This document shows positions 1-64,000 of a DNA stretch of 64,000 nucleotides, one piece after another; position 1 is the first letter of the stretch, and each line of letters starts with the position of its first letter. Made by a program: the position numbers and the translations under genes. Below the pieces are notes generated by a model that saw only the letters and a list, made by a program, of their open reading frames with translations, was not told the origin of the DNA and ran no database searches. This DNA is from Gillisia mitskevichiae (lineage in GTDB: Bacteria > Bacteroidota > Bacteroidia > Flavobacteriales > Flavobacteriaceae). Location: positions 124,001-188,000 of the forward strand of contig NZ_RBLG01000003.1 in the NCBI RefSeq assembly GCF_003634585.1, given 5' to 3'.

Positions 1-3000
1 TTGCTTATTAAATTGGAAAGCACCCGTTGTAAGGGAATAGGTGCTGCATTTATCTTAGGGAGATCACTAAAAATTATTTCACCTCTAGCCTCCAAGATCA
101 AATCTCTGTGTAGGTTACAAATTTCCTTGATCATAGTATTTAGATCCACTTCTTCGAATTGGTAATTCATTCTACCAACTCGAGAATATTCCAAGAGATC
201 TAATAAAATTTGTCTCATTCTTACCGCACCATCTGTAGCATAATAAATATACTGCTGGGCTTTAGGGTCTAGTTGATCTTTATATTTTTTGTTTAATTGA
301 GTTAAAAAACTTGTAACCATTCTTAAAGGTTCCTGAAGATCATGAGATGCTATATATGCAAACTGCTCTAATTCTGCATTAGAGGTCGCTAATTCATTTG
401 CTCTGTTCTTTAATTTTGTGTTTAACTGCTCTAATGAAATAGCATTCTGCCTTATTTGACTAATATCTTGTAAAGACCCAATCATTCTAATTGGAAATCC
501 TTCCTTATTTCTTGTAATTAAACCACGGTCCATAACTATAGATGTTTCCTTATTGGCTTTAATAAGTTTATATTCATATTCCCAATTATATACAGAGCTA
601 TTCTCCAAGGCTTCTTCCAAACTGGCAATCACTTCATCTCTATATTCTGGATGCAATTGATTCTCCCAATGTTCTAAACCATCAACTAATTCAGGAATTT
701 CATAACCATAGGTGCTAAAGTAGGCCTTGCTCCATTCCATAGTGTTTTTTGGTATATCCCAGTCGTAAATTGCTTCATGAGTTACCTTTGTAATAAGATC
801 ATAACGTTCTTTCGCAATTCTAATCTCCTCACCTGCCCTTTTTTTCGTGGTGACATCTTTGAAATAAACCGATAGGCCTTCAGCACTAGGATACGCATTC
901 ACTTCAAACCAAGTATCATAAGGCTCAAAATAATCTTCGAAAGATACTTTTTTGCCCGTCTCAAAAGCTTTGGAATAGTTTTTAAAAGAAATCGAAGTTT
1001 TAGCATCAGGAAAATATTCCCACAAGTTCTTATTTATAATTGTCTCCTTAGGTATCCTTAACAACCTCTCTGCTTCAGTATTAAAATAGGTTATAATCCA
1101 ATTTCTGGTCATGGAGAAGAACCCATCCGTAATACTTTCTAGAATATTATTTACCCGATCATTGAATCTTTTTAATTCATTTTCATAATTCTTACGATCT
1201 GTAATATCTGTATGGATTCCATAAATAGCAATTAATTCATTATTCTGATTAAACACTGGTCCTCCACTAAACTGATAATCCAGAACATTTTCAGAAGCAT
1301 TGATAAGCTGTATATCTCCGCTCCAAGGTTTTCCGTCTAAAAGTCGATTAAAAACATCTTCTCCTTGAGTTTTATCCTTAAAGGATTTTTTGATTTTTGA
1401 AACTATATTAAGATTACTTATTTCATTTCCTATTATTTGCTTAAAAGCACTATTAAAATAAAATTCTTCTGTTTCTAAATCTATAATTGTTACGCCTTCA
1501 GAAGAATTTTCAATGATATTTTTAAATTTCAGCATTTCTAAATTTGCTGTTTTTAGTGGGGTAATATCTAAACCAAAAAGATTTATAACTCCATCGTCTG
1601 TAATGATTTCTGAAGGGGTCCAGGAAATCCATTTCCATTCCCCTTCTTTTGTCCTACACCTGCCTTCATAAGATTTTGGAACATAGCCTTGAGTAACTTC
1701 TTTTAATCTTTTAAAAGATAATGCTACCTCCTCCGGATGCAAGAATTCATGATAAGGAGTAGATAATAGCTCTTCTTCAGTATACCCGAAAATTTTTGTA
1801 AAGGAAGGACTTACTTTCTTCATATATCCATCCATTCCAATAACCGCAATTAAGTTAGGGGAATATTGGAAAAGGTTGTTTAGTTGAGATTCTGCAATTT
1901 TTCTCTGGATATTACTTGAGATTTGCAAACTCAACCTATTTAATATTTCGGTTATAACATTAACTTCTCTATCTCGTTTTAGACCATAAAATGTTAGTAC
2001 TTGTATAACCTTTTTGTCAAAAATCACAGGGACAGCTATCAATATACTTTTCGTTTTGTTACCTGAAGAAATTTCTATTTGTTGTGATCTTAATGCAAGC
2101 GTGGCGAGATCTATTGGAGAATTGGAATTAATATATTCTGAAATAAAAGATTTATTTTTTTGCTTATTATAGTTCACATATTCATTTAAACTATGATCTA
2201 TTATCCCTATTTCCCAAGCCTGAGCATAATCAAAATTAAAAAACTCAGAAATTGCTTGAATTGTCTCCCTTAAGCCTTGTTTCAAATTTTTAGAAATACT
2301 CAAAGAATCAATTAATTTTGAACTTATTTTTTGTTCTTGTTCAAATTCATGATTTTCGGTGATATTACGAGCAATTCCAACCAAGCCTATTACAGCACCT
2401 TTTTTTGTTTTAAATGGAACCTTAGTTAATAAAATAACTTCCTTTTTACCTTTGTGATCATAAACAACATCTTTCCTATTGATAACAGTAAGGTCATTTT
2501 CCATTACTAATCTATTATCCTTGATAATTTCTTCACCAAGTTCTTTAGATAAATATTCTGTAGGTTTTAATCCAAGTAAATCTGCTTCACTCGTCTTACC
2601 CAAATAATCTGAATAGAATTTTTTATTGGCAAGAATTAATTCATCGTTTATATTTTTAACAAAAACGTAATCTGGTATATTATCTATTATTGCTCTTAAT
2701 ATATTCCGCTCTTCCTCTAATTTAGATTTAACAGCATTCATTTCTGAAGCATTCTTAGCAATACAGAAATTTAACTGCTCCTCTTCTACCCATTTAGCAG
2801 ACCATACCATAGGGATAACACTGCCATCTTTCTTTATATATCTATTTGAGAAATTTGTCTTATCAATACCTTGCATGATTTCTTGAGCATTAAGTTCTGT
2901 ATGCTCCTTATCTTCATCCATAACAAGGTCTTGAAATTTCTTGCCTTTCAATTCCTTGGGAGTATAACCCCACATTTTATAGCAGGATTTGTTTATATCT

Positions 3001-3905
3001 ACGAAACGCCCATTTTTATCTATTGTACAAATAACATCTAGAGATTGATCAAGAATCATCTTATAGCGATTATCTAGATCCTTTGCCTTTTTCTTTAAAT
3101 ATTCGGCTTTCGTAATATCTTTTGCAATTCCAAATACCCCATTAATTTTACCATTTATAAAAATTGGGAAATTAGTGACATTTATAATTCTATCTGTTCC
3201 TTTAAAACTCTTAAAATTAGTGTTGTAGTTTTGGACTTCCCCTCTTGCCGCTTTTTTGAAATGGCCAATAACTCTTGCTACATCATCTTTGGGAATTACT
3301 TCCATCACTTTATGCTGACTCAACTTATCGTGAGCTATTTCACCTAATTTGGATGCACTTTCATTTGCACTTGTAAAATATCCCTCAAGGTCGAAGGAGT
3401 AAATAGCGTCGGGATGATTATTAAATAAAGACTCAAAAACTTGAGATGTTTCATTTAAAATTTCTACTTCTCGTGGTGTTTCTGTTAAAGCTGAATTGGG
3501 ATCTCGATTTGTAAGTGGATCGATAGCTGCTAAATCAATTTTAACAAAGCTAGTTCCATCTTTATTCTTCAGAATTTTCCTAATTCTGATATTGCTGTTG
3601 GTAATAGTACTTTTTATAGTAGTACTTGTAGCATAACCATGTAAAGTCTCATTGAACTGATCTAAAACCTCTTTCAATGATTCAATAGGAATTAGTTGAA
3701 AAACACTTTCCTCCTTTTTCAATGATATGTTGAAATGATATTTTAAAAATTCAACAGTTTCAGCAGTGATAATTTTAAGCTTTCCATTTAGATCAACAAA
3801 AAGTGAATTTTGGATATTTTTGCTATCTATCTTAGTAATTTTGTTACTTAAAATTTCGGAGATTAGGGACTCTCTCTTTAATTTTTCGAGATTTTGACTT
3901 GGCAT
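1..3905 (-). CDS. Multi-PAS sensor histidine kinase (C-terminus beyond window)
   Basis: The frame is open from an ATG at 3905 to the left edge, giving about 1301 codons with no stop. I read roughly eight PAS-type segments, starting near residues 34, 156, 280, 404, 676, 796, 920 and 1031, plus a GAF-like stretch near 530. A HisKA H-box follows, ASHDLQEP, with the phospho-acceptor His at residue 1188 (codon 344-342). The N-box of the ATPase domain (RVLSNLISN) lies at the very edge, so the catalytic domain is cut off. No signal peptide or membrane segment is visible, so this is probably a cytosolic sensor. Its ligand is unknown. It is transcribed in the same direction as the polysaccharide genes but separated from wzi by 161 bp, so a role in controlling the locus is only a guess. 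Confidence 0.9.
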   Translation of the reverse strand, partial: MPSQNLEKLKRESLISEILSNKITKIDSKNIQNSLFVDLNGKLKIITAETVEFLKYHFNISLKKEESVFQLIPIESLKEVLDQFNETLHGYATSTTIKSTITNSNIRIRKILKNKDGTSFVKIDLAAIDPLTNRDPNSALTETPREVEILNETSQVFESLFNNHPDAIYSFDLEGYFTSANESASKLGEIAHDKLSQHKVMEVIPKDDVARVIGHFKKAARGEVQNYNTNFKSFKGTDRIINVTNFPIFINGKINGVFGIAKDITKAEYLKKKAKDLDNRYKMILDQSLDVICTIDKNGRFVDINKSCYKMWGYTPKELKGKKFQDLVMDEDKEHTELNAQEIMQGIDKTNFSNRYIKKDGSVIPMVWSAKWVEEEQLNFCIAKNASEMNAVKSKLEEERNILRAIIDNIPDYVFVKNINDELILANKKFYSDYLGKTSEADLLGLKPTEYLSKELGEEIIKDNRLVMENDLTVINRKDVVYDHKGKKEVILLTKVPFKTKKGAVIGLVGIARNITENHEFEQEQKISSKLIDSLSISKNLKQGLRETIQAISEFFNFDYAQAWEIGIIDHSLNEYVNYNKQKNKSFISEYINSNSPIDLATLALRSQQIEISSGNKTKSILIAVPVIFDKKVIQVLTFYGLKRDREVNVITEILNRLSLQISSNIQRKIAESQLNNLFQYSPNLIAVIGMDGYMKKVSPSFTKIFGYTEEELLSTPYHEFLHPEEVALSFKRLKEVTQGYVPKSYEGRCRTKEGEWKWISWTPSEIITDDGVINLFGLDITPLKTANLEMLKFKNIIENSSEGVTIIDLETEEFYFNSAFKQIIGNEISNLNIVSKIKKSFKDKTQGEDVFNRLLDGKPWSGDIQLINASENVLDYQFSGGPVFNQNNELIAIYGIHTDITDRKNYENELKRFNDRVNNILESITDGFFSMTRNWIITYFNTEAERLLRIPKETIINKNLWEYFPDAKTSISFKNYSKAFETGKKVSFEDYFEPYDTWFEVNAYPSAEGLSVYFKDVTTKKRAGEEIRIAKERYDLITKVTHEAIYDWDIPKNTMEWSKAYFSTYGYEIPELVDGLEHWENQLHPEYRDEVIASLEEALENSSVYNWEYEYKLIKANKETSIVMDRGLITRNKEGFPIRMIGSLQDISQIRQNAISLEQLNTKLKNRANELATSNAELEQFAYIASHDLQEPLRMVTSFLTQLNKKYKDQLDPKAQQYIYYATDGAVRMRQILLDLLEYSRVGRMNYQFEEVDLNTMIKEICNLHRDLILEARGEIIFSDLPKINAAPIPLQRVLSNLIS

Positions 3906-4066
3906 AGATGTAGGTTAGGGTAAAGTGCTCTTCAAACTTTAAAAGATAGAAAAGTTTATTTTATAAAACAAGAGCACTAATAAAAGCTGGTTTTAATAAA
4001 ATTTAAATTTTGTGAGTTAATACTTATAGCTCCAGCTAGCTATAGAATTCTAAAGTTTGAATCACA

Positions 4067-5404
4067 TTAAAAGAATTTTTTACTTATTTGAACCCCTGCA
4101 CCAAAATTTGGAGAGGCTTTGGAGTTGATATCTGCTCCTAATTGAAGATTTACATCAAAAGAATCTCTCCAAACTTTAAGATCAAGATAACTAGATAATA
4201 TAGTGCTTTTCTTAAAATTTCGTGCTCCTTTTGCTCCATAGTTCCTTCTATAACTTGATAGAAGTTTATAAGGCAAATCTCCTACTACTCCCGATATTCC
4301 AATATGGTGAACAATTATCTTATTATTATTAATCCTGAATCTATCATCATCTAATGTTATAAAAGGCACTCCCAAAATCCTACTTTCGTAGGTCCACCCA
4401 GACCTATATAAATTGTTATTAAAGTAATTATCATTTCCATCTGTAGTTATATCATCATCACTTTGATCCCTAGTATAATAAAACTCATACATCACAGAAT
4501 TGATAATATTATCTGAGTAAGGGCTTTTAACAAAAAGACCGTATCTGCCATCTGGAGTGTTTCTTAAAACTCTCCCAGATCCATCTTCAAACAAATGATT
4601 ATAAAGAATTTCAATATTATAATCATTGATTGAAGTAGTTAGATAAACCTCATAACTCCCAAGGTGATTCCCTAAGGCATTTGCCTCCTGACCACCAACT
4701 GTATCCTCGCCTTCCCTTCCTGTAAAAACATCTAAATAATCTCCAAAGCTACCCGGCAGTTTTCCAAAAACCGGAGAATTTCCACCCCATTGAACAAAAT
4801 GTTGAAGCCCAACTTTTACTCCAAAATTATTTATTTTATTAAAAATTAAATGAAAACTTTTATGATGAATTCTTGTATCCTCAACATAACGTTCATCATC
4901 TGTTATAAATTCCTCCCAAGTAACATCTAAACTTATGCCTGCTTTTTTACTAATAGTTACTGGTTTTTTTAAGGACAAACTAGCTCCAGCTAATGGTCTT
5001 GCATTTAAAGACCAAAGGATATTTTGATTACTCGCACTTAAACCATCATATAAGAGATCTTTTTGCTTTCTTCCTAAATAAGCTTTTAACCAATAATTCT
5101 CAAGCATTATATAAGATTCATCCAATTGTAATTTTTCTGAATAGCCATCATGAAAGAGTCCTCCTAATCCCACCTCTAGTCTAGCATGTCGTGAAAATTG
5201 ATAGGTAGCCTTACCACTAAAATAGGCAGATATATTACTAGCTTCATCTATTCTTCCTCTTTGATTAGAGTGAATCCAAAATGGAGATTCATCTTGAGAA
5301 TAAACAACACCCGCTAAAGAGCCTGTACCTTCATATTTTATTTGTTGAGCATTGAGTAAGAAAGAACCTATTAAAATAAGTAGGAAGGTTAAAGAGAACT
5401 TCAT
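4067..5404 (-). CDS. wzi: Wzi-family capsule assembly outer-membrane protein
   Basis: This 445-residue protein starts with a cleavable signal peptide (MKFSLTFLLILIGSFLLNAQ). It continues with alternating hydrophobic and polar stretches typical of a beta-barrel and ends in an aromatic pair (KKFF), as expected for an outer-membrane protein. Length and pattern match the Bacteroidota capsule assembly Wzi family, whose members help anchor or assemble polysaccharide at the surface. Its position beside the CpsB/Wzc/Wza genes supports the call. It diverges from the phosphatase gene, with only 84 bp between the two start codons. The family assignment is from recognition of the whole sequence, not from a catalytic motif. 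Confidence 0.75.
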   Translation of the reverse strand: MKFSLTFLLILIGSFLLNAQQIKYEGTGSLAGVVYSQDESPFWIHSNQRGRIDEASNISAYFSGKATYQFSRHARLEVGLGGLFHDGYSEKLQLDESYIMLENYWLKAYLGRKQKDLLYDGLSASNQNILWSLNARPLAGASLSLKKPVTISKKAGISLDVTWEEFITDDERYVEDTRIHHKSFHLIFNKINNFGVKVGLQHFVQWGGNSPVFGKLPGSFGDYLDVFTGREGEDTVGGQEANALGNHLGSYEVYLTTSINDYNIEILYNHLFEDGSGRVLRNTPDGRYGLFVKSPYSDNIINSVMYEFYYTRDQSDDDITTDGNDNYFNNNLYRSGWTYESRILGVPFITLDDDRFRINNNKIIVHHIGISGVVGDLPYKLLSSYRRNYGAKGARNFKKSTILSSYLDLKVWRDSFDVNLQLGADINSKASPNFGAGVQISKKFF

Positions 5405-5426
5405 ATAGAAAATAAATAAGGGTAAA

Positions 5427-5439
5427 GATGCTCAGCATC
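5427..5439. promoter_or_regulatory. 13-bp palindrome between divergent wzi and cpsB
   Basis: GATGCTCAGCATC is a perfect inverted repeat (6-bp arms around one base). It lies in the 84-bp gap between two divergent genes, where an operator could control both. No regulator is identified, so function is inference. Confidence 0.3.
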
Positions 5440-5488
5440 CAATTTTAGAGATAAAAATATGTAATTTTATACGATATAATTGAATTTT

Positions 5489-6232
5489 ATGATTTCCATT
5501 TTTAGAAAAAAAGAATATTTAATAGACCATTTACAGGGAATTACAGATATCCATAATCATATCCTGCCGGGAATCGATGATGGTGCTCAAAATGTTGAAG
5601 ATTCAGTAAAATTATTGGAGAAGTTTAAAGATTTAGGGATCAGCAAATTTATAGCTACTCCACATATAATGAATGATTATTACCCTAATACTCCACAATC
5701 CATTAATACGGCTTTAAATCTTCTAAAAGTTGAAATTAAAAAGAATGAAAATTTAAAAAATACAGAGATCAGATTTGCTGCAGAATACATGATGGACCAA
5801 AATTTTTTAGATCTTATGAAATCTGAACAACTTCTTGCTTTAAAAGATAATATGGTTCTTGTTGAAATGTCTTATTTTCAGGCTCCTATAAATCTAAACG
5901 AGATTTTATTTAAACTTCAAACCAAAGGCTATAAACCAGTGCTTGCTCACCCAGAGAGATACGCATTTTATCACGCGAAAGATCTAAATAAATATCAAGA
6001 ATTAAAGAATAGAGGATGTTTATTCCAATTGAATATTTTATCCTTGACCTCTCATTACGGAGGGAATATGCAAAAAATTGCCTCCAAGCTCTTAGAGAAT
6101 GGAATGATTGATTTTATAGGTAGTGACGCCCATAGAATTCAACATATAGAGAAGCAATCTACTATTAAATTAGAGCGAAAACCACTTAAATACTTAAAAG
6201 AAGTGATTTCCAGAACTAAGGATCAATTTTAG
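5489..6232 (+). CDS. CpsB/YwqE-type tyrosine-protein phosphatase (PHP fold)
   Basis: The protein of 247 residues has the metal-binding PHP signature near its N-terminus (DIHNHILPGIDDG), a second motif ATPHIM, then AHPERY and a C-terminal GSDAHR. This is the CpsB/YwqE layout, a manganese-dependent phosphatase that dephosphorylates tyrosines on Wzc-type kinases and so sets polymer export. The ATG at 5489 is preferred over a TTG nine bases upstream. The gene is convergent with the wzc gene, whose stop is only 4 bp away, so kinase and phosphatase are made from opposing transcripts rather than one operon. Family membership is clear; its action on the neighbouring kinase is inferred. Confidence 0.85.
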   Translation: MISIFRKKEYLIDHLQGITDIHNHILPGIDDGAQNVEDSVKLLEKFKDLGISKFIATPHIMNDYYPNTPQSINTALNLLKVEIKKNENLKNTEIRFAAEYMMDQNFLDLMKSEQLLALKDNMVLVEMSYFQAPINLNEILFKLQTKGYKPVLAHPERYAFYHAKDLNKYQELKNRGCLFQLNILSLTSHYGGNMQKIASKLLENGMIDFIGSDAHRIQHIEKQSTIKLERKPLKYLKEVISRTKDQF

Positions 6233-6236
6233 GTAA

Positions 6237-8633
6237 TTACTTTTTTAAAACTTTTTTCTTTACCCTACTCCATTTACTCTCCTCATCTACACCATATCCA
6301 TATCCATATCCATAAGAATAACCATATTTGGCACCATATGAAAATTTAGAGTAATCCACATCATTTAAAATAATTGCCAATCCTTTTAATTTACCTTGTT
6401 GCTTAAGTTCCTTTGGGAATTCTAGCAATTTCTTTTCCGTATACCCTGCTCGCGTTACATATAAAGTTGTATCTGCTAATGGGCTTATTAATAAAGTATC
6501 GGTTACAATCATAGTTGGAGCAGTATCAACAATAACAAAATCATAATTAGAAGATAATTCGTCTAATAAATTTTTCATTCGATCGCTCATGAAAAGTTCT
6601 GCCGGATTTGGTGGAATTGAACCAGATAACACAAAGTCTACCTTTAAATCTTCATTTAAAGATTTATTAATAATATCAAAAGATGTAAGGTCATAATTAT
6701 ACAAATAATCCGAAAGGCCTTTACTATCCATTGGCAAATCCAAATATCTATGTAATTTAGGGTTACGGATATCTGCTCCAATAATTACAACTTTCTTCTT
6801 AGTAGAAGCCAAGGTTCTAGCTAAATTGTATGTAATAAAGGTTTTACCTTCTCCCTTAATGGTTGAGGTAACATAAATTATTTCACCTTTGTTATTAGAC
6901 TTAGGTTTTAATAAATAAGCTAGATTTGTTCTTAAAATCCTAAATGACTCAGCTAAGGGAGACCTATCATTTAACTGAATAGTCTCTTCCAATCCTTCAC
7001 TAATTCTCGGGATTTCCCCTAGAAAAGGGATGTTTTTTATTAGGGTTTCCAAATCACCTTTATGGTGTACTTTAGTATCCAACATAAATTTCCCGAAAAG
7101 GACCAGTAAAGGCAATAAAAGTCCAATTAAAAAACCTCCAACTAAAATAAGCCAAGGTTTAGGGTCAACGGCTGAGGGTATTGTATAGGCTGGATCAATA
7201 ACTTTTGCTACTGGACCGGTAACAGCGAATGCTATTGCCGCTTCCTCCCGGCGTTGAAGAAGAAATAAGTATAATTGCTCTTTAATTTGTTGTTGTCTCT
7301 CAATCCCACGCATACCTTTCTCCATACCTGGAAAGCCACTAAATTTACTTTGAGAAGCCCTATCTAATTGATTTAATTCACTTAGTTGGATATTCAATGA
7401 TCGCTTCTGACTGTCTATATTGTCCCTTAAATTTTCCTTTAGTGAATCTAAGGAAGCAGTGATTTTTTGTACTACTGGGTTTTGGGGTGTAGAATTCCTT
7501 AAATAAGCATTCCTTTCCAAAACTAGTGCGTTATAGGTAGAAATAAATCCAGATATTCCACCTTCAATCCCAATATTAGATGGTAGTAATTCATAATTTT
7601 CTCTAGATTTAAGTATATCCTCAACAGAAGTAATGATCATTAACTGGGTCTCAATATCGAAAACTTCTTGCTCCGCCCGGCTTGATTTGGCCAAAAATTC
7701 TTGTGCCCCAGAAGAAACGTCCATGAATTTATTCTCTCTTTTGAAACTTGCCATTCCACCTTCAACCGAATCCAATTCAGATGTAATTATTCCAAGACGA
7801 TCTTGAATAAATTCTGTTGTGCTTAAAGCAACTTGCCGTTTATCTGCTACCCCATCCGCATTAAACTGAAACATCAAATTATTGAGAAAATCTTGAGATT
7901 TTTCACTCTCAGCATGTATAATGGATAATGATAAAATATCAGCCGCCTTTCCTTTCGGTGCTATAATAAGTCTTGAAATATATTCACCTGCAGTTTGATC
8001 TATGGGTCTTATATTGATTTGAACCGTCCTAGTTTTTTTGAAAATAGATTCAGAACCTATATTTTCAGGTACAATTGAAAATTTTAAGCCATCCAAATTT
8101 ACAATTTCACCAATATTATGCATTTTCTCATATTCTGAAACTTCATCCTTTAAAACGAATTCAGTATCTGATGTAGGAGTAATAAATAATGTTTTCGATG
8201 CTTTTTGCACTAAACTATCTGGAGAAATGAATTTGATTTTAATGGGGCTATTCTTGTAAGCCTCGGTAGTAATTACATTTCCTTCTATAAAATAGGAGAT
8301 ATTATGATTTAATTCCTCAACTACTTTTTCTACTAATCGTTTGGACTTGAGAGTAATTATTTGGTTATCTAAAGAGTTATCACCAAAAGTCAATATAGAA
8401 CCTCCTCCCGAAGGTAGTGCACTCGCCATATTACTTTTTTCATCATTCAGAATCATCATTGATGCTTCCGTACGAAATTGAGGTATAGTATAACGATTAT
8501 AGAGAAAAGCAAGTAACCCTCCGATTAAGAAAAATAGCACAAGCCATTTCCAATGGGCCAGATATTTATATATTTCAGCCTTTAGATCAAAGTTAGACTC
8601 TTTTTCCTCTGTAAAATCTTGTAATTCTTCCAT
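6237..8633 (-). CDS. wzc: Wzc-type polysaccharide copolymerase / BY-kinase
   Basis: This 798-residue inner-membrane protein has an N-terminal Wzz region with TM1 at about residues 31-46, a long periplasmic segment with coiled-coil character (about 270-460), TM2 at about 492-515, and a cytosolic kinase. The kinase shows Walker A (KGEGKT, near 590), a Walker A' variant (IIGADIRNP, with Gly where Asp is common) and Walker B (FVIVDTAP, near 700). The C-terminus (about 759-781) carries eight tyrosines, the autophosphorylation cluster of this family, followed by a basic tail. It controls chain length and export together with the Wza-like lipoprotein, whose gene lies 6 bp upstream in the same transcript. 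Confidence 0.92.
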   Translation of the reverse strand: MEELQDFTEEKESNFDLKAEIYKYLAHWKWLVLFFLIGGLLAFLYNRYTIPQFRTEASMMILNDEKSNMASALPSGGGSILTFGDNSLDNQIITLKSKRLVEKVVEELNHNISYFIEGNVITTEAYKNSPIKIKFISPDSLVQKASKTLFITPTSDTEFVLKDEVSEYEKMHNIGEIVNLDGLKFSIVPENIGSESIFKKTRTVQINIRPIDQTAGEYISRLIIAPKGKAADILSLSIIHAESEKSQDFLNNLMFQFNADGVADKRQVALSTTEFIQDRLGIITSELDSVEGGMASFKRENKFMDVSSGAQEFLAKSSRAEQEVFDIETQLMIITSVEDILKSRENYELLPSNIGIEGGISGFISTYNALVLERNAYLRNSTPQNPVVQKITASLDSLKENLRDNIDSQKRSLNIQLSELNQLDRASQSKFSGFPGMEKGMRGIERQQQIKEQLYLFLLQRREEAAIAFAVTGPVAKVIDPAYTIPSAVDPKPWLILVGGFLIGLLLPLLVLFGKFMLDTKVHHKGDLETLIKNIPFLGEIPRISEGLEETIQLNDRSPLAESFRILRTNLAYLLKPKSNNKGEIIYVTSTIKGEGKTFITYNLARTLASTKKKVVIIGADIRNPKLHRYLDLPMDSKGLSDYLYNYDLTSFDIINKSLNEDLKVDFVLSGSIPPNPAELFMSDRMKNLLDELSSNYDFVIVDTAPTMIVTDTLLISPLADTTLYVTRAGYTEKKLLEFPKELKQQGKLKGLAIILNDVDYSKFSYGAKYGYSYGYGYGYGVDEESKWSRVKKKVLKK
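6292..6314 (-). repeat. Hexanucleotide repeat encoding the Tyr-Gly cluster of Wzc
   Basis: Tandem CCATAT units (about three and a half) encode the alternating Gly-Tyr part of the C-terminal tyrosine cluster of Wzc. The 6-bp unit keeps the frame, so slippage would change tyrosine number rather than break the gene. Confidence 0.5.
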
Positions 8634-8639
8634 ATATAA

Positions 8640-9398
8640 TTATCTGGTAATAAGTACTACAATTCCAAAAATCGTGGTTGCCAGTGAAATTAATCCAGTA
8701 TATGATGTTATAAAGCCAGCAGATTTAACTTTCCTGTATGTAGGTTCAACATATACTATATCATTTTGCTTTAGGAAATAATATGGATTTTTAAAAACGT
8801 CTGAAGTAGTCATATCTACTCTACCATATGTTTTCTCACCATCAATTTCACGAATAACTAAAATATTATCGCGTTTCCCATCATAAGTTATTCCTCCAGC
8901 TTGGGCCAGTAATTCAGGGATCGTAATTTGTTCATTTTCAACTTCCACTACAGATTGCCCTGTTTCTCCCAGAACAACAACTCTAAAATTTAACAATCTT
9001 ACTGCAATTACAGCATCTGTAACATAATTCCTTATTTCTTCAGTTAAAAAAGATTCAAGCTCACTTCTACTTTTACCTTCTACTGATATTTTCCCTATCA
9101 CTGGAAACTGTATATTTCCATCTACATCTACCATATAGCCCATAAGTGATGGATTTTGTTGTCCCCCTCCACCTTGAGATTGACCACCGGTATTCATTTG
9201 AAATGGAGCAGCTACCACTTCATTCATTGATGAAACTTTTATATGAAGTATGTCATTTACCCCAAAGACGGGCTCGAAATTTTTCATTTTCTCCATTGAC
9301 TCAAGATTCTCTGGATTTTGAAAAAATAAAATTTCTTTTTTTGTTGAGCAACTAAAAAAAAGCGCACTAATTAATAATAAAACAATATTCTTTCTCAT
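8640..9398 (-). CDS. wza: Wza-like polysaccharide export lipoprotein
   Basis: This 252-residue protein has a lipoprotein signal ending at a lipobox with Cys17 (LFFSC). A polysaccharide biosynthesis/export domain follows (FGVNDILHIKV, then VDVDGNIQFPVIGKISVEGKS), then a SLBB-like region (VVLGETGQSVVEVE, ITIPELLAQAGGI) and a C-terminal hydrophobic helix. That is the Wza/OPX architecture in its short Bacteroidota form, forming the outer-membrane export channel. I chose the ATG at 9398 because the in-frame TTG at 9419 would place charged residues ahead of the signal peptide and lies within a promoter-like box. It is followed 6 bp later by wzc. Confidence 0.88.
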   Translation of the reverse strand: MRKNIVLLLISALFFSCSTKKEILFFQNPENLESMEKMKNFEPVFGVNDILHIKVSSMNEVVAAPFQMNTGGQSQGGGGQQNPSLMGYMVDVDGNIQFPVIGKISVEGKSRSELESFLTEEIRNYVTDAVIAVRLLNFRVVVLGETGQSVVEVENEQITIPELLAQAGGITYDGKRDNILVIREIDGEKTYGRVDMTTSDVFKNPYYFLKQNDIVYVEPTYRKVKSAGFITSYTGLISLATTIFGIVVLITR

Positions 9399-9416
9399 GG
9401 ATTTCTTTTGAGGTAT

Positions 9417-9424
9417 CAAATATA
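9417..9424 (-). promoter_or_regulatory. Putative -7 box for the wza-wzc transcript
   Basis: On the minus strand TATATTTG matches the Bacteroidota -7 consensus TAnnTTTG, about 18 bases ahead of the wza start. No clear -33 TTG is seen at 19-bp spacing, because a palindrome occupies that place. Confidence 0.4.
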
Positions 9425-9448
9425 ATATGATTTAAATTAAATCATATT
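9424..9448. promoter_or_regulatory. 25-bp AT-rich palindrome at the wza promoter
   Basis: Perfect 11-bp arms (AATATGATTTA and its complement) flank three bases. The palindrome begins at the -7 box and ends at the base next to the stop codon of the upstream dehydratase gene. It could be an operator, or an AT-rich attenuating hairpin between the assembly genes and wza-wzc. Confidence 0.45.
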
Positions 9449-11455
9449 TTACTTATTAATTTGTTCTTTAGAAATGTTTTGTTTCCTAATATCAAAAGCA
9501 ACTTTATCTAAACTCTGATAAGAAGAATTTTTACTAATGAATTCAGGTATTAATTCCTTCAATTTCGCAACCACTTTATCATTCTTTAATTTTTCCGAAG
9601 ATTTAATAATTTTTTCAATTTTCAAATTAATAATATCATAATCCTGAATCTTATCTACTCCAATCATTATTTTTTTATGATGTGTAGGTAAGGTTTTACA
9701 TTCATCATTTAATAATTCTTCGTATAATTTCTCACCGGGTCTGAGTCCCGTAATTTTAACTTTAATATTCTTATTAGGGGTATATCCAGCCAGTTTTATC
9801 ATCTTAATAGCAAGATCCATGATTTTCACCGGTTCTCCCATATCAAATACGAATATCTCTCCCCCTTTTCCCATTGTCCCAGCTTCTAACACTAATTGAC
9901 AAGCTTCAGGAATTGTCATGAAGTATCTAATAATATCTGGATGTGTAATAGTTACAGGACCTCCTTTTTCTATTTGCTTTCTAAATAAAGGAACTACAGA
10001 ACCATTGGAGCCTAACACATTCCCAAATCTTGTTGTAATGAATTTAGTTTCTTTTTTGTCAAATTTTGATTGATTATGATATAGTGCCTGAACATAAATT
10101 TCGGCAGCTCTTTTAGAAGCTCCCATCACATTACTTGGATTTACAGCTTTATCTGTAGAAACCATTACAAAGTGTCCCACATCATACTTTACCGCTAGAT
10201 CTGCAAGATTTTTTGTTCCCCGAATATTTACTGAAATTGCTTCATGTGGATTTGCTTCCATTAGAGGGACATGCTTGTAAGCCGCAGCATGATAAACTAC
10301 ATCTATACTGTGATTTTGAAACATTAACTCCAATCTTTTCTGGTTTCCAACATCACAAATTATAAATCTGCATTTTAAATCAAGAAACTTAGCCTCTATT
10401 TCTAGTTGAAGGTTATGTAATGGCGTTTCTGCCTGATCTAGGATAATTAGCTTTTTCGGTTTGTAATGAGCAACCTGTCTAACAATTTCGCTTCCAATGG
10501 ATCCAGCACCTCCAGTTACCAAAATTGTTTTACCAGTGAGCTGTGCCGTTTTATTTTCTCTATCCAATACAATTGGTTCTCTATCTAATAGATCTTCAAT
10601 TTGTAAGGTTTTTATTTTTTGAGATATAGGCTTATCATCATCTTCCCAATTAGAAACTAATGGCGCATTATAAACCTGAATGTCATTTTCTAAACAATCT
10701 TCTACTATTGCAAATTTTTCTTCTGAAGTGAAATTTTGTTCAGTAAGTATAACAGCTGAAGCATTTAAAAGCTTTAGCTGATTGTGGATAGTTGTTTTAT
10801 ACTTTACAACTGGTTTGTCTAAAATTCTAATACTATTATTGTGCTTAGTTTTAGTTAAAAACCCAACAATTTTAAATCTTCTTGGATGTTCAATGTTTAA
10901 TGCTCCCGCAATAGAAATGGCATTCTCATCTGCACCTAAAATTACAGCTCTTTTAATTGCATCTCCCCTCATTACAATTTTATAGAACTCATAGGTCTGT
11001 TTCACACCCAATCTAAATAAAAATAGAAGAGAAAACGAGATCCATAAATTAATAAGCAATCCGCCTACCAAGTAGATCTTTTGACCAATTACAAAAAATG
11101 TAATATAATTAAGAACAACTAAAGTTATAAATGAAGATGTAGTAGCTAATATTAATTTTAGAGCATCAATATTAGATGAATACCTAATAATACCAGCGTA
11201 TGTTTTAAAAACAAAGAAAAAGAAGATATTAGTTAAAACAATAATCACCCCTTTTAACGGGAAACCCAATAAAGTATAATAGTTAGGAGTGAGATCTATT
11301 ATAATTAAGATCGTTAGTAAAGCGGATAGAGAAACTAAAAATATATCTATTAGAAACACTGCCCATCTTGGGAGATACTTTAAGTTCCTCAAATTCAATG
11401 CACTATTTTTAGAGGCTAAACTTAATTTTAATGCTGAAAGTAAACGCTCACCCAT
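9449..11455 (-). CDS. PglF/WbpM-type membrane UDP-sugar 4,6-dehydratase
   Basis: The protein has 668 residues, the long form of the family. About four transmembrane helices lie in the first 150 residues, then a CoA-binding-like region, then an extended SDR domain with NAD-binding GGAGSIGSE, and STDKAVNPSNVMGASKR. That last motif has Met in the usual Tyr position of the triad, as in inverting and non-inverting UDP-GlcNAc 4,6-dehydratases. The expected product is a UDP-4-keto-6-deoxy-HexNAc. The following aminotransferase and acetyltransferase genes suggest the bacillosamine branch. The gene lies 17 bp downstream of the aminotransferase gene in the same run. PglF, CapD and WbpM are close relatives, so the exact product is inferred. 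Confidence 0.85.
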   Translation of the reverse strand: MGERLLSALKLSLASKNSALNLRNLKYLPRWAVFLIDIFLVSLSALLTILIIIDLTPNYYTLLGFPLKGVIIVLTNIFFFFVFKTYAGIIRYSSNIDALKLILATTSSFITLVVLNYITFFVIGQKIYLVGGLLINLWISFSLLFLFRLGVKQTYEFYKIVMRGDAIKRAVILGADENAISIAGALNIEHPRRFKIVGFLTKTKHNNSIRILDKPVVKYKTTIHNQLKLLNASAVILTEQNFTSEEKFAIVEDCLENDIQVYNAPLVSNWEDDDKPISQKIKTLQIEDLLDREPIVLDRENKTAQLTGKTILVTGGAGSIGSEIVRQVAHYKPKKLIILDQAETPLHNLQLEIEAKFLDLKCRFIICDVGNQKRLELMFQNHSIDVVYHAAAYKHVPLMEANPHEAISVNIRGTKNLADLAVKYDVGHFVMVSTDKAVNPSNVMGASKRAAEIYVQALYHNQSKFDKKETKFITTRFGNVLGSNGSVVPLFRKQIEKGGPVTITHPDIIRYFMTIPEACQLVLEAGTMGKGGEIFVFDMGEPVKIMDLAIKMIKLAGYTPNKNIKVKITGLRPGEKLYEELLNDECKTLPTHHKKIMIGVDKIQDYDIINLKIEKIIKSSEKLKNDKVVAKLKELIPEFISKNSSYQSLDKVAFDIRKQNISKEQINK

Positions 11456-11472
11456 TTGTAAATTATTTAATT

Positions 11473-12630
11473 CTATGCTCCAAAAAATTCATTAATTCCA
11501 GTTCTCAATCTTTCTCTATCTTGATTTGCCAAATTAGAGCCTGAAGGTAAACATAAACCAGATTCAAATAATTCTTCTGCTAAACCATTTCCATAAAACG
11601 GCATATTTTTAAATACTGGCTGTAAATGCATCGGTTTCCAAAGAGGCCTACATTCTATATTAAGGGCTTCCATATATAGCCTAAATTCTTCTCTGTTTTT
11701 TCCTGTGATATTTTCATCAACAGAAATAATGGTTAACCAATTATTACAAAAATAATCATCATTTGGTTCAGAATACACAGTAACACCTTCAATATTTGAA
11801 AAAACATCTTGGTAAAAGAGATTCATTTCTCTTCTTAAATTTACATGCTTATCTAAGACTTCCATTTGCCCTCTCCCGATACCAGCCGAAATATTACTCA
11901 ATCTATAATTATAACCAATTTCAGTATGTTGATAATGTGGGGCATCATCTCTTGCTTGAGTAGCTAAAAATATAGCTTTTTGTTTAACCGCCTTTTTATT
12001 AACGATTAATGCACCTCCACCAGAAGTTGTAATAATCTTATTTCCATTAAAAGATAAAACACCAATTTCCCCAAAAGTACCACATTTTCGTCCTTTATAA
12101 CTACTTCCTAATGCTTCTGCACTATCTTCTATAATTGGAATGCCAAATTTATCTGCAACTTGCTGAATATCATCAACCTTATAAGGCATTCCATATAAAT
12201 GCACTGCAATTATAGCTTTTGGTTTTTTACCTTTGGAAATTCTATCTTCAATAGCTTTTTCCAATTGAATAGGACATAAATTTAAAGTGTCTTTTTCACT
12301 GTCAACAAAGACAGGAGTCGCGCCTAAATACATAATTGGGTTAGCAGAAGCCGCAAACGTCATACTCTGACATATAACTTCATCATTCGGCTTAACATCT
12401 AATAAGATCAATGCTAAATGAAGAGCTGCAGTTCCTGAACTTAAAGCTGCAACATGTACCGGAGTTTCCTCATGTTTTGAGTTAGATAAATAGTTTTCTA
12501 TATCTATTTCAAAGCCAGTAACATTTGGGCCCAAGGGAGCTATCCAATTTGCATCAAAAGCTTCGTTTACAAATTTTTGTTCAGTCCCACCCATATGAGG
12601 TGAGGAGAGCCATATTTTGCTCTGTTCCAT
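11473..12630 (-). CDS. PglE-like DegT/DnrJ sugar aminotransferase
   Basis: This is a PLP-dependent DegT/DnrJ/EryC1/StrS family protein (385 residues, normal length). Visible features are the substrate and PLP loop SSGTAALHLAL, the Asp in VEDSAEALGS and the Schiff-base Lys in SFNGNKIITTSGGGA. It begins IWLSSPHMGGTEQKFV, typical of the PglE/PseC-like branch acting on UDP-4-keto sugars. It would convert the dehydratase product to UDP-4-amino-4,6-dideoxy-GlcNAc using glutamate. It is located 5 bp after the acetyltransferase gene and 17 bp before the dehydratase gene, so the three steps are co-transcribed. Substrate is inferred from this context. Confidence 0.85.
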   Translation of the reverse strand: MEQSKIWLSSPHMGGTEQKFVNEAFDANWIAPLGPNVTGFEIDIENYLSNSKHEETPVHVAALSSGTAALHLALILLDVKPNDEVICQSMTFAASANPIMYLGATPVFVDSEKDTLNLCPIQLEKAIEDRISKGKKPKAIIAVHLYGMPYKVDDIQQVADKFGIPIIEDSAEALGSSYKGRKCGTFGEIGVLSFNGNKIITTSGGGALIVNKKAVKQKAIFLATQARDDAPHYQHTEIGYNYRLSNISAGIGRGQMEVLDKHVNLRREMNLFYQDVFSNIEGVTVYSEPNDDYFCNNWLTIISVDENITGKNREEFRLYMEALNIECRPLWKPMHLQPVFKNMPFYGNGLAEELFESGLCLPSGSNLANQDRERLRTGINEFFGA

Positions 12631-12635
12631 ATATT

Positions 12636-13235
12636 TTAGTTTAAATACTTTATAACTTTACCTGGGTTTCCTACCACTACGGCATAATCTGGAATATCAT
12701 TTATAATGACAGCACCTGCACCAACTGTTGCCCATTTACCAATTTTTATACCAGGAATTACTACAGCTCCAATTCCAATATGAGTTCCTTCTTTAATAAT
12801 AACATTTCCTGCAATAGCCGCATTTGGAGATATATGTACGTAATCACCTAACTCACAGTCATGATCTATTGTGGAAGCGGTATTTATTATACAATGCTTT
12901 CCAATTACTGTAGAAGAATTTACACATGCACTTGGCATTATAACTGAACCCTTATTAATACTTGATCTTGGTGAAATTATAGCCGAGTTGTGTATTATTG
13001 CATCAGCGATCCTACCTGTAAAGGAATCTGCAACCTTCTTTCTTATTCTATTATTTCCAATTGCAATAATAGTTTCAGAATCTAAAAAGATTTCATCTAG
13101 ATCATGAATAACCGGAGTTCCATTAAGCAAGGAAACATTTTTGTTATCATCAAAAATTTGTTCAATAGGAATATTAATTGACTCTGCGATATCAATAATT
13201 ACTTTTCCATGTCCACTGGCTCCGTAAATATTCAT
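12636..13235 (-). CDS. PglD/NeuD-type sugar N-acetyltransferase
   Basis: A 199-residue protein with an N-terminal Rossmann-like nucleotide-sugar binding part (MNIYGASGHGKVI) and a C-terminal left-handed beta-helix of hexapeptide repeats, the PglD/NeuD layout. The catalytic-type His lies in TIDHDCELGDYVHISP. It is predicted to acetylate the 4-amino group of the UDP-amino sugar made by the upstream enzymes, giving UDP-di-N-acetylbacillosamine. It sits 2 bp from the sugar transferase gene and 5 bp from the aminotransferase gene. A close relative within the window is the LegH-like protein at 37380-38003, which belongs to another pathway. Confidence 0.85.
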   Translation of the reverse strand: MNIYGASGHGKVIIDIAESINIPIEQIFDDNKNVSLLNGTPVIHDLDEIFLDSETIIAIGNNRIRKKVADSFTGRIADAIIHNSAIISPRSSINKGSVIMPSACVNSSTVIGKHCIINTASTIDHDCELGDYVHISPNAAIAGNVIIKEGTHIGIGAVVIPGIKIGKWATVGAGAVIINDIPDYAVVVGNPGKVIKYLN

Positions 13236-13237
13236 AA

Positions 13238-13849
13238 TTAATTATTTCCATTAAAAGGTTCTGTTGTAGCCATGTTCTCTGCATTAATTCCTTCTGAAAC
13301 CAAAACTTTTCGTACCGTTTTAAAGAGGATTTTCATATCTACTAAAAAAGATACGTTTTGAACGTACCACACATCATACTCAAATTTTTGAGTCCAACTA
13401 ATTGCATTTCTACCATTTACTTGAGCCCAACCTGTAATTCCAGGTCTTAAATTATGTCTCTTATATTGAGATGCTGTGTATATGGGTAAATATTGTGGTA
13501 ATAGAGGTCTTGGGCCAATAATACTCATCTCTCCCTTTAAAACGTTCCATAATTGTGGCAGTTCGTCTAAAGATGTCTTTCTAATAAATTTTCCAACTCC
13601 TGTCAATCTCTGAGAATCCGGAAGTAATATTCCATTAGAGTCCTTCTCATCGGTCATAGTTTTAAACTTAACGATCTTAAAAATTTCACCATTTTTACCA
13701 GGTCTCTTCTGTACAAAGAACGGATTTCCTTTATTCGACCAAAATAACAGGATCGTAGCTATTATTAGTAACGGACTTAATACTAGGAGCGCTCCGAATG
13801 AAATAATAAGATCTGAAAATGGTTTAAAAAATGATTTGTAAATCTTCAA
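13238..13849 (-). CDS. PglC-like undecaprenyl-phosphate phosphoglycosyl transferase
   Basis: This 203-residue bacterial sugar transferase is of the short, monotopic PglC type: one N-terminal hydrophobic re-entrant helix (about residues 12-34), the catalytic Asp-Glu pair in TSLDELPQ, then IGPRPLLPQYLP and RPGITGWAQVNGRN. It transfers a phospho-sugar from a UDP-sugar to undecaprenyl phosphate and so starts repeat-unit synthesis. Genes for a bacillosamine-type donor follow directly. The only sensible start is a TTG at 13849: no in-frame ATG lies near it and an in-frame stop lies just upstream. This is the first gene after a 112-bp gap with a promoter-like box. Confidence 0.88.
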   Translation of the reverse strand: MKIYKSFFKPFSDLIISFGALLVLSPLLIIATILLFWSNKGNPFFVQKRPGKNGEIFKIVKFKTMTDEKDSNGILLPDSQRLTGVGKFIRKTSLDELPQLWNVLKGEMSIIGPRPLLPQYLPIYTASQYKRHNLRPGITGWAQVNGRNAISWTQKFEYDVWYVQNVSFLVDMKILFKTVRKVLVSEGINAENMATTEPFNGNN

Positions 13850-13915
13850 ATGTTTTCTTTAAATTATAGAATTATCTGCCTGTACTTATTTCAAAATTTC
13901 AGTGATAAATTCGGG

Positions 13916-13923
13916 CAAAAGTA
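13916..13923 (-). promoter_or_regulatory. Putative -7 box upstream of the sugar transferase gene
   Basis: TACTTTTG on the minus strand fits TAnnTTTG and lies 66 bp before the TTG start, in the 112-bp gap after the GT4 gene. No convincing -33 element. Confidence 0.3.
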
Positions 13924-13961
13924 CAAAATTCTTTTCAGGAACTATTATATTTATCTTCGCA

Positions 13962-15119
13962 CTAACTATACTGTTCTTCCAACTCTTTATATTCAGCTAA
14001 TAGTAAATTCCAAAATTGTTCTCGTTCATAATTTGTAGTTATATGAGATCTTGTATTACTTTTCATCTCCTCTAAAAAGAAACGATCATTTTGCAATTTA
14101 TTCATTGCATTATACAAACTCACACTATCCTTAACTGGAATTATAAGACCATTCAAATTATTCGTGATGATTTCGTTACAACCGTTTATGTCTGTAACTA
14201 TAGATGGTAAATTCATTGCTCCTGCCTGCATAACAACGTTAGGGAAGCCTTCTCTATAACTAGGAAATGTGAGAACATCCGAAATGGCTAAATAGGGCCG
14301 AACATCTTCTTGATAACCAACAGTAATAATACCTTGGTGAGAATTTATTATTTCCAAGTTAGAATCTTCGATTGGATCTAGATCACTTTCAAAAGGACCA
14401 ACCAACAACAACTTCAATTTTGAATTAACTTCATACAATTTCGTGAAAGCTGTAATTAATTCATTAATTCCTTTTTCAGAAACGATCCTACCAATAAAAA
14501 TAAATACTAGATCCTTATCTTTTATTTTAAGTTCTTTTTTAAGATTCTCATTTTTAGCCTCAGAATATAAGCTTGGATCGAAATATTTGGTATCAATACC
14601 GTTTGAGCTTCCCTTTCCCAAAATTTTAAGTTTTTTGTCTGAGGTAAAACCCTGATCGAGAATGATATTTTTTAATTCAAAAGAATTTGGATAGATCTTC
14701 GTAGCAAAAAAATAAGTGAGCTTTTCTACAAAATTTAACACTTTTCTCCTATTTCCGGTAGTTTCTAACAAGGGCAATCCAGCAACGGTATGCAATCTTA
14801 TAGGTACTCCTGCCAGTTTAGCCGCAAACATTCCTACAATCCCTGCTTTTGGTGTATGCGTATGAACAATTAAAGGCTTTTCCTTTTTGAAATATTTATA
14901 TAATTTAAAAACAGCTTTTAAATCATCTGTAGGGGTGATTTTTCGAGTCATATTAACCCAGAATGTCTTCACCGCATTATCTCTCCCATATTTTTCCAAA
15001 CGCTCTTTCTCAGCAGCTATAGCTGTTACTTCATAATGTGAATTCATGAATGATAGTTGACCTTCTAAAAGTTTTTCTAAAGAAAGCGGAATGGTGGTGA
15101 TGCGTACGAGTTTAGGCAA
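13962..15119 (-). CDS. GT4 glycosyltransferase, PglA-like
   Basis: A GT-B fold, GT4 family protein of 385 residues. The N-terminal half has HTHTPKAGIVGMFAAKLAG followed by RLHTVAGLP, which is characteristic of the PglA/capsule second-sugar branch. The C-terminal half has FIGRIVSEKGI and the donor-binding motif SYREGFPNVVMQAGAM, whose E is the conserved EX7E acid. It probably adds the second sugar onto the undecaprenyl-PP-bacillosamine made by the next gene's product. The start is TTG at 15119; an in-frame stop lies three codons upstream, so no ATG is available. The N-terminal sequence (MPKLVRITTIPLSLEKLL) is complete. Confidence 0.85.
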   Translation of the reverse strand: MPKLVRITTIPLSLEKLLEGQLSFMNSHYEVTAIAAEKERLEKYGRDNAVKTFWVNMTRKITPTDDLKAVFKLYKYFKKEKPLIVHTHTPKAGIVGMFAAKLAGVPIRLHTVAGLPLLETTGNRRKVLNFVEKLTYFFATKIYPNSFELKNIILDQGFTSDKKLKILGKGSSNGIDTKYFDPSLYSEAKNENLKKELKIKDKDLVFIFIGRIVSEKGINELITAFTKLYEVNSKLKLLLVGPFESDLDPIEDSNLEIINSHQGIITVGYQEDVRPYLAISDVLTFPSYREGFPNVVMQAGAMNLPSIVTDINGCNEIITNNLNGLIIPVKDSVSLYNAMNKLQNDRFFLEEMKSNTRSHITTNYEREQFWNLLLAEYKELEEQYS

Positions 15120-15161
15120 ATGAAGTTAGAATTAATTATAAAAAATTATCAGCGAACTTTG

Positions 15162-15169
15162 CAAATATA
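15162..15169 (-). promoter_or_regulatory. Putative -7 box upstream of the PglA-like gene
   Basis: TATATTTG on the minus strand matches TAnnTTTG, 42 bp before the TTG start of the GT4 gene. It may drive the whole initiation module down to the dehydratase gene. Confidence 0.35.
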
Positions 15170-15273
15170 TATTAACTTAATAAAAAACTTATTGGGCATT
15201 AACATTTAATACACCATTTAAACTTTAATCATTAAAGCATAATTTAGATCAAGCTAAAATTCTAGGAATATTC

Positions 15274-16500
15274 TTAAGCAACATTCAATAATGGATTGGG
15301 TTTAATATTTAGAATTTCACCTGACTTTAACTGCTTTTCATGAGCTAAATAATAATATATAACGAAAAAGATAAAATACATTATCATAGATTTTTGCCTT
15401 ATTATGATGCCAAGATTAGACATCACAAAAGTCATAGCAAATGATGTGATTAAAAATAATGCTAGGCTCATTTTTACATTAACAGGAGCTAGCTTAATGA
15501 ATTTTATAAAATTCCATTTAAAAATTTTAATAAAAAGAAGGATGTATATCAAATTTTCTACTGAAATTATCACCCCTAATATTCCTGGAGCATCAAAAAA
15601 CAGTGGTCTAAACCAAAAACTAAATATTTTTTCTGGTAGTGAATATTCTGCCATATTTAAACCTGAACCAGAATTACTAAGAGATTCTGCTCTATGTGAT
15701 GTGAATTTTAAGAAATCTGAAATGAGATGATTAGAATTTTCCAAATTCACTACTGAAAGTATTGAGTTTTGAAGTAAAACCAAACTCACAATACATACCC
15801 CAATTACGATACCTTTATGTTTCCAGGTAAATTTCCCAACCCCCGTTAAAAAACCTAAAAGAGATCCAATTGCCAGAATCAAGAAAATATGAGGTCTAAT
15901 GTAGAAAACTAAAAGAGATCCTATAATTAGTGTTAATATACGCTCTTTTGGTCTTGAGATAGCATATCCAAAAAGCATTAAGCCCAAAAATATCAGAGCA
16001 CCCTTTCCTAAAGAAGCAGTCCAGAAATGCATATTCGGAAGAAATAGAATGAGAGTAAGTAAATCAACTTTTTTAAACACTTTTACATCTAAGGGAATGT
16101 TTTCTTTAAAAAACAAATAAGCATTAACAAATCCCATAAATCCTACCCAAGTGAAAAGCAGCATCATCATTTCATAACTAAAACCTAAATAGTTAATAAA
16201 AGGATAGGAAATAAAATCGATAAATGTTGTTTCCGTTCCCAAGAAATCTAACCATGTTTTATTAATATTTTGTGGAACATTATAATACCTAACAGAATCT
16301 GATCTATTGAAAAGTGCATAAATATAGTATACACCACCAAAACCTAGGTGATACAACGAAAGCACATTCATTAGTTTTATATTAAAAAAAGAATGTCTCA
16401 GTTGCAACTTTGAGAAAATATGCTGATTTATAAATATCAAAATCAACAGCAATAAACTCGTTTGAATTATATTTATAAAGAAAACTGTGCTTACTTCCAT
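15274..16500 (-). CDS. Polytopic membrane protein, candidate polysaccharide polymerase (copy 1)
   Basis: This 408-residue protein has about ten or more hydrophobic segments and no recognised catalytic domain. It is strongly similar over its full length to the protein at 22849-24039. Shared blocks include YALFNRSDS, TTFIDF.SYPFIN, NMHFWTASLGKGA, YIRPH, SLSNSGSG, FWFRPLFFDAPG and NLGII.RQKSM. Size, topology and location suggest a Wzy/EpsG-like repeat-unit polymerase, since the locus otherwise lacks one, but the family is not one I can name. The conserved Arg residues (YIRPH, IIIRQKS) are the sort used for glycan-phosphate binding in polymerases. Function is inferred. Confidence 0.6.
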   Translation of the reverse strand: MEVSTVFFINIIQTSLLLLILIFINQHIFSKLQLRHSFFNIKLMNVLSLYHLGFGGVYYIYALFNRSDSVRYYNVPQNINKTWLDFLGTETTFIDFISYPFINYLGFSYEMMMLLFTWVGFMGFVNAYLFFKENIPLDVKVFKKVDLLTLILFLPNMHFWTASLGKGALIFLGLMLFGYAISRPKERILTLIIGSLLVFYIRPHIFLILAIGSLLGFLTGVGKFTWKHKGIVIGVCIVSLVLLQNSILSVVNLENSNHLISDFLKFTSHRAESLSNSGSGLNMAEYSLPEKIFSFWFRPLFFDAPGILGVIISVENLIYILLFIKIFKWNFIKFIKLAPVNVKMSLALFLITSFAMTFVMSNLGIIIRQKSMIMYFIFFVIYYYLAHEKQLKSGEILNIKPNPLLNVA

Positions 16501-16810
16501 ACTTCCTAATATTCTTGAAGCATAGCATATTACAATTATAAGACCGCTTAGAAGAAATTTTAAGCTGAACCTTTAAATATTGGGATACTAACTATTTATC
16601 AGTGTTTTAGGAGATATGGCTTCAAAAGCTCTTTTATAAGATTAATGGGAAATGATTAAACAATCCCAAAAAAGTGTGGAAATTTTACATAGAATAAAAG
16701 AATTTCAATTGGTGAAGGCATAATATTTTGATTGAATATTTCTAATTGAGAAAGGGGAAAATCTAAAAATAGATCATCCCCTTTCTTGCTATTAGCCCTT
16801 TTACATATTT
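16501..16810. other. 310-bp non-coding gap
   Basis: No gene is visible between the polymerase-like gene and the repeat lipoprotein gene. It contains one clear hairpin, listed separately, and a weaker TGGGA/TCCCA inverted repeat near 16646-16671. Confidence 0.6.
16750..16785 (-). terminator. Hairpin downstream of the repeat lipoprotein gene
   Basis: Perfect 9-bp arms GAAAGGGGA and TCCCCTTTC enclose a second small inverted repeat (ATCT/AGAT). It lies 26 bp beyond the lipoprotein stop. The U-run after it is poor, so a terminator role is probable but not certain. Confidence 0.5.
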
Positions 16811-17791
16811 CTAAGGATTAGAAATGACGACAACTTTTAATTCTACAGAATCTGAGCATTCTCCTTCAACAATTGTATACGTTGTAATATAATCCCCCTC
16901 CATTCTCAATCTATTCGGATCGTTAAACATCCTAATTAATTCCCAAATAGATGGACTAAAAGTTCCGTTTCTTGAGATCCCTGGTTCTAACAAACTTAAA
17001 TAAAGCTTTCTAACCTCATCCCAACTTTCAATAGCAGCAGCGCTAGATACTGACAACGATACGAAATTGTCTGCTCCAGCCGATAATTCACATTCTGGCT
17101 CTTCTTGCTCATCTGGAATTACCACCACGGTTAGAATAACAGAATCCTTACAATCTCCTTCTCCAATAGTGTATGTAGTAGAAAAACTTCCTAGAGGATC
17201 ATTCTGAAATCTATTTATAAGATCCCATATTGCAGGATCAAAAACACCATTTCTAGGAACTCCAACCTGTAAAAGACTCAGATATAATTTTCTTACCTCG
17301 TCCCAGCTTTCTATTCCAGCGGCTTGAGAATATGTAAGACTTATAGTGTTGTCTGGTCCCGCATCAATTTGACAGATAGGAGTAGATTGATCGGGTACAA
17401 CTCTTAGAGTTAACATAACAGTATCTTGACATTGATCATTATCAATAGCATACCAGGTTGTGTAATCTCCTAAACCTCCATCTTCCTCATCGTTGAACTT
17501 ATTAATGATATCCCAGATAGTTGGATCAAATTTACCACCTCTGTAAATTCCATCCCCTAAAAGGCTTAGATACAATTTTCTTACTTCATCCCAGCTTTTA
17601 ATAGCAGCAGCTTGGGAATAAGAAATAATCATTAAATTATCTGGTCCCGCACAGCCAACATCGTTAGGATTAGACTCTGCATTAAATTCTTGTATTTGGT
17701 TCTGCTGAAAATCTTCTTCAATAGGATCCACAGAGCAGGAAATAAAAAACAAACCAAATAGTGGAAATAGTAATATCTTCTTCATAATCAT
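16811..17791 (-). CDS. Secreted lipoprotein with three ~90-residue repeats
   Basis: This 326-residue protein has a lipoprotein signal with lipobox FISC (Cys19 from the first of two nearby ATGs). The rest is three homologous units at about residues 47-135, 140-229 and 236-326. Each holds SWDEVRKLYLSLL, a G.(Y/P/S)R.G.F.P.IW block and a closing T.Y.I....C.DSV.L.V motif, with two cysteines per unit. Each unit starts C..(D/S)AG.DN, like the Ig-like modules common in secreted flavobacterial proteins, but the central SWDEVRKLYLSLL helix-like insert is unlike them. It stands alone between gaps of 310 and 249 bp. Function is unknown; a surface or adhesive role is a guess. Confidence 0.8.
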   Translation of the reverse strand: MIMKKILLFPLFGLFFISCSVDPIEEDFQQNQIQEFNAESNPNDVGCAGPDNLMIISYSQAAAIKSWDEVRKLYLSLLGDGIYRGGKFDPTIWDIINKFNDEEDGGLGDYTTWYAIDNDQCQDTVMLTLRVVPDQSTPICQIDAGPDNTISLTYSQAAGIESWDEVRKLYLSLLQVGVPRNGVFDPAIWDLINRFQNDPLGSFSTTYTIGEGDCKDSVILTVVVIPDEQEEPECELSAGADNFVSLSVSSAAAIESWDEVRKLYLSLLEPGISRNGTFSPSIWELIRMFNDPNRLRMEGDYITTYTIVEGECSDSVELKVVVISNP

Positions 17792-17977
17792 CTGTTTTTA
17801 AGTTTATTACATTAAATTACTATATAAAAACATATAAAATATTATTAATCGATGATCATATAATTTAACCGATAAGAAGCTATAAATCAGATCAAATTGA
17901 TAGATTATTTGGAGGAATGCTGCTAAAAATTGTAGGAACTATTGGAGATTAAAATGTTAATTCCAATCTTTCTTTAG

Positions 17978-17987
17978 GTAGGCCTAC
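17978..17987. promoter_or_regulatory. 10-bp palindrome upstream of the plus-strand pair
   Basis: GTAGGCCTAC is a perfect palindrome 23 bp before the putative -7 box of the plus-strand operon. Possible operator; could be chance. Confidence 0.2.
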
Positions 17988-18010
17988 TGCCTCTTTAAGA
18001 GTAAAAGACA

Positions 18011-18018
18011 TATATTTG
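18011..18018 (+). promoter_or_regulatory. Putative -7 box for the 18041-19653 pair
   Basis: TATATTTG fits TAnnTTTG and lies 22 bp before the ATG at 18041. No -33 TTG at the expected spacing. Confidence 0.4.
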
Positions 18019-18040
18019 AAAAATTGATTGTGATTTAGTT

Positions 18041-18703
18041 ATGAAGAAGAAAAAATTAATTATTTATGGGATAGGGAAATTTGCAGAATATGTAGATTAT
18101 GTTTTTCAAAATGATAGCGACTATGAAGTAATTGCCTTTTGTATTGAAGAAAAGTACTTAGAGACCAAACTTTTCAATAATAAACCATTATTAAAATATG
18201 AATCTCTAGCTGATAGTTACCCTCCAAATTTATATGACCTTTTTATTGCTGTCGGGAACAATGAGATAAGAAAAAAGATCTTTGAGCATTCTATTTCAAG
18301 AGGATACTATTTAGCAAGTTATATTTCGTCCAAAAGTAAATTTTGGGATAATTTAATTACAGGAAATAATGTTTTTGTTGACGAAGGCTGCGTACTCCAA
18401 CCCTTTATTAAAATTTCCAACAATTGTATACTTTTCACTTCAAGTTTAGGGCATCACACCCAAATTAAAGAACATAGCTTATTGAGCGGAAGTAAGACAG
18501 GAGGAAATGTAATTATAGGTGAAAATTGTTATATAGGGTTAAATGCCTCTATTAAACAGAATATCAATATTGGAGATAATACAATAATTGGAATGAATTG
18601 CGCTATTGAGCGGGATACTAAACCAAATGAAGTATATTCTAATAAAGGTACTACCAAAAGAAAACTGACTTCTTCCGAACTTGGAAATAGATTCTTGAAA
18701 TAA
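18041..18703 (+). CDS. NeuD-like acyltransferase (left-handed beta-helix)
   Basis: A 220-residue protein with an N-terminal Rossmann-like part (IIYGIGKFAEYVDYVF) and a C-terminal hexapeptide beta-helix (GNNVFVDEGCV, GENCYIGLNASI, IGDNTIIGMNCAI). This is the NeuD/PglD-like acyltransferase family. A catalytic-type His lies in SSLGHHTQI. It is one of only four gene runs on the plus strand here and its stop overlaps the start of the next gene (TAATG), so the two are a translationally coupled pair. Its acceptor is unknown, perhaps a sugar in the nascent repeat unit. The pair seems to be an insertion relative to the surrounding minus-strand genes. Confidence 0.75.
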   Translation: MKKKKLIIYGIGKFAEYVDYVFQNDSDYEVIAFCIEEKYLETKLFNNKPLLKYESLADSYPPNLYDLFIAVGNNEIRKKIFEHSISRGYYLASYISSKSKFWDNLITGNNVFVDEGCVLQPFIKISNNCILFTSSLGHHTQIKEHSLLSGSKTGGNVIIGENCYIGLNASIKQNINIGDNTIIGMNCAIERDTKPNEVYSNKGTTKRKLTSSELGNRFLK

Positions 18704-19653
18704 TGAATTTTAATCAGTTTAAGACAGAGTTTCAAAAATCTAATGTCTATCATTATAAAAGTAGAATTCCTAATAAAGTATTGCTTAGCGTAATTGTCCA
18801 AACTTTTAATCATGAAAAATATCTCAGGCGATGTTTAGATTCAATTCTCTTCCAGCGTACAGATTTCGAATTCGAAATATTAATCGGCGAAGATGATTCA
18901 ACTGACAATACCCGTGATATCTGTATTGAATATGCGAATAGGTATCCAGATAAAATCAGATTATTTTTACATGACTCAGAAAATAAAATACCAGTTTTAG
19001 ATAATCCAACAGGAAATTTTAATGCTTTTTATAATTTATTTTCAGCCACTGGAGATTATATTGCCTTTTGCGAGGGGGATGATGCTTGGACAGATAAATT
19101 TAAACTTCAAAAACAAGTTGATTTTTTAGCTATTCATACAGAATACTCATTTAGTTACCATTCCTTTAAAACTATTGATGAAAATAGCTTATCAGCTCTA
19201 AGCGCTGAAGAAAATAATCAACCGACTTTTAATATCAACTCTTATGATCTAAAAACTAATAAATACCATCCTCTTCTACTCACAATATGTTTTAGCAATG
19301 TGTTCCAGCAAATACCGGAAGAAATGATTAATGTAATTAATGTAGATACCTTTATAATTAGTTTACTTGGAAATCATGGAGATGGCAAATTTTTAGATAG
19401 TATTGAACCATCCTTATATAGAAAACATTTGGGAGGAATTTGGTCTCACAGAAATAAAGAAAAGAAGTATCTATCAAAAGTAGTGACTTATCAGAAATTA
19501 ATGGATTACTACAACAGAATTGATGAAGGGTTTATTGCTGATTTTTATAGATCGAAGCTTCGATCAACATATAAATCCATGATTTTATTGGAGCTAAAAA
19601 ATGTGAAACCAATTAATGTAATTAAATATTTATCACGATTAAGAAGCCTCTAA
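18703..19653 (+). CDS. GT2 family glycosyltransferase
   Basis: This 316-residue protein has a GT-A fold. The N-terminal nucleotide-binding region reads SVIVQTFNHEKYLRRCLDSI, then ILIGEDDSTDNT, and the donor-metal motif region is CEGDDAWTD. This GEDDSTDNT / EGDD.W subgroup is common in capsule and O-antigen loci. It lacks transmembrane helices and is predicted to act on the cytosolic face on a lipid-linked acceptor. The start overlaps the stop of the acyltransferase gene by one base. Donor and acceptor cannot be read from the sequence. Confidence 0.85.
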   Translation: MNFNQFKTEFQKSNVYHYKSRIPNKVLLSVIVQTFNHEKYLRRCLDSILFQRTDFEFEILIGEDDSTDNTRDICIEYANRYPDKIRLFLHDSENKIPVLDNPTGNFNAFYNLFSATGDYIAFCEGDDAWTDKFKLQKQVDFLAIHTEYSFSYHSFKTIDENSLSALSAEENNQPTFNINSYDLKTNKYHPLLLTICFSNVFQQIPEEMINVINVDTFIISLLGNHGDGKFLDSIEPSLYRKHLGGIWSHRNKEKKYLSKVVTYQKLMDYYNRIDEGFIADFYRSKLRSTYKSMILLELKNVKPINVIKYLSRLRSL

Positions 19654-19669
19654 AAACAATAGAGCTTTT
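19644..19669. terminator. Candidate bidirectional terminator
   Basis: A stem CTCTA/TAGAG, extendable by AAG/CTT past a one-base bulge, with a 7-base loop, overlaps the stop of the plus-strand GT2 gene. It ends shortly before the stop of the convergent GT4 gene. A short T stretch follows on the plus strand. Confidence 0.35.
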
Positions 19670-19676
19670 CTATTGG

Positions 19677-20816
19677 TCATTTTGATCCAGAAATAATTTC
19701 TTTATAAAAATTTTCATATTGCAAACTTACCTTAGCGATATCAAAATTTTCTTCTGCATACTTATAAGACGCATTTACCTTTTCCTGCCAGTTATTTATA
19801 ATTAAGGCCTCTTCCATTTTTTTTGATAGCTCCAAAATATTACCGGACTTATAAAAAAGTGCTCCATTCTCTAAAAAACATTCTCTGTTTTCAGGAATAT
19901 CTGATACAATTGAGGGAGTTTTAGAAATAATAGCTTCTATGAGGGCACCCGGCAATCCTTCAAAATAAGAGGTGAAAACAAAATAGTCAGAAATAGCCAA
20001 AAGCTCAGGAATGTCTTCTCTATAACCAAGAAGGAAAACATTATTTTCCAAGCTTAGGCTATTAATTAAATCTTCCAATTCCATCCGAAAAGATCCTTCT
20101 CCTGCAATAAACAATACTGTATTTGGGTTTTGAGCATTTAGAACCTTAAAAGCATTCAAAAGATCTAATTGCCCTTTTCCTTTATGGAGCCTGCTAACAT
20201 TTAAGAAAACTTGGTGCTCTTCCAGATTAAATTCCTTTTTAAGCAAATTAAAAGCCTTTGTAGATGGCAAATAATCCTCAAAACGTCTTCCCCTGTAAAT
20301 CACCTTAACTTTATTCCCGGAAATCCCTAATGCTCTTATATTAGATTTTTTGATCGCTTTGGAATTGCAAACAAAAAAATCGACCTTACTGGCAGTCATC
20401 CTGTCCCTCAATTGAGTTGAAAAGAGTTTAATTCTTGAAATAAAGGGCAATTGTTTGTATCTATTTACTCCATAAGAGTTACTAACAAAGCTTCCGACTA
20501 AAATGATGTGCGGAAAGGACTGTTTTAATTTTCGCGCGACCAGATCAGCCCTAAACAGGGTGGAATGAATAATTTCGGGCTTCTCTTTATTTATAATTGG
20601 TATAATTGAATTTATAGCCTCTTTGAATCTGAATTCTGAAACAAGTTCGAGTGAATAAACCTGAATCCCCCTTAATTCAAGACTTGATTTAAGTTTATCA
20701 CCTTTATAAAGATGTATAAATACCGGAGTAACCTGCTCCATATGCAGTGCAATTTGAACAATGCTTTTTTCTGCCCCATAACCTTCCAAAGAATCTATTA
20801 AAAATATTACTTTCAT
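19677..20816 (-). CDS. GT4 family glycosyltransferase (paralogue of 29356-30522)
   Basis: This 379-residue GT-B enzyme starts with MKVIFLIDSLEGYGAEKSIV. It has the acceptor-side motif IHSTLFRADLVARKLK, then RGRRFEDYL, LNVSRLHKGKGQ and the EX7E-type motif SYFEGLPGALIEAI. It is clearly paralogous to the protein at 29356-30522: both carry AE(K/R)S(I/L)V, the HLYKGD/HIYKGD block, RADLVARKLK/KADMVARKLK and EGLPGALIEA. The gene overlaps the upstream GT2 gene by 4 bases (ATGA), so they are co-translated. Donor sugar unknown. Confidence 0.85.
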   Translation of the reverse strand: MKVIFLIDSLEGYGAEKSIVQIALHMEQVTPVFIHLYKGDKLKSSLELRGIQVYSLELVSEFRFKEAINSIIPIINKEKPEIIHSTLFRADLVARKLKQSFPHIILVGSFVSNSYGVNRYKQLPFISRIKLFSTQLRDRMTASKVDFFVCNSKAIKKSNIRALGISGNKVKVIYRGRRFEDYLPSTKAFNLLKKEFNLEEHQVFLNVSRLHKGKGQLDLLNAFKVLNAQNPNTVLFIAGEGSFRMELEDLINSLSLENNVFLLGYREDIPELLAISDYFVFTSYFEGLPGALIEAIISKTPSIVSDIPENRECFLENGALFYKSGNILELSKKMEEALIINNWQEKVNASYKYAEENFDIAKVSLQYENFYKEIISGSK

Positions 20817-21658
20817 TTAAGGTGTTTTAAGTATAAAATTTTCAATAAAGCCTTTATATGGAAAAGATTACTAAACCATGATAATTTATACCTATCTAAT
20901 GCTTCTGATTTCATATTTGATTCTTCAAGCAAAAATCCTATCAAATAATTTATTTCTGATTTAGCCTTTAAATTACTTCTGTAGTTGATTTCATGTTTTT
21001 TATACTGATATAGAATAGAATTCAATCTGTTTTCTAGTGAATTACTTTCTCTATTATTGGTATTTAAATTTTGTTGAGCCAAAGGTAAGGCAATGTAATT
21101 TAAATTTAAGTTCTGAATGGCGCTTATACGAATTCCCAATTCATAATTTTCACCGAAAGTTATTTTAGAATCAAAACTACCAGCAGATATTAAAACCTCC
21201 TTTTTATAGCAAACACTTCCAGCTAAAAATGTACCTACCATATCATTATACATAGGACCTAAATTTTTCGGCTTCCATAGTGAATATTTATTATCGATAC
21301 ATTTTTTAAGTTCCCAGAATATTAAGTCATAATTTCTTAAATCTATTTTATGAAGCTCTTCTAACAAGAATGGGTATAACTCATCATCAGAATCTAAGAA
21401 AATAATATAATTATTAGAAGCCAAATTTATTCCAATATTTCTGGCAACTGAAACACCTTTGTTTTCCTGGTAGACATATGTTATTCTACTATCTGTTAAA
21501 TAAGAATTAATAAGATCTTTGGTTCCATCGTTAGAACCATCATCAATTATTAAAAGTTCCCAATTACTATTAGTTTGCTTTAACACACTATCTATTGCTC
21601 TAGATATTAACTGCTCTCTATTGAAACTGGGAATAATAAAGGTAATTGGTTCTTTCAA
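20813..21658 (-). CDS. GT2 family glycosyltransferase
   Basis: A 281-residue GT-A enzyme with TFIIPSFNREQLISRAIDSVL, LIIDDGSNDGT and the DXD-type motif LDSDDELYP. This is the classic capsule GT2 pattern. A single cytosolic domain is expected. The start is TTG at 21658, because an in-frame stop lies a few codons upstream and no ATG is nearby. It is placed between the deacetylase gene (26 bp away) and the GT4 gene (4-base overlap). Donor and linkage are not predictable. Confidence 0.82.
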   Translation of the reverse strand: MKEPITFIIPSFNREQLISRAIDSVLKQTNSNWELLIIDDGSNDGTKDLINSYLTDSRITYVYQENKGVSVARNIGINLASNNYIIFLDSDDELYPFLLEELHKIDLRNYDLIFWELKKCIDNKYSLWKPKNLGPMYNDMVGTFLAGSVCYKKEVLISAGSFDSKITFGENYELGIRISAIQNLNLNYIALPLAQQNLNTNNRESNSLENRLNSILYQYKKHEINYRSNLKAKSEINYLIGFLLEESNMKSEALDRYKLSWFSNLFHIKALLKILYLKHLK

Positions 21659-21684
21659 TCTAAGTAGATATTTATACTATAAAT

Positions 21685-22692
21685 TCAGGATATGTTTCTT
21701 ACTATTAAATTTAATTCTTCCATATTTGTGGATTGAAAACCAAAATCTTGAGTGCATTGTTTGTAATGCTCCAAAAGTATATGCAAATCCTTTAGGTTAT
21801 TTTTTGGATCGTCTCCAAAATTATGAGGATGCCACCATAAATGGTAAATTTCATTATTTTTTGCAGCAGAGGTCATTTCTGACTTGACCCTTTCTAATTT
21901 TAAATTGTTGAGAAATTTATTTGCAGAATAAGAACGCAATAACCTGCCTGCCTTTTGAGACAATGGTTTTCCCCTTTCAATATTCAAATCAGTTAACTTG
22001 TAGGATTTATTATTGAGACCTAAATATGCATCCCCGGTCCTGAAGATCTTGTTTTTTAAGGAATCATTTTGAGTGTCTTTCCAATACCAATCAGTAGGAT
22101 TGGAGCGCACATTTTCAATACCTAACTCATAACAAACTTTTAAATAATCCTCATTGAATTGATTTCGTGGAAATACTAAGGATTTAAGTTCTATTCCCAT
22201 TTGTTTGGCGAGTTTAATTGAATTTTCTAAATCTCCTTTGAAGGAAGCTAATGTCTGACCATCTTCCAGGCAATAAAAATGAGAATAGGTATGGGTTCCA
22301 ATTTCCTGAAAGGGCGTGTTTAGGATTTGCTGAATTAGATCCTTCGCGAAACAAAGAAATTCTGTCTCCGGCGAATTTAATGCTTTGCCATAATTGTATG
22401 CAGAAAGAGCGGTGTTTTTATAATTTGGTGAAATTTCAGGAATATTCATTCTCCATTCTTCCCAATTTTCATTGAACAACATTCCCACGGTAGCCCAAGT
22501 ACAATGAATATCATATTCCGAAAACAAGCCTAAAATTTCAGGAATCACTTTTCGTGTATTTTTAAAGTAATTAACCTTCTCTTTATGATCTACCTTATCA
22601 AAAACTCCCCAAAGAAGCTCAAAATCTAAAGATATTACTAAAAATCCGTTCGTTGATTTATTCATTTGTCGATAGTTAATTCCAATTTCCAT
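21685..22692 (-). CDS. NodB-like polysaccharide deacetylase
   Basis: This 335-residue carbohydrate esterase (CE4/NodB-like) shows the metal/catalytic pattern in order: ISLDFELLWG with the first Asp, the H..SH motif in GTHTYSHFYC, FPRNQFNEDYL, and a late catalytic His region HLWWHPHNFG. No signal peptide is visible, so it may act on cytosolic lipid-linked precursors rather than on exported polymer. An alternative start is the ATG at 22665 (MNKSTNGF), which would remove nine residues. A second, divergent NodB-like gene lies at 28481-29359. Confidence 0.8.
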   Translation of the reverse strand: MEIGINYRQMNKSTNGFLVISLDFELLWGVFDKVDHKEKVNYFKNTRKVIPEILGLFSEYDIHCTWATVGMLFNENWEEWRMNIPEISPNYKNTALSAYNYGKALNSPETEFLCFAKDLIQQILNTPFQEIGTHTYSHFYCLEDGQTLASFKGDLENSIKLAKQMGIELKSLVFPRNQFNEDYLKVCYELGIENVRSNPTDWYWKDTQNDSLKNKIFRTGDAYLGLNNKSYKLTDLNIERGKPLSQKAGRLLRSYSANKFLNNLKLERVKSEMTSAAKNNEIYHLWWHPHNFGDDPKNNLKDLHILLEHYKQCTQDFGFQSTNMEELNLIVRNIS

Positions 22693-22788
22693 ACCCCAAA
22701 GGGTTATAAGAATATTTTTCTATTTTCTGTTATTTGTCTATTATTAAAAATACTACAATATTAATTCATCTCAGCGTTACTGTATCAA

Positions 22789-22830
22789 TTCACTACAACA
22801 TCGCTACTTCACTCTTCACTCTCCACTCCA
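22789..22830. repeat. Intergenic TTCACT-rich repeat (copy 1)
   Basis: A low-complexity stretch of CACT/TTCACT units includes ACATCGCTACTTCAC (22798-22812), which recurs with one mismatch at 26452-26466. Similar TTCACT units lie at 25119-25148. Confidence 0.45.
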
Positions 22831-22848
22831 TCACAACAGTTTCTTTTT

Positions 22849-24039
22849 TCAATTCAATTTCCCTTGCATGTTCAACTTTTTCAATCTTAAAATCTTATCA
22901 TACTTCTTCTGTGCTAAATAATAATAGATCACAAAAAAGGCAAAGTACATAACCATCGACTTTTGTCTCATTATGATTCCTAGATTAGACATCACAAAAG
23001 TCATTGCAAAAGAGGAAAGAAAAAATACCACCAAACTCATCTTTACAACCACCGTTGAATTTCTAATAAAGCTGATAAAATCTTTCCGGAGAATTTTAAT
23101 AAATAATAGTAGATACATTAAATTCTCAACAGATGTTATTAAGCCTAATAATCCGGGTGCATCGAAAAACAATGGCCGAAACCAGAAAGTAAATAATTTC
23201 ACAGGCAGAGGATAAGAGGACATATCTACACCAGAACCAGAATTACTTAAAGATTGTGACCGATCTTCAGAAAATTCATCAAATCCTTCGACAAGGTCCT
23301 CTGACCCTTCAAGACCTGCAACTCCAAGTATAGTATCTTGAACTAGAATAAGGCCTCCAATAAGTGAAATATAAATAAATGCTTTCTTCCAGAATGATAT
23401 TTTTTCCTTTCCACTCATATATCCAAGAACCGTACCTACTGCTACAAACATAAATACATGAGGACGAATATAGTATATTAATAATGAACCAAAAATTATA
23501 GTGATAATCCTGGATTTTGGATTCCTAATAGCATAAGCAAATAGCATCAACCCCAGGAAAATGGGGGCTCCTTTTCCTAAAGAAGCGGTCCAAAAATGCA
23601 TATTGGGAAAAAAAAGAATAAGAGTTAAAAAGTCTAATTTTTTAAATACAGTAATTTTTAGTGGAATATTTTCCCTAAAAAAAAGATAGGCATATACAAA
23701 ACCCAAATAACCCAACCAGGCGTAAAACACCATCATCATTTCATAATTGAAACCAAAAAAATTGATGAAAGGATAAGAAAGGAAATCTATAAAAGTAGTA
23801 CTAGTTCCAAAAAAGTCAGACCATGACTTAGCTTCATTTTGGGGTCTGAGATAATATAACGCGGAATCGGATCGATTAAATAAGGCATAAAGATAGTACA
23901 CAACCCAAAAAAATAAATGATAAAAGAAAAGATAGTTCATCAATTTCTTAGAAAAAAAAGCATGTTTTTTAGACAGGGAACTAAAAAGCACCTGGGTTAT
24001 AAGAAATAATATTAATATTAAAAATAAGGCGCCCAGCAT
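22849..24039 (-). CDS. Polytopic membrane protein, candidate polysaccharide polymerase (copy 2)
   Basis: This 396-residue multi-spanning protein is the full-length paralogue of the one at 15274-16500. Conserved blocks are YALFNRSDS, FGTSTTFIDFLSYPFIN, FPNMHFWTASLGKGAPIF, YIRPHVF, SLSNSGSG, FWFRPLFFDAPG and NLGIIMRQKSM. The loop before SLSNSGSG is acidic here (EGFDEFSEDRSQ) but not in copy 1, so substrate loops may differ. One base separates its start from the stop of the GNAT gene, so it is co-transcribed with it. A Wzy/EpsG-like polymerase role is inferred from topology and context only. Confidence 0.6.
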   Translation of the reverse strand: MLGALFLILILFLITQVLFSSLSKKHAFFSKKLMNYLFFYHLFFWVVYYLYALFNRSDSALYYLRPQNEAKSWSDFFGTSTTFIDFLSYPFINFFGFNYEMMMVFYAWLGYLGFVYAYLFFRENIPLKITVFKKLDFLTLILFFPNMHFWTASLGKGAPIFLGLMLFAYAIRNPKSRIITIIFGSLLIYYIRPHVFMFVAVGTVLGYMSGKEKISFWKKAFIYISLIGGLILVQDTILGVAGLEGSEDLVEGFDEFSEDRSQSLSNSGSGVDMSSYPLPVKLFTFWFRPLFFDAPGLLGLITSVENLMYLLLFIKILRKDFISFIRNSTVVVKMSLVVFFLSSFAMTFVMSNLGIIMRQKSMVMYFAFFVIYYYLAQKKYDKILRLKKLNMQGKLN

Positions 24040-24040
24040 A

Positions 24041-24982
24041 TTAAAATAATTCCAAATCCCCTAATGTGTAGGACCAATTGTTAAGCTGTAATAATTCCTG
24101 TTTTAAATTTGTATCCAAATTTACATCTCTCAGGCTCAAAACTGGTCCATAATTTCCAGAAAATCCTATTCCAAAATTTAAATCCGAAGTTGTCGTAATA
24201 AGATGCGCCCCATATTTTCTACTGAATTCCTTTACTGCCTTATTATTTTTTTGCAGACCAACATCATCAGTGTATATATGCTCAGTAATTCGCAGTTCCT
24301 TGAAATATTTATGTTCTTTTATATATCCCGCGAGATAAAAATCTTCATCTGCCTTGACTTCATATTTTTGTAAAGGATTATTTTCATAACGCCATGAGAG
24401 ATAGTCAAGAGATTTTGGAGTAAATAATTTATTTTCCTCAGCTTTGAATGTATTATATTTTGAGATCAACTCGACTAATTGAGCATCGGAGCTGTTAATA
24501 TTTACCTCGTAGATCTTGGCTTGTTTATTTGCAAACCAGTTGAGCGGATTAACAGAAACAATCCGAATCCTTAATTTATTCACTTCTTCCCAGCCCATAT
24601 TTAAATATCCGGATAAACTTTGGGTATTAGGAGTGTTAAAAATAAAATGATCACTCTGCTCCTTAGATATTTCTATTGCTTTCAAGGTTAGTTTTTTAAA
24701 AACCCCTTTTCCCTGATGATCGGGGTGGGTTGCTGTATCTACCGCTCTCAAAGCTGAAAATACCTGTTTTCCCAATTGCCATTTCCACCTCATCAAAGCA
24801 CGAACCCCAATAATAGTGTCATTTATCACTGCCACTAAAATCAGCGATTTCCCAAAAGGGTTTTCCAAATGTTTATACCTCCACACGGCTTCCGTCTTTT
24901 TTGAGGAAGTTTCACCAAGACTGGCTTTGAGTACTTTTAAGATTTCCGGTATATCTAGCTCTGTGGCTTCTCTAATTTGCAT
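24041..24982 (-). CDS. GNAT-family acyltransferase (paralogue of 27597-28472)
   Basis: A 313-residue protein with a GNAT N-acetyltransferase core in the first 150 residues. The acetyl-CoA binding motif A is HQGKGVFKKLT, preceded by RAVDTATHP and followed by FNTPN..SLSGYLNMGW. The C-terminal half carries no recognised domain. The paralogue at 27597-28472 shares GVFKKLT/GIFKKLT and FNTPNNNSLPGYLKMGW. In this setting it probably acylates an amino sugar on the precursor; pairing with a deacetylase gene is seen in both modules. Substrate unknown. Confidence 0.75.
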   Translation of the reverse strand: MQIREATELDIPEILKVLKASLGETSSKKTEAVWRYKHLENPFGKSLILVAVINDTIIGVRALMRWKWQLGKQVFSALRAVDTATHPDHQGKGVFKKLTLKAIEISKEQSDHFIFNTPNTQSLSGYLNMGWEEVNKLRIRIVSVNPLNWFANKQAKIYEVNINSSDAQLVELISKYNTFKAEENKLFTPKSLDYLSWRYENNPLQKYEVKADEDFYLAGYIKEHKYFKELRITEHIYTDDVGLQKNNKAVKEFSRKYGAHLITTTSDLNFGIGFSGNYGPVLSLRDVNLDTNLKQELLQLNNWSYTLGDLELF

Positions 24983-24996
24983 TGGCTATTGGTTAT

Positions 24997-25019
24997 TTCC
25001 CCTCCCCTACGAGGGGGAG
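24997..25019. repeat. GC-rich hairpin in intergenic region
   Basis: CCCCTC and GAGGGG arms with a short loop form a strong hairpin, in marked contrast to the AT-rich surroundings. It sits just upstream of the GNAT gene and downstream of the GT4 gene. It could be a terminator for the GT4 transcript or a copy of a dispersed palindromic repeat. Confidence 0.45.
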
Positions 25020-25118
25020 AAGGAGATTTTACTATTTATTGTTTATTGTAACAAATACATGATATAACTATTCACAGGATTACTTCATCTCAACCTAATA
25101 GAATCCCCTTCATACCAT

Positions 25119-25148
25119 TTTCACCCCTTCACTCCTTCACTCTCACTT
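25119..25148. repeat. TTCACT-rich repeat running into the 3' end of the GT4 gene
   Basis: CCTTCACTCCTTCACTCTCAC-like units of the same kind as at 22789 cover the stop codon and the last codons of the GT4 gene. They give it a low-complexity tail (RSESEGVKG). Confidence 0.4.
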
Positions 25149-26266
25149 CGGAGGTTGGGGAGTAACGATAAATAAATTTCCTCCAGTGAATCCACCATCC
25201 TTTTTAAACTAAAGGAATTCACAGCACGTTCACGGGCTGCTTTTTTAAGATTATTTAACTTTTTCGGATCATCAATTAAAACCTGGCATAATTCAGAAAG
25301 TTTTTTCCATTCTTCAACTTTACAAATGAGTCCGTCCTGTTTATCTCGGATTACTTCTTTTATACCTCCCGCATTTGTGGAAACAATAGCGCACTCCATA
25401 CTCATAGCTTCAAGAAGGGCGATTGGCAAGCCTTCGAAAGAGCTGCTCATCATAAAAATATCCATCGTTGAAAAATAGGGTTTAACGTCTGTTTTTAAAC
25501 CCGGGAAGAAAACTTTTTTTTCTAATTTCAATTTTTGTAATTCAGCTTTGATCTCCTCTTCCAAAGGCCCAGCGCCGACTATTATTCCATATACATTTGG
25601 ATTTTTAGTTTCTATATCCTTAAAAACCTGTAACCATTCAATAAGTCTTTTCTGAAAACGGAATACAGTTACATTCCCTATGACCAAAGCATTCCCTGGA
25701 ATCCCCAATTCCTTTTTTGTTTTATTACCCAATTCAGGATCTCTTCGAAAAGAATTAGTATTTGCACCATTTAAAAGAGTTTTAACCGGAATCCTCGGAT
25801 TGACATTCTTTTTTATGGAATTTGTGACATCTTCTGAAACTCCCAAAGCCAAACTCTGGGAATTGAATGTGAATTGATTGATCTTTTTGGTAGCTATATG
25901 ATAACGTTCCTGCATATTATGCTCGGTGTAAATAACCGGAATTTTAGTCTTAGAAAAAATTAGCCTCCCTAAAAATCCGGCCCAGGGCAAATGGCAATGG
26001 ATTAAATCTATTTCATTTGTTTTACAATATTCAATAACCTTTGAATACTGTTGCATCAATTTTATATTGTTGGATGCCGAAAAACAAGTCACCTTTCCCC
26101 CTGCATTTTCGATAGAGTCTACCATCTGGTTCTTCCAGGGAAGAAAATAGATGGTATGAAACTCAAATCTGGAGGTATCGTGTATTTTTAAGGTTTCAGG
26201 CAACAACATTTCAGCCCCACCCCTCCCTAAGGATTTTATTATATGTAGAATCTTTATTTTTTGCAT
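25121..26266 (-). CDS. GT4 family glycosyltransferase
   Basis: A 381-residue GT-B enzyme that begins KIKILHIIKSLGRGGAEMLL. It carries HCHLPWAGFLGRL, YTEHNMQERY, the central GNVTVFRFQKRL and the C-terminal donor motif SSSFEGLPIALLEAM with EX7E spacing. The last residues are low-complexity (RSESEGVKG) because a TTCACT-type repeat overlaps the 3' end, so the natural C-terminus may have been replaced. A good promoter match lies just upstream of the start, which makes this the first gene of a transcript running left to 19677. Donor unknown. Confidence 0.85.
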   Translation of the reverse strand: MQKIKILHIIKSLGRGGAEMLLPETLKIHDTSRFEFHTIYFLPWKNQMVDSIENAGGKVTCFSASNNIKLMQQYSKVIEYCKTNEIDLIHCHLPWAGFLGRLIFSKTKIPVIYTEHNMQERYHIATKKINQFTFNSQSLALGVSEDVTNSIKKNVNPRIPVKTLLNGANTNSFRRDPELGNKTKKELGIPGNALVIGNVTVFRFQKRLIEWLQVFKDIETKNPNVYGIIVGAGPLEEEIKAELQKLKLEKKVFFPGLKTDVKPYFSTMDIFMMSSSFEGLPIALLEAMSMECAIVSTNAGGIKEVIRDKQDGLICKVEEWKKLSELCQVLIDDPKKLNNLKKAARERAVNSFSLKRMVDSLEEIYLSLLPNLRSESEGVKG

Positions 26267-26287
26267 TTATTTAGAAATCTTAATCGG

Positions 26288-26317
26288 CAAATTTAAGGCA
26301 ATATAAAACGACGACAA
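26288..26317 (-). promoter_or_regulatory. Promoter with -33 TTG and -7 TAAATTTG
   Basis: On the minus strand TTG (26317-26315) is followed after exactly 19 bases by TAAATTTG (26295-26288), the best match in the window to the Bacteroidota consensus TTTG-N19-TAnnTTTG. It lies 22 bp before the GT4 start. Confidence 0.6.
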
Positions 26318-26451
26318 GGATTTAAGAGGAATTTAAGAGTTGTGATGGACACAAATTACGCGTATTAAAACGAATTGCACTGATATCGAATCCGGACCCA
26401 ATTGTGTTGATTCCAAATTATGAACTTTCACTCTTGCCTCGTTAAAAGGTC

Positions 26452-26466
26452 ACATCGCCACTTCAC
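26452..26466. repeat. Intergenic repeat (copy 2 of ACATCGCYACTTCAC)
   Basis: Fourteen of fifteen bases match 22798-22812. The same gap also holds ACGAATT/ACAAATTACGCG stretches (about 26350-26385) resembling debris of dispersed repeats. Confidence 0.4.
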
Positions 26467-26498
26467 CAAAGCTTTAAAATGGAATTTTAACCAATCAA

Positions 26499-27590
26499 CT
26501 AATCCCGAATTAACGAATTACCAATCACCCTCGCATACACTTCAACAAACCTTAGTGCTATCTCCTTATTCATAAAATCCTTAAGTACCATCTTGTGCGC
26601 TGCATCAATTTGTTCCACATTTGGATTTTCCAGAGTTTCAAAAACAGCTTTTAAAAAGCCTGCTTCATCATCCTTTTCTACTAAATTTCCGGTTTGCGAG
26701 CTAACAATTTCTGAAATTCCGCCAACATTATAAGCTACTACATGCGTTTTGCAAAGCATGGCTTCCAGTAAAACTCCCGGAAGTCCTTCAATTATGCTTG
26801 GCAATACCAAAACATCTGCAGCTTTAATGTAAGACAATGGATTATTGACAAAACCGTAAAAATATATATTCTGTTGAATACCTAATTTTTCAACTTCTTC
26901 TTCAATTTCAACTTTCAAAGGACCGTCACCAATTAAATGAAGATGAACATTAGGCTTACTTTTTAAAACTGATTGAAAAATCCTTAAAAGTCCCAGATGA
27001 TTTTTTTCAAAGCTAAACCCTCCAACATGAACAATGTGTTCTACGCCATCAGGTTTTAAACTAATTTCTTTAATTGTTGAAATGGTGTCTAATCCTACTG
27101 GAATCACTTTAGTTCTCCCGGATAGAAATGGGAAATGGTTTAAGAAATCTTTTTCTGAAGCTTGTGAAACTGAAATTACAAACTCCACATTTTTATAAAA
27201 TAAAGAATTAAAGCTTTTTTGAATTGGAGATTTTAAATAGCGACCAACCTCACTTGCATTACGGGAAACTATGGGGTTTTTCCATCCAAATAATTTTTTG
27301 GAGTAAACTGCGTATTTTAGAGTGTCTCCGGCATTTGCCTGAATTATATCAGGATTGAATTCTTTAACTATACTTGCTAATTCCTTCCAAGCTGGCACAT
27401 CATAAAATCTGTTATTAGCAGATGCTTTTATAGAAGTAATCTCTCCATTGAAAGGCAAAATAGCTTCCCCTTCAAAAAGGGCTATAATCTTAACCTGATA
27501 GCCCAATTCAACTAAATGGTTTGATAACTGACAAGTGAACATTTCTGCTCCTCTGTTTTGTGGTTTTTGGATGAGGTGAAGAATTTTCAT
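26499..27590 (-). CDS. GT4 family glycosyltransferase
   Basis: A 363-residue GT-B enzyme starting MKILHLIQKPQNRGAEMFT. Visible motifs are IQANAGDTLKYA, PIVSRNASEVGRYL, VIPVGLDTI, HVGGFSFEKNHLGL and the donor site SIIEGLPGVLLEAM. It is a typical exopolysaccharide GT4. It lies 6 bp after the GNAT gene and ends the left end of the second module before a 232-bp gap. Donor and acceptor are not predictable. Confidence 0.85.
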   Translation of the reverse strand: MKILHLIQKPQNRGAEMFTCQLSNHLVELGYQVKIIALFEGEAILPFNGEITSIKASANNRFYDVPAWKELASIVKEFNPDIIQANAGDTLKYAVYSKKLFGWKNPIVSRNASEVGRYLKSPIQKSFNSLFYKNVEFVISVSQASEKDFLNHFPFLSGRTKVIPVGLDTISTIKEISLKPDGVEHIVHVGGFSFEKNHLGLLRIFQSVLKSKPNVHLHLIGDGPLKVEIEEEVEKLGIQQNIYFYGFVNNPLSYIKAADVLVLPSIIEGLPGVLLEAMLCKTHVVAYNVGGISEIVSSQTGNLVEKDDEAGFLKAVFETLENPNVEQIDAAHKMVLKDFMNKEIALRFVEVYARVIGNSLIRD

Positions 27591-27596
27591 TAAATA

Positions 27597-28472
27597 TTAA
27601 AGTTTTCCTTCCAAATCTCCTAGGGAAAAGTGTAATTTATCACCAATAAGATACTTGTCATTTTTTATAACCACCACAGGACCATTTCGTTTAAATGACT
27701 TTAAAAACCGCCCATTTTTAACATCACTCCCATAATAATAAATAAAAGGAGTTTTATTCTTTTTAGCCAAAGAAATCAACATGATTCTTTGTTGAGCAGG
27801 GTCTCCAATTATTTCATAAACTATAAGAGATGGAATGTTATTAATTTTACTTTTTTTGTAAATAACATAATTCCCTTCCGAAGAAAAATCTGCAATCTGA
27901 TACACCGGCTCTTTATACCTCCATTTTAGAAATTCATCAGACAGTATCGTTCCGCCAATTGATATTGAATCCTCTCCCTTAAAATTTATCTGATCTATTA
28001 AAATAGATAAAAAAATGGTAGATTTAGCAAATGGATTTATTAAACCTACTCTAAAATAATCAAGCTTTTCCATTTTTCTCCAGCCCATTTTTAAATATCC
28101 TGGTAAACTATTATTGTTGGGTGTATTAAATACAATATCATATTCACCTGAAATATTTTCAAGGCCATCCAGTGTAAGCTTTTTAAAAATACCCATTCCC
28201 CTGTAATTTTCGTCTGTTACAGTATCTACAGGCCTAATCGCTTTTAACTTACCATTTGGCGTCTTAAATTCCCAAAACATAAACATTCTTAATCCAATTA
28301 TTTTATCTCCATCCAGAGCCAACAACCCATAGGATTTTCCAAAAGGATTTTCCAAATGTTTCCATTTAAAAAAATCTAGGGTATACGTAGAATCTAAATT
28401 CTTGTGAATAAGAGAGATTACTTCAGATAAATCTGTTTGATAATCAATTTCTCTAAAATTCAAATTTTCCAT
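27597..28472 (-). CDS. GNAT-family acyltransferase
   Basis: A 291-residue protein with a GNAT core: RPVDTVTDENYRGMGIFKKLT is motif A, followed by FNTPNNNSLPGYLKMGWRKM. It is a paralogue of the protein at 24041-24982, and both have an uncharacterised C-terminal half. The ATG at 28472 is preferred over the in-frame TTG at 28484, because it falls just after the stop of the deacetylase gene. It probably acylates a sugar amine on an undecaprenyl-linked or nucleotide-linked precursor. Substrate unknown. Confidence 0.72.
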   Translation of the reverse strand: MENLNFREIDYQTDLSEVISLIHKNLDSTYTLDFFKWKHLENPFGKSYGLLALDGDKIIGLRMFMFWEFKTPNGKLKAIRPVDTVTDENYRGMGIFKKLTLDGLENISGEYDIVFNTPNNNSLPGYLKMGWRKMEKLDYFRVGLINPFAKSTIFLSILIDQINFKGEDSISIGGTILSDEFLKWRYKEPVYQIADFSSEGNYVIYKKSKINNIPSLIVYEIIGDPAQQRIMLISLAKKNKTPFIYYYGSDVKNGRFLKSFKRNGPVVVIKNDKYLIGDKLHFSLGDLEGKL

Positions 28473-28480
28473 ATCAATTA

Positions 28481-29359
28481 TCAATTTAGACTTCTAATGT
28501 GTGAGGCTATAAAAGAATGAATACCTGAAGTTTTAACCTTGAATTCATTTATTACTGTATCTGAATTAACCCGAATTCTTGAAATTCTTAAAGGGTTTAC
28601 ATTTTTTTTATTGATTTTGTGATCAAATAAAAAAGCCAATTTTATTTGATTTCGTTCTAACAGTAATTCAGAATTTTTATCAAAATTCCCATTAGGATAG
28701 GCAAATACATCAAAACCATTTAAATTCCATTTCTTAAAAAGACTTTTTGATTCCTCGAATTCGTTTTGTATTTCATATTCGCTGGACATATCTAACATAG
28801 GATGAGTATGAGAATGATTCGCAATAAAAACACCTCCAGTTTTTAATTCTACTAAATCGCTGAAGGTTAACTGGGAGACAATTTTATTTGGTTTATCTGA
28901 ATTATTTCGTAATTCCTTTAAATAATTCTCACGTTTTATGTTAGGCCATGATTTAACTTCCTTAACTTTTTTGTTACCATCATCATTACCTAAATATTCT
29001 CTTATTTCATCCCACCAAAATGGTTTTTGAGAATTTATTAGATTAGTAATGACAAATAAACAAGTCGGAACCTTGTTCTTTTTAAGAATTGGTAATCCAT
29101 ATTTTAATACAGAAAAATCACCGTCATCAAATGTTATTAAAACCGAACTTTTAGGAAGCTGTTTTTTTTTAAATAAATGCTCTTTCAAGTCCTCAATATT
29201 TATGATATTAAATTGGGTTTTTAAATATTGTATTTGCTTTTCAAATTGATTTTGGTCAACTATATCATGATAGGCTAAAACCCTAAGCCTATTTTTATAA
29301 ATCCTATTAAAAATAGGAGAAAACAAGTTTAGTGTTTTATATATGAAATTTCTCATCAT
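28481..29359 (-). CDS. NodB-like polysaccharide deacetylase
   Basis: This 292-residue CE4 protein has the motifs in canonical order: LAYHDIV, LITFDDGD (catalytic TFDDG), NHSHTHPML (metal-binding H...H) and FAYPNGNFD. It lacks a clear signal peptide; the N-terminal helix (MMRNFIYKTLNLFSPIFNRIYK) is amphipathic and might attach it to the membrane. The start overlaps the GT4 stop by four bases (ATGA). It is a different branch of NodB from the 21685 gene, which has SLDFE in place of TFDDG. Confidence 0.82.
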   Translation of the reverse strand: MMRNFIYKTLNLFSPIFNRIYKNRLRVLAYHDIVDQNQFEKQIQYLKTQFNIINIEDLKEHLFKKKQLPKSSVLITFDDGDFSVLKYGLPILKKNKVPTCLFVITNLINSQKPFWWDEIREYLGNDDGNKKVKEVKSWPNIKRENYLKELRNNSDKPNKIVSQLTFSDLVELKTGGVFIANHSHTHPMLDMSSEYEIQNEFEESKSLFKKWNLNGFDVFAYPNGNFDKNSELLLERNQIKLAFLFDHKINKKNVNPLRISRIRVNSDTVINEFKVKTSGIHSFIASHIRSLN

Positions 29360-30522
29360 TCTAATCTTCTATTTTCCTTAACTGCGTCATATAATTTTTC
29401 ATACTTATTGGCAATATTTTGTATCTCAAATTTCTCTTGTGCCTGCATTCTAGCATTTTCGCCAAGATTCTGCAGTTTTGAAAAATTCTTAAGAGCATAT
29501 ATAATTCTCTCCGCCAGTTCATCAATCTGGCCTTTTCTAAAGACCAATGCACTATTTTCATCTACACACTCAAGGTTCTCTCCAATATCTGATGCTACAA
29601 TTAATTTACTGGACATCATGGCCTCAATTAATGCTCCTGGTAAACCTTCTGCGTAAGAAGGATATACGAAAATTTTTGATAATGCTATCAGCTCGGGAAT
29701 ATCCTGTCGTCGTCCAAGTAACTTAACATGATTTTGTAAATTAAGTGCTGCCGCTCTATCTTCAATAATAGTTTTGTACTCCCCATGGCCTGCAATGAGT
29801 AATATAGTATCAGGAAAGATTTTCAATACTGCAGGTAAGGCATTTATAATGTCCAATTGAGCCTTTCTCTGGATCAATCTACTAACGTTTATAAGGATAT
29901 TTTTGCCTTCATCAATCCCTAACGAGGTTTTAACATTTTTTAAGGCAGACTCATCAAGATTGATATAACGCAAAAGATCCCTACCCCTGTAGATTACTTC
30001 AATTTTTGATTGAGGAACTGATAACGCTCTTCCCTCAGATCTTTTTATAGTATCAGAATTAGATATAAAAAAGTCTACTTTATTCGCAGATCGTTTATCC
30101 ATTTGGTAAGCCAGCCAGAGTTTAAGCCTCATAGCGATACTTTGATTCTTATATCTTAAAGGGGTGTAAGAATTATTTACAAAACTTCCTATTAAAGGGA
30201 TATGAGGAAATTTACTTTTAAGTTTTCTGGCCACCATATCTGCCTTGTATAAAGTAGCATGAATCAAATCTGGCTTTTCCTTGTTATAAATAGGAATTAA
30301 CTGGTCTACAGCATCTTTAAATCCATACTTCTTTTCAATATTTAAAGAGTAGACAGATATACCGGAACGCTCCAGTTCAGGTTTTAACATATCCCCTTTA
30401 TAGATATGTACAAAAACAGGGCAATAGCTTTTAAAATATTTGGCAATTTCAACTAGGCTTCTTTCTGCCCCGGAACCCTGAATAGTATCTATTAAAAAAA
30501 GTACTTTTTTATCTTTGCTCAT
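29356..30522 (-). CDS. GT4 family glycosyltransferase (paralogue of 19677-20816)
   Basis: A 388-residue GT-B enzyme with FLIDTIQGSGAERSLVEIA, HIYKGDMLKPELERSGI, HATLYKADMVARKLK, YRGRDLLRYI, INVSRLIQRKAQ and the donor motif SYAEGLPGALIEAM. It aligns over its length with the 19677-20816 protein. It lies first in the second GT module, 67 bp after an acetyltransferase gene, with a TAnnTTTG box between. Specificity unknown; the paralogy suggests the two may use related donors. Confidence 0.85.
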   Translation of the reverse strand: MSKDKKVLFLIDTIQGSGAERSLVEIAKYFKSYCPVFVHIYKGDMLKPELERSGISVYSLNIEKKYGFKDAVDQLIPIYNKEKPDLIHATLYKADMVARKLKSKFPHIPLIGSFVNNSYTPLRYKNQSIAMRLKLWLAYQMDKRSANKVDFFISNSDTIKRSEGRALSVPQSKIEVIYRGRDLLRYINLDESALKNVKTSLGIDEGKNILINVSRLIQRKAQLDIINALPAVLKIFPDTILLIAGHGEYKTIIEDRAAALNLQNHVKLLGRRQDIPELIALSKIFVYPSYAEGLPGALIEAMMSSKLIVASDIGENLECVDENSALVFRKGQIDELAERIIYALKNFSKLQNLGENARMQAQEKFEIQNIANKYEKLYDAVKENRRLE

Positions 30523-30550
30523 ACTATAAAATTACGCTTTATAAAGTCAG

Positions 30551-30558
30551 CAAAAATA
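30551..30558 (-). promoter_or_regulatory. Putative -7 box upstream of the 29356-30522 GT4 gene
   Basis: TATTTTTG on the minus strand fits TAnnTTTG, 28 bp before the ATG. No -33 TTG at standard spacing. Confidence 0.3.
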
Positions 30559-30589
30559 AGCTAACAAAATGATAAGTTAAACTGGCAGA

Positions 30590-31126
30590 CTATAAATTGT
30601 TCAAAATTTTATTATTTATATAGCCTTCAGAACCTGAATAATTAACTATTTCTCCCGGATTTCCCACTACCAATGCGTTTTCAGGAACGTCCCTATTTAC
30701 AAACGTTAATGGTGCTATTAATGCGTTGTTGCCTATTTTTATATTTCCTACAATAACGGAATTAGCCCCTATCCAGACCTCGTCACCAATTACCGGACAT
30801 CCTTTATTCTTCCCCCTGTTTACAGCTCCAATAGTAACTCCTTGGCTGATATTACAGTTTTTTCCTATTATTGACTTAGCGTTAATTACGATGTTCCCAT
30901 AGTGTCCCAAAAATAAACCTGCTCCAATTTTTGTGCTATGTGGAATTTGAAAACCATATTTAGCCTGCATTCCTTTAAAATAAAATTTAAAAAAAAGGGC
31001 AACTGGAGTATTTTTATATGTATTGCATAATCTAAAGAAAAACATGAACCGCATACCTGGAGTATTAAATATACCGGGAAAAACATTACTGCTAAATCGT
31101 TTGGAGTCTATTAAGATATCATTCAT
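30590..31126 (-). CDS. Serine-acetyltransferase-like (CysE/WcaB-type) sugar acetyltransferase
   Basis: A 178-residue protein with a C-terminal left-handed beta-helix (IGAGLFLGHYGNIVINAKSI, IGKNCNISQGVTIG) and the CysE-like motif GCPVIGDEVWIGANSVIVGN. It ends VVGNPGEIVNYSG. Its short N-terminal part (FNTPGMRFMFFFRLCNTYK) resembles WcaB-type capsule acetyltransferases rather than true serine acetyltransferases, which have a longer N-terminal domain. Catalytic-type His is in FLGHYGN. Likely O-acetylates a sugar of the repeat unit. It stands alone with a 150-bp gap on one side. Confidence 0.75.
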   Translation of the reverse strand: MNDILIDSKRFSSNVFPGIFNTPGMRFMFFFRLCNTYKNTPVALFFKFYFKGMQAKYGFQIPHSTKIGAGLFLGHYGNIVINAKSIIGKNCNISQGVTIGAVNRGKNKGCPVIGDEVWIGANSVIVGNIKIGNNALIAPLTFVNRDVPENALVVGNPGEIVNYSGSEGYINNKILNNL

Positions 31127-31276
31127 TTTATTTAAAGGTTTTCAAGACAAATTACTATAAGTAAATTAAAAAAAGATTAGAATTAAATTAATAAGTTATT
31201 AATTTTTCCCTCGATATCTATTATCCAAACGTCTATTAATCTACATTTTGAATAAAGGGATTATGAAAAAAAATAA

Positions 31277-32263
31277 TTAAATTCTAAGAATATTTAAATT
31301 TGAGGTTTTATTGGCCTGAAAATATTTATATATATTTAAGATTGAACTTCTTTGTTTCGGAAGGAGTATTTCTGATTCACTTAAGTTTATAGCATAAATA
31401 TTAAGATCCCCGGAACCAAGGTAAGAAAGGTTAATTAAAACTGATGAATAAAAAGATGCAATATTTTTCGCGAAAAATTTACTTTCCATATACTCTTCCT
31501 CAAAAATCTTTTGAAAATATCTAATTTTAAAAATATTAGCCACTTTTTGTTTAACTTCTTCTGATTCTTTTGGATGCGGAAAATAAGTAATCTCATATTT
31601 CGGAAATTTTAACTTGAGTTCCGCTAATTTTTTTAAATACAACTCCAAACTTACCAGCCCCATATCCACCAGAGGTTGCCCGGCAAAATACATTAATTCA
31701 TCCTTTAATTCTATCAATTTATTGGGAGAAGATTCAATTTTTATTATCTCGTCAAAAACAGGTACTTTAAACTCTAGTGGGGAAGTATATGTTAAAAATT
31801 TTATAGCAGGTTGCTTAAAACCGGCCAAATTAAAAATTTTGGAATTCCGTCTAAGGCTTTTTGTTCTGCTTTTAGCCCTTTTTTCAGCCACCGAGATCAT
31901 CTGCAAGCCATCATAAAGCAAATATAACTTAGACTTATCTTCAAAAGCAGCCACAATACCAAGGTGAAAAAAATTGTCATAGCTACCAATAAAAAGTTCA
32001 TCAATACCACTATATCTTTTTTTTAGCAAAGAAATTTTTAAGCGAAATATAAAAATTTTATAATATGCTCTAGTGCTTTTAATACCCTCAATATCCCAAA
32101 CAAAAATTTTGGCCCATGGAAATATTTGGAGTTGAGATATTATTTTTTCATCTATCCCTTTTAAATTTTTGGTAACTAACAGAATAGACTTCTGGTTAAC
32201 AATACCGACTGTTTTACTCAAAAAAAAGGCCTGTGAAGGTGTTGAGACTACAAATAGCTTCAT
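31277..32263 (-). CDS. Putative sialyltransferase-like nonulosonate glycosyltransferase
   Basis: This 328-residue protein has no obvious GT2/GT4 motif but shows two features of the bacterial GT-B sialyltransferase families (GT38/GT52/GT80-like). These are an acidic-Gly motif in LYLLYDGLQMI (near residue 115) and an HP motif in YFPHPKE (near 230), followed by a Ser-Ser site in FYSSVLI. It overlaps the flippase gene by four bases and ends the operon that makes a CMP-nonulosonic acid, which supports a role in transferring legionaminic acid from CMP. The family is inferred from short motifs plus context, so the assignment is moderate. Confidence 0.6.
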   Translation of the reverse strand: MKLFVVSTPSQAFFLSKTVGIVNQKSILLVTKNLKGIDEKIISQLQIFPWAKIFVWDIEGIKSTRAYYKIFIFRLKISLLKKRYSGIDELFIGSYDNFFHLGIVAAFEDKSKLYLLYDGLQMISVAEKRAKSRTKSLRRNSKIFNLAGFKQPAIKFLTYTSPLEFKVPVFDEIIKIESSPNKLIELKDELMYFAGQPLVDMGLVSLELYLKKLAELKLKFPKYEITYFPHPKESEEVKQKVANIFKIRYFQKIFEEEYMESKFFAKNIASFYSSVLINLSYLGSGDLNIYAINLSESEILLPKQRSSILNIYKYFQANKTSNLNILRI

Positions 32264-33495
32264 GATTTTTTAATATGTGTAACTTGATAAAGAAAATAAA
32301 TCATTACTAAAGTAGAGATAAATTCCGCAATAAGTAATCCTGAAAAAATCATTACCAGACTATCTTCTTTTGAATCCATAAAATACATTACTGATGGAAT
32401 TATTAAATAAAGAATATTCCTAGTCATGGAAACCTTAAACTGTGCCCGGTAACTTTTTAAAGTATTAAACACATTATATAAAATACTATACATTCTTAAA
32501 AAACCAATACCCACAGCAAGCATGGTAATATAAACAGCTTCGGCATATTTTGGGAAGAAGTTTTCTATGGCATAAGGTATAATAGTCAATGATATTAAGC
32601 CCGCGAGGCCTAAAAGCAGCAAATATCCACTAATTTGTTTAATTTTAAGCCATAAATTGTAACGGTTTCCATCCTTTCCATATTGATAGGTAATGGTTGG
32701 ATAGAAATATTTTGCCAAGGCAGCTGGCAATACTCCAAAGGCCATTAAAGCCGCATTAGCAGGAGCCGTCAAACCCAATGCAGTGGTAGATATAAAAAAG
32801 ATGATCAAAATCTTTGGGTAGGTTTCTGGTATGCTCCTCAAGAAATTCAATGCCAGCATTGGGAAGCCGGTTTTTACAGTGGCCATATAAATCAGTTTGT
32901 CAAATTTTGATTTTAGCTTGAAAGGTCTAAAATAAACAAGTAAAATGGTCGAAATTAAGCTATGCACTAATAGTAACCACATATAACCTCTAAAATCATA
33001 ATAGTATATAAGCGGAATTAATAGCAGTCCTATTATGGCAGAATATATATATACCCGGGAAAGATCCTGAAAACTACTGGTAGATCTGTAGGTTGAAGAC
33101 AGGTAATTGTCCACGAACATAGTAGAAATAAATACGCCAGCTGTTACAAAAACCATTTTTTCTTCAATACCTTCTGCCACCAAAAAGGTGAGTAACAAGG
33201 TAAGTAATATAGAAACTAGGGTATACATAAGGGTAACAATCTGAGCATTGGCAACATATCTTTTAACCTTCGCACCCCTGTTTTTACCCATATAAAAGGG
33301 TAATTCCCTACCCAAACCTTCAGTAAGGCCAAGTTGGGCAAAACCCAAGTAGGGTTTTAAAATTAATGCGGCATGCCACAATCCTATTTTTTCAGGGCCA
33401 ATTATACTCAGAGCAAAAAGACTGATTGCCATTCCGGAAAAAGTTTTAAATAAAGAACTTATGGTAAAAACAGTACCTATTCCAAATTTCATCAT
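32260..33495 (-). CDS. Wzx-like polysaccharide flippase
   Basis: A 411-residue polytopic protein with about 12 hydrophobic segments and few charges in them, of the MOP/Wzx exporter type. The N-terminal part (GTVFTISSLFKTFSGMAI, then IIGPEKIGLWHAALIL) resembles Wzx start regions. It would flip the lipid-linked repeat unit across the inner membrane. It overlaps both neighbours by four bases (CMP-transferase upstream, transferase downstream), which ties it to the legionaminic acid operon. The window has a second, unrelated-looking flippase at 61087-62523. Confidence 0.75.
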   Translation of the reverse strand: MMKFGIGTVFTISSLFKTFSGMAISLFALSIIGPEKIGLWHAALILKPYLGFAQLGLTEGLGRELPFYMGKNRGAKVKRYVANAQIVTLMYTLVSILLTLLLTFLVAEGIEEKMVFVTAGVFISTMFVDNYLSSTYRSTSSFQDLSRVYIYSAIIGLLLIPLIYYYDFRGYMWLLLVHSLISTILLVYFRPFKLKSKFDKLIYMATVKTGFPMLALNFLRSIPETYPKILIIFFISTTALGLTAPANAALMAFGVLPAALAKYFYPTITYQYGKDGNRYNLWLKIKQISGYLLLLGLAGLISLTIIPYAIENFFPKYAEAVYITMLAVGIGFLRMYSILYNVFNTLKSYRAQFKVSMTRNILYLIIPSVMYFMDSKEDSLVMIFSGLLIAEFISTLVMIYFLYQVTHIKKS

Positions 33496-34169
33496 TTACT
33501 GTCCTTTGTTAATATTTCAGCTACAAACCAATCCATCTCTGTATCAATATCATGAGACGAAACTTCATCCATTACATACTTTTTCACTTTCTTGAATTCA
33601 CTAATTTGCCTAGACTTTAATGATTTTACATTTATAATATATATCGCCCCATTCAATTCCCAGACTTCAGGACAATCCTGTCTCCTGATAAATTCACCTT
33701 TCTTAGAATTTTCCAAAAATCCCTGACTATTTTCTTCCTTCAATACATAATATGGATTTGATTTAGTTTCTTTAACAGAAACTACCATATCTAAATCATT
33801 ATTATAAAGTTTCAAAGCTTCCTCAATATGACTCGAATTTCTAAAAGGTGAAGTTGGCTGTAATAAAATAAGCGTTTGTGGATAAAACCCTTTACTTTCT
33901 ACAAAACTCAATGCGTGTAGTAAAACTTCCTGTGAACCGGAAGTGTCTTTCCCAAGTTCTGCAGGCCTGAGAAACGGAACCTTTAATCCTAAACTTTCTA
34001 CCGAGGTTTTAATTTTTTCACTATCAGTACTTACAATTATATCCTTGTCCTTAAAAATATCTCTGGCAGCATCAATTGTATATTGAATTAAAGGTTTTCC
34101 CCCGAATTCTTTAATATTCTTTCCGGGAACTCCTTTTGATCCTCCTCTCGCGGGTATAACAACTATCAT
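33492..34169 (-). CDS. legF: CMP-nonulosonate (CMP-legionaminate) cytidylyltransferase, LegF/NeuA family
   Basis: A 225-residue cytidylyltransferase with IPARGGSKGVPGKNI at the N-terminus, the signature of NeuA/KdsB-type enzymes, and LQPTSPFRN with the acidic-Ser region for CTP. It activates a nonulosonic acid with CTP. The surrounding genes (LegB, LegC, LegH, LegG and LegI types) indicate legionaminic acid rather than Neu5Ac. The start overlaps the PtmE-like stop by one base, so translation is coupled. Sialic acid and legionaminic acid synthetases look alike, so substrate is inferred from context. Confidence 0.85.
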   Translation of the reverse strand: MIVVIPARGGSKGVPGKNIKEFGGKPLIQYTIDAARDIFKDKDIIVSTDSEKIKTSVESLGLKVPFLRPAELGKDTSGSQEVLLHALSFVESKGFYPQTLILLQPTSPFRNSSHIEEALKLYNNDLDMVVSVKETKSNPYYVLKEENSQGFLENSKKGEFIRRQDCPEVWELNGAIYIINVKSLKSRQISEFKKVKKYVMDEVSSHDIDTEMDWFVAEILTKDSK

Positions 34170-35212
34170 TAATTTAAATGTTTTACAAATTCCTGAGCCT
34201 GTTTGTAATCAAGTGGTTTACCAATATCTATCCAAAAACCTATTATAGGATTGTGAACTAGTTTCCCCCCTTCTTTTACAAGATTATCCATTAAATCTGT
34301 GATATCATAAAACTGGTTTTTAGGAATTTTATCTATCAATTTTTTATTCAAAATATAAATCCCTGCATTTGAATGGTAAACATAAGAAGGTTTTTCTTTA
34401 AAATTTATCACCTTCTTTTCATTTGTTTCAAATACAGCAAACGGCACATCTACCTTGTACTCTGTAGATGCTACAGCCATGTCTGCATTGGATTTTATAA
34501 GCTCCAAATACAAATCTTCAAAATCTACATTGGTAAACAAGTCGCTATTCATTAAGAGCACATGATCTGATTTGAATTCATTTACAAGTGCCAATGCCCC
34601 TGCAGTTCCCAAAAATTCCTCTTCCCAAATATATTCTATACAAATCCCCTTTTTGCTGCCATCTCCAAAATATTCCTGGATCTGCTCCCCGAGATATTTT
34701 ACCGAAATATATATTTTCTGAATCCCGAATGCTATTAAACGATCAATATTATGTTCTATTATGGGTTTATCACCTAATGGCAACATTGGCTTTGGAACTG
34801 TATCGGTTAACGGGCTCAATCGTTTGCCTCTTCCCCCCGCCATGATCATGCATTCCAATGGCAATACAGATTTTGTTTTCTCTAAATCTATTATCCGTAG
34901 CATCCTTTTATCTTCATCCAGAATGGGCAATATTTTTATATCCCTTTTCCTGTAAGCTCTTAAATCCAAAAATCCCTTTTTATCGGTTTCAAATACAAAA
35001 TTTATAAAACAAACATCCCCTACTTTTTTCCTTACATCTTCTTCATTAGCCAAAGATCTGCGGATATCGCCATCGGTTAATGAACCCAGAACAGATCCAT
35101 CATTATCCGTTACAAATAAGATTAGACGGCTTACATCACGTATTTTATTCAATTTGTGAAGCGCGTCAAGAATGGTTTTATCTTTATGAATAAGTATGTT
35201 TTCGATTTCCAT
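34169..35212 (-). CDS. ptmE: PtmE-like CBS-domain nucleotidyltransferase (GlcN-1-P guanylyltransferase)
   Basis: A 347-residue two-part protein. Residues about 1-115 hold a pair of CBS motifs (VLGSLTDGDIRRSL is the typical CBS end); residues about 118-347 are a sugar-phosphate nucleotidyltransferase with AGGRGKRLSPLTDTVPKPMLP. This fusion is the hallmark of Campylobacter PtmE, which makes GDP-GlcN from GlcN-1-P and GTP, the first committed step of the GDP-linked legionaminic acid pathway. The gene lies 3 bp after the epimerase gene and is followed by the cytidylyltransferase gene. Use of GTP cannot be read directly from the sequence. Confidence 0.82.
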   Translation of the reverse strand: MEIENILIHKDKTILDALHKLNKIRDVSRLILFVTDNDGSVLGSLTDGDIRRSLANEEDVRKKVGDVCFINFVFETDKKGFLDLRAYRKRDIKILPILDEDKRMLRIIDLEKTKSVLPLECMIMAGGRGKRLSPLTDTVPKPMLPLGDKPIIEHNIDRLIAFGIQKIYISVKYLGEQIQEYFGDGSKKGICIEYIWEEEFLGTAGALALVNEFKSDHVLLMNSDLFTNVDFEDLYLELIKSNADMAVASTEYKVDVPFAVFETNEKKVINFKEKPSYVYHSNAGIYILNKKLIDKIPKNQFYDITDLMDNLVKEGGKLVHNPIIGFWIDIGKPLDYKQAQEFVKHLN

Positions 35213-35215
35213 AAT

Positions 35216-36373
35216 TTAAAATTGAATATCGTAAAAGGATTTTTTTAAGTTGTTTACATCTTGATTTCGAAAAATATCCATTATTTTTTCAACGGTATTT
35301 CCAGAACCATATAGTTGCTCCTGACTTTTAATTTTTGTTCTAAAAGAAATATCAACTGCTTTTTCGTGAGCTAAAGTGATAGCTTCAACTGTTGGTTCAG
35401 CCTGAATAACACTTTCCGATAATATTCGTCCTTTTTGCCTGTCCCCTACATTTATAGTTGGAATATTAAAATAAGGCACTTCAATAATTCCGCTGGATGA
35501 ATTTCCCAAGTTAACATCCATAAACTTTAAAGCAGATAGATATCGCAATTGTCCCATGGATTTAAAAGCAACTGCTATCTCCTTGTTTTCATTTACGAAT
35601 TGTTCTATCATTTGATTTATTACACGCCCATTCTTATCAGAATTGGCATGAGTAAATATAAAATGTGTGTCTTCCAATGAACCCAAGCCATCTAAAATAG
35701 CTTTAAACTGACCCTGAGCCGATTGATTTTCTAATGTAACAGGATGAAATGTAATTAGAATATTATTCTTGCCTAATTTAAAATTAATCGATTTTTCGAA
35801 CTCATCTTTATTTAGAAGAACCATATTTTTTATAGAATCCAAACCGATAGCCCCAACATTGAAAACACGATCGGGATGTTCTCCCAACTGAATGATCCTC
35901 TTCCTGTATGTTTCTGTAGAAGCAAAATGCAAATAACTCATTTTCGTAATTGCATGTCTTATACTTTCATCATAAGCACCTTCAGTGGTCTCTCCGCCAT
36001 GAATATGAGCTATTGGAATATTGCCTATCATAGCTGCGGTTGCTGCTGCTAACATTTCGGTTCGGTCCCCAAGTATGATTACCAAATCCGGATTTAATTC
36101 ATTCAAAGCATCAGCAAAACCAATCATCGCCAAGCCAACAGATTTGGTTATTCCCACGGCTGAATCTGAAGAAAGCAGGCATTCTACTTTTTTATCTATT
36201 TTATAACCTTTCTTTTCTATTTCATCAACAGTAAATCCAAATTCAGGAGAAAGATGCATCGCCGTTACAATAAGTTGCAATTGCATTTTCTGATCATTTT
36301 GAATTTCATCCATTAATGGACTCAATAATCCAAACTCTGCCCGGGTTCCTGTTACAACTGCTATTTTTTTCAA
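35216..36373 (-). CDS. legG: LegG/NeuC-type hydrolysing nucleotide-sugar 2-epimerase
   Basis: This 385-residue GT-B-fold hydrolysing epimerase starts IAVVTGTRAEFGLLSPLM and has VIILGDRTEMLAAA, IPIAHIHGGETTEGAYDESIRHA and GNSSSGIIEVP. These are the conserved NeuC/WecB motifs. In the GDP pathway it releases GDP and gives 2,4-diacetamido-2,4,6-trideoxymannose. It overlaps the synthase gene by four bases. The same fold makes ManNAc from UDP-GlcNAc, but the neighbouring trideoxy-sugar genes favour the legionaminic acid substrate. Confidence 0.85.
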   Translation of the reverse strand: MKKIAVVTGTRAEFGLLSPLMDEIQNDQKMQLQLIVTAMHLSPEFGFTVDEIEKKGYKIDKKVECLLSSDSAVGITKSVGLAMIGFADALNELNPDLVIILGDRTEMLAAATAAMIGNIPIAHIHGGETTEGAYDESIRHAITKMSYLHFASTETYRKRIIQLGEHPDRVFNVGAIGLDSIKNMVLLNKDEFEKSINFKLGKNNILITFHPVTLENQSAQGQFKAILDGLGSLEDTHFIFTHANSDKNGRVINQMIEQFVNENKEIAVAFKSMGQLRYLSALKFMDVNLGNSSSGIIEVPYFNIPTINVGDRQKGRILSESVIQAEPTVEAITLAHEKAVDISFRTKIKSQEQLYGSGNTVEKIMDIFRNQDVNNLKKSFYDIQF

Positions 36374-37383
36374 ATTAATTCTATTAAATCGTCTTCCTGA
36401 AAATCTTTTATTGCTTTCCGTCCAAGGATTTCATCCCATCTCATTGGATTGATTCCGATTCCCGGGCGTTTTATTGAAAGGTTTTCTTCTGAAAATACCT
36501 CACCTTTTTTAATGTTTTGAGAAGCAATAATACTTTTTCTGGCTATAGGTTTGTTTTTGGCCTCTGATGGAGAAGGTTCTTTTATTCCCGAACCTGAAAT
36601 CGCCTTTTCTATATTTCGAATAGCGGTGACCATTGCTTTTAACTCACAAGGCATTAAAGACGCCTTGTGATCTGGTCCGGGCAAATCCCTGTCTAAAGTA
36701 AAATGTTTTTCTATCACTTTTGCCCCCAATGCCACCGCGGCAATTGGAACTTCAATCCCCGAAGTATGGTCTGAATAGCCAATTTTTGTATTTAGCTGTT
36801 TTTGAATATCCAACATCGCTTTTAAATTGACATCTCCCATTGGGGTAGGATACTCAGTATTGCAATGCAAAATTGTAATGTTTTCTTGTTTTGTCCCATT
36901 CTCTATCAACACCTTAAAAGCGGCATTTATTTCATCCATATTGGCCATTCCTGTAGAGAGAATAATCTCAGGGAAAAGTTTTGCCATAACACGCAGGTAG
37001 GGTAGATTCGTTATCTCACCCGAAGGTATCTTAGCCAATTTCAATCCTAAAGATTTTAAATAAGTAAGGCTTTCCAGATCAAACGCCGTAGATAAAAATT
37101 TTATATTTTTACTCTCACAATAGTGTATCAATTCCAGATGCATCTCTTCTGAAATTTCTAACTTTTTCAACATTTCATATTGTGAATCCTTATCTCCCGT
37201 ATTTGAATCCTGATATTTAGCCCTGGAAGCAGATTTTGTCACCATTTTATCCGCTTTAAAGGTTTGGAATTTTACATAATCCACTCCCGCCTCAGCGGCT
37301 GCATCAATTAGCTTTTTAGCCGTATCAATGCTTCCGTTGTGATTCACGCCTGCTTCGGCTATAATTAAAACTCTATCTCTCAT
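36370..37383 (-). CDS. legI: LegI/NeuB-type legionaminic acid synthase
   Basis: A 337-residue synthase with a TIM-barrel catalytic domain and a C-terminal SAF antifreeze-like domain. Motifs are IIAEAGVNHNGS, VKFQTFKADK, STAFDLESL, KIPSGEITNLP, LHCNTEYPTP, GYSDHTSG and EKHFTLDRDLPGPDHKASL. SAF begins near residue 280 (ARKSIIASQNIKKGE). It condenses phosphoenolpyruvate with the 6-deoxy-ManNAc-type sugar to give a nine-carbon acid. The gene overlaps its neighbours by four bases on each side. Named by the pathway genes around it. Confidence 0.9.
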   Translation of the reverse strand: MRDRVLIIAEAGVNHNGSIDTAKKLIDAAAEAGVDYVKFQTFKADKMVTKSASRAKYQDSNTGDKDSQYEMLKKLEISEEMHLELIHYCESKNIKFLSTAFDLESLTYLKSLGLKLAKIPSGEITNLPYLRVMAKLFPEIILSTGMANMDEINAAFKVLIENGTKQENITILHCNTEYPTPMGDVNLKAMLDIQKQLNTKIGYSDHTSGIEVPIAAVALGAKVIEKHFTLDRDLPGPDHKASLMPCELKAMVTAIRNIEKAISGSGIKEPSPSEAKNKPIARKSIIASQNIKKGEVFSEENLSIKRPGIGINPMRWDEILGRKAIKDFQEDDLIELI

Positions 37384-38003
37384 AATTCTCTTCCTGGATT
37401 TCCAACTATTTTTCTGTTATCGGCAATATTATTCAAAATTACAGACCCCGCCCCGATAATCACATTAGCACCAATTCTCACCCCTTGTTTAATTACCGAA
37501 TTTGCTCCTACAAATGTATTATCTCCAATAAATACATTTCCCGCTAAAACAGCTCCAGGAGCAATATGAACTCCATTTCCAATAATACATTCATGCTCTA
37601 TAATGCATCCAGTATTTAATATACAAATATCTCCTATTTCCACCAAAGTATTTACAGATACATTCCTTGAAATAAAATTACCATTCCCAAATTGAACTTT
37701 TGTCGATATTGAAGCTGACGGATGTATTACATTAAGTAAATCTACACCCTTAGAGATTAACAAATCGACCGTTTTTCTTCTTATAAGGTTATCTCCAATC
37801 CCTAAAATATAATCATATTCTTTGTTCCAAAAGGCAAAATCTAAATCATCTTCAAATCCTAAATAAGCCAAATCAAAGGGGTTTTTAGTAATTTGTTTTT
37901 TATCGGTATAATATCTCAAATTCATGTTTGATGTAATTGCCGCATCTGCAACAACAAATCCATGACCAGAATAACCCACAAGTACAACTTCTCTATTTAA
38001 CAC
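37380..38003 (-). CDS. legH: LegH/NeuD-family sugar N-acetyltransferase
   Basis: A 207-residue NeuD-like protein with an N-terminal VLVGYSGHGFVVAD nucleotide-sugar region and a C-terminal beta-helix (GNVFIGDNTFVGANSV, IGANVIIGAGSV). The catalytic-type His lies in EHECIIGNGVHIAPGA. It is expected to acetylate the 4-amino group of the GDP-amino sugar produced by LegC. The start is a GTG at 38003 that overlaps the LegC stop by 11 bases. No ATG is suitably placed, so translation is probably coupled to LegC. Confidence 0.85.
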   Translation of the reverse strand: MLNREVVLVGYSGHGFVVADAAITSNMNLRYYTDKKQITKNPFDLAYLGFEDDLDFAFWNKEYDYILGIGDNLIRRKTVDLLISKGVDLLNVIHPSASISTKVQFGNGNFISRNVSVNTLVEIGDICILNTGCIIEHECIIGNGVHIAPGAVLAGNVFIGDNTFVGANSVIKQGVRIGANVIIGAGSVILNNIADNRKIVGNPGREL

Positions 38004-39135
38004 TACTTGGAATATTTACTATTCTATCTACCAAAAATTTGGCATTCCCCTGTTCATCTTTTAAACAATCCTGATACATTGGTAATCTAAACATTAATTC
38101 CCAGATTGGTCGGGTCATTACTTTAGCCTCATTGGTCTCCTTTAAAAAAAGATCCCTGGCATTCCTATTTTCGAGCTCTACACACATCAACCAGTAATTG
38201 GCTTTTGTTTCCGACAATTCAGTCCTGAATTTTGCATCTGCTCCTTTAAAGAATTCTTCGTATCTTTTTGCCAACTCTATCTTTTTTTCAAGAAACCAAT
38301 TGAGTTTTTCAAGTTGTGCACAAGCCAGGGCTGCATTGAGATTTGGCATTCTATAATTATATCCCAACTCATCGTGAACATATTCGTATGCATGAGGTTG
38401 CTTTGCGGTAGTGGTTAAATATTTTGCTTTAATTCCCAAAGCGTCATTATTTGTAACAATTGCTCCTCCGCCTCCACTGGTAACTATTTTGTTTCCGTTA
38501 AAGGAAAAAATCCCTACTTCGCCAAAACTTCCTGTTGGCCGCCCTTTAAATTCACTACCCAAAGATTCTGCAGCATCCTCCACTACCGGGATTTTCCAAT
38601 CATCGCAAATTTTAATCAATTCATCAATATATACAGGAAAACCAAAAGTGTGCATTGGTAAACAAGCCGCTATTTTATTGCCGCTTTTTTTATTATAACA
38701 TCCGTCTTCCCGAAGTTCTCCATATTCTTCCAGGAAATTTTGAACCGCCTTGGGAGATAAGCCCATTGTATCAAGATCAACATCTATAAATACAGGTTTG
38801 GCTCCATTATAGGCAATTGCATTGGCTGTAGCCACAAAAGTAAGTGCTTGGGTTAAAACTTCGTCTCCACTATTAACTCCAACTAAACGCAAAGCAACCT
38901 GGATTCCGGAAGTTCCGTTAACAACCGCTACCGCTTTTTTCGTTTGGGTAATATCCTGCATCATTTCTTCAAACCTATCTACATAAGCTCCCACTGAAGA
39001 AACAAACGTAGAATCTATGGTATCCAGAAGGTATTTTTTTTCGTTCCCCACAAATCTCGGTTCGTGGAGCGGAATAAAATCCTGAGTCTGGTAAATTTCC
39101 CGTATAAATGAAATGGTATTTTTAATTTCTGACAT
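37993..39135 (-). CDS. legC: LegC-family sugar aminotransferase
   Basis: A 380-residue PLP aminotransferase with LegC-type features: FIPLHEPRFVGNEKKYL near the start, the GTSGIQVALRLV loop, PVVEDAAESLGS, and the Schiff-base Lys in SFNGNKIVTSGGGGA. It aminates the 4-keto sugar made by LegB, with glutamate as donor. The start overlaps the LegB stop by one base. It differs clearly from the WecE-type (42099) and VioA-type (60011) aminotransferases of this window. Confidence 0.88.
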   Translation of the reverse strand: MSEIKNTISFIREIYQTQDFIPLHEPRFVGNEKKYLLDTIDSTFVSSVGAYVDRFEEMMQDITQTKKAVAVVNGTSGIQVALRLVGVNSGDEVLTQALTFVATANAIAYNGAKPVFIDVDLDTMGLSPKAVQNFLEEYGELREDGCYNKKSGNKIAACLPMHTFGFPVYIDELIKICDDWKIPVVEDAAESLGSEFKGRPTGSFGEVGIFSFNGNKIVTSGGGGAIVTNNDALGIKAKYLTTTAKQPHAYEYVHDELGYNYRMPNLNAALACAQLEKLNWFLEKKIELAKRYEEFFKGADAKFRTELSETKANYWLMCVELENRNARDLFLKETNEAKVMTRPIWELMFRLPMYQDCLKDEQGNAKFLVDRIVNIPSSVK

Positions 39136-40322
39136 TACATTTTTGAATCTAAATATTTCCCGGTTTCCTTATGCCCAAAATCTGGGATCATTTTATGGAA
39201 CAAAGCTACAATTTCTTGTTTGGTCCAATTTTTAGAGAATCTGAAATTAGAAATGCGCTCTTCAAAATATTGAAGTTGTTCGTTTTCTAATTTCAATTCA
39301 TTTTTAATGATCCCTAAATTTTGAAACCTTTCAAGATCCAAAGTTTCCTTAGCTGTAAAGAACTCTTCAAAATCTTTTTCCCCAGTAGTATCACTTCCCG
39401 TAAAATAACAAGGCCATTTTTTTTGATCCGGCAATGTTTTTACCAGTTCGCGGGCTTCCTCTTCATTTTCGCAAAGATAAGGCTCGTAACCCAACTGTTC
39501 AAGATATTTAATAGCAATATCTGCAAATGAAATTAAATGTAATTTTTCACTCAATTTTGGAAAAAACACATCTCTATTTTCTCCAAATATACAGGACATC
39601 AAACACAACTCCCCACTTTCCTGAGGGGTTACGAAATAACGTTTCACATCATTTGGGGCTACAATGGGCTGCCTTTTTTGAATTCGTTGGTTGAACCCGT
39701 GCAATAAAGAACCGTCAGAAAAAGCAACGTTGGCGAAACGGGCAGTGGATATTTTGATGTCCTTGCTCCTGCGCATTAAAAACATCTCCATAATCCTCTT
39801 GGAAGCTCCCATCATGTTAACTGGATTAGCAGCCTTATCTGTAGAAACACAGAAATATTTTTTGGTGCCATTTTCAATAGATTGAAGTAGGGTTTTATCG
39901 GTATTAAAAACGTTGACATCAATCATTCTCATAAGGGTAAAAGGATCCTTTTCGCTACGAACATGTTTTAATGCGGAAAGATTTAGAACATAATCATATT
40001 TTCCATCGGCTTTAATAAAAGCTTCATATTCAAGCGAACCTAGATCTAAAGCGAAGGTTTTAAAGTCCCCGTCAATATATCCATAAGAACTGCGTATATC
40101 CCTCACTAGTTCTACCATATTGTTTTCACTGATATCAACAACATGAAGTTTAAGTGGTTTCCTTTTAAAAATTTCCTTTGTAACTGCCTGGCCTATGGAC
40201 CCGGCACCGCCAAGAACGAGGAAGGAAGAGTCGGAAATTTCATCGTTGAGTTCATTTTCATGCAAAAGGATATCTTCCTCAAATAAGGGTTTATTTCTTC
40301 CTATTAAATTTAGTACATTCAT
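39135..40322 (-). CDS. legB: LegB-type nucleotide-sugar 4,6-dehydratase
   Basis: A 395-residue soluble extended SDR with NAD-binding LVLGGAGSIGQAV near residue 35, LSALKHVRSEKDP, and the active-site stretch STDKAANPVNMMGASKR, which has Met where other SDRs have Tyr. It lacks the membrane domain of the PglF/WbpM type at 9449. The size and C-terminal region (TGSDTTGEKDFEEF) fit LegB. It gives the 4-keto-6-deoxy product for LegC. This is the first gene of the nine-gene overlapping operon; 60 bp separates it from the GT-C gene. Confidence 0.85.
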   Translation of the reverse strand: MNVLNLIGRNKPLFEEDILLHENELNDEISDSSFLVLGGAGSIGQAVTKEIFKRKPLKLHVVDISENNMVELVRDIRSSYGYIDGDFKTFALDLGSLEYEAFIKADGKYDYVLNLSALKHVRSEKDPFTLMRMIDVNVFNTDKTLLQSIENGTKKYFCVSTDKAANPVNMMGASKRIMEMFLMRRSKDIKISTARFANVAFSDGSLLHGFNQRIQKRQPIVAPNDVKRYFVTPQESGELCLMSCIFGENRDVFFPKLSEKLHLISFADIAIKYLEQLGYEPYLCENEEEARELVKTLPDQKKWPCYFTGSDTTGEKDFEEFFTAKETLDLERFQNLGIIKNELKLENEQLQYFEERISNFRFSKNWTKQEIVALFHKMIPDFGHKETGKYLDSKM

Positions 40323-40382
40323 ATATTCAATAATATATTATATTTTTAAAATTGATCATTTTTATAACAGATGCAATTAACC

Positions 40383-41954
40383 TTATAATACTTTTAAATT
40401 AAAGTCAAAATATTCCGTCCATCTCTCCTTATTTCCACTTAAATAATCTCCATAATAAGTAACTAAAGGGTAAATTGGCAATGATTTTTTTGAATAGCTA
40501 ATTTCTAATTCTAAATTAGGGTTAACCAGGTGATAATTTGAAAGATTATAACTAAAAAAATACGGTGTCAACTTTTTAAATGTACTATCCTGATTATTTG
40601 AAATAAATTCATTTCTCTGAATTAACATTATATTTTCTTTCGGATGGCTCAATTTCAAAATACCACTTAATTCATAAAAGCTAGATGGATTTCCTTTGTG
40701 AGTAAAATTAGATGTATTGTCTTTGTATAAAATTGTTTGTGGAAAATCCCTTGAAAAATTTTGTGATTCTAAATAATTATTAACAACTACCTGTTTCATA
40801 AATCCTTTAAAATAATTGAATTGAATAATAATATTCAGGATAACAAATAATCCTATACTCATGGCTAATGTCAAATTCCTTATTGTCTTTGACGAAATAT
40901 AAAAAATTAAATTAACAACCAATAAACTAATTCCAAAACCAATTAGCAACTGATGTCTTGATGAATAACCAGTAAAAGTAGGATACTTATCTACAAGAAT
41001 ATATGGGAATAACCCAATAAAACAAACTATCAATCCGATTAAAAATTTTGTCTTTGTAGATTTTAAATTTAAATTGAACCTGCTTAATTTAAAAAAAATA
41101 AATCCTGAGAGAATAACAAACAATAATATAAATTCTAAATTCTGGAATAATTCCTTTAACAGTGGGTATAGTGTTATAAAGAATGCATAGATTGATCTAA
41201 TTAAGCGATAAGGAATCTCAAAAAATGATTCCAATTTAATCTCATTATAATTCATTTCTTTGTATTGCAGAGATGGAGAAAAATATAAAGCTCTAACTAT
41301 CCAAAAAATAACTGGCATGATAATAAAATCAATATGACTTATAATTGATTTTATTAGTATATTAAATACAACTTTTATTTTTTTTATTTTATGCTCTATT
41401 ATAAACCGAAGGTCTTCATAGAAAATAATTAATAAAAGTGGTATTAAATAAAAGAAAATTAAAGAAGTTGTGAAAAAAGATATAAAAAACAATATTAAAC
41501 TTAAAATCCTGAAAAGGAATATTCTTTCAAATTTATAAATTATCAAGAAATATGTTGCAGTTATGAACAAAGTTAAACATAGTGTATAAGGTAAAACTAT
41601 CATTGTGATTTTAGCATCAAACAAGGGTAATACACTATATACCAATATGCCAAAATATAAAAATATTGAGTTTTTATACTTAAATTTATCTATGATTTTA
41701 AATAAAATAAAAATGGATAATAGCTGTAGTATAATTGTGCAAAAATGATATATTAAGGGGGTATTAATAAGATTTTGAAGAAATATATGCATGTATCCAA
41801 AAACAACGACTCCATTCCCATAAAATTGGTTCATTATCCCTTCATCATTCATATTATAAAGTGTCCAATCATCCCAGAAAATACCGGAATATGTTAACAT
41901 CATAAAATTGCCAATAAAATAGAGAATATATGTTAATTTTTTAATGCTATCCAT
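40383..41954 (-). CDS. GT-C-like polytopic membrane glycosyltransferase
   Basis: A 523-residue protein with about 11-12 hydrophobic helices and a short periplasmic-type C-terminal domain from about residue 410. The first loop contains FWDDWTLYN, placing acidic residues where GT-C enzymes use a catalytic Asp. No signature of ArnT or GtrS is otherwise recognisable. It could be the final transferase that moves a sugar from undecaprenyl phosphate to the polymer. The coding sequence is visibly AT-richer than the LegB and WecE genes on either side and uses many Ile, Phe and Lys codons, suggesting separate acquisition. It sits 144 bp downstream of the transaminase gene. Confidence 0.6.
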   Translation of the reverse strand: MDSIKKLTYILYFIGNFMMLTYSGIFWDDWTLYNMNDEGIMNQFYGNGVVVFGYMHIFLQNLINTPLIYHFCTIILQLLSIFILFKIIDKFKYKNSIFLYFGILVYSVLPLFDAKITMIVLPYTLCLTLFITATYFLIIYKFERIFLFRILSLILFFISFFTTSLIFFYLIPLLLIIFYEDLRFIIEHKIKKIKVVFNILIKSIISHIDFIIMPVIFWIVRALYFSPSLQYKEMNYNEIKLESFFEIPYRLIRSIYAFFITLYPLLKELFQNLEFILLFVILSGFIFFKLSRFNLNLKSTKTKFLIGLIVCFIGLFPYILVDKYPTFTGYSSRHQLLIGFGISLLVVNLIFYISSKTIRNLTLAMSIGLFVILNIIIQFNYFKGFMKQVVVNNYLESQNFSRDFPQTILYKDNTSNFTHKGNPSSFYELSGILKLSHPKENIMLIQRNEFISNNQDSTFKKLTPYFFSYNLSNYHLVNPNLELEISYSKKSLPIYPLVTYYGDYLSGNKERWTEYFDFNLKVL

Positions 41955-42098
41955 TAAGGAGAATTATTTGAATGTTAAAGTTATCCTGTGAAATTAAGAC
42001 ATTAAATAGCTCCTTTTCCACAGATAAATATTAAAGCACATCTGCGCTTATAAAACCATAAATTACACCTAACGAGATTAAGCAAAATCCAAACAATA

Positions 42099-43250
42099 TT
42101 AGATATTCTTAACAGCCTCATATAGCTCATTTTTAATGAAATTTATGGCGTCCTTTTCCAGTTCGTAAAAAAACGGAAGTCTTACAACACAATCTGTATA
42201 GCGGTCCGCATTTACCAAATTTCTGCCATCGTGTTGATCTAAATAAAACGGACTTTTATGCAAACTCAAATAATGAAACACGGCCAATATACCATTAGAT
42301 TTTAAGTTATCTATAACTACATTTCTTTGTTCCAAATCTTTACATACCAGATAAAACATGTGTGCATTATTGGTTGCAAAATCCGGAATTCCCGGGAGTC
42401 GAATATCATTTTCCATGGCCCATTCTTTTAAACCTTCATGATACTTATTCCAATGCTGAAGTCTTTTCGTTTGTATGTCGTCCAGATTCTCTAATTGTGC
42501 CCAGAGAAAGGCAGCAATAATTTCAGAGGGCAAAAAAGAACTTCCCACTGCCACCCAACCATATTTATCTACTTCTCCTCTAAAAAAAGCAGATCTGTTG
42601 GTTCCCTTTTCCCAAATAATTTCGGCTTTAGCCATAAATTGAGGATCGTTAATGGCCAGCATTCCTCCTTCCCCTGAAATGATATTCTTGGTTTCATGAA
42701 AAGAAAATGCAGCCAAATGACCAATAGATCCAAGAGCTCTTTTAATGCCGTCCTTTCCGGTATAAAAACTCTCGATTGCCTGTGCGGCATCTTCTATAAC
42801 AAAAAGATCGTATTTATCTGCCAATGCCATGATCTTATCCATATCACAGGCAACTCCGGCATAATGCACAGGGACAATCGCTTTGGTTTTGGAGGTGATT
42901 AAAGCTTCAATACTGTCTTCGTCAATACCGGGATGATCTTCTCTGCTGTCTGCAAATATTATTTTGGCTCCTCTCAGAACAAAGGCATTTGCAGTCGAAA
43001 CAAAGGTATAGGAAGGCATAATTACTTCATCTCCTGGTTTGATATCAATGAGGAGTGCCGCCATTTCCAGCGCGTCTGTGCAGGAAGTGGTAAGCAAACA
43101 TTTCCTGAAGCTATAGCGCTCCTTTAAATAATCCTGACACAGTTTGGTATATTTTCCGTTCCCGGATATTTTACCTGCATTTACCGCATCATAAATATAA
43201 TGCGTTTCTTTGCCGGTGAGGTGGGGTTTGTTGAAAGGTATTTTTTCCAT
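42099..43250 (-). CDS. wecE: WecE/RffA-type dTDP-4-keto-6-deoxyglucose transaminase
   Basis: A 383-residue DegT family enzyme with IPFNKPHLTGKE at the start, TSCTDALEMAAL, IEDAAQAIES and the Schiff-base Lys in SFHETKNIISGEGGM, a WecE (TDP-4-oxo-6-deoxyglucose transaminase) signature. The predicted product is dTDP-4-amino-4,6-dideoxy-D-galactose (dTDP-Fuc4N). rmlA and rmlB in the same transcript supply dTDP-4-keto-6-deoxyglucose, and one base separates it from the formyltransferase gene. Length is normal for the family. Confidence 0.85.
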   Translation of the reverse strand: MEKIPFNKPHLTGKETHYIYDAVNAGKISGNGKYTKLCQDYLKERYSFRKCLLTTSCTDALEMAALLIDIKPGDEVIMPSYTFVSTANAFVLRGAKIIFADSREDHPGIDEDSIEALITSKTKAIVPVHYAGVACDMDKIMALADKYDLFVIEDAAQAIESFYTGKDGIKRALGSIGHLAAFSFHETKNIISGEGGMLAINDPQFMAKAEIIWEKGTNRSAFFRGEVDKYGWVAVGSSFLPSEIIAAFLWAQLENLDDIQTKRLQHWNKYHEGLKEWAMENDIRLPGIPDFATNNAHMFYLVCKDLEQRNVVIDNLKSNGILAVFHYLSLHKSPFYLDQHDGRNLVNADRYTDCVVRLPFFYELEKDAINFIKNELYEAVKNI

Positions 43251-43251
43251 T

Positions 43252-44127
43252 CTATTTTAATTGTGTTCTAAATTTTTTAAAAACAAAGGGATTATTATTT
43301 AAATCCTCAATTACGAGAAGTTTAACCGCTTTTTTTCCACAGAGAATAATAGGATACTCTTCATCATACATCAACAGTTTTCCTGGAGCAGGGATTTCAG
43401 ATATTATATCATGAACAACTTCACATTCTCTTATTCGAATTATTTCCCCATCTTCAGTTTTACTCTTAGCTCCTCCATACGGATATCCAACAGCATCTAC
43501 AAACCTCACAATTTCAGCGGCCTCTTTAGCCCAGTCTATATAATAATCATCTTCATTTCTCCATATACTATATGTAGCATCATTTTTCATTTGAGGTAAA
43601 CTGGGCAATATATTTTTTTCTAATATGGCATTCATTATATATAAAACTATATCAACATATAAATTAGCTATTAATTCAATTGCTTTTTGAATTTTAAGAG
43701 GATAGGTTATATTCACCTTTTTTTGAAAAATAATATCACCTTCATCCATTTTATCATTTGCCCAAATAGCAGAGGCCCCTATATATGTCTCTCCATTGAT
43801 GAGCATATTTACAGTCGGAGAAAAGCCCCTATATTTTGGGAGAAATGAGTCATGTAAAACAATAAGATTTTTTTGATCTTTAATTAACCATCTCCAACCT
43901 ATTGCTAAAGAATGTTCACTTTGAATTGTCAAATTTTGACCTCGTTCTATATACTTGATATTATAATTGTTGCAAAGTACACGAATTTCATCAAAATAAT
44001 CTTCCTCATTTCCTTTGTCCCTTGCACCCACAACTAAATCAATGTTGCTTAAGTATTTATTGGTCTTAGTTAAAGCTGTTAATACTTTATAACCTTTCTT
44101 ATTCAACAAATAAAGTGTTAACGCCAT
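43252..44127 (-). CDS. Formyltransferase-like (amino-sugar N-formyltransferase)
   Basis: This 291-residue protein shows a formyl-transferase domain: LHDSFLPKYRGFSPTVNML, then GASAIWANDKMDEGDII, followed by an OMF-like C-terminal part. The His of LHDS and the Asp of DEGD match the catalytic His and Asp. The usual Asn two residues before the His is not seen, since that position reads IVLH. The N-terminus starts at ALTLYLLNKKGY, so the first beta-strand seems missing, and an in-frame stop just upstream rules out a longer start. It would formylate the amine made by the WecE-type transaminase. Confidence 0.7.
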   Translation of the reverse strand: MALTLYLLNKKGYKVLTALTKTNKYLSNIDLVVGARDKGNEEDYFDEIRVLCNNYNIKYIERGQNLTIQSEHSLAIGWRWLIKDQKNLIVLHDSFLPKYRGFSPTVNMLINGETYIGASAIWANDKMDEGDIIFQKKVNITYPLKIQKAIELIANLYVDIVLYIMNAILEKNILPSLPQMKNDATYSIWRNEDDYYIDWAKEAAEIVRFVDAVGYPYGGAKSKTEDGEIIRIRECEVVHDIISEIPAPGKLLMYDEEYPIILCGKKAVKLLVIEDLNNNPFVFKKFRTQLK

Positions 44128-44138
44128 TAATTATCTGA

Positions 44139-45065
44139 TTATTTATTATTTATTATTTTTTTTATTATATATATCGGTCGGTTTTTAACACCCTCAAAAG
44201 TCTTACCTACATATAATCCAATAATCCCTAATGTTGATAAAATTATTCCAGATAATAACCAGAGTGATATAATTAAACTCGTATAACCTAAAACTAAAAC
44301 ATCACCTTTTAACCATTTTATAAAATAAATAGATGCTACCAAAACAGAAATCACAGAAATGAACAACCCGGTTTTTATCAAAAGACGAATAGGTTTATCT
44401 GAATAAGCAAGAATAATATCTAAAGCCAGATTGATCAATCTTTTAAGATTATAACTAGATTCCCCTTCATTTCTATCATCATGTTCAACATTTACTTTTG
44501 TTGATTTAAAACCTACCCATTTAACCATAGTAGGAAAATATCTTATGGATTCCCGCATAGATACAACTGCATTCACCACGTTCCTATTATAGATCCCAAA
44601 GTTGGCTACGGATTCATCTTGTTCAGATCCCGTTAGATAACCAAGTGTTCTATAAAACATTTTTGAGAAAAATTTCTTAAAAAAACGATCCTTTCTATCA
44701 AATCTCCTTCCTAAAACAATGTCAAAGCCTTCCTGAGCCTTTTTATATAGCTTTTCAATTTCTTCCGGTTGATCTTGCAGGTCACAATCCATTACCACTA
44801 CCCAATCTCCCTTAGCATGGTCCAAACCAGCGGTAATTGCATAGTGTTGTCCAAAGTTTCTACTTAATTTTATTCCAATAATTTTTGGATTGGTATTAGT
44901 TATATTTTCAATCACTTCCCAGGAATTGTCCGGCCCACAATCCTCTACCAGTATAATTTCATAATCGGAGGTGATTTTTTGAATACTACTTTCAATTCTT
45001 TCAACTAAAGCAGGTATTATTTTTTCGGCATTATAAACAGGACTCACAATGGAAAGATACGGCAT
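44139..45065 (-). CDS. ArnC/GtrB-like polyprenyl-phosphate glycosyltransferase
   Basis: A 308-residue GT2 protein with LSIVSPVYNAEK, LVEDCGPDNSW, the DXD-type MDCDLQDQPEEI, and two C-terminal transmembrane helices (about residues 228-250 and 262-285), the DPM1/ArnC/GtrB layout. It would load a dTDP-amino sugar onto undecaprenyl phosphate on the cytosolic face. The formyltransferase and small transporter genes on either side match this role. It lies 11 bp upstream of the formyltransferase gene and 4 bp after the transporter gene. Confidence 0.85.
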   Translation of the reverse strand: MPYLSIVSPVYNAEKIIPALVERIESSIQKITSDYEIILVEDCGPDNSWEVIENITNTNPKIIGIKLSRNFGQHYAITAGLDHAKGDWVVVMDCDLQDQPEEIEKLYKKAQEGFDIVLGRRFDRKDRFFKKFFSKMFYRTLGYLTGSEQDESVANFGIYNRNVVNAVVSMRESIRYFPTMVKWVGFKSTKVNVEHDDRNEGESSYNLKRLINLALDIILAYSDKPIRLLIKTGLFISVISVLVASIYFIKWLKGDVLVLGYTSLIISLWLLSGIILSTLGIIGLYVGKTFEGVKNRPIYIIKKIINNK

Positions 45066-45069
45066 ATGT

Positions 45070-45432
45070 TTAAAATTTAACTGTTACTATGGTTCCTATA
45101 ATAATTAAAAATAATCCTATTACTTTACCCCAAGTAAATGTTTCTCCCAGTAAAAAAACACCAATAAAAAAAACCAAGGCAGGAGCCAAACTCATAAAAG
45201 GATAAGCTACGGTAATTTCAAATTTAGTCATAGCAGCCATCCAAAATATAGAAGCCACGAATGCACTTAAAAAACCCGAAATTATATATATATCCATTAG
45301 GGCATGAAATAAAAAGGATGCTTTACCCGAAAAAGATTCTGGTAAACTTCCAAATTGATTAAGACGCCACTTTAAAATAATTTGACCATAAATAGTAAAA
45401 AATATGGTGCCAAAAATATAGATATAATTCAT
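45070..45432 (-). CDS. ArnE/F-like small four-helix transporter
   Basis: A 120-residue protein with four hydrophobic helices and the small-multidrug-resistance/EamA pattern: GQIILKWRLNQFG in TM1, then AYPFMSLAP and LLGETFTWGKVIGLFLIIIGTIV. The tail strongly resembles ArnE (AYP.LSL, E....W.G...II.G). It is a candidate flippase for undecaprenyl-phosphate-sugar. ArnE/ArnF form heterodimers but only one such gene is present, so a homodimer is expected. One base overlaps the rmlA stop. Confidence 0.75.
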   Translation of the reverse strand: MNYIYIFGTIFFTIYGQIILKWRLNQFGSLPESFSGKASFLFHALMDIYIISGFLSAFVASIFWMAAMTKFEITVAYPFMSLAPALVFFIGVFLLGETFTWGKVIGLFLIIIGTIVTVKF

Positions 45433-46289
45433 TATATTAAGGATCTTAAATACTCACCATAATTACTTTTACCGTATTTAAATATAGCATCCTCTATTTT
45501 ATCAAATCCTATAAATTTATGTATATACGCTACTTCTTCAATGCAGCCAATCATAGCGCTTTGTCTATTTTGAATTACCCGGATAAATTCAGTTGCATCG
45601 TCCAGTGATTCTACGGTGCCTGTATCGAACCATGCCATTCCTCGAGTCATCACCCCAACTTCTAAATTTCCTTCATCCAGATACATTTGATTGATAGTGG
45701 AAATCTCCAATTCACCACGATCAGATGGTTTTACATTTTTCGCATATTCCACCACACTATTATCATAAAAATATAATCCAGGAACTGCAAATTTAGATTT
45801 TGGTTTCTCCGGCTTCTCTTCAATACTAATTGCTTTATATTCTGAATCAAATTCTACTACCCCATATCTTTCTGGATCTTTAACGGGATATGCAAATATA
45901 GCTGCACCATTAACATCAACTTTACTTCTTAATAAGGACCCAAAACCATTTCCGTAAAAAATATTGTCACCCAAAACTAAAGCCACCTTTTCCTTACCAA
46001 TAAATTCCTCCCCAATAATAAATGCTTCTGCCAATCCATTTGGTTGTTCCTGTACAGCAAATTCAAATTTACAACCTACATGAGAGCCATTCCCTAATAA
46101 TTTTTTAAACGCTTCCTGATCATGAGGTGTTGTTATGAATAGAATCTCACGAATCCCTGCAAGCATTAATACTGATAGAGGGTAATAAATCATTGGCTTG
46201 TCGTAAACTGGTAACAGTTGTTTACTCACTGCTATTGTTATAGGAAACAATCTTGTCCCAGATCCTCCTGCTAATATGATTCCTTTCAT
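45432..46289 (-). CDS. rmlA: Glucose-1-phosphate thymidylyltransferase RmlA (copy 1)
   Basis: A 285-residue enzyme with [21 protein letters not shown] at the N-terminus, [19 protein letters not shown] and [11 protein letters not shown]. It makes dTDP-glucose from glucose-1-phosphate and dTTP, feeding RmlB, whose gene lies 6 bp upstream. The C-terminal part is complete (RSLI). Compared with copy 2 (55555) it is somewhat shorter and clearly diverged, so this is not a recent duplicate. Confidence 0.93.
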
Positions 46290-46295
46290 AATTTA

Positions 46296-47339
46296 TTAAT
46301 TGTATTGGTTCATATAGTATTCCTGATATTTTCCTGAGGTCACATTCTTTAACCAATCCTCATTATCTAAATACCATTCTATAGTTTTTTCAAGTCCCTG
46401 TTCAAATGTCACCGAGGGTTTCCAACCTAATTCATTATTGATTTTTGTTGCATCAATTGCATAGCGCTTATCGTGTCCCGGACGATTCTTGATATAGGTA
46501 ATTAGTATTGCGGAACTGCCACTATCCCTAAGGAGTTTTTTATCCATGAGTTCACAAAGGATCTTTATTAGATCGATATTTTGCCACTCATTGAAACCCC
46601 CAATATTATAAGTCTCTTTGTTTTTTCCTTTGTGAAAAGCAAGATCAATAGCGATTGCGTGATCAAGTACAAATAACCAATCTCTAGTGTATTTTCCATC
46701 GCCATAAACGGGAAGTGGTTTTTCCTCAATAATATTATTAATAAAAAGAGGGATTAGTTTTTCGGGAAATTGATTTGGGCCGTAATTATTTGAACAATTG
46801 GTTATAATATAAGGCAAGCCATAAGTTTCGCCATAAGCCCTTACAAAATGATCGGAACTGGCTTTTGATGCGGAATATGGCGAATTTGGAGCATAAGCTG
46901 TGGATTCTGTAAAAAGTCCGGTTTCACCCAAAGTTCCATATACTTCATCAGTGCTGATATGATAAAAAAGCTTGTCCTCTAAATTATCTTTCCATAATTC
47001 CTTTGCAGCATTTAGCAAATTCATAGTGCCTATTACATTGGTTTTTACAAAAGCCAATGGATCTGTAATGGAACGATCTACGTGAGATTCTGCCGCTAAA
47101 TGAATGACTTTATCGAAATTATATTTTTTAAATAAATTATTGATTTCAGAGGCATTATTTATATCAGCTTTTATAAAATGATAATTTGGTTTTTCCTCTA
47201 TGTCTAAAAGATTTTCCAAATTACCGGCATAGGTCAATGCATCTAAATTAAATATCTCGTATTGCGGATATTTATTAACGAAACGCCTTACAACGTGAGA
47301 ACCAATAAAACCAGCTCCTCCGGTAATTAATATTTTCAT
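46296..47339 (-). CDS. rmlB: dTDP-glucose 4,6-dehydratase RmlB (copy 1)
   Basis: A 347-residue extended SDR with ILITGGAGFIGSHVV, HLAAESHVDRSI, STDEVYGTLGETGLF, SPYSASKASSDHF and NCSNNYGPNQFPEKL, all canonical RmlB motifs (active-site Tyr and Lys in YSASK; Asp and Glu in TDEVYG). It gives dTDP-4-keto-6-deoxyglucose for the transaminase. It sits 9 bp from the epimerase gene and 6 bp from rmlA. The C-terminus ends YQEYYMNQYN; the second copy ends differently because of an inserted repeat. Confidence 0.94.
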   Translation of the reverse strand: MKILITGGAGFIGSHVVRRFVNKYPQYEIFNLDALTYAGNLENLLDIEEKPNYHFIKADINNASEINNLFKKYNFDKVIHLAAESHVDRSITDPLAFVKTNVIGTMNLLNAAKELWKDNLEDKLFYHISTDEVYGTLGETGLFTESTAYAPNSPYSASKASSDHFVRAYGETYGLPYIITNCSNNYGPNQFPEKLIPLFINNIIEEKPLPVYGDGKYTRDWLFVLDHAIAIDLAFHKGKNKETYNIGGFNEWQNIDLIKILCELMDKKLLRDSGSSAILITYIKNRPGHDKRYAIDATKINNELGWKPSVTFEQGLEKTIEWYLDNEDWLKNVTSGKYQEYYMNQYN

Positions 47340-47348
47340 GATTAATGG

Positions 47349-48359
47349 TTATATGTAATATTGTTTATACCAATTAATGAATTTGCCCACTCCTTCACTA
47401 ACATTAATTTTTGGATTATAGTCAAAATCCTTTTTTAATGAATCTACATCTGCCCAAGTCCGGTTTACATCACCAGCTTGCATTGGAAGCATTTCTTTTT
47501 TGGCTTCAACCCCCAATTGTTTTTCAATTTCTTCAATAAAATCTAATAGCTTTACAGGTTTACTATTCCCTATATTATAAAGAGAATACTTTTCTCCCTT
47601 ATCCTTCTGGTTTTTTACATTGACAATTCCATCAATAATATCGTCAATATAAGTAAAGTCACGTTCAAGATTTCCTTTATTAAATACCTTAATAGGATTT
47701 CCTTTTATTATAGCGTCGGTAAATAAAAACATAGCCATATCCGGTCTTCCCCATGGTCCGTAAACAGTAAAAAATCTTAAACCTGTGGTTTTAAATCCAT
47801 ACAAATGGCTGTAGGTATGAGCCATTAACTCATTGCTCTTTTTGGTCGCGGCATATAGACTTATAGGATGATCTACATTGTCTTCAGTGGAAAAAGGAAC
47901 TTTGGCATTTAGGCCATAAACACTTGAACTGCTTGCGTAGATTAAATGTTTGACATTATGATGCCTACAACATTCCAGAAGATTTAGATATCCTACAACA
48001 TTGCTGTCTACATATGCTTCAGGATTTTCAATGCTATAACGAACACCTGCTTGCGCAGCGAGGTTACAAACAATATCGAAATTGTTTTCCTTAAAAATTT
48101 CCGGAAGGTTTTCCCTGTCCTCCAAATTAAGCCTTATAAACTTAAAGTACTCATATTTATTACTGGAAACAGGCTTATTAAAAATTTCGGCCCCGGATCT
48201 ATCAATTCCTAATTCGTTCAACCTGTCATATTTCAGATTTACGTCATAATAATCATTAATATTATCTATCCCAACAACATTAAAACCCTCTTTTAACAGC
48301 TTTTCCGCTAAATGGAAACCAATAAATCCCGCAGCACCTGTAACTAAAATATTCTTCAT
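47349..48359 (-). CDS. UDP-glucuronate 4-epimerase (CapI/GAE type, copy 1)
   Basis: A 336-residue extended SDR with VTGAAGFIGFHLAEKL, NLAAQAGVRYSIENP, YASSSSVYG, SLYAATKKSNELMAH and TVYGPWGRPDMA, the pattern of UDP-GlcA 4-epimerases. It converts UDP-glucuronate to UDP-galacturonate. The UDP-glucose 6-dehydrogenase gene lies 14 bp upstream and supplies its substrate. A second copy begins at the right edge (63778) and is nearly the same over its last 70 residues. Confidence 0.88.
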   Translation of the reverse strand: MKNILVTGAAGFIGFHLAEKLLKEGFNVVGIDNINDYYDVNLKYDRLNELGIDRSGAEIFNKPVSSNKYEYFKFIRLNLEDRENLPEIFKENNFDIVCNLAAQAGVRYSIENPEAYVDSNVVGYLNLLECCRHHNVKHLIYASSSSVYGLNAKVPFSTEDNVDHPISLYAATKKSNELMAHTYSHLYGFKTTGLRFFTVYGPWGRPDMAMFLFTDAIIKGNPIKVFNKGNLERDFTYIDDIIDGIVNVKNQKDKGEKYSLYNIGNSKPVKLLDFIEEIEKQLGVEAKKEMLPMQAGDVNRTWADVDSLKKDFDYNPKINVSEGVGKFINWYKQYYI

Positions 48360-48373
48360 AATTATTAATCCAA

Positions 48374-49768
48374 TTAACTCCCAATCACAAAAACCTCAAA
48401 TCCAACTTTCTTCAATTCTGCCTTATTCAATAACCTTCTTCCATCAAATAGGAAGGCTGGTTTCAACATATTTTCATAGATCTGTTGCCAGTCTAAATTT
48501 TTAAATTCATCCCATTCAGTTAAAACCGCTACTGCATGAGAATTTCCACAGGCTTCTTCGGCCGTATTAACCACTTTTACAAGGGATCTATTCTCTGAAT
48601 CTGTTCTTGTTCCTAAATAGTCTAGATCTTCATAAATTTGCTCTGCAGTAACCTTAGGATCATATACAACTATTTCTGCCTGTTCATTAAGAAGATAATC
48701 TGAAACGTAAATTGCAGCAGATTCCCTAGTATCATTAGTGTCCTTTTTAAAAGCCCAGCCTAAAATTGCTATTTTTTTACCTGAAACTGTATTAAATAAG
48801 GTTTTAACGATATTAGCAGCAAATCTTCGCTTTTGATGATTATTTAAAATGATCACTTGTTCCCAATAGTCTGCTACTTCATTTAATCCGAAAGACTTTG
48901 CTATATATACCAAGTTCAAGATGTCTTTCTGAAAACAAGAGCCACCAAATCCAACTGAAGATTGAAGGAATTTTGAACCAATTCTAGAATCCATTCCTAC
49001 AGCCTTAGCAACTTCATTAACATCTGCCCCAGTTTTCTCACATAATTCGCTCATAGCATTTATGCTAGAAACCCGTTGGGCTAAAAATGCATTTGCAGTT
49101 AATTTAGATAATTCAGAAGACCAAACATTTGTGGTCAAAATATGCTCCTTTGTTACCCAATTAGCATAAACGCTAACTAATGCATTCACAGCCTCTCTGC
49201 CTTTTTCAGTATCTATATCTCCACCAATTAAAACTCTATCTGGAGCCAGTAGATCTTCTACCGCAGTTCCTTCAGCTAAAAATTCTGGGTTTGATAGAAT
49301 CTGAAAGTTTACTCCATTTCCCGTGTTCTCTAATATATTCTTTAATGCTTCAGCAGTTCGTACAGGTAAAGTAGATTTTTCAACTACGATCTTATCTGTC
49401 TTTGAAACACGGGCAATTTGTCTTGCACAAAGCTCAATAAACTTTAAATCGGCCGCCATTCCCTTTCCAATACCATAAGTTTTGGTTGGTGTATTTACCG
49501 AGATAAAGATCATTTCAGCTTTATCTATAGCTTCATCTACTTTCGTTGAAAAAAACAAATTTCTACCTCTGGCTTCCTTCACTATATCTGACAAACCTGG
49601 CTCATAAATCGGAATGTTATTCACATCTTCATCATTCCAAGCAGCGATTCTTTTTTCGTTTATATCTACTACAGTCACATTAATATGTGGACATTTTTGA
49701 GCAATTATTGCCATAGTTGGACCTCCAACATATCCAGCTCCAATACAACAGATATTTGTAATCTTCAT
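48374..49768 (-). CDS. UDP-glucose 6-dehydrogenase (long, eukaryote-like form)
   Basis: A 464-residue enzyme of the long UGDH type with [48 protein letters not shown], the catalytic Cys in [11 protein letters not shown] and the late [17 protein letters not shown]. It oxidises UDP-glucose to UDP-glucuronate with two NAD. It is one base from the WbpO-type dehydrogenase gene; the two differ in N-terminus and length and probably feed separate uronic acids. Confidence 0.9.
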
Positions 49769-49769
49769 T

Positions 49770-51053
49770 CTATAATTTTTTATCGCATTTATCTCCTAAA
49801 ACTCCTTTAACATCATAAACCACTGCGCTCTGAGATTTAAGTTCATTAAAGTCTAAACTTAAAAATTCCTTATGAGCAACTGTTAAAACAACTGCATCGA
49901 ATTTTTTATTTGGTAATGTTCTGGATGTTGAAAGATTATATTCATGTTTAACCTCTTCTGGATTTGCCAATGGATCGTAAATACTAATATTTACACCATA
50001 TTCCTTTAAGTTCTTAATAACATCTACAACCTTAGTATTTCTTACATCAGGACAATTTTCCTTAAAAGTTATCCCCAACACCAGTACTTCAGCTCCCTTA
50101 ACTTTAATATCATTTTGTAACATCAGCTTTACAACTTCAGAAGCCACATATTGTCCCATACTATCGTTCATTCTTCTTCCTGCAAGAATAATTTCTGGAT
50201 GATAACCTACTTCTTGTGCTTTTTGTGCCAAATAATAAGGGTCTACACCAATACAATGTCCACCAACCAATCCAGGTTTAAAAGGTAAAAAGTTCCATTT
50301 TGTACCCGCAGCTTCTAAAACATCATTAGTATCTATATCCAACATATTGAATATTTTAGCTAACTCATTTACAAACGCAATATTAATATCTCTTTGAGAA
50401 TTCTCTATCACCTTTGCAGCTTCAGCTACTTTAATTGTGGGCGCTAAATGAGTCCCAGCAGTTATAACAGCTTTATAAAGATCATCTACTTTTTTACCTA
50501 TTTCTGGAGTAGATCCAGCGGTAACCTTTAAGATCTTATCTACGGTATGTTCCTTATCTCCCGGATTAATCCTTTCTGGAGAGTAACCAGCAAAGAAATC
50601 CTGATTGAATTTTAATCCACTAATCTTCTCAAGAACTGGAATACATTCATCCTCTGTAACCCCAGGATACACTGTAGATTCATATATAACTATATCTCCT
50701 TTTTTTAGAACTTTCCCTACTGTTTCACTACTTTTATATAATGGAGTAAGATCTGGCCTATTATTCCTATCTACTGGAGTGGGCACAGTTATTATGTAAT
50801 AGTTACAATCTTTTATATCCTCAAGATCTGTGGTACAATATAAACCAACTTCTCCAGATGGGCTATTTATTAAAGAGGATTGTAAAAGGTCTTTTTCAAT
50901 TTCCAACGTAGAATCGATCCCAGACATTAGTTCGGCAACTCTTGGTTTATTAATATCAAAACCTATTACAGAAAATTTTGTAGCAAATAATCTGGCGAGT
51001 GGTAATCCCACATAGCCTAAACCTATGACTGCTATTTTAATATCTTTATTCAT
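49770..51053 (-). CDS. tviB: TviB/WbpO-type UDP-N-acetylhexosamine 6-dehydrogenase
   Basis: A 427-residue nucleotide-sugar dehydrogenase with [53 protein letters not shown], the catalytic Cys in [16 protein letters not shown], and [13 protein letters not shown]. This is the Vi-type group (TviB/VipA/WbpO), which makes UDP-GalNAcA or UDP-GlcNAcA. The TviC-like epimerase gene directly upstream completes a UDP-GalNAcA route. Other activities within this family cannot be excluded. Confidence 0.88.
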
Positions 51054-51079
51054 ATATGCTATTTATAAAGTACATAATA

Positions 51080-52075
51080 TTATCTTAAATTCTTCCAGTA
51101 CCAAGCAACTGCTTCTTTCAAACCAGCCTGAATATTAAATTTCGGATCATATCCCAAATTCATTTTAGCTTTATCTACAGATGCTAAAGAATGTGGAATA
51201 TCGCCCACCCGGTTTGGACCATGCTTGATCTCCACTTTCGCTATTTCCGGATCATATTCAGATAAATATTCCTTTAACAGGTGTATCAATTCGAGAAGAT
51301 TTGTTCTTTCCCCAAATGCCGTATTATAAACCTCATTTAATGCTTTTTCATTTTCTGATGTAAGAGCAAGAAGATTCATTTGAACAACGTTATCTATATA
51401 GGTAAAATCTCTGGAATAGGTTCCATCTCCATTTATCACAGGAGATTCATAATTCATTAACTGAATTACAAATTTGGGGATAACCGCAGCATAGGCTCCA
51501 TTAGGATCCTGTTTTCTTCCAAAAACATTGAAATATCTTAAACCAATAGTATCTAGATCATATGTATTCTTAAAAATATCTGCATACAATTCATTCACAT
51601 ATTTAGTTATTGCATATGGTGAAAGTGGTTTCCCAATAATGTGCTCCACTTTTGGTAAATTTTCGGAATCTCCATAAGTTGAGGAACTTGCTGCATACAC
51701 AAATCTCTTTACCCTAGCATCTCGAGCAGCAACCAACATATTTAAGAAACCAGAAACATTCACTTCGTTAGATGTAATAGGATCTTTTAATGATCTAGGC
51801 ACAGAGCCTAATGCCGCCTCATGTAAGATATAATCCACGCCTTTAGTTGCTTTATGACAAGTTTCAAGGTTTCTAATATCTCCTTCAATAAGAGTAAACA
51901 TGGAATTATCCTTAAAAGCTTCTAAGTTCTCATGTTTACCAGTAGCAAAATTATCTAAACATACAACCTGAGCTCCATGATTTAGTAAGGTTTCGCAAAG
52001 ATTGGAACCTATAAATCCAGCTCCTCCTGTTACTAATACTTTAGAAGACTTTAATTGTGAAAATTGTTCTAGCAT
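51080..52075 (-). CDS. tviC: TviC/WbpP-type UDP-N-acetylhexosamine 4-epimerase
   Basis: A 331-residue SDR with VLVTGGAGFIGSNLCETLL, HEAALGSVPRSLKDP, YAASSSTYGDSENLPK, SPYAITKYVNEL and LRYFNVFGRKQDPNGAYAAVIPKF, the TviC/WbpP signature. It interconverts the GlcNAc and GalNAc forms (or acid forms) of UDP-sugars. It is the first gene of a ten-gene run to 42099, with a promoter-like box just upstream, and lies beside the decayed rmlA. Confidence 0.9.
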   Translation of the reverse strand: MLEQFSQLKSSKVLVTGGAGFIGSNLCETLLNHGAQVVCLDNFATGKHENLEAFKDNSMFTLIEGDIRNLETCHKATKGVDYILHEAALGSVPRSLKDPITSNEVNVSGFLNMLVAARDARVKRFVYAASSSTYGDSENLPKVEHIIGKPLSPYAITKYVNELYADIFKNTYDLDTIGLRYFNVFGRKQDPNGAYAAVIPKFVIQLMNYESPVINGDGTYSRDFTYIDNVVQMNLLALTSENEKALNEVYNTAFGERTNLLELIHLLKEYLSEYDPEIAKVEIKHGPNRVGDIPHSLASVDKAKMNLGYDPKFNIQAGLKEAVAWYWKNLR

Positions 52076-52104
52076 TAAATGCGAATGTTTTGTTTAACAA
52101 TCGG

Positions 52105-52112
52105 CAAAGATA
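52105..52112 (-). promoter_or_regulatory. Putative -7 box of the tviC-wecE operon
   Basis: TATCTTTG on the minus strand fits TAnnTTTG, 30 bp before the tviC ATG. TTC rather than TTG lies at the 19-bp spacing. Confidence 0.4.
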
Positions 52113-52299
52113 GTATTTCTAATTTATGGATGAAGCATGTAAGTATTAAAGAAATGTGAAAAGGTCAGAGAGTTTTTCAAAAGTGTCCATCTGACTGGAA
52201 ACTAATTGGCTAAATACTAAAAACGAATACGCATGAAAATAGGTGGTTTAACATTTTATTTCTATTCTGCAACCTTGAAAGTCGTTATCCTAAAAACGC

Positions 52300-52925
52300 T
52301 TGTATTATTTTTATCTACAATTTTCATCAAATAATCCCCGTATTCATTTTTGCTTAATGGAGTTGCGAGTTCTCGCAACTGTTCTCTGGAAATAAATTTT
52401 TTTATCGAATGCTATCTCTTCAATACAAGCAATTTTTAATCCCTGCCGTTTTTCTATAGTATTTACAAAGTTTGATGCATCTAAAAAGGATGCATGCGTA
52501 CCCGTGTCCAATCAGGCAAATCCTCTACCCATTAACATCTAATTTTTCTTCAGCTAAATATTTTTGATTCACACTCGTTATTTCTAATTCACCGCACTCG
52601 CTTGGGTTTACAGATTTTGCTATTTTAATAACTGAATTTGGATAAAAATAAGTTCCTGTTACGGCAAAGTTGCTTTATGGTTTAACAGGCTTCTCTTCGA
52701 TACTCTTAACTTCACCTTTGCTATTGAAATCTACAACCCCGTATCTATGTGGGTCGTTTACGCAATAACCAAATATGGTTGCTTTTTTATTTTTGGAATT
52801 TCCTAAAGCATTCTTAAGCATACCAGTAAATAGTTGTCCGTAAAAAATATTATCGTCCCAGATAAGGTAAACATCCTCATTAACAATAAACTTTAATGCT
52901 AATTAAAGCCATCTGATTAGGCATC
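52300..52925 (-). pseudogene. rmlA: Decayed rmlA remnant (third copy)
   Basis: The stretch aligns along its length with the C-terminal two thirds of the intact rmlA at 55555-56436. It carries a TGG to TGA stop (52512-52514), a second stop where a Lys codon became TAA (52675-52677), a five-base deletion near 52530-52545, an extra base in a T run near 52400, and a deletion near 52895-52915. About 80 N-terminal codons, including the nucleotide-binding GGSGTRL loop, are missing. The remaining 898-bp gap (52076-52973) holds no other gene. This is inactive DNA; its presence beside the acyltransferase pair suggests duplication or exchange. Confidence 0.9.
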
Positions 52926-52973
52926 AATATTTGCAGCAAAATCTTAACATTTGAATTTCCTGAACTATAAATT

Positions 52974-53909
52974 CTACCTTAATAAGAAATTTGCAAATTC
53001 AGTTGTAAAAACTTTTCTACCCTCGAAATTTATATGCGTATGATTTATAAAATATTTTTCTTGTGACATCCAATCCATGCCTGATTTAAAATAAATATCA
53101 GATTTGATGTTTTGAAGAAAATTTTCAAAGTCGTTATCAAGATTTTCCAGAGTTGGGGCGGTAAAAGTTATTATCTGAATATTATTTTCGGCCGCCAATT
53201 CTAATATTTGATTGTAATAATAATTATCCCTCTTATTCATTGTGAAATTTAAAATTCCGGCATTAGTAATAATAGGCTGGTTCGATATAGATTGTTTTTC
53301 CAATTTATTTCCGTTAATACAGTTAAATTCGGAGTTTTCACAAAAGGTGTCATATTTAAGAAATGAATTTATTATTTGAAAAGGAGAATAATAATTATTG
53401 TAAATAAAATAACCTAGATAAGGAATATAAAATGGGCTATCTTTAATTAATGGAATTTCCTCATGTAAAACATCTTTTATAGTTTCATCACTATCCCAAT
53501 AGGGTAAATAGGCATAAGCGTAAAATGAATTAGAGAAACTTTCTTTCGACATAAATGAATAGGGATCAATCTGTAGATAAATTTTATCCAATTTATTTTT
53601 GTTTAATAAAAACAATTTAACACTAACATAATTTTCGTTAAAACCTGATCCATCTAAGCCTAGATTAATTCCATTTTGATCTGTTAAAGAATCAAGTAAA
53701 TTTACATCTATAGAACCATAGGCTCGACTTGAACCAATTACGGCATAATCATAATCGGTATTTTTTATTGATAATTGCCAATATCTTTTGGTATTTCCTA
53801 GAAACATGTTCTTATTCTTGTAAAGTAGATCACACACAACCCCATAAACCAATAGGAAACAGATAAAAATAAGTAAATAAGCAAAAATTTTCTTTAGAAA
53901 ATGTTTCAT
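52974..53909 (-). CDS. SGNH-like protein paired with MBOAT (AlgX/AlgJ-like acyltransferase)
   Basis: A 311-residue protein with one N-terminal helix (about residues 8-26) and a periplasmic domain. IGSSRAYGSID resembles the SGNH block I (nucleophile Ser), and NHTHINFEGRKVF carries the late His, though the usual nearby Asp reads Asn. It lies 3 bp after an MBOAT gene. In alginate, cellulose and peptidoglycan acetylation systems such a pair works together: the MBOAT moves acyl groups across the membrane and the SGNH protein attaches them to the glycan. Substrate is likely the exported polysaccharide here, but this is inference. Confidence 0.7.
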   Translation of the reverse strand: MKHFLKKIFAYLLIFICFLLVYGVVCDLLYKNKNMFLGNTKRYWQLSIKNTDYDYAVIGSSRAYGSIDVNLLDSLTDQNGINLGLDGSGFNENYVSVKLFLLNKNKLDKIYLQIDPYSFMSKESFSNSFYAYAYLPYWDSDETIKDVLHEEIPLIKDSPFYIPYLGYFIYNNYYSPFQIINSFLKYDTFCENSEFNCINGNKLEKQSISNQPIITNAGILNFTMNKRDNYYYNQILELAAENNIQIITFTAPTLENLDNDFENFLQNIKSDIYFKSGMDWMSQEKYFINHTHINFEGRKVFTTEFANFLLR

Positions 53910-53912
53910 AAA

Positions 53913-55346
53913 TTAGAATTGAAAATATATAAAACTATTAGGACTAATGTACAAACCAAAAAACACTATTAATAATAGGATTGTAGCATAAGAGAGTCTT
54001 CTCAATATAGAATTTTTGAAATATAGAGGAAATCGATCTGCTCTTCCCCGCCATTCAAATAATAAAAATATTGAAATAAGGGTAATAATCTTTGCATGGC
54101 TTAATAATGCTGATGTATTGAATGAAGTGAAAACAAATATTCTAAATATATAATTAATTGCATCGGCCACTGTGTCTGACCTAAAAAACACCCAAGCCAA
54201 ACAGGTAAAGGAAAAAGTTAAAACCATTTGAACTAATTCTTTAAAATTAGGCAATGTTCTACCTTCTGCCACGGAACCAAGATCTTTACGATTTCGACCA
54301 CTTAAAAGTAAAGGCAGGAAATATAAAGCATTCAAAGATCCCCAAACAACGAATGTCCAGTTAGCGCCATGCCAAAAACCACTTAGCATAAAAACCACGA
54401 AGATATTAATCACACCTCTGTTCTTACTTACTCGACTACCTCCAAGTGGAATATATACATAGTCACGAAACCATGTAGATAAAGAAATGTGCCATCTTCG
54501 CCAAAACTCAGCTATATCGCGGGAAAAATAAGGTGTACGAAAGTTTATCATTAAATCAAAACCAAACAATTTCGCAGTTCCTATTGCCATATCAGAATAC
54601 CCAGAAAAATCTCCATAAATTTGAAATGCAAAAAATATAGCACCCAATATCAACTCCATTCCAGAAGCTGTCCCATAATTAGCAAATATGTCATTAACGG
54701 CAAAGGCACAATTATCGGCAATTACAACTTTTTTAAACATACCCCACAAAATTAGACGCATACCGTCTACTCCCTGAGTATAGTTGAATTTTCGTTTAAT
54801 ATTAAACTGCGGTAACAAATTAGTCGCTCTTTCAATAGGTCCCGCCACTAATTGAGGGAAAAAGCTAACAAAGGCTGCAAAAGAGATAAAATCTTTGGTT
54901 GGTTCCAGCTGTCTTTTATAAACATCTATAGTATAACTTAATGTTTGAAACGTATAAAAACTGATCCCTACTGGAAGGATGATGTTTAAAGAATTTGCAT
55001 TTATTTCGGAACCAAAAAAAGTAAATGCTGATTTGAAGTTATCTAAGAAAAAATTGTAATATTTAAAGAAACCTAAAAACCCGAGGTTTACCAATACACT
55101 TACCCAAAGTAGTATTTTCCGCTTGTATAAATTATGCTCCCTTCCCAAACTTACCCCAATCACATAATCAACTAGGGTGCTGAACAGGATCAATGCCAAA
55201 AACCGCCAATCCCACCAGCCATAAAAAACATAGCTAGCAAAGGCAATAAGAATGTTCTGGTGCTTCAGATTTTTGTTGACAACAAACCAATAAAGAACAA
55301 AAACTATAGGTAAAAATACAGTAAAATCAAGGGAATTAAAAAGCAT
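53913..55346 (-). CDS. MBOAT-family membrane O-acyltransferase (AlgI-like)
   Basis: A 477-residue polytopic protein with about 10-12 helices and the MBOAT core: SFYTFQTLSYTIDVYKRQ, FFPQLVAGPIERA, FWRRWHISLSTWFRDYVYIPLGG and the catalytic His in MLSGFWHGANWTF. Its length fits AlgI/PatA-type proteins. It would bring acetyl groups from the cytosol for O-acetylation of the polymer, with the SGNH-like protein encoded directly downstream. The pair is flanked by the decayed rmlA on one side and intact rmlA on the other. Confidence 0.92.
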   Translation of the reverse strand: MLFNSLDFTVFLPIVFVLYWFVVNKNLKHQNILIAFASYVFYGWWDWRFLALILFSTLVDYVIGVSLGREHNLYKRKILLWVSVLVNLGFLGFFKYYNFFLDNFKSAFTFFGSEINANSLNIILPVGISFYTFQTLSYTIDVYKRQLEPTKDFISFAAFVSFFPQLVAGPIERATNLLPQFNIKRKFNYTQGVDGMRLILWGMFKKVVIADNCAFAVNDIFANYGTASGMELILGAIFFAFQIYGDFSGYSDMAIGTAKLFGFDLMINFRTPYFSRDIAEFWRRWHISLSTWFRDYVYIPLGGSRVSKNRGVINIFVVFMLSGFWHGANWTFVVWGSLNALYFLPLLLSGRNRKDLGSVAEGRTLPNFKELVQMVLTFSFTCLAWVFFRSDTVADAINYIFRIFVFTSFNTSALLSHAKIITLISIFLLFEWRGRADRFPLYFKNSILRRLSYATILLLIVFFGLYISPNSFIYFQF

Positions 55347-55554
55347 TTATAGAGTATAGAGAATTTAGTATTGAGATGGTTTGTGGTTATTTTATTTATA
55401 GTTGAATAAGACCTCAAAATTCATACTTCCTAACTGCAAATTTGAGAATTAAAAACAGGAGGAAATATAGAATTTATAAACTTGGATAAAATTGAAAATT
55501 CAATTACTCAGGATTTTCCTTTATCGAAGAATTTTAATTGACAAGAGTTCCATA

Positions 55555-56436
55555 TTATTGCTCCTTTTTATCTACAATTTTCATCAAGTATTCCCCATAT
55601 TCATTTTTTCGCAATGGGCTTGCCAGCTCCCGCAATTGTTCTCTGGAAATATATTTTTTATCGAAAGCTATCTCTTCAATACAGGCAATCTTTAATCCTT
55701 GACGCTTTTCTATGGTATGTACAAAATTGGAGGCATCTAAAAAAGACTCATGGGTGCCTGTATCTAGCCAGGCAAATCCTCTACCCATTAATACCACTTC
55801 TAATTTCTCTTCAGCTAAATATTTCTGGTTCACACTCGTGATTTCCAATTCCCCGCGCTCGCTTGGGTTTACAGATTTTGCAATCTTAATAACTGAATTT
55901 GGATAAAAATAAATCCCCGTTACTGCATAGTTACTTTTCGGATTAATAGGCTTCTCTTCGATACTCTTAACTTCACCTATACCATTAAAATCTACAACTC
56001 CATATCTATGTGGATCATTTACGTAATACCCAAAGACGGTTGCTTTTTTATTTTTGGAATTTTCTACTGCTTTTTTAAGCATACCTGTAAATCCTTGTCC
56101 GTAAAAAATATTATCCCCCAATATCAAACACACATCATCTTCCCCGATAAATTCTTCACCGATTATAAAGGCTTGAGCAAGGCCATCTGGGGAGGCTTGT
56201 TCTTCAAAATAAAATTTCATCCCCAACTCTTTTCCATCTCCTAATAACTTTTTAAAATTAGGAAGATCTTCAGGGGTAGAAATTATTAAAATTTCACGTA
56301 TTCCTGCTAACATTAAAACAGATAAAGGATAATAGATCATCGGTTTATCATAAATTGGCAATAGTTGTTTAGAAATTCCTTTTGTAATTGGGTAAAGTCT
56401 AGTGCCGGATCCTCCTGCTAGTATTATTCCTTTCAT
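55555..56436 (-). CDS. rmlA: Glucose-1-phosphate thymidylyltransferase RmlA (copy 2)
   Basis: A 293-residue RmlA with [43 protein letters not shown] and the late [13 protein letters not shown]. It performs the same reaction as copy 1 and feeds the nearby rmlB copy 2. Its start lies only 29 bp from the inverted repeat that bounds the GxxExxY insertion, and 455 bp from the rmlB copy. It is the closest intact relative of the pseudogene at 52300. Having two functional sets implies two amino-sugar products. Confidence 0.93.
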
Positions 56437-56465
56437 TTGATACGAATTTTTATTACAAATTAATC

Positions 56466-56482
56466 CGAATTAATCCGAATTT
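56466..56482. repeat. 17-bp terminal inverted repeat, left arm
   Basis: CGAATTAATCCGAATTT is the exact reverse complement of 56883-56899, with 400 bp between the arms. A second copy of AATTAATCCG overlaps it in tandem just to the left. Confidence 0.7.
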
Positions 56483-56507
56483 TTTGAATTTAATATTCTT
56501 TTATATA

Positions 56508-56867
56508 TTAGAGAAGACGTGCGAAATTAATCAACATTCCTAATTCCGTATTTGTACATTTTAAATAGTTTTTTAATTGAGCATAAAATACGGTAGGAGT
56601 TAGTTTAACTGCTTTTATTTCCAAAATAATAGAGTCATAACAAACGAAATCTGCTCTATATTGTTTCTTCAATTTTTGATTTTCGTAATATAGTTCTAGC
56701 TTAACTTGCTTTTTAAATTGTATTTTTTGGTTCCCAAATTCTTTCACCAAAGCTTCTTCATAAACCGCTTCCAAAAATCCGGGACCTAAGGTTCTATGAA
56801 CTTTCATACAGGCTCCTATTATTTTATAACTCTCTTCCTTGAATACTATATTCTCATTGGATTCCAT
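56508..56867 (-). CDS. GxxExxY family protein (PD-(D/E)XK nuclease-like)
   Basis: A 119-residue protein with GACMKVHRTLGPGFLEAVYEEAL, which contains the GxxExxY motif, then YRADFVCYDSIILEIKAV, whose Asp and E-I-K fit a PD-(D/E)XK nuclease active site, and a closing LKCTNTELGMLINFARLL. The end appears short compared with typical members. Its role is unknown; family members often lie between repeats in Bacteroidota and Planctomycetota. Here it sits inside perfect 17-bp inverted repeats, between rmlA and rmlB, so it looks like an inserted element rather than a polysaccharide gene. Confidence 0.85.
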   Translation of the reverse strand: MESNENIVFKEESYKIIGACMKVHRTLGPGFLEAVYEEALVKEFGNQKIQFKKQVKLELYYENQKLKKQYRADFVCYDSIILEIKAVKLTPTVFYAQLKNYLKCTNTELGMLINFARLL

Positions 56868-56882
56868 TCGTATAATTAGTAT

Positions 56883-56899
56883 AAATTCGGATTAATTCG
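56883..56899. repeat. 17-bp terminal inverted repeat, right arm
   Basis: AAATTCGGATTAATTCG pairs perfectly with 56466-56482. It overlaps the last codons and the stop (56892-56894) of rmlB copy 2, so it determines where that protein ends. Confidence 0.7.
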
Positions 56900-57971
56900 T
56901 TGCATATTGTTTTGTATAATATTCCTGATATTTCCCTGAGGTCACATTTTTTAACCAATCTTCATTATCCAAATACCAATCTATTGTCTTTTCTAATCCA
57001 TCTTCAAAAGTTACCGAGGGTTTCCAGCCTAATTGTTTACCTATTTTAGAGGCGTCTATAGCATAACGCTTGTCATGACCTGGACGATCTTTTACAAAGC
57101 TAATTAATTGCGCAGAGCTACCTTCCGCTCTGTTCAGTTTAGCATCCATTATTCTGCAAAGAAGTTTTACCAAGTTGATATTTTTCCATTCATTAATTCC
57201 ACCTATATTATAAGTTTCATTATTCTTTCCTTTGTGAAAAACCTTATCAACTGCAATAGCATGATCAATTACATATAACCAATCTCTTGTATAATCGCCA
57301 TTACCATAAACAGGCAGTGGCTTTTCTTCTATAATATTATTAATAAATAATGGAATTAGTTTCTCTGGAAATTGATTTGGGCCATAGTTATTTGAACAGT
57401 TGGAAATTATATAAGGCAAATCATAAGTTTCTCCATAAGCTCTCACAAAGTGATCTGAACTGGCTTTTGAAGCGGAATAAGGTGAATTGGGAGCATAAGA
57501 GGTGGTTTCTGCAAATAATCCTTCCTCTCCTAAAGTGCCATATACCTCATCTGTACTGATGTGATAAAACAATTTTCCCTGTAAATTATCTTTCCAAATT
57601 TTATTAGCTGCATTTAGAAGATTCATTGTTCCAATCACATTAGTTCTAACAAATGCAAGAGGATCTTTTATTGAGCGATCTACATGAGATTCTGCAGCTA
57701 AGTGAATAATTTTATCAAACTTATATTTTTCGAATATGCTATCTACTTTATTTGCATCATTGATATCGACCTTTAGAAAATGATAATTCTCCTTATCTTC
57801 CACATCAATTAAATTTTCTAAATTACCAGCATAGGTTAAGGCATCTAGGTTGAAAATATCATATTCCGGGTATTTATCCACAAACAATCTCACTACATGA
57901 GAGCCAATAAACCCTGCTCCACCAGTTATTAAAATTTTCACTTTTTTGAACTCATCCATTCTATATTTCAT
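56892..57971 (-). CDS. rmlB: dTDP-glucose 4,6-dehydratase RmlB (copy 2)
   Basis: A 359-residue RmlB with ILITGGAGFIGSHVV, HLAAESHVDRSI, STDEVYGTLGEEGLF, SPYSASKASSDHF and NCSNNYGPNQFPEKL. It closely follows copy 1 through its length. Its end reads KQYATN rather than NQYN, because the inverted repeat of the adjacent insertion supplies the last codons and the stop. The start at 57971 gives 11 residues before ILITGG; an internal ATG at 57959 is also possible. It should supply dTDP-4-keto-6-deoxyglucose for the VioA-like transaminase. Confidence 0.93.
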   Translation of the reverse strand: MKYRMDEFKKVKILITGGAGFIGSHVVRLFVDKYPEYDIFNLDALTYAGNLENLIDVEDKENYHFLKVDINDANKVDSIFEKYKFDKIIHLAAESHVDRSIKDPLAFVRTNVIGTMNLLNAANKIWKDNLQGKLFYHISTDEVYGTLGEEGLFAETTSYAPNSPYSASKASSDHFVRAYGETYDLPYIISNCSNNYGPNQFPEKLIPLFINNIIEEKPLPVYGNGDYTRDWLYVIDHAIAVDKVFHKGKNNETYNIGGINEWKNINLVKLLCRIMDAKLNRAEGSSAQLISFVKDRPGHDKRYAIDASKIGKQLGWKPSVTFEDGLEKTIDWYLDNEDWLKNVTSGKYQEYYTKQYATN

Positions 57972-58027
57972 CCATCATAAATTTAACTATTAGCATTATC
58001 GCTATCCATTTTTAAATATTTTAAACT

Positions 58028-58035
58028 CAAAAATA
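58028..58035 (-). promoter_or_regulatory. Putative -7 box upstream of rmlB copy 2
   Basis: TATTTTTG on the minus strand fits TAnnTTTG, 56 bp before the ATG at 57971. No TTG at standard -33 spacing. Confidence 0.25.
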
Positions 58036-58116
58036 TTATCTTCTCAAGTCTAATGTTCATCCTATACAACAACAAAAGCCAGAAATATACATGATATTAG
58101 CCCGGCCTACTAAAAT

Positions 58117-59697
58117 CTAATTCCTTATATAATATAAAATTTTACCTTTCGAAATCTTTTCAAATCCTTCATTTAACAACCTCTCTTCCAAAGCACTTAA
58201 ATCAGTATAATAAGAATTTTCGGGATATTTATAAGTTAAAAATATAGCGATTTTCTCTTTACTTTTCATCAATCGCTGCATTTTAGGATTAATTTCAGAA
58301 TTCATTAAATCTTGATTAAAATCTTTAATATTAATAGATGCAAAAGGATATAAATAATTAAATATATGGCTCTTACTCCCGTAGAAATATGGATTGATAT
58401 CTTCATTAAGAAGTTTTGCTATTTCCTTATCCACATCTTCTAAATAATCTGAACGTTCACCTTGGGTTCTTATTTGACTTAACTTTGGAATATTTACACT
58501 ATTATTTAATTTCAAGAAATTAGCATCTTCATATGGGATTAAGACTTTATTAGTAATGCCAAGAAAACATGTAACAATTAAGGTTCCTACCCAAAACTTA
58601 ATTCTCGTAGGTTTTAATATTACTGCAATAAAAGGAAATAAAATAAATAAAAAAGAAGCTTTGATAAGACCCGTATTAGATCCAAACGGGTTAACAAACA
58701 TACAAATAACATACAGGATTAAAATTATAAATTCTCGATTTGGAAAATTTGATTTTTTTTCTTTAAAAAAAATTACTGCAAAACTTAAAACAATAGAGAC
58801 GAAATAAAGTGTAAAATTATACTTCGTAAGAGAAGCTATGCCAAAAGAAATTAAAAGCTGAATAATGAAAAATGGAATATAGACTAATTCCGGTTTTCGA
58901 ACTTTTTTAGCGCAAAATTTAAATACCTCATAAGACGTTAAAAAATATAAGCTGATCGCTATTAATTTATAGAAGTCATTTAAATAGTTTTTTAATAAAT
59001 GCGTGGTTTCGTGGCCTGCAATATCAAATTCTTCTTTAATTACCAAAACGAAATCTGAATAATATAAAGAATATACCAATACGGTAAGAAACATACTAAA
59101 AAGTAGGTAAAAAACAGGTTTTAAAAATGCCTTTGTTTTAATTAAATTAGAATTCCGTTCATCATAAAAAAGAAAACCGGAAATAACAAGTAATACAACG
59201 AAATTTGGAAATCTTGTTAAAATTGCAGCGACTGTAAGAAAGGACAGTAATAATATTTTAGCAACGCTATTCTTTTCTAAATAATCTAATGATGTAAAAA
59301 ATATAAGTGATAAAAGTAGAGTGCTGAACGTGTCGAAACCTAGAATATTTGTATTGAGTGAAGAGGAAATAAATAATAGAATTGTACCATATAATAAGCT
59401 TTGAATTATATCCATTTTTCTCTTAACATAAAAGAATGATATCACTCCAGGTATAAGAAGTAAAATACCATTAATCATCCTAAACCAAATAAGTTGGTCA
59501 CCAAATAAACCTGATACTGCTTTTATAAATATGGAACTTAATAAAAAAGAAAACCTATAGTCATCATTTACTGGATGAAGAGCCTCATTAATGTGAAAGA
59601 AAGAATCTGTAAAATCCAGTCCATAAAAAATTGTTACCACATAAAAAGCTAAGGAAGAAAAGAATAAAATAGCAGACAGGAAAATTCTTAACCTCAT
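58117..59697 (-). CDS. GT-C-like polytopic membrane glycosyltransferase
   Basis: A 526-residue protein with about 11-12 hydrophobic helices and a hydrophilic C-terminal domain (about residues 395-526). The first extracytoplasmic loop reads YGLDFTDSFFHINEALHPVNDDYRF in two parts, placing Asp residues where GT-C/PMT-type enzymes have their catalytic base. It is a possible second transferase using undecaprenyl-phosphate sugars. It resembles the 40383 protein in layout but not clearly in sequence. It lies between rmlB copy 2 and a transaminase, after a 313-bp gap. Confidence 0.6.
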   Translation of the reverse strand: MRLRIFLSAILFFSSLAFYVVTIFYGLDFTDSFFHINEALHPVNDDYRFSFLLSSIFIKAVSGLFGDQLIWFRMINGILLLIPGVISFFYVKRKMDIIQSLLYGTILLFISSSLNTNILGFDTFSTLLLSLIFFTSLDYLEKNSVAKILLLSFLTVAAILTRFPNFVVLLVISGFLFYDERNSNLIKTKAFLKPVFYLLFSMFLTVLVYSLYYSDFVLVIKEEFDIAGHETTHLLKNYLNDFYKLIAISLYFLTSYEVFKFCAKKVRKPELVYIPFFIIQLLISFGIASLTKYNFTLYFVSIVLSFAVIFFKEKKSNFPNREFIILILYVICMFVNPFGSNTGLIKASFLFILFPFIAVILKPTRIKFWVGTLIVTCFLGITNKVLIPYEDANFLKLNNSVNIPKLSQIRTQGERSDYLEDVDKEIAKLLNEDINPYFYGSKSHIFNYLYPFASINIKDFNQDLMNSEINPKMQRLMKSKEKIAIFLTYKYPENSYYTDLSALEERLLNEGFEKISKGKILYYIRN

Positions 59698-60010
59698 TCT
59701 TATTTAAAATTCTGATTTAAACAATGCTCTATATAAAAATTTATTTTTGTAATAGGTTGTATCGCCATTAAAAACAGGGAAAGTATATATAAAATATTCC
59801 TATAATCGAATACAAGGCAAACTTAATCAACTTATAAATTCTATGTATGAAAACCTTAATAATTTATTTCAAAAGTAGCCGTTTTAATAATTTTAGATGC
59901 TAGTTCAAAATTCAAAGGATTTACGAATACTGGAAAAAAAAACTATCATCAGATAATTAAGATGCTCGCATCTATACTAAGCTTAGTATGGTAATTATAT
60001 AAAACCAGCC
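59698..60010. other. 313-bp non-coding gap
   Basis: AT-rich, no gene seen. It contains two palindromes close to the transaminase stop, listed separately, and a run of nine A at 59934-59942. Confidence 0.6.
59961..59989 (-). terminator. Tandem palindromes downstream of the VioA-like gene
   Basis: ATACTAAGCTTAGTAT (59974-59989) is a perfect 16-bp palindrome, and GATGCTCGCATC (59961-59972) is a second one next to it. On the minus strand both lie just after the transaminase stop, with a T9 run 18 bases farther, so a terminator is possible but atypical. Confidence 0.35.
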
Positions 60011-61090
60011 CTAAATAATAGAATATTTATTAATTAACAGTGAGATTTTAGAAATATCAAATAAATTTAATTCTACATAAATAGGTAAACATAGTACTGT
60101 TTTTGAGATTTCTTCTGAAATCTTCATTTCTTTATAGTCTACATAATCGAGGGTGTTTAAGGAAGGATAAAAATATCTTCTTGGGAAGATCTGCGCTTTG
60201 TTTAAAGTCTGTTGTACCTTAAGGAGAGTTTCCTCATCTTCAAAAATAATGGGGTAATAACTAAAATTCCAATCGGTACCTTCCCGTATCCTCAACTTAC
60301 GAAACTTCTTGAAATTTAGATTTTTGTTATATGCCTCAACTATTTTTTTTCTAGATGCTATTAGACCATCCACATATGGTAAAACTGCAAGCCCCATCGC
60401 AGCCTGTAACTCGCTCATTTTAGCATTAATTCCCAATCCATGAAAATCTAGTTCCCCTTTATGTCCAAAATTATGACTGTGAAATAATTTTTTATATAAA
60501 TCTTCATCCTTACAAAACATTGCACCCCCTTCTCCTGTATGAAACAACTTTGTAGCATGAAAGCTACATGTGCTTATATCACCATATTCAAATAAAGATT
60601 TACCATTGTAATTCGCTGCAAAACAATGAGCAGCATCATAAATAACTTTTAAATTGTATTTAATTGCTATAGCTGAAATTGCTTCAATATTACATGGATT
60701 ACCAAATACATGAGTAGCAAGAATTGCTGTTGTTTTCTCTGTAATAGCCGCTTCAATTTTAGTTTCGTTAATTGTTAAATACTCGGGATGAATATCTACG
60801 AATACTGGTGTGCAATTCTCCCAAACAATTGTAGATGTTGTAGCTACATAACTAAAGGGAGTAGTGATTACCTCTCCTTTATTTGCTAATAGTTTTAAGG
60901 CAATTTGAAGTGGCAATGTCCCATTAGCAGTAAGTATTATGTTAGAAATATGTAGATGCCTTTTTAAAGCAAATTGCAAATCGAATAACAATTTTCCCCC
61001 ATTAGCTAATTGATTACTTTCCCAAATCACTTTCAATTTAGACTGATACTCCCCAATTGGAGGTAAAAATGTTTTTGTAACTGGAATCAT
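60011..61090 (-). CDS. VioA-like dTDP-4-keto-6-deoxyglucose transaminase
   Basis: A 359-residue DegT family enzyme starting IPVTKTFLPPIGEYQSKL. It has ANGTLPLQIALK, YDAAHCFAANYNGK and the Schiff-base Lys in SFHATKLFHTGEGGA. Both the N-terminus and the SFHATK motif fit the VioA group, which makes dTDP-4-amino-4,6-dideoxyglucose (Qui4N), rather than the WecE group (SFHETK) found at 42099. It overlaps the flippase gene by four bases. No N-acyltransferase for Qui4N sits next to it. The product is inferred from the motif pattern. Confidence 0.72.
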   Translation of the reverse strand: MIPVTKTFLPPIGEYQSKLKVIWESNQLANGGKLLFDLQFALKRHLHISNIILTANGTLPLQIALKLLANKGEVITTPFSYVATTSTIVWENCTPVFVDIHPEYLTINETKIEAAITEKTTAILATHVFGNPCNIEAISAIAIKYNLKVIYDAAHCFAANYNGKSLFEYGDISTCSFHATKLFHTGEGGAMFCKDEDLYKKLFHSHNFGHKGELDFHGLGINAKMSELQAAMGLAVLPYVDGLIASRKKIVEAYNKNLNFKKFRKLRIREGTDWNFSYYPIIFEDEETLLKVQQTLNKAQIFPRRYFYPSLNTLDYVDYKEMKISEEISKTVLCLPIYVELNLFDISKISLLINKYSII

Positions 61091-62523
61091 TTCTTAATAA
61101 TAAGTTTAATAAGCTCTTGGAAACTGTCAAATTTGAATCTATATGCTGCAAATATATAAATTGATAAGCCAACAACTCCTCCAACCATAATTCTTAATAT
61201 ATCTAAGTTATTACCTAAGCCATAATAATCTAATAGATAAATAAATAAACCCATTACTAAGGACAATAACACTATTGGAAACACATCTTTCAACTGCTGC
61301 AAAGCTGTATAATTGATGAATTTACCTGTATAATGTGCATTTATAAAAAAAGCAATAATAGAAATAACAACCTGACCATATAACATTGCAATTATACCTA
61401 AGGGAATAGTTACTAATAAGGTAATTATAATAAGTATTTTTTTAAATACCTCCAATTTTAAAAACAGATCACTTCGCCCTTTTACATTAAGAATTGTTAG
61501 ATTATATGAATGCAAAGGATATAATATACCCGTAATACAAAGTATTTGAAAATATGGAACCGCTGGCAACCATTTTTCTGTAAATAAAAGCCGAAAGGTA
61601 GGCTCTGCCAATACCGCTAATATTATCAAAACAGGGGTGATTACAAAAACGACCATTTGCATAAGCTTTTTATATACGCTTCTTAATCGGACCTCATCAT
61701 TTTGAATGCTTACAAAAAGCGGAAATGTCACCTTATTCAGTGCATTAGAAAGGTTGCTCACAGGAAGTTGCTTCATCGTTTCAGCCCTGGTATAGAAACC
61801 TACCTGCGCTGGAGAAAAATATTTTCCGATTACAATTAAAAAAATGTTATTGAATATTCTGTCTAATAATTCGGATAAGGTAAGTTTATAGCCATAGTTT
61901 AAATGAATTTTAAATTTTTTGTAATTGAAGTTTAACTCTGGAGTCCATTTAGAATATATCCATAATTGGATTGAATTTACTGATGCCGAAATAATACTAC
62001 TCCAAACAAGGCTCCATATTCCAAACCCTAATAATGCCATTGTAACCCCCACAATGCCACCAATAATAGCAGAAGGAACTGCAATCATTGTTTGCGTTTT
62101 AAAATCCATACTCTTTGTTAACCTAGCCAATTGAACTGCAGAAAATGCTGAAATTATAAATGATAAACAGTAAATTCTTAAAATTTCAATTAAAATTGAT
62201 TGCTCATAAAAATCTGCAATTAATGGCGCTAAAAAATATATAATTACATAAACCAAAAGACTTGCAACCAAATTGAAATAAAATACTGTGGAGTAATCTT
62301 CATTATTAAGATCTTCCCCTCTTATTAAAGATTTGGTAAGTCCGCCATGCAATAACGTGTTTCCAATGGCAACAAATACAGCTATCATCCCAATTAAACC
62401 AAATTCTTCCGGTAATAAGAGTCGGGCTAGAATTACAGAAACCACAAAACCAATAAGCTGATTTCCAAATTGCTGTGCAAAAGTCCACACTAAACCTATT
62501 GTGGCTTGTTTTTTTAGAGACAT
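61087..62523 (-). CDS. Wzx/MOP-type polysaccharide flippase
   Basis: A 478-residue protein with about 12-14 hydrophobic helices, of the WzxC-like branch: ATIGLVWTFAQQFGNQLIGF, ARLLLPEEFGLIGM and GGLTKSLIR. The ATG at 62523 (MSLKKQA) is preferred over an in-frame TTG at 62556, which would add eleven polar residues ahead of the usual start. It would flip a lipid-linked unit. It differs from the flippase at 32260 in sequence and length, and the two could serve different glycans. Confidence 0.85.
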   Translation of the reverse strand: MSLKKQATIGLVWTFAQQFGNQLIGFVVSVILARLLLPEEFGLIGMIAVFVAIGNTLLHGGLTKSLIRGEDLNNEDYSTVFYFNLVASLLVYVIIYFLAPLIADFYEQSILIEILRIYCLSFIISAFSAVQLARLTKSMDFKTQTMIAVPSAIIGGIVGVTMALLGFGIWSLVWSSIISASVNSIQLWIYSKWTPELNFNYKKFKIHLNYGYKLTLSELLDRIFNNIFLIVIGKYFSPAQVGFYTRAETMKQLPVSNLSNALNKVTFPLFVSIQNDEVRLRSVYKKLMQMVVFVITPVLIILAVLAEPTFRLLFTEKWLPAVPYFQILCITGILYPLHSYNLTILNVKGRSDLFLKLEVFKKILIIITLLVTIPLGIIAMLYGQVVISIIAFFINAHYTGKFINYTALQQLKDVFPIVLLSLVMGLFIYLLDYYGLGNNLDILRIMVGGVVGLSIYIFAAYRFKFDSFQELIKLIIKK

Positions 62524-62726
62524 TAAATAGTTTGTTCCATCAAAATCAGATTGCAAAAGGTGTCAAGACTAAAGTGCTTGTAATCCATAATCCACATTGA
62601 AAGTTTTTATAAAAATACATACTTGAATATTAATATTAGAAGCTTTGGTATAATTTGACAATAAAACTTTCACTCACTATTCTGAATTCATTTTTATATC
62701 TTAAAATTCTTTTAATTCCCATTAAG

Positions 62727-62734
62727 TATATTTG
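62727..62734 (+). promoter_or_regulatory. Putative -7 box of the GT10 gene
   Basis: TATATTTG fits TAnnTTTG and lies 29 bp before the ATG at 62764. Confidence 0.4.
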
Positions 62735-62763
62735 CTCCGAGGATAAAAAATTAGAGACAGGAA

Positions 62764-63774
62764 ATGACAATATTAAAGTTATGGTTTACAGATTTTGATG
62801 AGCTTTTTGATCCTCAGGATAATTTCATTTATAATTTACTTTGTACTCATTATACTATCAAACTATCTTCAAAGGATCCAGATTATTTGATTTACTCTTG
62901 TTATGGAAATGATTTCTTAAAATATAACTGTATTCGAATATTTATAACAGGAGAAAATTTAGTTCCGGACTTTAATCTTTGTGATTATGGAATTGGATTT
63001 AATCATCTACAATTTGGTGATAGATACCTAAGATATCCAAATTTCGCTTTTTATGAGGATCAATTCAAAGAACTTCTTACTCCAAAGAATTTTGATGAGA
63101 CCATATTATTAAAAAAAGAATACTTCTGTAATTTCATTTACGCAAATTCACTTTCTGATCCTGCCAGAGATACATTTTTCCAGTTACTAAATAAGTATAA
63201 ATTAGTGTCCTCTCCTGGAAAACACTTAAATAATATATCATTGAACGTAGGAGAGCGATTTGCTGAAGATTGGATGTATACCAAAATAGATTTTCAATCT
63301 AAATGCAAATTCAGCATTGCTTTTGAAAACACTTCTTCATGTGGATACACTACAGAGAAGATCCTTCACGCATTTATTTCTAGTACCATTCCTATCTATT
63401 GGGGAAATCCGGATGTAGCAAAAGATTTTAACCCAAAAGCATTTATTAATTGCCATAATTATCAGAGCTTTGAGCAAGTTGTAGAAGAAATTAAAAGGAT
63501 TGATTCTAACCATCATGAATACATCCAAATGCTTAACGAATCGCCTTTCATAAATCACGTTATTCCAAAAGATTTAAGCAAGGAAACATTACTTCAGTTT
63601 CTTCAGAACATTTTTGAAAAAGAAAATACTAAGCGACGATCAGAATATGGTACCCAATACAAATATGAAAGTAATATGAAAGCTGCTATTACTTCAAGGG
63701 AAAGAATTATGAGAATTTCTAAATTTGTAAATCCCCTAAAATTTCTTATAAAAAAAAAAGAAAATAATAGTTGA
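62764..63774 (+). CDS. GT10-family fucosyltransferase-like glycosyltransferase
   Basis: A 336-residue protein with the GT10 signature: KFSIAFENTSSCGYTTEKI followed by FISSTIPIYWGNPDVAKDFNPKAFIN. The N-terminal half (acceptor domain) is less conserved. GT10 enzymes transfer L-fucose from GDP-fucose in alpha-1,3 or alpha-1,4 linkage, and are normally cytosolic in bacteria. No GDP-fucose genes (gmd, fcl/wcaG) are in the window, so the donor must come from elsewhere or be a different 6-deoxyhexose. It is alone on the plus strand, 3 bp from the convergent stop of the epimerase. Confidence 0.85.
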   Translation: MTILKLWFTDFDELFDPQDNFIYNLLCTHYTIKLSSKDPDYLIYSCYGNDFLKYNCIRIFITGENLVPDFNLCDYGIGFNHLQFGDRYLRYPNFAFYEDQFKELLTPKNFDETILLKKEYFCNFIYANSLSDPARDTFFQLLNKYKLVSSPGKHLNNISLNVGERFAEDWMYTKIDFQSKCKFSIAFENTSSCGYTTEKILHAFISSTIPIYWGNPDVAKDFNPKAFINCHNYQSFEQVVEEIKRIDSNHHEYIQMLNESPFINHVIPKDLSKETLLQFLQNIFEKENTKRRSEYGTQYKYESNMKAAITSRERIMRISKFVNPLKFLIKKKENNS

Positions 63775-63777
63775 ATC

Positions 63778-64000
63778 CTAAAGCTTTTCATAATAAGCCT
63801 TATACCAATCTATATATTTCCCAACGCCTTTTTCGATGCTAGTATTTGGTTTATAGCCAAAATCTTTTTTTAGATCACTTACATCTGCCCAAGTTCTCTC
63901 TACATCTCCAGCTTGCATAGGTAGCATTTCTTTTTGGGCCTCTAACCCAAGTTGCTTTTCTATCTCATCGATAAAATCTAGAATTTTCACAGGTTTACTA
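63778..64000 (-). CDS. UDP-glucuronate 4-epimerase copy 2 (3' end only)
   Basis: About 73 residues of the C-terminus are visible, from KPVKILDFIDEIEKQLG to the stop. They match the end of the 47349-48359 epimerase closely (MLPMQAGDV, RTWADV, LKKDFGY, VGKYIDWYK). The gene continues past the right edge. It appears to be the second copy belonging to the second rmlAB set. Confidence 0.85.
   Translation of the reverse strand, partial: SKPVKILDFIDEIEKQLGLEAQKEMLPMQAGDVERTWADVSDLKKDFGYKPNTSIEKGVGKYIDWYKAYYEKL

Follow-up and report, generated by a model that had tools for sequence, protein, structure and literature searches.

Insertion sequences with MITE derivatives occur in autonomous and gene-less forms with inverted ends, and REPs reach hundreds per genome. 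In REP/RAYT systems, according to one account, repeat copies lie beside the gene, gene-less inverted doublets form hairpins, singlets are present as well, and co-evolution of the enzyme and its repeat has been proposed (PMC3116915). IVS elements are described as short elements with a small ORF as sole gene (PMC4990558), and at one place in another article a cas4 gene is reported as GxxExxY (PMC8934634). No published description of an element like the one considered below was found among titles and beginnings of abstracts, a scope which mostly excludes subscription journals.

The window is the whole stretch of DNA that was analysed (64 kb, G000:C3:124001-188000), situated in a 3.59-Mb genome of 18 contigs. 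It includes a GxxExxY gene enclosed by inverted arrays of short units between rmlB and rmlA. This is probably a mobile element with a single gene, the nuclease product of which recognises the element's own arrays, as judged from sequence comparison for both movement and recognition, and the window feature is best read as a full-length copy of such a small element.

The likeness to REP/RAYT exists at the level of the GxxExxY group, which also has a gene flanked by repeats, gene-less inverted doublets and singlets; it does not extend to the window's own unit type, the exact AATTAATCCGAATT having no other copy in the genome. The enzyme here is a PD-(D/E)XK nuclease and not a Y1 HUH transposase (PF01797 has no match in the window's genome, and the window gene matches PF13366 instead), the repeats are tandem heptamers and not REP palindromes, and at most 29 exact sites of one pattern are present per genome. 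By analogy, the element would work like REP/RAYT with an unrelated enzyme. Gene-bearing and gene-less forms and inverted ends are shared with IS/MITE families, and the window element has the inverted terminal repeats of a classical IS or MITE in the form of arrays; the differences are that there is no DDE transposase, that no target-site duplication was seen, and that the ends are multi-unit arrays differing between clades. IVS elements (S23-like four-helix-bundle proteins) resemble the window element in having a small ORF as sole gene, and four-helix-bundle genes with inverted arrays were also found here. Their protein is unrelated, however, their units are others (period 7–8), and the window element, which is no four-helix-bundle ORF inside 23S rRNA, lies in a protein operon. 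Cas4/RecB-family nucleases have the same fold and the same E-D-ExK and QxxxY residues, although the GxxExxY core comprises just about 108–119 aa.

Position, arms and protein of the window element

The element and its neighbours have the following coordinates in the window:

55555..56436, minus strand: rmlA copy 2, next gene of the operon
56437..56903, minus strand (operon sense): whole element, about 467 bp, the rmlB-rmlA interval, its outer limits being a reading of the filled/empty comparison
56441..56480, plus strand: arm 3' of the GxxExxY gene, four units pointing into the gene
56441-56447, 56454-56460, 56464-56470 and 56474-56480, plus strand: downstream-arm units TACGAAT, TACAAAT, TCCGAAT and TCCGAAT, respectively
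56466..56482, plus strand: left copy of the perfect 17-nt inverted repeat
56508..56867, minus strand: GxxExxY gene, 119 aa, PD-(D/E)XK nuclease core (E33, D73, E83-x-K85, Q97, Y101)
56866..56901, minus strand: arm 5' of the GxxExxY gene, four units
56895-56901, 56885-56891, 56875-56881 and 56866-56872, minus strand: upstream-arm units AACGAAT, TCCGAAT, TACTAAT and TACGAAT, respectively
56883..56899, minus strand: right copy of the perfect 17-nt inverted repeat
56892..57971, minus strand: rmlB copy 2, the gene before the element, with its final codons and stop inside the arm

The three genes rmlB, GxxExxY and rmlA, whose families were confirmed by profile, are all on the minus strand. Each arm comprises four degenerate heptamers pointing inward at a pitch of 9–13 nt (about 10 nt). 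The outermost unit on the rmlB side, AACGAAT, consists of the last rmlB codons and is followed by the stop TAA (56892-56894), and the innermost one, TACGAAT, overlaps the start codon of the GxxExxY gene. As originally predicted, the sequences at 56466-56482 and 56883-56899, separated by 400 nt, are perfect reverse complements of 17 nt that enclose a single gene, the right arm covers the rmlB stop, and this rmlB ends in KQYATN as compared with NQYN in copy 1. The description of the ends as 17-bp terminal repeats stands for the exact match, which is real, but not for the arms, which are longer four-unit arrays and not simple repeats; the match is their best-conserved portion. The two diverged rmlA/rmlB pairs (45432-47339 and 55555-57971) share one polysaccharide locus.

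The longest perfect inverted repeat of the window at an arm spacing of 300–600 nt is 17 nt, a length also reached by 1 of 40 random 64-kb dinucleotide-Markov sequences; taken alone, this repeat is borderline. AATTAATCCG occurs three times in the window, which is reached by 4 of 100 shuffles. The weight rests on the context, i.e., on AATTAATCCGAATT, which is confined to this element (exactly three copies in the 3.59-Mb genome, all of them here), and on the same layout in relatives. A chance repeat was ruled out on this context. A search for further copies of the repeat in the genome and in relatives had been suggested: AATTAATCCGAATT is absent elsewhere in the genome, but related arrays do surround GxxExxY genes in relatives. 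Similarly, AATTAATCCG-type repeats, which had been said to lie near such genes, turned out to be the unit of one subtype, while other clades use other heptamers.

The window protein matches TIGR04256 (GxxExxY; E 2e-39, 134.5 bits with a cut-off of 35) and PF13366 (131.7 bits with a cut-off of 22); besides nuclease families it matches, weakly, one domain of unknown function. Among 40 proteins E33, D73 and K85 are invariant, and E83, Q97 and Y101 are nearly so; the motifs formed by these residues are presumably those named E-D-ExK and QxxxY. The AlphaFold model of the protein has a mean pLDDT of 92.5. Its best Foldseek match is SSO0001 (probability 0.97, E 0.03, TMq 0.50), which we take to be a Cas4, and the second is a Cas4 family protein; there was no Foldseek match with E of 0.001 or lower. 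The profile match, core fold and acidic/ExK residues are those of the PD-(D/E)XK superfamily, and the protein models as a minimal Cas4-like/RecB-type PD-(D/E)XK nuclease with conserved catalytic residues. T7 endonuclease I was rejected as the nearest relative, the sequence match being too weak (E 0.56).

The gene could alternatively encode a toxin–antitoxin or defence nuclease under array-like operators, as the nuclease fold and the repeated, binding-site-like units near the start codon would allow. This has hardly any probability in view of the absence of a second gene between the arms among the window ORFs, of the lack of a PADLOC match for the window protein, and of the arrays found also downstream and in gene-less copies. 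As a candidate, a defence system was rejected with the protein of locus L100 likewise matching nothing in PADLOC and that of L016 matching Cas4 weakly (best E 0.0016). No CRISPR genes were seen adjoining the window GxxExxY copy.

Filled, empty and broken sites in the genus

A search for RmlB relatives covered 16 genomes of the genus. The suggested comparison of loci with and without the insert proved informative: the orthologous rmlB-rmlA junction is filled in G304 (L185; rmlB end KQYIAN) and empty in the congeners G305 (L183) and G300 (L184), where rmlA starts 9 nt past the end of the rmlB match. In G304 the gene is found at the same place with the same repeats, and not without them. The rmlA at these junctions is 95% (G305), 93% (G304) and 85% (G300) identical to copy 2 and 57–58% identical to copy 1. 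The copy-1 rmlA/rmlB pair, originally regarded as the empty arrangement, was therefore rejected as an empty allele; it is a paralogue, and the true empty sites are those of G305 and G300. A small element with a PD-(D/E)XK-like protein as its sole gene, as first proposed, is well supported by these empty and filled sites, by the layout in other genera and phyla, and by related gene-less arrays.

A short rmlB-rmlA gap is seen by eye in G303 (L191, rmlA 90%), and short gaps precede less similar rmlA genes in G111 and G302 (78 and 75%, respectively). In G299 one rmlB (L186) ends in the same arm, which is followed by other tandem repeats. Elsewhere in G299, before another rmlA (L231, L237), a GxxExxY element with CACGGAT units comes immediately after the 5' portion of a disrupted relative of the window gene; this relative has its own arm in front, and its 3' part was not seen there.

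The second GxxExxY copy of the window genome (L002) contains two in-frame stops and has a perfect 20-nt inverted repeat, GCCACGAATTCACGAATATT, unlike that of the window. It lies between a small conserved gene and a putative ftsX. Orthologues of L002 without in-frame stops are present in G305 and G312. Several congeners have remnants of it, and in G300 the interval between the flanking genes shows none. At the rmlB-rmlA and ftsX junctions no target-site duplication was seen by eye in comparison with the empty alleles, which are diverged.

Layout, repeat units and placement across genomes

Matches to TIGR04256 were found in 73 of 299 family genomes (above the cut-off in 72). The first set comprised 112 GxxExxY copies with a profile score above 70 bits in the loci fetched. 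Within 100 nt of these genes inward CRCNRAK heptamers number 191 upstream and 182 downstream, compared with 47 and 35 outward ones and with 5–23 per bin at 500 nt or more from the gene. A strict CRCNRAK tandem pair is present on both sides of 53 of the 112 copies, on one side of 26 and on neither side of 33, the window copy being among the last. The array unit is an NNCNRAK heptamer with a pitch of usually 8–11 nt. In a wider NNCNRAK chain test on 132 copies (the first set and 20 copies from the window's genus), 118 of 264 arms pass and 146 fail, while 21 outward, no shuffled and one far (800–930 nt) arms pass. The window units were read from the sequence, and 7/8 of them are also in the chain (3/4 in the downstream arm, 4/4 in the upstream arm). 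Few copies have a long plain inverted repeat of the kind found in the window: 17/112 score above the 99th percentile of swapped-flank controls, and these controls share repeat families.

The heptamer was derived from the first set, and 80 named loci from many phyla provide a fairer test. In 74 of these loci, with 140-nt flanks, 77/148 arms pass as compared with 28/148 outward and 3/272 far. Inclusion of six rows first left out (L257, L259, L262, L267, L292 and L306), of which only L257 and L267 fail the 100-nt flank rule, gives 79/160 arms and 29/160 outward. With phyla taken from record titles, at least one arm passes at 22/31 of the 74 loci outside Bacteroidota (Planctomycetes, Verrucomicrobia, Chloroflexi, Cyanobacteria, Acidobacteria, Proteobacteria, Ignavibacteria and others) and at 28/43 inside. 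About half of the arms pass the inward tandem NNCNRAK test, and about 1% do so at 1 kb. Outward arms themselves pass more often than background; additional gene-less arrays are present in some flanks (L015, L042).

At one locus (L073, G234:C102) 13 CCACGAATNCACGAAT sites lie within about 2 kb around a single GxxExxY gene, which is a local amplification. A phage origin of the group was rejected, one viral contig having been found with an alignment covering part of the clades; the copy on it is flanked by an array at one end and by two units at the opposite end.

The type of unit was compared with the protein tree. On a tree of 96 proteins, built from few columns and with 12/93 inner branches starred, the 19 unit types need 37 changes, compared with 71.8 after shuffling (0/200 as low), and unit position 7 (T or G) needs two; 5/101 labelled copies are excluded from the tree as broken, truncated or on the author's drop list. 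In 57 two-armed elements the agreement between arms, out of 7 letters, is 6.20 within an element, 5.81 when arms are swapped within a clade and 4.52 between clades; 6.20 was reached by 0/5000 permutations. The heptamer letters and the pitch go with the protein clade, a correlation which shared inheritance inflates and explains in part. Since the non-coding arms are alike while the proteins are 33–70% identical to the window's, the arms must presumably be constrained.

The neighbours of the elements are mostly co-directional (106/111 upstream and 103/108 downstream, as compared with 245/315 adjacent pairs in 20 arbitrary 20-kb regions). Such placement could also be expected of a passive element, the arms of which would serve as RNA hairpins, terminators or mRNA stabilisers in operons, with the gene being a host nuclease that uses or regulates them; in addition, at one site in a genus a mini-element replaces other hairpins between apparently convergent genes. 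Nevertheless, a passive role is quite improbable, since patchy presence and broken copies within the genus, the placement of one element over part of another, and the clade-specific units with dispersed gene-less copies all fit a mobile element better.

In 53 of 65 elements, distances of 200 nt or more being excluded, the first unit is located 2–35 nt behind the upstream stop. The genes upstream of the 112 elements belong to 57 families; the largest one, methionyl aminopeptidase (named from one member), accounts for 25/112 with clades B and G alike, and each of eight clades follows 4–14 different families. The same upstream genes are met across genera, so movement is rare or sites are preferred; the placement favours preferred sites with long residence and speaks against frequent transposition. 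A site-specific homing-type nuclease could be considered here, which would cleave empty intergenic sites, the element being copied in by repair and the arms forming boundaries that shape recombination or transcription. Occupation of a site across genera, the methionyl aminopeptidase genes shared by the distant clades B and G, and the existence of both empty and filled alleles would agree with homing. It is nonetheless unlikely, as it does not sit well with the variety of upstream families within each of the eight clades, with gene-less arrays dispersed at unrelated sites, or with the lack of a common target word by eye at the rmlB-rmlA junctions.

Gene-less arrays and the proposed mode of action

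CGCAAAGNCGCAAAG was found at 75 sites in 32/299 genomes (two control hits) and CCACGAATNCACGAAT at 233 sites in 53/299 genomes (one control hit). A GxxExxY match is present in 19/32 genomes with CGCAAAGNCGCAAAG vs. 54/267 others, and in 35/53 genomes with CCACGAATNCACGAAT vs. 38/246 others (odds ratio 10.6). In 16 clade tests on 65 genomes with a typed member (uncorrected Fisher tests that ignore shared ancestry, clades being assigned by the best match to author-chosen references), CCACGAAT arrays are associated with clade A (odds ratio 8.8, p 0.0008) and CGCAAAG arrays with clade E8 (6.0, p 0.014), the cross pairings give 1.3 and 0.6 (CGCAAAG with clade A, 0.6), and clade G has weaker links to both patterns (3.3 and 3.1, p 0.04–0.05). 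Up to 29, 23, 23, 16, 15 and 14 CCACGAATNCACGAAT sites are found in clade-A genomes, own arms counted, while other GxxExxY genomes have at most nine each and the 226 genomes without a match have 30 altogether.

The objection that the repeats might be widespread and unlinked to GxxExxY genes is answered by the statistical link of arrays of this kind to these genes, although at many individual array sites none of them lies close by. No GxxExxY match is present in 18/53 genomes with CCACGAAT arrays and in 13/32 with CGCAAAG arrays. Among 30 CGCAAAG sites fetched, a GxxExxY gene lies within 1.5 kb at four, and the rest are solo arms, inverted pairs or chance matches in coding sequence. On inspection by eye, seven or more of these sites fall within coding sequence (L324, L331 and L335–L337 in one common stretch, presumably a GTPase gene, and L341/L342), their genomes being kept in the association count. 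Of 40 stretches, 37 have the CCACGAAT pattern and three the other one; the 37 comprise 20 inverted pairs with a spacer of 12–61 nt and 17 solo sites, some of which show a diverged second arm. The window genome has five CCACGAAT-type sites (two flanking L002, one pair at L415 and two solo). In G027, which has 23 array sites, pairs are present at 7/9 examined.

Hairpin folds of the DNA were obtained for three gene-less pairs (z −8.8, −11.0 and −5.6), and the left arm of the window alone does not fold (z 0.86). In a genus of 28 genomes, ten mini-elements at a single orthologous site have two-sided changes in 4/16 stem columns and eight stem columns with at least one sequence lacking a Watson–Crick pair; by eye, several other species hold other hairpins at this site. 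The within-genus difference in mini-element copy number between genomes with and without a clade-A gene (14 vs. 14 genomes, p 0.038, at most 20 candidates being scored per genome and one hairpin being able to match on both strands) is weak evidence. In G348, of the same genus as G027, a further 16 matches to mini-elements were found, and the clade-A protein has no match there.

Several arrangements of arrays were seen in addition. At L459 (G330, approximately 765-1525) CACGAAT-type arrays surround an unrelated small gene, which we take to be glyoxalase-like, where congeners hold a mini-element; perhaps this gene is a passenger. At L345, L346 and L339 arrays of different unit families are neighbours within a single intergenic stretch, which looks as though arrays accumulate at such sites. 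In G245 (L399–L410) the mini-element is found by eye inside a longer dispersed repeat with similar outer sequence in 11/12 stretches, L406 being different.

The arrays could belong to another mobile system, e.g., of the HUH-type REP/RAYT kind, which GxxExxY genes merely adjoin. Y1_Tnp matches are indeed present in 9/14 array-bearing genomes searched, including G245 with its 29 sites. Such a mover is very improbable, given that the unit type follows the GxxExxY clade and that no Y1_Tnp match was found in G000, G027, G234, G209 and G097, in spite of the 23 sites of G027; with these five of the 14 genomes devoid of a match, RAYT is unsupported as the mover.

Inverted arrays with a period of 7–8, e.g., TTGTTGG and GTGAACTG, were also observed at TIGR02436 four-helix-bundle genes (L122–L151). 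The tandem score is 10 or higher in 19/60 flanks of these genes and in 3/60 far controls, and at least five 7-mers are shared in the inverted sense at 17/30 loci compared with 2/30 far. CRCNRAK units are not enriched around the same genes.

In the preferred reading of a single-gene mobile element, the nuclease would bind its own arrays, probably when the inverted arms meet or fold into a hairpin on single-stranded DNA (this route is a guess), and would cut at the element ends. Copies with the gene would thereby be mobilised in cis and pairs without it in trans, and both would insert between co-directional genes, in many cases directly behind a stop codon. More broadly, and tentatively, GxxExxY proteins may be the enzymes of cross-phylum mobile repeats: a stand-alone Cas4-like nuclease would read a clade-specific heptamer code (letters and pitch), move its own gene and gene-less hairpin pairs, and co-evolve with the code, the four-helix-bundle genes being a second, parallel system of the same design.

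This reading offers a widespread nuclease family, so far without a known role, a function that can be tested, and it explains the dispersed repeats of many genomes searched here. If tandem heptamers are recognised by the nuclease through a clade-specific code, natural pairs of protein and repeat would show how a 110-aa nuclease core gains DNA specificity. If the reading is true, populations of REP-like repeats can also form around an enzyme that has no relation to HUH transposases.
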